Shown: positions 1 to 22,151 of the stretch, in pieces
Position numbering within the stretch: the stretch's first letter is position 1
How the letters are laid out: every line of letters starts with the position of its first letter
Virus record (IMG/VR): IMGVR_UViG_3300046314_000272
Location: 1 to 22,151 of that record
DNA from: a virus
Strand: one strand, 5' to 3'
Length of the DNA stretch: 22,151 nt
Made by a program: the position numbers and the translations under genes
The notes under the pieces: generated by a model
Database searches by the model: none
What the model saw: the letters and a program-made list of their open reading frames with translations, nothing else
What the model was told of the DNA's origin: nothing

Positions 1-1
1 A

Positions 2-124
2 ATTAAATTATCAAATGATATTCTTATTGAAATGGTTAAAAATAAAGAGATAAAACTTTGTGATTTTTTTAAACAAGCAAAAAAAGATGCATTAATAAAT
101 AAATCATTTTATGTAAATTCCTAG
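2..124 (+). CDS. C-terminal end of a convergent plus-strand gene (partial)
   Basis: An open frame enters from the left edge and runs 40 codons to a TAG at 122-124. The visible residues include DILIEMVKNKEIKLCDFFKQ and read like an ordinary charged, partly helical protein tail with codon use like the neighbours. It overlaps the last 21 bases of the minus-strand methyltransferase gene tail to tail, so this is the convergent end of two transcription units. I do not recognise the family, and too little is present for a function. It could be a chance open frame, but the absence of stops over 120 bases of very AT-rich DNA favours a real gene. Confidence 0.55.
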   Translation: MKLSNDILIEMVKNKEIKLCDFFKQAKKDALINKSFYVNS

Positions 125-628
125 TAAGCTAGGATTATCCATTAATAATTTAAATCCAAAATCTTTAAACTGTTTTGAAGTCCATATACTTCTATGTATT
201 TCTAATGGATTTCCATAAACGGCTCCTTGTTCAAAAAAATCGCTAGGAGTTGCACATAAAAATATCCCGCCTTTATTTAAAATTCGTTTGCAATTTTCAA
301 TAACAAACTTTCCATCTGTTTCAGTTAGGTGTTCTAATACATCTGTAAAAATTATAGCATCAAAAGTATCTTTAGTATTAGATAAGAAGTTTTGTACTGT
401 TTCTAAAGTTATTTTATCATAATGCATCCAATTAGGATTAATGTATTGGTTAAATCCCTCCACTCCATGAATGTAAGTATTATAAGGTTTAACTCCAAAG
501 TCAAGCCATTGCCTAATACACACTCCGTAAAAACCACTACCACACCCTAAGTCAAGTATTCTTTTTGGTTTATTAATATCTAATTGAAACACAATATCCT
601 TTACTATATTTACATCTCCTATTGGCAT
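104..628 (-). CDS. Class I SAM-dependent methyltransferase
   Basis: A 174-residue protein with a Rossmann-type SAM-binding motif I near residues 24-34 (RILDLGCGSGF), an acidic strand around residues 90-100 (DAIIFTDVLEH) and a following GGIFLCATP strand. This pattern is typical of the Methyltransf_11/23 group, which act on small molecules, sugars or proteins. It lacks the DPPY/SPPF motif of DNA amino-methyltransferases, so DNA is an unlikely target. It is the last gene of the late minus-strand block, 2 bases after the MuF-like gene, and a glycosyltransferase lies two genes upstream. A role in decorating virion proteins or glycans is an inference from this position. The ATG follows an AAAATAAATA stretch with three bases between. 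Confidence 0.8.
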   Translation of the reverse strand: MPIGDVNIVKDIVFQLDINKPKRILDLGCGSGFYGVCIRQWLDFGVKPYNTYIHGVEGFNQYINPNWMHYDKITLETVQNFLSNTKDTFDAIIFTDVLEHLTETDGKFVIENCKRILNKGGIFLCATPSDFFEQGAVYGNPLEIHRSIWTSKQFKDFGFKLLMDNPSLLGIYIK

Positions 629-630
629 AT

Positions 631-1524
631 CTATTTATTTTTAAATTGTTCGACTAAATCGTTTGGTACTAATGCCTCACTCACACCATATAATTGATGC
701 CCACAAGAGTAACCACCTCTATTTACTTTGAAGTTGTATTCGTTTGTACCATCTATAGCACCGTACCATAATTTTGTCTTTGGGTTTTTTTCACACCCTA
801 AAGATGTATTAATAATATTCGGTAATTCGCTAACATGGATATATCTCTTATTGGTTAGTTTTTCACAAAAACATCTAGTAGTGTCTAAATTGCTACCAAC
901 ATATTGATACCATTCTAATCCTAAGCTATCAGTTAAAGTAGTGTTATATTGTGCATTATATTGATTAAGGCTATCAGTTGTTATTTGTTTAGTATATTTC
1001 ATTAACACACCTAAACCTTTATCATTTGTTAATACGTTTATTCTTAATTGTTTCAATAAATCGTTATAAGACCCTCCAGACGTTATGTTGTTTTTTAGTA
1101 AATCTGTTATTGGTTTACTTATATTTGCGCCTATTCCACTTTCTGTTAATGCTTCTACAGTTGAAATTATAGACTGTTGTTGTATAGCTTCAACGACTTT
1201 TGGTATTTTAAAATCTTTAATAGTTTTATCAAAATACTCATTTTGTAAATCACTAATTAACGAATAAGCTTTTGTAAAATCTTTAATTGACTTTAAATAA
1301 TTTTTATCTTTTAAAATAGTGCGTTCAATTATCTTTTTTATTTTACCAATAGATTTAATATTTTTAACAGTATTACTTAAATTACCGTCATTAAGATCTA
1401 AATCTTTAATAGCTAATTCTAACTCTCTATAAATAAGTTGCTCAACACCGCTTACAGTATCGTTAAAATTATTAATGTTTTTATTAATAATTAAGTCTAA
1501 CTTTTTTTGAGTTTCTTTAATCAT
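631..1524 (-). CDS. MuF-like minor head protein (SPP1 gp7 type)
   Basis: A 297-residue protein. The N-terminal two thirds is a helical, lysine-rich region. The last third carries the signature of phage head-morphogenesis proteins of the MuF/SPP1 gp7 group: a YVGSNLDTTRCFC segment (residues 208-220), H230, then NRGGYSCGHQL (268-278). The cysteines C218, C220, C274 and histidines H230, H276 could bind a metal ion. This family is normally encoded directly after the portal, as here, and is incorporated in few copies into the procapsid near the portal. Its ATG overlaps the portal stop in TAATG, indicating translational coupling. Identification rests on motif pattern and synteny. Confidence 0.8.
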   Translation of the reverse strand: MIKETQKKLDLIINKNINNFNDTVSGVEQLIYRELELAIKDLDLNDGNLSNTVKNIKSIGKIKKIIERTILKDKNYLKSIKDFTKAYSLISDLQNEYFDKTIKDFKIPKVVEAIQQQSIISTVEALTESGIGANISKPITDLLKNNITSGGSYNDLLKQLRINVLTNDKGLGVLMKYTKQITTDSLNQYNAQYNTTLTDSLGLEWYQYVGSNLDTTRCFCEKLTNKRYIHVSELPNIINTSLGCEKNPKTKLWYGAIDGTNEYNFKVNRGGYSCGHQLYGVSEALVPNDLVEQFKNK

Positions 1525-3269
1525 TAACCAACGCTATTATTAACATCATCTAATAAACTATTGATAACACTTAACTCATTTTGTTTTCCAATAGCCATTT
1601 TATTTATAATAGCTTTTTTTTCAGTTAATGAGTATGTGTAAAAATCATTATCTGTTTCGTACGCCTCTTTCACAAATGAATGTATGTAACAGCTAGTAAT
1701 ATAATCTAATTGAGTAATACCGTCATTTTGTAATTCTGTTAATTTTTCATCCTCGGTTTTTCCAACAAATGGGTCAAGTTCTAATACGCACCTTAAACGC
1801 ATAGCTATCTCTTTATCATGTACAAACTTTTTATTTACAAAATCAATTTCCAGCTCATTTATTGTTAATGGATTTAATTTATTAGATTTTGCCATTGCTA
1901 ATTCACTCATTAAATAATCTGTACTTAATAAATCAAAATTATTTGGAACACTAATATTAGGTAGCATTTTATGCCTTTCTGTTGTATTAGGAACAATAAC
2001 AGAGTACCTATAATCACACGTGATTTTATAAATGGTATCTAATATAGCAACTAAGTCTTCAGCTATTGAATTTACAAATGTATTAAGTTCATCTCTATCA
2101 ACTTTTTTAGCCTCACCGCTTTGCGTAAGTGGATTGTAAGATAAGAACTCCATATTAATACTAGCTAAACCTTGTACTAAATGGTCTTGAACTCTTTTAT
2201 CTTGTATACCAACTATCTCAACTTGTTTTTGTATGTACCCCATTGGAGGAGTAGGGGCTACACTTTGCCCCATTTCAGGATGTTTAACTGTTAATACATC
2301 ATAAGGCGAATATTTAACGTAACCTACATCACATTTATCATTAGTACATTTCACCTTACCGTTAGCACTTTGAACGCTACCAATACCATTACAAGTGTTA
2401 CATACCTGAGTTTGGTATATCCATTTTTCAGAATGAATATGTTGTACGACTTCTGCTTGTAAATCGCTATACTCACGTACAGCTTCATTCCACCTATTTA
2501 TGACTGGATATATCTTGCTCTTATAAGTCGTATATCCATTTTCATGAGAGTAGTAGTTTCCTTTTAATTTAAAGGCTGGCAAATAACCTAAATTATGAGT
2601 ATACTCACTTTGCAAGGTAAATGTGTCTATTCCAGTTTGTTCAAACCTTTTGGTTTTTTCTTTATCTATAACTAAAAATACTTTACCATTTGTTTTATTT
2701 ACCTTACCTACTTTATATGTAGAATATTCATTTAATTTTAAAATAGCTAGTTCATTATCAATAAACTCAATAATATTTTCGCTATTAATAATATTAGCAA
2801 ATGGTTTTGCGTATTCATTTTCTGCTCTATTTTTATTTAAAATATCAACAAAACAAACCGCATTACTATCAATTAAATATTGCTTTAAACAAATGTTAAA
2901 TAACCAGTTTGTTACATTATTAAAATATGGGTAATTTGTTTCAGTATAATACTTTAATGTTTCAGTATCTATTATTTTTGAATTTTCAAAACTATCAAAT
3001 GCAATATTCCAATCATTTGAACGTCTAATTTTCATTAATGACGTTAATATTTTATTAAAATACCCCTCTGTAATGGGTGTAAAAATAGTTTGCCTATACT
3101 TTTGTATATGCTCACTTTCACTAGGTCGTCTACACTCTATTAAATCCTTTGGGTATTCTCCATTGGCATGTATTTTTAAATTACTATAAAAATTTACACA
3201 ATCTTTATAATTAGTTGAAAATGCTTTACTATTAAAGTAATTTGATAGCTGTTCGTTTGTTAATTCCAT
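1524..3269 (-). CDS. Portal protein with internal zinc ribbon
   Basis: A 581-residue protein placed immediately before the MuF-like gene. Its size, the N-terminal RQTIFTPITEGYFNKILTSL region typical of a portal clip and wing, and the helical C-terminal half fit a portal, the dodecameric ring that joins head to tail and through which DNA is packaged. At residues 290-316 it contains a DnaJ-like zinc ribbon with C290, C293, C308 and C313 (pattern CxxC-x14-CxxxxC), in the middle of the chain. Translation starts 1 base after the glycosyltransferase stop. I assign portal from overall pattern and synteny with MuF rather than a single diagnostic motif. Confidence 0.75.
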   Translation of the reverse strand: MELTNEQLSNYFNSKAFSTNYKDCVNFYSNLKIHANGEYPKDLIECRRPSESEHIQKYRQTIFTPITEGYFNKILTSLMKIRRSNDWNIAFDSFENSKIIDTETLKYYTETNYPYFNNVTNWLFNICLKQYLIDSNAVCFVDILNKNRAENEYAKPFANIINSENIIEFIDNELAILKLNEYSTYKVGKVNKTNGKVFLVIDKEKTKRFEQTGIDTFTLQSEYTHNLGYLPAFKLKGNYYSHENGYTTYKSKIYPVINRWNEAVREYSDLQAEVVQHIHSEKWIYQTQVCNTCNGIGSVQSANGKVKCTNDKCDVGYVKYSPYDVLTVKHPEMGQSVAPTPPMGYIQKQVEIVGIQDKRVQDHLVQGLASINMEFLSYNPLTQSGEAKKVDRDELNTFVNSIAEDLVAILDTIYKITCDYRYSVIVPNTTERHKMLPNISVPNNFDLLSTDYLMSELAMAKSNKLNPLTINELEIDFVNKKFVHDKEIAMRLRCVLELDPFVGKTEDEKLTELQNDGITQLDYITSCYIHSFVKEAYETDNDFYTYSLTEKKAIINKMAIGKQNELSVINSLLDDVNNSVG

Positions 3270-3270
3270 T

Positions 3271-4188
3271 TTAAAATAATTTTCTTTCAGGTAAATAATT
3301 TATTTTGTTTTCAAATTTAAATCTGTTTGGTACTTTCAACGCATTCGTTGATTTTGAGATAATATTATTGTACATATTAGAAACTTCTTTAGGTACATTA
3401 TTTCCACCTACACTTAAAAAATAATACTCACATACCACATAACTAATATCTAAAGGCTTACCGCCTCCATTTAAATAATGCCAATATGAAGGCATCCATC
3501 TATTTACATGGGGATTAATACCACTCTTTATTAATCCAATTATAAACGCTAACTCATCGTTCATGCTACATCCAGCAAACCCATGTTCTAAAATCAATTT
3601 TTGACTTGTAAATGCTTTTTGAGCCTCATTAAATAATATTTCACTTTTTTTTGTTTTCTCAAAATAAAAAACCTCTCCTTGCACCTGCCAAACTTTATCT
3701 TTTGCTTTATATTCTTTTACTATTTCTTCAGGTTTTACACTATACCCATACAAAATACTATCAAATCTAGTTGATGTTGCTACATCATAATAACCACTGT
3801 TCTTTATTGTAAAATCTAAACCCTCTAATTGATTTATAAAATTATAAATATCTTTATTTGGCATTAACGCTGTATCACTATCTAAAAAAAGCGTACAATC
3901 ATAAGGAGTTAAAACGTTTGCATATACTTTTGATTTTACAGCGCAAAACTTATTCTGATGTGTATAATAATCTAATGGACATTCTATTAATTTATCAAAA
4001 ATACTTTTCTGCAAATCGCTTAAATGCGTTATAGAACTATTGTTATGTACTAATGATATATTAATATTTTGATTAGCAGCTTTAATTGTAGTAGCTAAAT
4101 TATAAGCTAATCTACCATATTGATTATGCCCTAAAGCAATTAACAATATACCTTTTGTTTTTTCTTTTATTACTTCTTTTTTAGCCAT
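3271..4188 (-). CDS. GT-A-type glycosyltransferase
   Basis: A 305-residue protein. A conserved nucleotide-sugar-binding start (GILLIALGHNQYGRLAYNL, residues 13-31) is followed by the metal-binding DxD motif in FLDSDTALM (D103 and D105), the hallmark of GT-A fold transferases. Later segments WQVQGEVFYFEK, HGFAGCSMNDE and SYWHYLNGGG look like acceptor and donor loop regions. The substrate cannot be told. Being embedded between tail and portal genes, it more probably modifies a virion protein or surface glycan than DNA, which is an inference. Its ATG overlaps the upstream stop by 8 bases (ATGGCTAA), so the two genes are translationally coupled. Confidence 0.8.
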   Translation of the reverse strand: MAKKEVIKEKTKGILLIALGHNQYGRLAYNLATTIKAANQNINISLVHNNSSITHLSDLQKSIFDKLIECPLDYYTHQNKFCAVKSKVYANVLTPYDCTLFLDSDTALMPNKDIYNFINQLEGLDFTIKNSGYYDVATSTRFDSILYGYSVKPEEIVKEYKAKDKVWQVQGEVFYFEKTKKSEILFNEAQKAFTSQKLILEHGFAGCSMNDELAFIIGLIKSGINPHVNRWMPSYWHYLNGGGKPLDISYVVCEYYFLSVGGNNVPKEVSNMYNNIISKSTNALKVPNRFKFENKINYLPERKLF

Positions 4189-5113
4189 TACAATTTGAGT
4201 TGTATTTGTTATAAGGTGTTTTCTTTACTTTAAATTTAGCTTTTGCTGTAGGATGATTCAAAAAGTCCTGCCATTCTATATCATAATTTCCATCATGTAA
4301 GAACTTGCTATTTTCGTTTGAATTATCATTACTTATTTCAACGAAGTCATGTTCTAACGCAACTACTAGTTTTTCGTGCCATTCTTTAGGCATATAATCG
4401 GTCTCTGCGTTGTACTCCATTTCTAAACGTGCTGATAATTTAACTTGTTCACCATTACTTTTTACAAATATACTTTTTTTACTCGATATTTGTGGTTGTT
4501 TTAAATAAAAAGGTAAACGTACACTCATAACACCACCAGTACTACCCATTGATAAGTTTCTATAATAAAAACCAAAAGCATTTTCTTTGTTTTCATAAGA
4601 AATTAAAGAAGTGTAACAAGGGTTGGCTATCTTTACAAAACAACCTATACAACCAACAACACTAGATGTGTAACTAAATGGTGTGCCAAATTCAGGATAA
4701 TCTTCATTACAACCTGTTACAGTTCTAATGATTTGAATATAAAAGCATTCTGTTACATCGATATTGTTAAATTCGTTTATTTGATTAACTGCAAGTTGAG
4801 GTCTTAGTATCCATTTACCAACTTCTACTTCGTGATAAATGAATTGTGTTATTTCGTTTGGATATCCATTTACAGTAAATAACGGTGGAGCTTCTTGACA
4901 ACTGCTAACTATTCTATAACCATAAAGTATCTTAGGTACTTCGCATTGGTTGTTAATACTTGGCATAGGGTTATCATCTGTTATTAACTGAAAAGCTAAA
5001 ACATCTAAAACATTAAATGCTGGTAAGCACATCTCAATGTTTTCACCACAATTTATGACATATTGTGGTGTGTTGAAATTAAAAAAACTATTTTCAGGAC
5101 TGTAAATTGCCAT
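4181..5113 (-). CDS. Cysteine-rich putative tail or baseplate protein
   Basis: A 310-residue protein that I do not recognise. It starts MAIYSPENSFFNFNTPQYVI and has ten cysteines, including a CIGC pair, in a sequence rich in beta-forming and asparagine residues. There is no signal peptide or membrane segment. It follows the 784-residue tail protein by 1 base and precedes the glycosyltransferase. The position after the tape measure suggests a distal tail or receptor-binding component, but no motif proves this. Its cysteine-rich, beta-rich style resembles that of the adjacent 784-residue protein, so the two may interact or share domains. Confidence 0.6.
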   Translation of the reverse strand: MAIYSPENSFFNFNTPQYVINCGENIEMCLPAFNVLDVLAFQLITDDNPMPSINNQCEVPKILYGYRIVSSCQEAPPLFTVNGYPNEITQFIYHEVEVGKWILRPQLAVNQINEFNNIDVTECFYIQIIRTVTGCNEDYPEFGTPFSYTSSVVGCIGCFVKIANPCYTSLISYENKENAFGFYYRNLSMGSTGGVMSVRLPFYLKQPQISSKKSIFVKSNGEQVKLSARLEMEYNAETDYMPKEWHEKLVVALEHDFVEISNDNSNENSKFLHDGNYDIEWQDFLNHPTAKAKFKVKKTPYNKYNSNCNG

Positions 5114-5114
5114 A

Positions 5115-7469
5115 TTAAAATTTTGGTATTAAAGTTATTGTTGCTAATCCTTGATTTGGCTTGTATTGAATTGAGTGTATAAATCCCCTTTCAAAAGCTT
5201 GAGAATCATTACATCTAAATTCAATTATGCCTTTTGGATTATTTTTAATTATTTTATATTCCGAAAAGCTCATAGGATATTCAAATTCAACTGTTTCAAA
5301 TTTAAATATAGGTAAAAGTGTATTAACTGCATCACTTGTACTTATATCTTCACCCTCACTTAACAAACCAGCTTCATTTATACACCCATTAATTAGTTCC
5401 ATTTCAGCTTTAAAGTTACCCTCACTAGTATTTAATTGAAAATTACCAGTTGTATAGTTAGGATAATAGTTACCTAATAAAAAAGGTAACCAACGTAATA
5501 AATTTCGATTTGGGCTTATGCGTGAATTGTAAACAGTTGTGGGGTCTATTAGATTATTTACATTTGGAACGTCTAAACAATCTGCCCCTTGTTCTACTTC
5601 TAATTGAGTGTTACCACGCTTCACACAAATAATAAAAGTATCATTATCAAAGCGAAAATCTTTTGTAGTATCGGCAATATATTTTTCAGCCCTTGTAAAT
5701 TCCAAAGAATAACCACTTGCAATAAATTTACTCATAACATTTAAGTTACGTTTAATTTCTTTTAAAGTACTTCTATATTCACGCTTAACGTTAAACTCAT
5801 CTAACCCACTTGTTTGCTCAACTTCCCATTTTTCAAAGCCAAAGCCAAATATTGATAAATACCACTCCGTCATTACCCTACGTTTTAAATTAGGTATATT
5901 ATCACAGCTCATTATGGTAGTGTTAGCATCGTACCAATATTGCATAGGCTCTACTCTTAACCATTCATAACCACTACGGTTTAAATCGGATTCTATTCCA
6001 TAACCTAAGTTATGTATTCCATTTAAACCATCAAACAACTCTTTAAAGCTAACGGCGTAACGCACTTTATCATTAGGAAATTGGCGTAAATATAAACCAT
6101 TTGTAATAACTTCTAAAGAACCGCACCCGTCAATTGAACTTGTGTATGGCTGACTATCTGTACGACCAAAGTAATCACTTTTAACTCTTAAGCAATCATT
6201 TGTTATCCCCTCAACACTTCTGCTTAATGCTTCATTTATAGCGTGTGTTCTTGCTTGAGTTGGAGGGAGCAAAACCTCTGAACTAGCTGATATTTTAGTG
6301 TTTGTGCAAGTAACACTACTAACATCTTGTGTATATCCAAATACTTTACTAAAATCAGTAGTTAATCCTATTGTTCTATTTAGCTCGGTATTACAATCAA
6401 CCATTAAAAACATTTTAACCTCATCATTTGCATTTAGTGTCAATGTCTTTGTTACATTTATGCAATATGTGTCGTTAAGAACTTCAACACAACCACTATT
6501 AGTATTATGCAAGTTTACTAGTAGTTCTGTATTACCATTTACTTCAATAAAGAAATCTACTTTCACATCTTTTAAAAATATTTCATTATTTAAAGGTGAG
6601 GTTCCAGAAAACCAAGCTCCAGCTAAACAAGAGTTGTTTGTTAAATTTCCACTTGGAAAACTTATTTGAGAATTTCCAGTACATCCACATGTTACATTGC
6701 TAACTACAACTGGTAGATAAAAAAACGCTTGAACACCGCAGTTAATTTTAACATCTATTTTATAAGTACCTGCATATTTAGGCTTTATAAATGTTGTAAC
6801 ATTTTCTTTTGATTCGCTTATTGTTCCTAGCAATTGGTTAGTTTGCTGTATTTCACTTAATGTAAAAGAATCAATTCTAGGCTCTATAAAAACAAATTTC
6901 TCATGATATTCACAACCTGTGCCAGCGGTTAATGTTGATTTGTAAGATATACACGAATCAAAATGATTTTCAATAATACCAATACTGTTTTGTTTAATCA
7001 ATTTTGGTTTAATAGTTAAATCAATATCTAATCCAGCATAACAAGGCAGCGTATTATTATCAATGTCCTTACAAGCGGCTAACTCTATTTTTTGATCGAT
7101 ACGATTTTTAAAAGTCATTTGGCATCCACTAGGTTCTATTGGAGCTTCTACAAAACAATAATCATTGCAATTAAATACTAATTTACCCATAAACATTTTG
7201 CCTAAATAAAACTGCTCAAACGCATCTGTTTCACTACATTTTAAAGATACTTTTAACTCAATATACTGGTCTATCCCTAAAGTATTGTATGCCGTTTTTA
7301 AATAGTCATAAGCATTGTCTATAAATTTTAATCCTACCGCATATTCAAATGTTAACCCATGAACAACTAAATCACGTTTTAAATTAACGGTAATATCTGC
7401 CCATCCAATAGGTTCTTCTATTTGTATAGTACCAAATGCACTAGATGTAAATTCAAATTTCCATTCCAT
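5115..7469 (-). CDS. Large cysteine-rich distal tail or baseplate protein
   Basis: A 784-residue protein encoded directly after the tape measure gene (shared base at 7469, ATG overlapping the stop). The beginning, MEWKFEFTSSAFGTIQIEEP, followed by beta-rich sequence, fits a distal-tail or hub protein, which usually occupies this position. I count 23 cysteines, many in NC, SGC or TCGC contexts spread over the middle of the protein. A repeated immunoglobulin-like character is suggested by segments such as GTYKIDVKINCGV but was not verified. It has no transmembrane segment. Function is inferred from position and fold style. A tail-fibre role cannot be excluded. Confidence 0.6.
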   Translation of the reverse strand: MEWKFEFTSSAFGTIQIEEPIGWADITVNLKRDLVVHGLTFEYAVGLKFIDNAYDYLKTAYNTLGIDQYIELKVSLKCSETDAFEQFYLGKMFMGKLVFNCNDYCFVEAPIEPSGCQMTFKNRIDQKIELAACKDIDNNTLPCYAGLDIDLTIKPKLIKQNSIGIIENHFDSCISYKSTLTAGTGCEYHEKFVFIEPRIDSFTLSEIQQTNQLLGTISESKENVTTFIKPKYAGTYKIDVKINCGVQAFFYLPVVVSNVTCGCTGNSQISFPSGNLTNNSCLAGAWFSGTSPLNNEIFLKDVKVDFFIEVNGNTELLVNLHNTNSGCVEVLNDTYCINVTKTLTLNANDEVKMFLMVDCNTELNRTIGLTTDFSKVFGYTQDVSSVTCTNTKISASSEVLLPPTQARTHAINEALSRSVEGITNDCLRVKSDYFGRTDSQPYTSSIDGCGSLEVITNGLYLRQFPNDKVRYAVSFKELFDGLNGIHNLGYGIESDLNRSGYEWLRVEPMQYWYDANTTIMSCDNIPNLKRRVMTEWYLSIFGFGFEKWEVEQTSGLDEFNVKREYRSTLKEIKRNLNVMSKFIASGYSLEFTRAEKYIADTTKDFRFDNDTFIICVKRGNTQLEVEQGADCLDVPNVNNLIDPTTVYNSRISPNRNLLRWLPFLLGNYYPNYTTGNFQLNTSEGNFKAEMELINGCINEAGLLSEGEDISTSDAVNTLLPIFKFETVEFEYPMSFSEYKIIKNNPKGIIEFRCNDSQAFERGFIHSIQYKPNQGLATITLIPKF

Positions 7470-10393
7470 TAGTTACTGCTGTATCTATTGTCTAAATAAT
7501 TAATTCTACTATTTCCGTTTGAAACAGCAACGCTAAATCCTTCTTTATCCATTGTAAAATTAGTTATTGGCAGCTTGCTAATACTATTATGAACCTCTCC
7601 GCCTATCAACTTAGATAGCTTTTCATAATCTAAAGATATACCAGTCGTGCTTATTTTTAACAAATCTGTATTTATACTTGGCGAATTATCTACTTTATTA
7701 AAATTAGTTTCTTTTGAAATATTATAATTATTTGCAAATTTATTTTTAGCAAATTGCAAACTTTCGTTATGTGTTTTAATTTCTTCACCGCCTCTTAAAC
7801 TTATTAACTCTGGACCTTGCTCACCAACCCATGCCCATCCTTTAGGAGCATTTTTGGTTCCCTTTGCAAACTCAGGTATTTTTTGAGCGTTAATAACAGC
7901 TAATTGTATAGCTCCAGTTACACCAGCTAATATAGATAATGCAACATTAGGTAACGCCGCTACTACAGCTGATGCTGTGTTTATAATTGTTTCAACTATT
8001 TTGATTTGCCTATCTCTTTTTGCAGCCTCTACTTTTGCTTTTTGCTCTTTTCTTCTCAACTCTTCTTTATTAGCAAAGAACTGTTTTTCATTTATATTAC
8101 CCTGTTTTAAATTTTCTTCATTTGCCAACTGCTCCCTTTTAATAGCCTCTAATTTACCCTGTAAATCAATTTCATTTGCTTTTTTTAATGTATCAGTAGC
8201 TAAATTAGCGTATTGTTGAATTATATCTGCACGCTGTTTTAATAAATCTAATTTTTCAGCTTCAGTTTTTTTAATATCCTCAAGTTCTAATTTACGAGCT
8301 TCATTATTTATTTCACCTACCCTTAAAGAACTTTCATTTTCTAATTTTAAACGTGCGTCTTGATATTCTTTTTCTGATATTAATTTATTTGCTAACTGTG
8401 TATCTAATCTAGATAATTCTAAATTAAACAACGACTGCTCTTGACTAAATTTATTATAAGCTAAGTCTATTTGTGTTTTTCTAAACTGTTGCTCAATAGC
8501 TATTTTTTTAGCAAAAGAGTTATTAGTATAGTTAGCTTCTATTTGTGCTACATCTTGTAAATATTGACTTTGAGAATCAAATTTTTGCTGTAATATCTTT
8601 TCTTCACTAGCAGCATTATCAAATTGTGTATTAATACTTTTCAACAACTCTGCGTTTATTTTATCCTGATATGTCTTATTTAATTCTAAACGTTTGTTTT
8701 GAAATTGTTCCTCTATTATAACTTTTTCATCTACAGTTAGTTTGTAATTATTTGAAGCAATATCTTTTTCAATATTTAAAGCTTGTAGTTTTAGACTCAA
8801 CTCTTTTTCAAGTCCAGTATTAGTTATCAATAGTTTATTATCTATTTCCTTTTTTTGTAAGTCTAGTTGAAAAGCAAAATAGTCTTGAGATGCCTGCTTT
8901 TCAGCCTCAATACGTTTTATATTTGCCTCTTGTATTTTTTGATTCTTAAGGCTACTTAACTCTGTGGTAGCATTTATATTCGATACTTCTAAAGCGTATA
9001 TCGCCTTAGCTTGAGCTACTTTATATTTAAGTTCTTCCTCTCCACCCCTTACAGTAAATTTTAATTTATTTTGAATATTTAAAAGAGATGCTTCTAAAGC
9101 TTGTTTTTGTAACTCCTCCGCTATTTCATTATTACGAATATTTAAATCATTTGTAGTGTTGGCGAAGCTTTCCGCACTTGCTTTTAATTTATCTATTGAT
9201 TCTTGGCTTATTTTACCCTCCTCTTTTGCCTTTTCTACAAATATCTTTTTTTGTTCAGCAAATAATAATTTTTGAGCATTTAATAATTGCTCATTAGAAA
9301 GCTTTTCTAAACCTAACGTATTTTGGTTTTGACTTTGTCTTAATTTAAATAAACGCTCTCTACTTGCAACACTTTGATTATAAACATCTATACCCCATTT
9401 CTCTAATAATTCAAGTTCTTTACTTAACACATCCCCTAATCCTATAGCTTGCTTAAACGCTTCAAAACCCCTTGATGCAGCTTCAAGTCCTGGCTTTAAA
9501 AAGTCTAATTTACCTATAAAGCTTTTTACAGCCTCTGAAACCTTATCAAAATTAGCAATTAAAGCAACCAAGCCAATCACTAATAATCCTATTCCAGTAC
9601 TAGCCAATGCAATTCTAAACGCTTTCATTAAACCTGTACTAGTACCAACAACTAAGTTGTAGCCAGCAGTTGCAATACCTAAAGCTCTAGTGCTTACGGC
9701 AGTTAACCCCTGTCTTAATGCTGTTTCCTTTTGTAACGCAGCTTGTATTTGCTGTAATCCATTGGTTAAAGCCATTACGGCTTGTAACTGTACCATTTTC
9801 TTTTGCAAGTCTTCACTACCATCTCCAAACAATGCCTGCGCTCCAATTGCAGCCTGAAATCCTGAACCTATAGTACTTAAACCTTGCCCAACTGCATCAA
9901 AGCCACTTGTATCACTCCCTAAATTTTTAGTAGCTTGACTTAAATCTCCTATCCTATCTTTTAGTTCACCAGCATCTTTTAAAGCTTGCTTACCTATCGG
10001 ACTTTCCTCTCCATTAGCAATGGCTAAAGAAAGTAAGTCTTTATATTGTTGCTTTAACCCCTTTAAAGAGTTATCATATTTCTTAACCTCTTCGTTTGTT
10101 TTTTTTATAGCCTCATTTGTCCCACCTTTTACAATTGTAGCTTCAACAGACTTTGCACTTTTTGCTAGTGCATCCATAGACTTAGCGCTACTAGCTGTTT
10201 CTCCAGTTACCTTAGCTTGAGATGCCGCTAAAGCGTTTGTAGCTGCAATCCTATCCTTATAAGATTTATTTACTTTATCAAATTCTTGCGCATCCTTTTC
10301 TGTTATCTGACCTATCTTTACTAATGTATCAATAGCTGGCTTTAACCCATCTACATCAGCGTTAAACTCAATTAGTATGTTTTCTGCTGCCAT
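7469..10393 (-). CDS. Tape measure protein
   Basis: A 974-residue protein. It has long heptad-rich helical stretches (roughly residues 380-800, with many Lys/Glu/Gln), a hydrophobic segment at residues 262-281 (ALASTGIGLLVIGLVALIA), a second small-residue-rich hydrophobic region near the C-terminus, and the ending GWAWVGEQGPELISLRGGEE typical of siphophage and myophage tape measures. It sets tail length and is ejected with the DNA. At about 1.5 angstrom per residue it would imply a tail near 150 nm. The gene directly follows the frameshifted chaperone and its start overlaps the chaperone extension by 26 bases. Confidence 0.92.
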   Translation of the reverse strand: MAAENILIEFNADVDGLKPAIDTLVKIGQITEKDAQEFDKVNKSYKDRIAATNALAASQAKVTGETASSAKSMDALAKSAKSVEATIVKGGTNEAIKKTNEEVKKYDNSLKGLKQQYKDLLSLAIANGEESPIGKQALKDAGELKDRIGDLSQATKNLGSDTSGFDAVGQGLSTIGSGFQAAIGAQALFGDGSEDLQKKMVQLQAVMALTNGLQQIQAALQKETALRQGLTAVSTRALGIATAGYNLVVGTSTGLMKAFRIALASTGIGLLVIGLVALIANFDKVSEAVKSFIGKLDFLKPGLEAASRGFEAFKQAIGLGDVLSKELELLEKWGIDVYNQSVASRERLFKLRQSQNQNTLGLEKLSNEQLLNAQKLLFAEQKKIFVEKAKEEGKISQESIDKLKASAESFANTTNDLNIRNNEIAEELQKQALEASLLNIQNKLKFTVRGGEEELKYKVAQAKAIYALEVSNINATTELSSLKNQKIQEANIKRIEAEKQASQDYFAFQLDLQKKEIDNKLLITNTGLEKELSLKLQALNIEKDIASNNYKLTVDEKVIIEEQFQNKRLELNKTYQDKINAELLKSINTQFDNAASEEKILQQKFDSQSQYLQDVAQIEANYTNNSFAKKIAIEQQFRKTQIDLAYNKFSQEQSLFNLELSRLDTQLANKLISEKEYQDARLKLENESSLRVGEINNEARKLELEDIKKTEAEKLDLLKQRADIIQQYANLATDTLKKANEIDLQGKLEAIKREQLANEENLKQGNINEKQFFANKEELRRKEQKAKVEAAKRDRQIKIVETIINTASAVVAALPNVALSILAGVTGAIQLAVINAQKIPEFAKGTKNAPKGWAWVGEQGPELISLRGGEEIKTHNESLQFAKNKFANNYNISKETNFNKVDNSPSINTDLLKISTTGISLDYEKLSKLIGGEVHNSISKLPITNFTMDKEGFSVAVSNGNSRINYLDNRYSSN

Positions 10394-11113
10394 TTACTTT
10401 TAAATTTTTTTGATATTGATTATAAAGTTCATTTGATAAAAAAAAGTAATCGTAAATAGTAAGTTTACGCAGTTCAACTATTTTTGCGAGGTCTTCGCCA
10501 ATTATATTTATTCTTTGTTTTGCAAAACTTAATTCAAGTTCTCTGATTTGATTGATAATATGTTTTCCAAATGTGTCGTCTTTACCCTTTCCACTAGCTC
10601 CGAATAAGCCTCTAAATTCAACTCCAAGTCGTTCAAATAAGGAATTACATTCATTATAGGCAACTGCAAAAAAAAAGATAGTATTTCTTTGTTTTCTTTC
10701 CATTCACTTATCTTAGCTTGGTTGTATTTGAAATCATAAACGTAAGGGCTTTCATTACTATCGAATATTATAACAGAAGCTAATTTATAAATCAATTCAG
10801 GCTCTATAATCCATTCTAAGCGCTCCTTTAATTGATTATTTAACTTAGCTACTTCGGTTAATTTAATTGTTTTAGAGTTTATTAAAGCATCTGTAGCCTC
10901 AACGTGTTTCTGTAAATATTCACGTGTGCAACGCATGCGAAACTCCTCATAGTAAGTTAAAGCAGTTAACGCACGTTCATAAGGCACATTAAAACTATCT
11001 TTAAAAGAATAGTAGTCTTTACCGTTATTGGTAAATATCTTTTCAATATTATATTGATTCTCTTTTAAAAACTTTGGTTTGCTTTTAAATATATTTTTTA
11101 TTTTATTTATCAT
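10368..11113 (-). CDS. Tail assembly chaperone, -1 frameshifted long form (gpGT analogue)
   Basis: The frame at 10368-10703, read alone, would start inside the chaperone gene. The coding strand reads TCT TTT TTT TTG in the chaperone frame, and slipping back one base after the second TTT gives TTT GCA in the other frame. The fusion product would have 148 residues of the short form plus about 100 more residues (AVAYNECNSLFERLGVEFRG to the end), 248 in all. The extension runs 26 bases into the tape measure gene, exactly as T extensions do in lambda-like tails. The long form normally binds the tape measure through its C-terminal part. The frame relation is seen in the sequence. The occurrence of frameshifting is inferred. 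Confidence 0.7.
10529..11113 (-). CDS. Tail assembly chaperone, short form (gpG analogue)
   Basis: A 194-residue, largely alpha-helical acidic and lysine-rich protein located just upstream of the tape measure, where siphophages encode the tail assembly chaperone. No family motif is recognised. The identification rests on synteny and on a -1 slippery run (nine T on the coding strand) at codons 146-149. After this run, an overlapping frame continues to the tape measure start. The unshifted product ends about 46 residues after the slip site. The start ATG overlaps the stop of the preceding gene in ATGA style (11110-11113). Confidence 0.7.
   Translation of the reverse strand: MINKIKNIFKSKPKFLKENQYNIEKIFTNNGKDYYSFKDSFNVPYERALTALTYYEEFRMRCTREYLQKHVEATDALINSKTIKLTEVAKLNNQLKERLEWIIEPELIYKLASVIIFDSNESPYVYDFKYNQAKISEWKENKEILSFFLQLPIMNVIPYLNDLELNLEAYSELVERVKTTHLENILSIKSENLN
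10668..10676 (-). promoter_or_regulatory. Poly-U slippery site for -1 frameshifting
   Basis: Nine consecutive A on the plus strand give U9 in the mRNA, providing the T TTT TTT heptamer in the chaperone frame. A -1 slip here enters precisely the open frame that overlaps the tape measure start. No strong downstream hairpin was identified by eye. Confidence 0.65.
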
Positions 11114-11334
11114 AACAATTTTGAATATTCTAAAAAATCACTACTATTTTTAAATGCAACTTGTTTACCATTTATTTTATGAATAAATACCATTTTTTTA
11201 GGTTGATATATTAATTCACTATTACCCTTTTTAAACTTATCGTTATGAGTGCCACCACAACCACAGCTATCATATAAAGAATAACCTAATTCTTTTAATA
11301 TTGATTTATAGTCAAATGACGGGTTATTGTTCAT
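11110..11334 (-). CDS. Small CGCGG-motif phage protein of unknown function
   Basis: A 74-residue protein with the striking segment LGYSLYDSCGCGGTHNDKFK, two cysteines separated by one glycine followed by GG, then a basic, beta-rich C-terminal half (KKMVFIHKINGKQV). Small proteins with this CGCGG segment are, to my recollection, frequent in Bacteroidota phages next to tail genes. The function is not known to me. The gene overlaps its upstream neighbour by 11 bases and its downstream neighbour by 4 bases (ATGA), so it is translated as part of a tight operon. The motif could bind metal. Confidence 0.7.
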   Translation of the reverse strand: MNNNPSFDYKSILKELGYSLYDSCGCGGTHNDKFKKGNSELIYQPKKMVFIHKINGKQVAFKNSSDFLEYSKLL

Positions 11335-11635
11335 ATCCTTTTAACCAATAAATAAAATGCATTAATAAAGTATTTATTCCAGCTACAACAATAATAAGTA
11401 TGAAAGTGCTGGTATTTATACAACCGTAATTCAATAGGCTATAAATAATAGTCCAAACACTACTCATACAAATCAAACATTCATACAAAGGCTTTTTAAC
11501 ATATTTACCATACTTATTTGACAATTTACTATCTAACCAAATACGAATAGGCTCTAATATCATTCCATCCCATGTTGCAGCATGAATACCTATTGTAAAA
11601 AGTGATATTGTTAATGCTAGTGTTAACATACGCAT
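11324..11635 (-). CDS. Small membrane protein with a CLIC motif (DUF1360-like)
   Basis: A 103-residue protein with about three hydrophobic segments: residues 3-20 (LTLALTISLFTIGIHAA), about 55-68 (SSVWTIIYSLLNYG) and about 76-97 (TFILIIVVAGINTLLMHFIYWL). Between the first and second there is a KKPLYECLICMSSVW segment. That layout, with a CxxC at the membrane border followed by a tryptophan, resembles the DUF1360 family. It sits in the inner membrane by prediction. The place between terminase and tail genes gives no clear clue; a lysis or superinfection-exclusion role would be speculation. It overlaps the upstream gene by 13 bases. Confidence 0.65.
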   Translation of the reverse strand: MRMLTLALTISLFTIGIHAATWDGMILEPIRIWLDSKLSNKYGKYVKKPLYECLICMSSVWTIIYSLLNYGCINTSTFILIIVVAGINTLLMHFIYWLKGYEQ

Positions 11636-12000
11636 CCTATTTGATTAATTGGTAAATTAGTATCTATAAAGTTAAATAAAACACATTCAAAAGGCTTTAG
11701 AACACTATCAATACAAAATTGCATAGTATCTGAGCCACATTGTTCAATATCTTTTTTAACCCACATTTGAAATACTCCGCTTTGTGAAATATTAAATCCT
11801 TTTGGTAGAATATTTGTGTCAAATGTAAAAGAGCCATCTATATCTGTAGTTATTTCAGCTACATATATTTTATCTAAAACAGTCTTTATATTAACGTTAT
11901 AAATAGTTGTTGCGTCTAAGTTAGCTATAACTTTTATAGATTGTGCACAACTAGGTACAACAGCTTCAAAACATTGACTACATAATTCAGTACTTCTCAT
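11623..12000 (-). CDS. Cysteine-rich beta-type protein, possible virion component
   Basis: A 125-residue protein, not recognised. It has eight cysteines (residues 7, 10, 18, 88, 96, 106, 123 and 125) arranged as clusters at the two ends, with a beta-rich core. The core segment EITTDIDGSFTFDTNILPKG resembles small beta-sandwich domains of the carboxypeptidase-regulatory type. There is no signal peptide. It is the first gene after the large terminase, separated by 12 bases that contain a TATATTTG box four bases from its ATG, so it may have its own leaderless promoter. A structural role is inferred from position and from the similar cysteine-rich style of the two tail proteins downstream. Confidence 0.6.
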   Translation of the reverse strand: MRSTELCSQCFEAVVPSCAQSIKVIANLDATTIYNVNIKTVLDKIYVAEITTDIDGSFTFDTNILPKGFNISQSGVFQMWVKKDIEQCGSDTMQFCIDSVLKPFECVLFNFIDTNLPINQIGCVC

Positions 12001-12004
12001 TTTA

Positions 12005-12012
12005 CAAATATA
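12005..12012 (-). promoter_or_regulatory. Bacteroidota-type -7 box TATATTTG, 4 bases before an ATG
   Basis: The minus strand reads TATATTTG-TAAA-ATG, an exact TAnnTTTG match in the 12-base gap between the terminase stop and the next start. A TTG lies 25 bases further upstream at 12038-12040, longer than the usual spacing, so the -33 element is uncertain. Transcription would begin at or within a base or two of the start codon. Confidence 0.5.
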
Positions 12013-13251
12013 TTAAATATTTCTTAATTTTAAATACCAATTCATAAAAGTATTACAAAAATATCTAAAAGTATCTAAAGCATCGGCTTGTTGAGTTGCA
12101 TCTGTACGTACACTTTTTTCAATCTTATTATCTGCGCTTATCTTAACATTAGCCAAATCAAAGTGTAATCCTGATGCTTTATTTTCATGTATAATTACCT
12201 TATAATTAGCCAGTAAGCTATTTACCAACACCTGATTTTCTTCTATTCTAGGATTAACAGGTGGTATTTTTAATTGATTTGAACCTACATTTAACTCACT
12301 TTTAATTATAGTGTAATAGTTAATGTTATCTTTAACCATAGCCGAGCTACTTTGACCAGTAGCATCACCAGTTATCATAAATAAACAGTTAGGGTAGTAT
12401 GCGTTAATATAATCACATAATGCGTATATGTCGCTATTTTCCAACTTTATTGTTTCAATGACGTTTATAGTATCATTATAATGTTGGATAACACTACAAC
12501 ATATAGGATTACGGTTAAAGTCAAATGATAAATATACTTCATGTGCCTTGTTTAATACTGGCAATCCTGTATGTTTGTCTTTATCATAGGCAAAAGCCCA
12601 ACGTAATCCTTTTAAATCAACATCTTGAGCTAAGTACTCACATCTAAAGTAAACATCCTCTAACGTAGCTTTTGCGCTATCAATTTCACCCTTATTCATG
12701 AAAGGGTTATCGTAAGTACTAAATGTCCAAGCTTGCCAATCAGTCGTTTTATGAGCGTTATTATACAGCTCTTTAAAGTATGTTTGCCCAAACTTTGGAG
12801 TACTTAAAAACCAACAATCTCCTATTAAATCGGTTAGTGTTGCTCTAATAGTACCCTTATATGCTATATCTAATTTCTTAGCCTTCTCGCATTCGTCAAT
12901 AACAACACGCTTATATTTTCTACCTCTACCACTATCTGGCTCATCTAAGCTCCACATATCAATAACACCACCAGTTATTAATCTTATTTGTTTAAGCTGC
13001 TCGTTTTTAGACTGTATAACATCTCTGCATATTCCAACAATATTAATCCAAAAGTCATTTAAATCTTTGTATGTTGGGCAGTAATAAGCCACAGGAAAAC
13101 CATCTAATGCTGGTTCAATAATTAGCTCCTCTGCTAAAGATGTTTTTCCAAACCTACGACCGCACTTTAACACATTAAAACGTTTTGCGGTTTCAATGAT
13201 ATGCTGTTGGTTTAGATGACGTTTTTTGAGTTTAATTACTATATCACTCAC
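12013..13251 (-). CDS. terL: Terminase large subunit
   Basis: A 412-residue DNA-packaging motor. The ATPase part has a Walker A-type loop CGRRFGKTS (residues 30-38), a Walker B strand VVIDE (116-120) and the coupling motif FLSTP (148-152). The nuclease part has acidic residues in SFDFN (D244), ITGDATG (D296) and QADALDTFRYF (D390, D393). This is the arrangement of the Terminase_3/6 families, with length as expected. The enzyme docks on the portal, cuts concatemeric DNA and pumps it into the procapsid. Its start overlaps the small terminase by 8 bases. Confidence 0.95.
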   Translation of the reverse strand: MSDIVIKLKKRHLNQQHIIETAKRFNVLKCGRRFGKTSLAEELIIEPALDGFPVAYYCPTYKDLNDFWINIVGICRDVIQSKNEQLKQIRLITGGVIDMWSLDEPDSGRGRKYKRVVIDECEKAKKLDIAYKGTIRATLTDLIGDCWFLSTPKFGQTYFKELYNNAHKTTDWQAWTFSTYDNPFMNKGEIDSAKATLEDVYFRCEYLAQDVDLKGLRWAFAYDKDKHTGLPVLNKAHEVYLSFDFNRNPICCSVIQHYNDTINVIETIKLENSDIYALCDYINAYYPNCLFMITGDATGQSSSAMVKDNINYYTIIKSELNVGSNQLKIPPVNPRIEENQVLVNSLLANYKVIIHENKASGLHFDLANVKISADNKIEKSVRTDATQQADALDTFRYFCNTFMNWYLKLRNI

Positions 13252-13489
13252 GCACTACTTTAATTACGTTTGATTGTACTTTAGCGTCCAGTTCGGTTGG
13301 GATTAATTTAGAAGCTATCTTGTAAAATTCAGTTGGGTTTTTTTCACCCCATTCTAATAGATTTACATTTGGTTTTTCTTGCATTTCATTAAATACATTA
13401 CTAAAAACTTCTTTAACTGTTTTAGTTAATTTGTTAACGCTGCCTTCTGGTCTTCCAGTCGCTTTCTTATGTCCCTTTTCAAAAGGCAT
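13244..13489 (-). CDS. terS: Terminase small subunit
   Basis: An 81-residue protein starting MPFEKGHKKATGRPEGSVNK, with the GRPxGSxNK basic element followed by a helical region and FYKIASKLIPTELDAKV. This is the layout of short small terminases (DUF5681-like) that recognise phage DNA for packaging. It is the first gene of the late block and is followed directly by the large subunit with an 8-base overlap. About 110 bases of non-coding DNA with a TATATTTG box and three 14-bp repeats lie upstream and probably form its promoter. The GRPxGS element looks like an AT-hook. Confidence 0.85.
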   Translation of the reverse strand: MPFEKGHKKATGRPEGSVNKLTKTVKEVFSNVFNEMQEKPNVNLLEWGEKNPTEFYKIASKLIPTELDAKVQSNVIKVVRE

Positions 13490-13599
13490 ATTTGATTATA
13501 TTTGTTTAATATACAAATATACAAATTAATTACAATAAATGAAAATTAGTTATTATTTATGAAAATAAATTACAATTTGTGTAGTATTATGAAATTTAA
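13490..13599 (-). promoter_or_regulatory. Candidate late promoter region
   Basis: This is the 110-base AT-rich gap between the replication block and the terminase operon. It holds a TATATTTG -7 box on the minus strand at 13514-13521, 24 bases before the small terminase ATG. Upstream of it are three related 14-mers and a short inverted repeat with the arms ACAAATT (13521-13527) and AATTTGT (13574-13580). A 6-bp AT hairpin with a GAAA loop lies at 13555-13570. No clear -33 element was found at normal spacing, which would suit a promoter that needs an activator. Confidence 0.5.
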
Positions 13600-13602
13600 T
13601 TA
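13539..13602 (-). repeat. Three 14-bp repeats upstream of the late promoter
   Basis: ATGAAAATTAGTTA (13539-13552), ATGAAAATAAATTA (13559-13572) and ATGAAATTTAATTA (13589-13602) each differ from one another at two positions. Their spacings are 20 and 30 bases, close to whole helical turns, placing them on one DNA face. The last copy includes the stop codon of the upstream gene. They look like protein binding sites. Confidence 0.5.
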
Positions 13603-13794
13603 AAATGTTTCATTATAATAAATTTCACCTGTTTTTAAAGGTTGTGTATAAACATCTGTTTCAATAGCTTGTTCGTATGCTTCAATTATTTGTTTTTTTT
13701 CGTCATTTAATAGGCTTTCTTCAAGTTGTTTTGAAATTGAAATCCTAATTTTCAACCATTCAATATGCTTTTGCATCGCTGTTTGTTTTTCCAT
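13600..13794 (-). CDS. Small conserved phage protein of unknown function
   Basis: A 64-residue protein: an N-terminal amphipathic helix (AMQKHIEWLKIRISISKQLEESL), then KKQIIEAYEQAIE and an ending EIYYNETF. Small proteins with this KKQIIEAY...YYNETF pattern are, as I recall, common hypothetical genes of Bacteroidota phages near replication genes. No function is known to me. It follows the primase-helicase by 11 bases and is the last gene of the early block. The start is set by the ATG at 13794, preceded by the AAAATAAATA-GAT context shared with several other starts in the window. Confidence 0.7.
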   Translation of the reverse strand: MEKQTAMQKHIEWLKIRISISKQLEESLLNDEKKQIIEAYEQAIETDVYTQPLKTGEIYYNETF

Positions 13795-13805
13795 ATCTAT
13801 TTATT

Positions 13806-15593
13806 TTAAAAAGCGTTTTCGTTAAATCCACTTTGGGTTATTATATCATTTGTTTGGTTTAAAAAATCTTTATTTTCTTGAAGTTTATTTTCTTTCTTTA
13901 AAGTTATCCAACTATCATAATTAGGAGTTCCTTTATAATACCTGCCATTAGTATAGTCCCAACCTAATACTACTAATCCAACTTTTCCCCAATGTTTAAA
14001 TTTTACTTTTTGTATATGAATTTCACTTTGTCCAGTTTCATAATCTCGATATACAGTTATACCGTTTGCTGTTTTATTATAAAAATTTGCGCTGCCTGAA
14101 ATGGAATAAAGATTAGGTACTTCGTATTTTTTAGTAGCTTTATCTTTTTGTATCTTAGTTGGATGTGCAACAAGAAAACAATGCACTTTATTTAATTCGC
14201 AAAATCTAGTAATTTTATCTAATTGTTCACTAATGTATTTAGTTTCATTAGTTGTATACTTATGGTCTAATTTATTCCATGCATCAATAACAAATGCTTT
14301 AATGCCTTTTTTTCGAACTAATTGTCTAACTGAATCTAATATATTTTCAAGTCCAAAATCTTTTTCAGGATTAATAAAGTAAAAGTTATTTGCATGATAA
14401 TCAATCATTTGCTTTAAATCAATTGGACTTAATCGATTAGCTCCTTCAAATGGTTTACCTGTTATTTTTTCTGCAAATTTACTGAAGTGTAATTCTAAAG
14501 GATGGTTTTCAGGGCTATAAAGTGCTATTTTCCAGTCGTGTGAAATATTTAAACGACAAAGTAAAAAGTCTAAAAACTCTGATTTACCATGTCCTGGTAT
14601 TCCAGTAATAGTAGTTAAATACCCTTCTTGAAACCTAATATGCATGTCTAACTCAGCCATACCAATACCGCAACCGTTTGGTAAACCATTATTATAAAAA
14701 TTATAAATATCCTGCTCAATATCATTTGCATTAAATACACCTACTATTGGAAATTCTTTAGCTTCATTAATACATTCAACAACTGTGTTAACACCGTATT
14801 TAATTAAACAATCGTTAGCATCCTTACAATCTTTAAAAATAACCTTACTACAATTTTCAAAACCTAAACGCCTTGCAAGTTCATTTTGTAAATTTAACCC
14901 TGCATTGTCATTATCTAAGGCTAGTATAAACTTAGTATTATCACTAAAAGAATCTATACAATTATCTAAATATTCAAAGTTAATTTTACCTAAACCAGCT
15001 CCATTAGGTACGGATACAACGTTTTTAAAACCACATTCGTATAAAGCTAAACAATCCATTTCACCCTCAACTATTATAATAGTTTCGTAATCAATTGTAC
15101 AATCTAAATTGTAAAAAATAAGTTCAGCGTCTTTGAAAAGTTTAAAGTCTTTATTTTTACCTCTACTTTTAACATTTACAAGTTCACCGTTACGAAAATA
15201 ATTAAATTGAATTGTTGAAATTTCAACCCTTGCTTTTGGCATCCATTCAATTGCTTCTGTAACTTTAAGCTCTAATAGTGTTTTTTCACTAATTAAACGA
15301 GATTTAAAGAACTTTAAACAGTTTTCTGTATATTTACTTACCTCAACTAATTTAGGGCGTTTAAATTCAATCTTATGAGTTTTTGGTTCAAAATCCTTTT
15401 TTTCAACTAAAACTATCCCACAGTGGTTGCAACGTCCTGCTCCTTTGTTTAAGTTAAAGCTAAAACATTTATCCGTTTTCTTTTTACGTTCGCTCGAACA
15501 TTCGGGGCAAGTCATTTGATTCTCACCATTTTTATGAACATCAATAACGTATTCTTTTTTGTCCGCTAGGTTTATTACTTTTAATTCTGCCAT
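13806..15593 (-). CDS. Primase-helicase (T7 gp4-like, Toprim plus DnaB-type ATPase)
   Basis: A 595-residue replication enzyme with three parts. A zinc ribbon has cysteines C29, C32, C55 and C58. A Toprim domain has the glutamate of IIIVEGEMD (residues 172-180) and the acidic pair of LALDNDNAG (224-232). A RecA-like helicase has Walker A TGIPGHGKS (330-338), Walker B KAFVIDAWN (432-440) and the sensor region FLVAHPTK (473-480). The order matches T7 gp4 and phage twinkle-like helicases, which unwind DNA as hexamers at the fork. A separate RNA polymerase core for priming is not obvious, so primase activity is less sure than helicase activity. It follows the initiator-like gene by 4 bases. Confidence 0.9.
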   Translation of the reverse strand: MAELKVINLADKKEYVIDVHKNGENQMTCPECSSERKKKTDKCFSFNLNKGAGRCNHCGIVLVEKKDFEPKTHKIEFKRPKLVEVSKYTENCLKFFKSRLISEKTLLELKVTEAIEWMPKARVEISTIQFNYFRNGELVNVKSRGKNKDFKLFKDAELIFYNLDCTIDYETIIIVEGEMDCLALYECGFKNVVSVPNGAGLGKINFEYLDNCIDSFSDNTKFILALDNDNAGLNLQNELARRLGFENCSKVIFKDCKDANDCLIKYGVNTVVECINEAKEFPIVGVFNANDIEQDIYNFYNNGLPNGCGIGMAELDMHIRFQEGYLTTITGIPGHGKSEFLDFLLCRLNISHDWKIALYSPENHPLELHFSKFAEKITGKPFEGANRLSPIDLKQMIDYHANNFYFINPEKDFGLENILDSVRQLVRKKGIKAFVIDAWNKLDHKYTTNETKYISEQLDKITRFCELNKVHCFLVAHPTKIQKDKATKKYEVPNLYSISGSANFYNKTANGITVYRDYETGQSEIHIQKVKFKHWGKVGLVVLGWDYTNGRYYKGTPNYDSWITLKKENKLQENKDFLNQTNDIITQSGFNENAF

Positions 15594-15597
15594 AATT

Positions 15598-16302
15598 TTA
15601 ACAAACGAACTTAGGTTCGTTATTTGTTGGTGGGTTTAATTTTATCCAGTTTTTAAAATGGCTTACAAATTTACTATAATTTGGATATTCTAATTCAGCT
15701 ACATTTCGAAAGTCAATAAGTTTCTTTTTTACTTGGTCAATTGTAAATTTATTATTCCTTGCAATATCTTCTAAAAATAATCCAGACTCTAAACTTTCAA
15801 AAAAACTATTTATATTATTTTCTATTTTAGTTTCTATTTTAGTTTCTATTTCTCTTTGCTTCGATGTAGGCTTTACATTATTTTCATTTAGGCTTTCAAA
15901 AGGCTTATGTGTAGGCTTACTATTAGGCTTATGTGTAGGCTTACTATTAGGCTTATGTGTAGGCTTACTATTAGGCTTATGTGTAGGCTTACTTTTCTTA
16001 CCTCCATTACTACCTCCGCGTACTAATTTTAAACGATTTTCGCAACTTGGAATAAATAAAATATTTTCATTAATTTCAATAAGATTAAGAACTAATAATT
16101 TATCTAAAATTATATTTAATTCATTATCTGATACACAAAATTTACGAACCCAAACATCTTTCTTAATTTCAGTAGTATTATCATTTAGCATTGCTAAATC
16201 TATAAATTCTCGATATAAACCTCTTTCACTTAAAGATAATTCAAATACACTTTCTGAAGTTCCCCAATCTTTTGGATACCATGTATAACCTAATTTAGAC
16301 AT
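15598..16302 (-). CDS. Replication initiator-like protein with octapeptide repeats
   Basis: A 234-residue protein. The N-terminal 95 residues (WYPKDWGTSESVFELSLSERGLYREF and following) resemble the DUF1376/DnaD-type winged-helix domains found in phage replication proteins. A linker at residues 104-134 consists of four copies of SKPTHKPN. The C-terminal part is helical (LEDIARNNKFTIDQVKKKLI ... YSKFVSHFKNWIKLNPP), like the DnaD C-terminal or helicase-loading domain. It lies directly upstream of the primase-helicase, so a role in origin binding and helicase loading is likely. The start ATG overlaps the previous gene by 8 bases. Assignment is by pattern, not by a firm family match. Confidence 0.65.
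   Translation of the reverse strand: MSKLGYTWYPKDWGTSESVFELSLSERGLYREFIDLAMLNDNTTEIKKDVWVRKFCVSDNELNIILDKLLVLNLIEINENILFIPSCENRLKLVRGGSNGGKKSKPTHKPNSKPTHKPNSKPTHKPNSKPTHKPFESLNENNVKPTSKQREIETKIETKIENNINSFFESLESGLFLEDIARNNKFTIDQVKKKLIDFRNVAELEYPNYSKFVSHFKNWIKLNPPTNNEPKFVC
15901..15992 (-). repeat. Iteron-like tandem repeats within the initiator gene
   Basis: On the plus strand, 24-bp units made of two halves, AGGCTTATGTGT and AGGCTTACTATT, repeat at 15901, 15925 and 15949. A fourth unit at 15973 matches for its first 20 bases. The hexamer AGGCTT therefore recurs eight times at exact 12-bp spacing from 15901 to 15985, with two outlying copies at 15868 and 15890. The array encodes the SKPTHKPN linker. 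Placement inside an initiator gene recalls the lambda origin in gene O. Confidence 0.85.
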
Positions 16303-16528
16303 TTTTAACCTCCATTTCTTTTATAATAGCAATTTCTTTTTTTAAATGCTTTACAAATTTAATAGCAGTTATTAAATCTAAACAAATAAATTGATTTTCA
16401 TAACCATTATTTTCGTCTGGATTATAAATATCAATATAAATTTCATTTTTTGTATTAGCGTAAGCTAACATTTCATGATTAACATCTGAATTATCAGATG
16501 AGCAAAATACAATTTTTGTTTTTTCCAT
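16295..16528 (-). CDS. Small acidic protein of unknown function
   Basis: A 77-residue protein, not recognised. It has a beta-like N-terminal half (TKIVFCSSDN ... NEIYIDIYNPDENNG) and a helical C-terminal half (LDLITAIKFVKHLKKEIAII). It is the first gene downstream of the structured RNA and terminator-like hairpin at 16565-16655, and leads into the initiator gene with an 8-base overlap. That position makes it the gene most directly controlled by the RNA element. It could be a regulatory or host-takeover protein, but nothing in the sequence shows this. Confidence 0.7.
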   Translation of the reverse strand: MEKTKIVFCSSDNSDVNHEMLAYANTKNEIYIDIYNPDENNGYENQFICLDLITAIKFVKHLKKEIAIIKEMEVKNV

Positions 16529-16564
16529 ATTAATAATAATGATTTTAGGATAATCAATAACCTT

Positions 16565-16616
16565 AAATAAAAAACCTATCGGTTTTCATCGTGCATGACT
16601 ACTAACCAATAGGTTT
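16565..16616 (-). terminator. U-tailed 13-bp hairpin (possible terminator or attenuator)
   Basis: On the minus strand AAACCTATTGGTT (16616-16604) pairs with AACCGATAGGTTT (16584-16572), with one G-U pair, around a 19-base loop. It is followed by TTTTTTATTT. It lies after the small 55-residue gene and 44 bases before the next ATG. It could terminate the early transcript or act as an attenuator in the leader of the next gene. Confidence 0.6.
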
Positions 16617-16655
16617 AATGTTAATTTTTTAAATTCGGTAATGCACTACCAATTT
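16565..16655 (-). ncRNA. Structured kissing-loop RNA element, copy A
   Basis: Transcribed leftward, the RNA begins with hairpin 1 (16655-16631): stem AAATTGGTA against TACC-G-AATTT, with one bulge, closing a loop that is exactly GTGCAT. A 14-base AT spacer follows, then the 13-bp U-tailed hairpin, whose 19-base loop contains ATGCAC (16596-16591). The two loops are perfectly complementary over six bases and could form a loop-loop kissing interaction. A promoter-like pair abuts the 5' end, so a discrete RNA of about 90 bases or a structured leader is possible. Copy B near 19.5 kb has the same design with different pairing bases. Confidence 0.55.
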
Positions 16656-16688
16656 CAAAAATACTAATTAAATTACAATATCACAAAA
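16656..16688 (-). promoter_or_regulatory. Bacteroidota promoter for RNA element A
   Basis: On the minus strand TTTTG (16688-16684) and the -7 box TATTTTTG (16663-16656) are separated by 20 bases, matching the TTTG / TAnnTTTG consensus of the Bacteroidota primary sigma factor. The box ends one base before hairpin 1, so the transcript would start within the first bases of that hairpin. It lies over the end of the 55-residue gene. Confidence 0.55.
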
Positions 16689-16835
16689 TTTATTAAACTT
16701 ATTTTCAATAAATTGTTTAGAAAATAACATAACTTGGTAATAATTAGATAGGTAATTATAAACGATGTAAACATTTTTAAATCCTTGTTTAAGTAATTGT
16801 TTACGCTCTTTTATTGCTTTGTGTAATTTTTTCAT
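16668..16835 (-). CDS. Small basic protein, 55 residues, overlapping gene
   Basis: A 55-residue open frame that begins MKKLHKAIKERKQLLKQGFK and continues NVYIVYNYLSNYYQVMLFSK to a TAA at 16668. It is lysine-rich with a tyrosine-rich centre. It overlaps the end of the 89-residue gene by 35 bases, on the same strand in another frame, and fills what would otherwise be a 270-base gap. The start ATG is in an AAAAAGTTTAAATG context. I do not recognise it. The absence of stops and the normal codon use in AT-rich DNA argue for a gene. The promoter-like pair for RNA element A lies over its 3' end. Confidence 0.55.
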   Translation of the reverse strand: MKKLHKAIKERKQLLKQGFKNVYIVYNYLSNYYQVMLFSKQFIENKFNKFCDIVI

Positions 16836-17070
16836 TTAAACTTTTTCTTATTTCTAAATTAATATTATGATAAATATCTGTTATATTATTAACATATCCT
16901 TCATTTATTTTATTTTGCTTTTCTAATTCTTCTAAAATTTTAAAACCTTGTTTTTGCCAAATATTAAATTCTTGTTTTAACTTTTGTTTATACTCTCCAG
17001 TTAGAGTAGTCGATTGCTCAACTACTCCTTTAATAAGTGCTATAAAAATTTGAGTTTCTGTTTGTATCAT
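16801..17070 (-). CDS. Small helical protein of unknown function
   Basis: An 89-residue, strongly helical and coiled-coil-like protein (EYKQKLKQEFNIWQKQGFKI, LEELEKQNKINEGYV). No signal peptide or catalytic motif is visible and I do not recognise the family. The ATG overlaps the methyltransferase stop by 4 bases (ATGA), so it is co-translated with it. A partner role for the methyltransferase-helicase pair is possible but rests only on position. Confidence 0.65.
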   Translation of the reverse strand: MIQTETQIFIALIKGVVEQSTTLTGEYKQKLKQEFNIWQKQGFKILEELEKQNKINEGYVNNITDIYHNINLEIRKSLNEKITQSNKRA

Positions 17071-18113
17071 AAACTTTCTAAATTTTCAGATTCAAATAAA
17101 TTTATTTGTTTAGCATTTTCAATAAATCTTTTTTCAACTAAATCTAAATTTATTTTAGCTTGTTTAAAATAACTGTCTTTTAATTCAATACCAATAGCTT
17201 TTCTACCTAATGAAATAGGACTATAAACCTCACTACCTACCCCCATAAATGGAGTTAAAACAACTTCATTATGGTTTGAATATAACATTACAATTCTATC
17301 AATTACATCTAATTGTAAAGGGTGTACGTGTTTTTCGTCATCTTCTTCTTTTGAATCTCTAAAAGGTAAAATATTATCTATTCTAATATCATCCCAAACA
17401 GAACTAGCGTATCTTTGCCAAATATAATGACTTAATTTATTTGATTTTGGGTCTTCATGATTTATAAATTTAGTGTTTAAATATTCCCATAATTGCTCTT
17501 CATTAAAATCAGAATCGTTTGCATTATTCCAAGCTCTTAAAATGTTTGGTAAAATTGGAGTTTCACCAGCATAATATTTTAATCCGTTTTCGTGTGTTAC
17601 AGGAACTTCATTTTCTCCTTTTTTAGTAAATATCAATACATAATCAGGCATAGCCGTAAAACATTTTGTGCTATCTTCTACAATAAATTTATGCATTAAA
17701 GATTGTACCATTGTACGCATCCTAACTTTTAAAGGCTCTTTCCAAATTGTAATACGATTACGGTATTCAAATCCGTACTTTTCATGTAATCTAATTATTT
17801 CATGAGGAAAATCCCACAACCTACAAGTATTATCAAATACATCTGTACAGTGTACAGCTGTAATTCTACCTTTTTTAGTAACCCTTGCAATCTCTTTTAT
17901 CAAAAATTCGTATTGGTCTAAAAACTGTTCTTTACTTTCACAATTACTAAAATCATTTTCACTACTTGAGTAGTTATAAAGCCCTGCAAATGGTGGACTA
18001 TAAACTGATAGGTCAATACTTTCAGTATCTAAAGTTGGTAATACTAACATACAATCACTATTGTATATTGCATAATTTTCTGTAATTAATTGGTCTTTTA
18101 CTTTGTTTTCCAT
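17067..18113 (-). CDS. Beta-class DNA amino-methyltransferase (N4-cytosine or N6-adenine)
   Basis: A 348-residue protein with the catalytic motif IV first (VYSPPF, residues 37-42) and the SAM-binding motif late: HPLQLDVIDRIV (264-275), LTPFMGVGSE (286-295) and AIGIE (306-310). This order defines the beta class of DNA amino-methyltransferases. The SPPF form is commonest among N4-cytosine enzymes but also occurs in N6-adenine ones. It methylates specific DNA sites and in phages often protects against host restriction. It directly follows the DEAD-type helicase gene, 11 bases apart, a pairing often seen in phage genomes. The start follows TTTTAAAAATAAATA-AC. Confidence 0.9.
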   Translation of the reverse strand: MENKVKDQLITENYAIYNSDCMLVLPTLDTESIDLSVYSPPFAGLYNYSSSENDFSNCESKEQFLDQYEFLIKEIARVTKKGRITAVHCTDVFDNTCRLWDFPHEIIRLHEKYGFEYRNRITIWKEPLKVRMRTMVQSLMHKFIVEDSTKCFTAMPDYVLIFTKKGENEVPVTHENGLKYYAGETPILPNILRAWNNANDSDFNEEQLWEYLNTKFINHEDPKSNKLSHYIWQRYASSVWDDIRIDNILPFRDSKEEDDEKHVHPLQLDVIDRIVMLYSNHNEVVLTPFMGVGSEVYSPISLGRKAIGIELKDSYFKQAKINLDLVEKRFIENAKQINLFESENLESL

Positions 18114-18124
18114 GTTATTTATTT

Positions 18125-19138
18125 TTAAAATTTAGGTTTAATTATTTCTTTTGTAAATTCTCTTTTTTGTATTTCGTAAATACTATTTATGTTTTGTGAT
18201 AATTTTGTAAACATATCATTTGCCTTTTCTTTTTTAACGGTTAAACTATCCATAATACGAGTTTGCCCATCAGATAAAACTAAATCAACTATAACATTAT
18301 TTTTTTGTCCAAACCTCCAAAAACGTCTAATAGCTTGATAATATTGTTCATATGAATATGTAGGAAAATATGTAGTATGGTTACAATGCTGCCAATTTAA
18401 TCCAAAAGCTGTTATTTTAGTTTTTGTAATTAATTTTTTTATTTCTCCTTTTGCAAATCCGATTAACATTTCTTCTTTTTGTTCTATTGACATATCACCT
18501 TTTATTTCATGTGAATTTTTATCTAATGATTTTAATAATTTAGCCTCATCATTTAAATTAACCCAATAAACACTAGTATTATGTTTACTAGATAAATCAA
18601 AAGCTTTTTCACATCTTTCATTTAAAGTATTTCTAGTTTCTTTTTTAATATCAAAAAAATTAACCGCTGGCATATTAAACATTTGCATTTGATTATTTAA
18701 TGAATTTAATATACTGTTATTTTTTACTATATGTTTATTTTCTATCAATTGTGGTAAATTATATTTTTCGTCACTAAACCCTAAATCACTAGGCTTACGA
18801 ATTGAGATAGCCCACTGACTAACCCATTTCCAAAAATCATTTTCTGCATGAGGTTTAATATACCATTCACAACCAGCGTGTCTAATATCAATAGAATTAC
18901 CATTGTTTTTAAAAAACTTACTTAACATATCTGTATAACCTAAATAACCTAAAGCCTCACTACTTGTACCTAATTCAATATAATCATTAGGACTAGGTGT
19001 TGCTGTACTTAAAAATCTATATGGTATTTTTTTAATAAATGAGGTTATAGAGTTTTTAATTTTACCATCAAAATTTTTTAAAATAGAACTTTCGTCTAAA
19101 ATAACTCCTACAAAGTAAACGCTCATAATTACATACAA
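18125..19138 (-). CDS. DEAD/SNF2-type helicase, C-terminal part (frameshifted gene)
   Basis: The frame encodes 337 residues and carries the motifs downstream of the break: FVGVILDESSILKNF (motif II, DESS at residues 15-18), STATPSPNDY (motif III, 44-53), motif V around KITAFGLNWQ (241-250) and motif VI QAIRRFWRFGQ (268-278). It lacks Walker A, which is in the neighbouring frame at 19068-19469. Together they form one phage SNF2-like helicase of the kind adjacent to DNA methyltransferases. The upstream ATG codons in this frame sit in the overlap and are probably not native. Alone, this half could not hydrolyse ATP. Confidence 0.8.
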   Translation of the reverse strand: MYVIMSVYFVGVILDESSILKNFDGKIKNSITSFIKKIPYRFLSTATPSPNDYIELGTSSEALGYLGYTDMLSKFFKNNGNSIDIRHAGCEWYIKPHAENDFWKWVSQWAISIRKPSDLGFSDEKYNLPQLIENKHIVKNNSILNSLNNQMQMFNMPAVNFFDIKKETRNTLNERCEKAFDLSSKHNTSVYWVNLNDEAKLLKSLDKNSHEIKGDMSIEQKEEMLIGFAKGEIKKLITKTKITAFGLNWQHCNHTTYFPTYSYEQYYQAIRRFWRFGQKNNVIVDLVLSDGQTRIMDSLTVKKEKANDMFTKLSQNINSIYEIQKREFTKEIIKPKF

Positions 19139-19469
19139 CTATTTTTTTATTATGCTTACCATCTTTAGAATATTCAATATCATCAATACCTAATTTTTCA
19201 GCTTCTAAAATAAATTGAAAAGCAACCGCTAAAGGTGTTAAAATCAATACTTTTTTATTAGTATGATTAATTATATTTTTAGCTATTGATAATTGGATTA
19301 ATGTTTTACCTAAACCAGTATCAGCAAAAATAGCTGTTCTACCTTTTAAGATAGCTTTTTCAATAATGTGTTTTTGAAAATCAAAAGCAATTTCAGGAAT
19401 GTAATTTGAATTAAATCCAAAATTACCTATTGAATGTTTTTTGTTTTCTAAAAATTTTTGATACTCCAT
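19068..19469 (-). CDS. DEAD/SNF2-type helicase, N-terminal part (frameshifted gene)
   Basis: The frame encodes 133 residues with Walker A FADTGLGKT (residues 48-56), motif Ia LTPLAVAFQ (77-85) and IVVCNYERL (110-118). It then runs out of register and ends after 15 unrelated residues (LCRSYFRRKFYFKKF). The rest of the protein continues in the +1 frame from about 19114 (FVGVILDESS). In related phage helicases NYExL is followed by roughly seven residues and then FxGVxxDESS, so about 20 bases seem to be missing here. The gene is either broken or expressed by +1 frameshifting. Its start follows the structured leader, copy B. Confidence 0.75.
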   Translation of the reverse strand: MEYQKFLENKKHSIGNFGFNSNYIPEIAFDFQKHIIEKAILKGRTAIFADTGLGKTLIQLSIAKNIINHTNKKVLILTPLAVAFQFILEAEKLGIDDIEYSKDGKHNKKIVVCNYERLLCRSYFRRKFYFKKF

Positions 19470-19483
19470 AATTTAAAATAAGA

Positions 19484-19570
19484 AACCCATTCAATAAGTA
19501 GTTGCAGTTACCTATCAAATGGGTTCTTTAGTCTATTTGACTAATTTTATGAATACGCTGCAACCCGTAT
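19484..19570 (-). ncRNA. Structured kissing-loop RNA element, copy B
   Basis: In transcript order: hairpin 1 (19570-19553), stem ATACG/CGTAT with loop GGTTGCAG; a middle hairpin (19544-19528), stem TTAGTC/GACTAA with a 5-base loop; then hairpin 2, AACCCATTTGATA (19525-19513) with TATTGAATGGGTT (19496-19484), 13 pairs including two G-U. Hairpin 2 has a 16-base loop containing CTGCAAC (19507-19501), which is perfectly complementary to GTTGCAG of loop 1. Hairpin 2 is followed by TCTTATTTT and the helicase ATG. The design matches copy A, with different pairing bases. Confidence 0.55.
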
Positions 19571-19626
19571 ATTTTTACAAATAAAAGTATAATATTTTAA
19601 ATAAAAAAATTTATTTTAATTTATTT

Positions 19627-19634
19627 CAAAAATA
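19627..19634 (-). promoter_or_regulatory. -7 box TATTTTTG upstream of RNA element B
   Basis: This is an exact TAnnTTTG match on the minus strand and identical to the box of copy A. The nearest TTG (19646-19644) is only 9 bases further upstream, so no standard -33 element is evident. It lies about 56 bases before hairpin 1 and gives a leader of about 150 bases. Confidence 0.4.
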
Positions 19635-19670
19635 ATATGTTCACAACCTTTATTAACCTTTATTTTTATT

Positions 19671-20603
19671 CTAATCTAATAGTCCCCAATTTGGTATTAA
19701 AGATTTATTTTTAGATATTTCTTTATATCTTTTTTCACCTAAAATTCTTAAATCAATTTCAGGATAATATTTAGCCATTCTTTTAATTTTTGTTTTTGAT
19801 TTAGTATCCATCCATCCTTTAACCTCTTCAAAATATTGAGTACCGTCATTATTTGTAATTAAAAAATCAGGCTTATAAGAACGAACTCCTCGCATTATTT
19901 TTTCAAACCAAAATGTTTTAACTTCTAAATCCCAATCTTTTATCTCTCCATTATCCTTTAATAATTGAAAGTAAGCGCAAATATTTGCTTCCCATCCAGA
20001 CCTACAAAAAACTTTTTTACCTCCTATTTCGATAGTTCCTTTTTTTGATTTTGAATATATGTTTCCAGTATTACTATTTAATCTCATGTTTATTAATTTA
20101 CTAAATTTATCTGATAATTTTTGTCTATATTCTTTTGTATTAACTTTACTTTTAGGATTTTTCCACATTTTAATAGATGATTCAGACATTAGTTTTTTAG
20201 ATTTATCACTATGCTTACTATTTAAAAACCCTTTTGGATGACCTTTTTCTTTAATCCATTTTTTAGAACTTATAGATGCTTTATTTTTTGATTCATCCGA
20301 AAAATTTCTATTTCTTTTAGTTTCTAATCCTAATAATTTAGCCTTTCTACAAACATTTGATTTAATTTTATTATGTTTATTACAAAAATCATTTAATACA
20401 TTACTTCCATAATTAAAATTACTTTTATAAATTTCAATTAATTCATTTATTTGTAATTCACTCCATAATCCATCTATACTTGTATTAACTCCATTTTTAT
20501 TTAAAATAGTATGTACTCTTTGACCAGTTAAATTATTCATTTCTCCAGTTTTCCAAATGTTTTTTGTGACTGAATAATCTTGTATTATTTTATTTATATC
20601 CAT
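19671..20603 (-). CDS. Putative homing endonuclease, NUMOD3 plus PD-(D/E)XK
   Basis: A 310-residue protein from the ATG at 20603. (A TTG two codons earlier lies inside the -7 box and is rejected. Residue numbers here count from that TTG; subtract 2.) The N-terminal part has a helix-turn-helix-like region (VCRKAKLLGL). A basic region at 103-150 shows NUMOD3-type repeats (FSDESKNKASISSKKW, HSDKSKKLMSESSIKMW), found as DNA-binding units of mobile endonucleases. The C-terminal part has a PD-(D/E)XK nuclease pattern: E207 in SGWEAN, D248 in YKPDF and E262-x-K264 in EEVKG. It lies alone between unrelated genes with its own promoter-like box, as a free-standing homing gene would. Confidence 0.75.
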   Translation of the reverse strand: MDINKIIQDYSVTKNIWKTGEMNNLTGQRVHTILNKNGVNTSIDGLWSELQINELIEIYKSNFNYGSNVLNDFCNKHNKIKSNVCRKAKLLGLETKRNRNFSDESKNKASISSKKWIKEKGHPKGFLNSKHSDKSKKLMSESSIKMWKNPKSKVNTKEYRQKLSDKFSKLINMRLNSNTGNIYSKSKKGTIEIGGKKVFCRSGWEANICAYFQLLKDNGEIKDWDLEVKTFWFEKIMRGVRSYKPDFLITNNDGTQYFEEVKGWMDTKSKTKIKRMAKYYPEIDLRILGEKRYKEISKNKSLIPNWGLLD

Positions 20604-20606
20604 ATT

Positions 20607-20614
20607 CAAATATA
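20607..20614 (-). promoter_or_regulatory. -7 box TATATTTG, 3 bases before an ATG
   Basis: The minus strand reads TATATTTG-AAT-ATG before the endonuclease gene. The octamer is identical to those before the 125-residue protein and the metallophosphoesterase. A TTG lies 12 bases upstream (20629-20627), short for a -33 element. A very short or absent leader is implied. Confidence 0.5.
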
Positions 20615-20625
20615 ATACTTTTTAA

Positions 20626-20910
20626 TCAATTATCTTTATCATTTCCCAAACTTATTTTTAAATGAACTAAATAACCAATTAAATCGCCTATACTATCCTC
20701 TGTTTTATCATCAATGCCTTTTTTTGATATTCTCGAAAGTTTATCGTCTAATCTACAAAGTATCCCTTGTAAATTAGAGCATTTACTAAATATTCTAATT
20801 GGATTATGTAGTGAATTATTATAATCAATGTTTTTTTGAATTAACATTTTTTTTAAACTATCACATTCTTTTTCAATTAATTTGTTTATTTCTTCTAAAT
20901 TGTTTTCCAT
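20626..20910 (-). CDS. Nmad1/DUF1599-like protein
   Basis: A 94-residue helical protein with the pattern QKNIDYNNS (residues 25-33), GILCRLDDKLSRI (49-61) and EDSIGDLIGYLVHLKISL (71-88). This spacing of DYxNS, R-x-DDKLSR and ES-x-x-DLxxY matches the Nmad1/DUF1599 nucleotide-modification-associated domain, which is related to all-alpha MazG-like nucleotide hydrolases. A role in phage nucleotide metabolism or DNA base modification is inferred from the family. It is the first gene of the minus-strand block, divergent from the metallophosphoesterase. The start follows CAAAATAAATA-AA. Confidence 0.7.
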   Translation of the reverse strand: MENNLEEINKLIEKECDSLKKMLIQKNIDYNNSLHNPIRIFSKCSNLQGILCRLDDKLSRISKKGIDDKTEDSIGDLIGYLVHLKISLGNDKDN

Positions 20911-20948
20911 TTTATTTATTTTGTGTAAATTTAATTATATTTGCAAAC
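20911..20948. promoter_or_regulatory. Divergent intergenic region between the two gene blocks
   Basis: Only 38 bases separate the ATG codons of the minus-strand Nmad1-like gene and the plus-strand metallophosphoesterase. It holds AAAATAAATA two bases before the minus-strand start (20922-20913) and TATATTTG at 20936-20943 for the plus strand. No -7 box for the minus strand was found inside this gap. Confidence 0.5.
20936..20943 (+). promoter_or_regulatory. -7 box TATATTTG, 5 bases before an ATG
   Basis: The plus strand reads TATATTTG-CAAAC-ATG before the metallophosphoesterase. A TTG lies 12 bases upstream at 20921-20923. The box settles the start at 20949 rather than the longer frame beginning at 20799. 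Confidence 0.55.
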
Positions 20949-21947
20949 ATGGCGAATAAACCAACTATAAAAAATAAAATAATTCGAGATTATTTAAAAC
21001 AGTTTCCAAATTCAAATTATACATCTTTATCTAGAAAAATATTAAAAGAAAATATTTTAATTTTTAAAGACACAGAAACTATAAGGGGTATTATTCGTAA
21101 AATAGTTGGTGCATCTGGTGAAAGTAGAAGAGTATCAAGCCCTGACAAATCATTGTATAATGAAAAAAGACCTTCGCATTATGATTTACCTAAATCGTAT
21201 TCAAATGATTATTCGCCTTACATAATTAATCAAAGCAATACTTTAATTATTTCAGACTTGCATTTTCCTTACCAAAATAATGAAGCTATAACATTAGCAT
21301 TAGATTATGGAAAAGAAAAAAAAGTTAATTGTATATTAATTAATGGGGATTTAATAGATTTTGCTAATATTTCAAGGCACGAAAAAGATTTTAGAGCTAG
21401 AAGTATAGCAGAGGAGTTTGAAGCGGTAAGAGTGTTTTTAAAATCATTACGTTTAAATTTTCCAAAGGCTAAAATAGTTTATAAGTATGGTAATCACGAT
21501 GAACGCTGGGAAAAGTTTTTATACGCAAAAGCTCCTGAGATATTTGACGTAAATGATTTTCAACTTGAAGTACTGCTTAAATTAGGTGAACTTAAAATAG
21601 AAGTTGTAAAAGATAAAAGACCTGTTAAACTAGGTAAATTAACTGCGTTACATGGACATGAGTTAGCTGGTGGCGGTGCTGGTGGCGTTAACCCTGCAAG
21701 GGCTACGTTTTTAAAAACATTAGATAGTGTTTTAGTTGGACATTATCATAAAACTTCAAATCACACAGAAACAACAATGAGCGGTGATGTAATTAGTGTT
21801 AGTAGTACAGGTTGTTTATGTGATTTAAATCCGTTGTATATGCCTATAAATAAACATGGCCATGGCTTTGCGCGTTGCGAAGTTGATTTAAAAACAGGGC
21901 ATTATCACTTAGAAAATTTAAAAATAATTAAAGGTAAAATATATTAA
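20949..21947 (+). CDS. Calcineurin-like metallophosphoesterase with N-terminal helical domain
   Basis: A 332-residue protein with all metallophosphatase motifs: SDLHFPY (D103, H105), NGDLID (D134), GNHDER (N182, H183), HGHE (H235, H237) and GHYHK (H265, H267). Such enzymes hydrolyse phosphoesters in nucleic acids, nucleotides or proteins. The first 60 residues (YLKQFPNSNYTSLSRKILKE) look like a small DNA-binding helical domain often seen in phage versions. A longer frame upstream would add 50 hydrophobic residues, overlap the minus-strand gene and cross the promoter box, so the ATG at 20949 is chosen. It begins a plus-strand unit divergent from the early block. The next gene starts 2 bases after the stop. 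Confidence 0.9.
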   Translation: MANKPTIKNKIIRDYLKQFPNSNYTSLSRKILKENILIFKDTETIRGIIRKIVGASGESRRVSSPDKSLYNEKRPSHYDLPKSYSNDYSPYIINQSNTLIISDLHFPYQNNEAITLALDYGKEKKVNCILINGDLIDFANISRHEKDFRARSIAEEFEAVRVFLKSLRLNFPKAKIVYKYGNHDERWEKFLYAKAPEIFDVNDFQLEVLLKLGELKIEVVKDKRPVKLGKLTALHGHELAGGGAGGVNPARATFLKTLDSVLVGHYHKTSNHTETTMSGDVISVSSTGCLCDLNPLYMPINKHGHGFARCEVDLKTGHYHLENLKIIKGKIY

Positions 21948-21948
21948 T

Positions 21949-22151
21949 ATGTTAAACTGTTTAATTTTAAAAGTATATCTACCAATTGACGCATCTTTAT
22001 TTGATGACACTGAATTAACAGACGTTGATAAATTAACTATTGGTATTATAGAAAACTATGAAATAGGGACTGCGTATATTAATCTAGAAAATAAAACAGT
22101 TGAATCAATAGTTCCAAGATGCTTTATTTCTCGTAAAATAAAAGATAAAAT
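21949..22151 (+). CDS. N-terminal part of an unknown plus-strand gene
   Basis: An open frame of 67 codons that runs off the right edge, starting MLNCLILKVYLPIDASLFDD in a TAATATG context, with one base between the stop and the ATG. It shows an alternating beta pattern (TDVDKLTIGIIENYEIGTAY) and no recognised motif. It is co-transcribed with the metallophosphoesterase. The protein is truncated by the window. Confidence 0.65.
   Translation, partial: MLNCLILKVYLPIDASLFDDTELTDVDKLTIGIIENYEIGTAYINLENKTVESIVPRCFISRKIKDK

Follow-up and report, generated by a model that had tools for sequence, protein, structure and literature searches.

The leader of the helicase gene examined here (copy B) probably encodes a promoter-proximal attenuator, one member of a family of RNA elements that is specific to phages of Bacteroidota as far as tested. 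The likeliest function of such an element is that of a conditional terminator at the head of an operon, where kissing between the terminator and a hairpin at the 5' end of the transcript would set read-through. Two elements were counted within the window, the whole 22,151-nucleotide stretch that was analyzed (a 22-kb IMG/VR fragment of a genome that may hold further copies), and both are read on the minus strand (Table 1). The initial annotation had described them as kissing-loop elements of a common design that head a helicase-methyltransferase unit (copy B) and a replication unit (copy A). This is borne out by the same parts being present in both copies and by the rarity of their loop matches in shuffled sequences. 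The pairing letters vary between the copies yet match within each, which argues for a real control element.

Table 1. Features of the two elements and of the genes behind them (window positions).
Feature	Positions	Strand	Basis or remark
Copy B alternative -7 box TATTTTTG (box of the initial annotation)	19627..19634	-	perfect TAnnTTTG
Copy B promoter, probable -7 box TTTATTTG	19578..19585	-	family-like position relative to H1
Copy B H1 hairpin, ATACG-GGTTGCAG-CGTAT, loop GTTGCAG	19553..19570	-	direct sequence reading
Copy B kissing segment k1, GTTGCAG	19558..19564	-	
Copy B additional linker hairpin, TTAGTC-AAATA-GACTAA	19528..19544	-	sequence; also in L002
Copy B terminator hairpin	19482..19526	-	
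Copy B k2, CTGCAAC, inside terminator loop	19501..19507	-	perfect complement of k1, 7 bp
Copy B interrupted (broken) U-tract	19475..19485	-	sequence
SNF2/DEAD-type helicase behind copy B	18125..19469	-	read as frames 19068-19469 and 18125-19138, which overlap
N6/N4 DNA methyltransferase, second gene of copy B unit	17067..18113	-	Pfam N6_N4_Mtase
Copy A -7 promoter box TATTTTTG	16656..16663	-	TTG at 16686-16684
Copy A H1 hairpin, GGTA-GTGCAT-TACC	16637..16650	-	stems compensated in L093, L099, L100
Copy A k1, GTGCAT	16641..16646	-	GGGCAT with partner ATGCCC in L093, L099, L100
Copy A terminator hairpin	16572..16616	-	
Copy A k2, ATGCAC, inside terminator loop	16591..16596	-	6 bp with k1
Copy A U-tract	16566..16574	-	sequence
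Replication unit behind copy A: 77-aa ORF, 234-aa ORF, primase-helicase	13806..16528	-	

A perfect 7-mer loop match like that of copy B arose in 0.055% of terminator-interior shuffles, and the folding energy of this copy is below that of all 200 shuffles (z = -5.1). The 6-mer match of copy A arose in 0.34% of such shuffles; its folding energy lies near the shuffle limit (z = -3.0) and is less striking than that of copy B. The middle hairpin of copy B recurs in its nearest relative, L002, and is absent from the remaining family. Assignment of the copy B promoter is less certain. The initial annotation had taken the TATTTTTG box as the counterpart of the copy A box, which is probably wrong: it lies 62 nt ahead of the kissing segment, and boxes of this type occur seven times in the window against a chance expectation of 6.4. 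Since the median distance from box to kissing segment in the family is 13 nt, we favor TTTATTTG at 19585-19578; a covariance model likewise places the start of copy B at 19585. This box matches TAnnTTTG less well, so that either box is possible and the predicted start site is uncertain. The distance to the ATG, originally given as 14 bases, depends on which stem end is chosen and is 12 bases when counted from 19482 to the ATG at 19469.

The helicase frame is broken at 19068-19138 (minus strand) of the window, and in L002 it is a single open frame of 462 codons; the break may be an assembly error or a real frameshift. Upstream of copy B, a gene at 19671-20609 (minus strand) is similar to Holliday junction resolvases/endonucleases of phages (PHROG 190, Pfam DUF1064). 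Within the 234-aa ORF behind copy A, a 24-bp tandem repeat (15877-16008, minus strand) encodes a repeated KPTHKPNS motif. The helicase-methyltransferase pair of OP947161.1 (L083), a record labeled Rhodobacteraceae, is about 74% identical in DNA to that of the window and nearly as near to it as are the pairs of Flavobacterium phages; the host label looks doubtful.

Relatives were collected in scans of viral contigs that used three genes as queries (helicase, primase-helicase and terminase) and gave 197 loci; cultured phages were added. A first, loose hairpin scan was flooded by AT-rich false terminators; a promoter box, a T-tract and a loop complement were then required. In 1.69 Mb the descriptor (a promoter-like box, a 5' segment, a linker and a terminator containing the complement) had 66 matches, of which 43 are distinct, compared to four in one dinucleotide shuffle. 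Additional copies are present in relatives, where the initial annotation had suggested looking. Because this search requires the complement, covariance model R1 was built from 11 homologous elements with the loop pairing left out. Outside its seed, 35 of 36 matches carry a perfect complement, compared to 8.5% after loops were re-paired between matches. A second model, R2, applied to other loci, gave 15 further matches, 14 with the complement (12% expected). When the two models are combined, 49 of 51 non-seed elements keep the loop complement where about 10% would be expected; only one element, L113, is a clear exception, and it amounts to a truncated terminator of the plain kind. This is the opposite of stems being kept and complementarity being lost in relatives, the outcome that the initial annotation had associated with simple terminators.

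The models returned no match up to E = 1 in T4 (50 kb), phi11, 6H, OP947161 and MW202426. R2 also gave no match in 397 genomes from the family to which G001 (the Lutibacter MAG that holds L215) belongs, but with just 10 candidates scored per genome this result carries no information. BLASTN of an element against phages returned noise only, because the primary sequence is too variable. Among homologs of the helicase, a terminator precedes the ATG in 12 of 80 and many are without such a leader; in some homologs (L025 and L027) the terminator precedes the ATG with no detectable kissing partner.

Elements of the family share an order of parts: a TAnnTTTG promoter, the small H1 hairpin, an A-rich linker, an intrinsic-terminator hairpin whose apical loop perfectly complements the H1 loop over 6-10 nt, a U-tract (short or broken in some elements) and an ATG, in most cases 8-46 nt on. 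H1 and the terminator are 20-50 nt apart, and an ORF starts 5-46 nt past the terminator in nearly all distinct matches. The box has A at position 2 in 87% of elements, and a TTG peak lies 20-22 nt upstream of it in 33 of 71 elements, the upstream bases having been outside the selection criteria. TAnnTTTG with an upstream TTG is the primary promoter consensus of Bacteroidota (PMC7366714). Since the kissing segment begins a median of 13 nt past the box, the transcript is predicted to begin with H1.

The kissing segments are richer in G+C than the element as a whole (57% versus 39%), and 54 distinct kissing sequences occur among 72 elements. Several elements can occur in one genome, and their loop codes are then mutually orthogonal; cross-complementarity between elements within one record is at most 4 nt. 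The initial annotation had considered the TGCA palindrome in the loops of both window copies as a protein contact or dimerization site. TGCA occurs in just seven of the 72 elements, and its presence in both copies is, judging from this comparison, a coincidence. Dimerization of the RNA through a palindrome and a protein site at TGCA were both rejected, as no palindromic core is conserved. A shared regulator of both units, as suggested in the initial annotation, would need to read structure rather than sequence, because each copy has pairing letters of its own.

Compensatory change was observed in all stems and in the kissing helix of the 11-sequence homologous set. In this set 98.8% of cells are paired and 14 of 23 pairs are doubly changed, which none of 500 shuffles matched. 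The loop-loop covariation suspected from the two copies within one genome was recovered here as well: pairing in the kissing helix is 100%, four of its seven pairs are doubly changed, and it has 13 doubly changed cells compared to 2.9 in shuffles; slid controls collapse. Because this set was selected with the complement required, the unbiased evidence is the model test described above. The alignment made with the covariance model (A3), in which the loops of distant members were misplaced, gave no covariation count.

Individual relatives illustrate these changes. L002 has the same loops at the same place as copy B and a compensated H1 stem (ATTGG/CCAAT versus ATACG/CGTAT), and L234, on a contig binned in a Lutibacter genome, has GTTGCAG/CTGCAAC ahead of a helicase with the H1 stem GATA/TATC. 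In the copy A relatives (L093, L099 and L100) one kissing pair is doubly changed to give GGGCAT/ATGCCC, and the H1 stems are swapped in step. Two cultured phages differ at the same place, GTGGAACG/CGTTCCAC in snusmum versus GTGAGACG/CGTCTCAC in hattifnatt, with flanks that are 92% alike outside the loops. Across the whole set, rates were 0.35-0.36 in loops and 0.17-0.27 elsewhere; some of the alignments are dubious, and we do not take this comparison as proof.

Cultured carriers are the Flavobacterium phages snusmum and hattifnatt, with three elements each (two by R1 and the helicase leader by the descriptor), and FCV-1, with two; the contig of L002 has three. Genes downstream serve mostly replication and recombination or encode endonucleases; several are helicases, DUF6291 proteins, ERF recombinases or endonucleases, and many more are short ORFs without a name. 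In operons that do not begin with the DUF6291 gene, several model matches precede the small ORF ahead of it. The annotated helicase starts of snusmum (L085, 9791) and hattifnatt (L086, 9441) fall within the leader terminator hairpin, and translation more likely starts at the ATG 18 nt past it.

Start sites, termination and read-through of the elements are predictions from sequence, and the following mechanism is proposed on that footing. Transcription from the host-type TAnnTTTG promoter is predicted to begin at or just ahead of H1, and an intrinsic terminator with a loop exactly complementary to that of H1 would form 20-50 nt downstream, directly ahead of the operon. Because H1, the terminator stems and the loop pairing all show compensatory change, the RNA can be taken to fold as an H1-terminator kissing complex, and this contact could form once the terminator loop exits the polymerase. 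The arrangement is that of an attenuator: a promoter, an intrinsic terminator and a gene start, with no space for a second promoter. This order implies that the operon would be transcribed from the leader promoter only via read-through. The mutually exclusive antiterminator helix of a classical attenuator was not found in the element, since k1-k2 pairing within the loops coexists with the terminator stem. This counts against the reading, as do the short or broken U-tracts of some elements and the helicase homologs that have no kissing partner or no leader. The two complementary hairpin loops, with compensatory changes in the loop-loop helix, are those of a kissing-loop RNA. Selection keeps the contact while its letters change, which means that the contact matters for the role of the RNA; it would set terminator efficiency, whether by promoting or by preventing termination, and provide a conditional stop for replication and recombination genes. 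Candidate inputs are a structure-reading protein of the phage or the host, the speed of elongation, Mg2+ and, in a subset with leader ORFs, translation.

Several other explanations bear on the same observations. AT-rich DNA is rich in weak hairpins, and relaxed criteria yielded many false matches, as would be expected if the elements were ordinary terminators or unrelated hairpins with loops that match by chance; we regard this as extremely improbable, as it is refuted by the shuffles, the re-pairing tests and the compensatory changes. A stable non-coding RNA or an mRNA cap, in which a 5' hairpin locked to the 3' terminator yields an exonuclease-proof RNA or protects the 5' end and control of termination is incidental, would account for the position of H1 at the predicted 5' end and for kissing that joins the 5' and 3' ends. 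Such closed RNAs would presumably be stable. However, the gene is so near that its expression must pass the terminator, something not required of a gene that makes only a small RNA, and outside the promoter and the A-rich linker the primary sequence is poorly conserved, unlike that of a trans-acting RNA with fixed targets. We consider this explanation unlikely. Coupling to translation, with a ribosome on a short leader ORF beside k1 blocking the terminator and the k1-k2 contact closing the start region, is quite improbable as a general account. Of the 74 distinct elements, about 10 have an ATG directly past k1 that opens an ORF of 14-35 codons entering the terminator, often with an MKKL-like product (L014, L022, L094, L106, L139, L165, L174 and L196), which suggests a translation input for that subset. 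Most elements, including both window copies, are without such an ORF, and any ATG at all is found in 28 of 72 leaders; a leader ORF as a feature of all elements was rejected. Several of the elements with leader ORFs have ACATTGCC in common within a terminator arm.

Action in trans is the remaining alternative. The leader could be a self-limiting antisense RNA, the H1 loop of terminated RNA pairing with the terminator loop of new transcripts and raising termination. This would provide a switch that responds to copy number or superinfection, comparable to CI RNA in satellite phage P4, in which replication genes are blocked by premature termination via a leader-complementary RNA (PMC4825925), and the loop codes would define specificity groups. 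The orthogonal loop codes within genomes are consistent with such groups, as are several near-identical pairs that vary more in loops (4 of 14-16 positions) than in flanks. Yet orthogonality is expected of random 6-9-mers anyway, the loop-flank comparison rests on rough AT-rich alignments with loops unchanged in many pairs, and intramolecular pairing should beat pairing in trans, so we judge this explanation unlikely. A broader conjecture, which we likewise hold to be unlikely, is that of a widespread phage RNA switch in which the 5'-end hairpin kisses its own terminator loop with a private, fast-changing code per operon and also recognizes its own kind in trans as a sensor of copy number or superinfection. 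An attenuator acting within its own transcript is the reading that we prefer.

Elements of this kind appear to be previously undescribed. Full-loop kissing with diversified loop letters is also a property of ColE1 RNA I and RNA II, which have 7-nt hairpin loops; there, two RNAs act in trans to control a replication primer, whereas the Bacteroidota element is one RNA with a terminator. Riboswitches with loop-loop contacts, such as the purine riboswitches, similarly combine a leader RNA, tertiary loop-loop kissing and a terminator expression platform, but the element is without a conserved ligand-pocket core, its kissing partner is the terminator loop, and it has no match in Rfam. At the Rfam gathering threshold no family matched in the window and 12 relatives, except for one tRNA in L009; a sub-threshold match to JA04 (E 2.3) was dismissed as chance. 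Literature searches of open-access papers found no description of the element, although absence there is not proof. The palindromic Bacteroidetes phage candidate HMP_4078 (PMC8040213) can be set beside the elements by description alone.

Three phage systems are closer in logic. In satellite phage P4, two sites of the phage's own leader, the seqA-seqC leader, are complementary to CI RNA, which causes premature termination (PMC4825925). The Bacteroidota elements likewise place self-complementary segments in replication-operon leaders, but the P4 RNA is processed and acts in trans in the lysogenic state (PMC4825925), whereas in the Bacteroidota elements both partners are loops of hairpins within a single leader, the terminator loop being one of the two, and the elements are repeated at several operons with different letters. 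Lambda pR'-tR' with Q (PMC4825925) similarly places an operon-gating terminator closely behind a promoter; there, recruitment of Q takes place on DNA close to the promoter, with no loop-loop pairing, and no antiterminator gene was identified for the Bacteroidota elements. At the IsrK leader of prophage Gifsy-1, one phage promoter also gives a short terminated RNA and a read-through mRNA, but IsrK opens translation in trans and terminator-loop kissing is not described for it (PMC4825925). Collectively, these comparisons suggest that the element may be a kind of attenuator with a new RNA structure class and a logic that resembles those of P4 CI and pR'-tR'.

Gene control in phages of Bacteroidota has been little studied, and the elements head replication and recombination operons in phages that are in culture and amenable to experiment. 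Because the loop code is modular, compensatory swaps offer a clean test of its effect. If the proposed reading is true, a terminator loop bound by the 5' hairpin of its own transcript would represent a new attenuator design.
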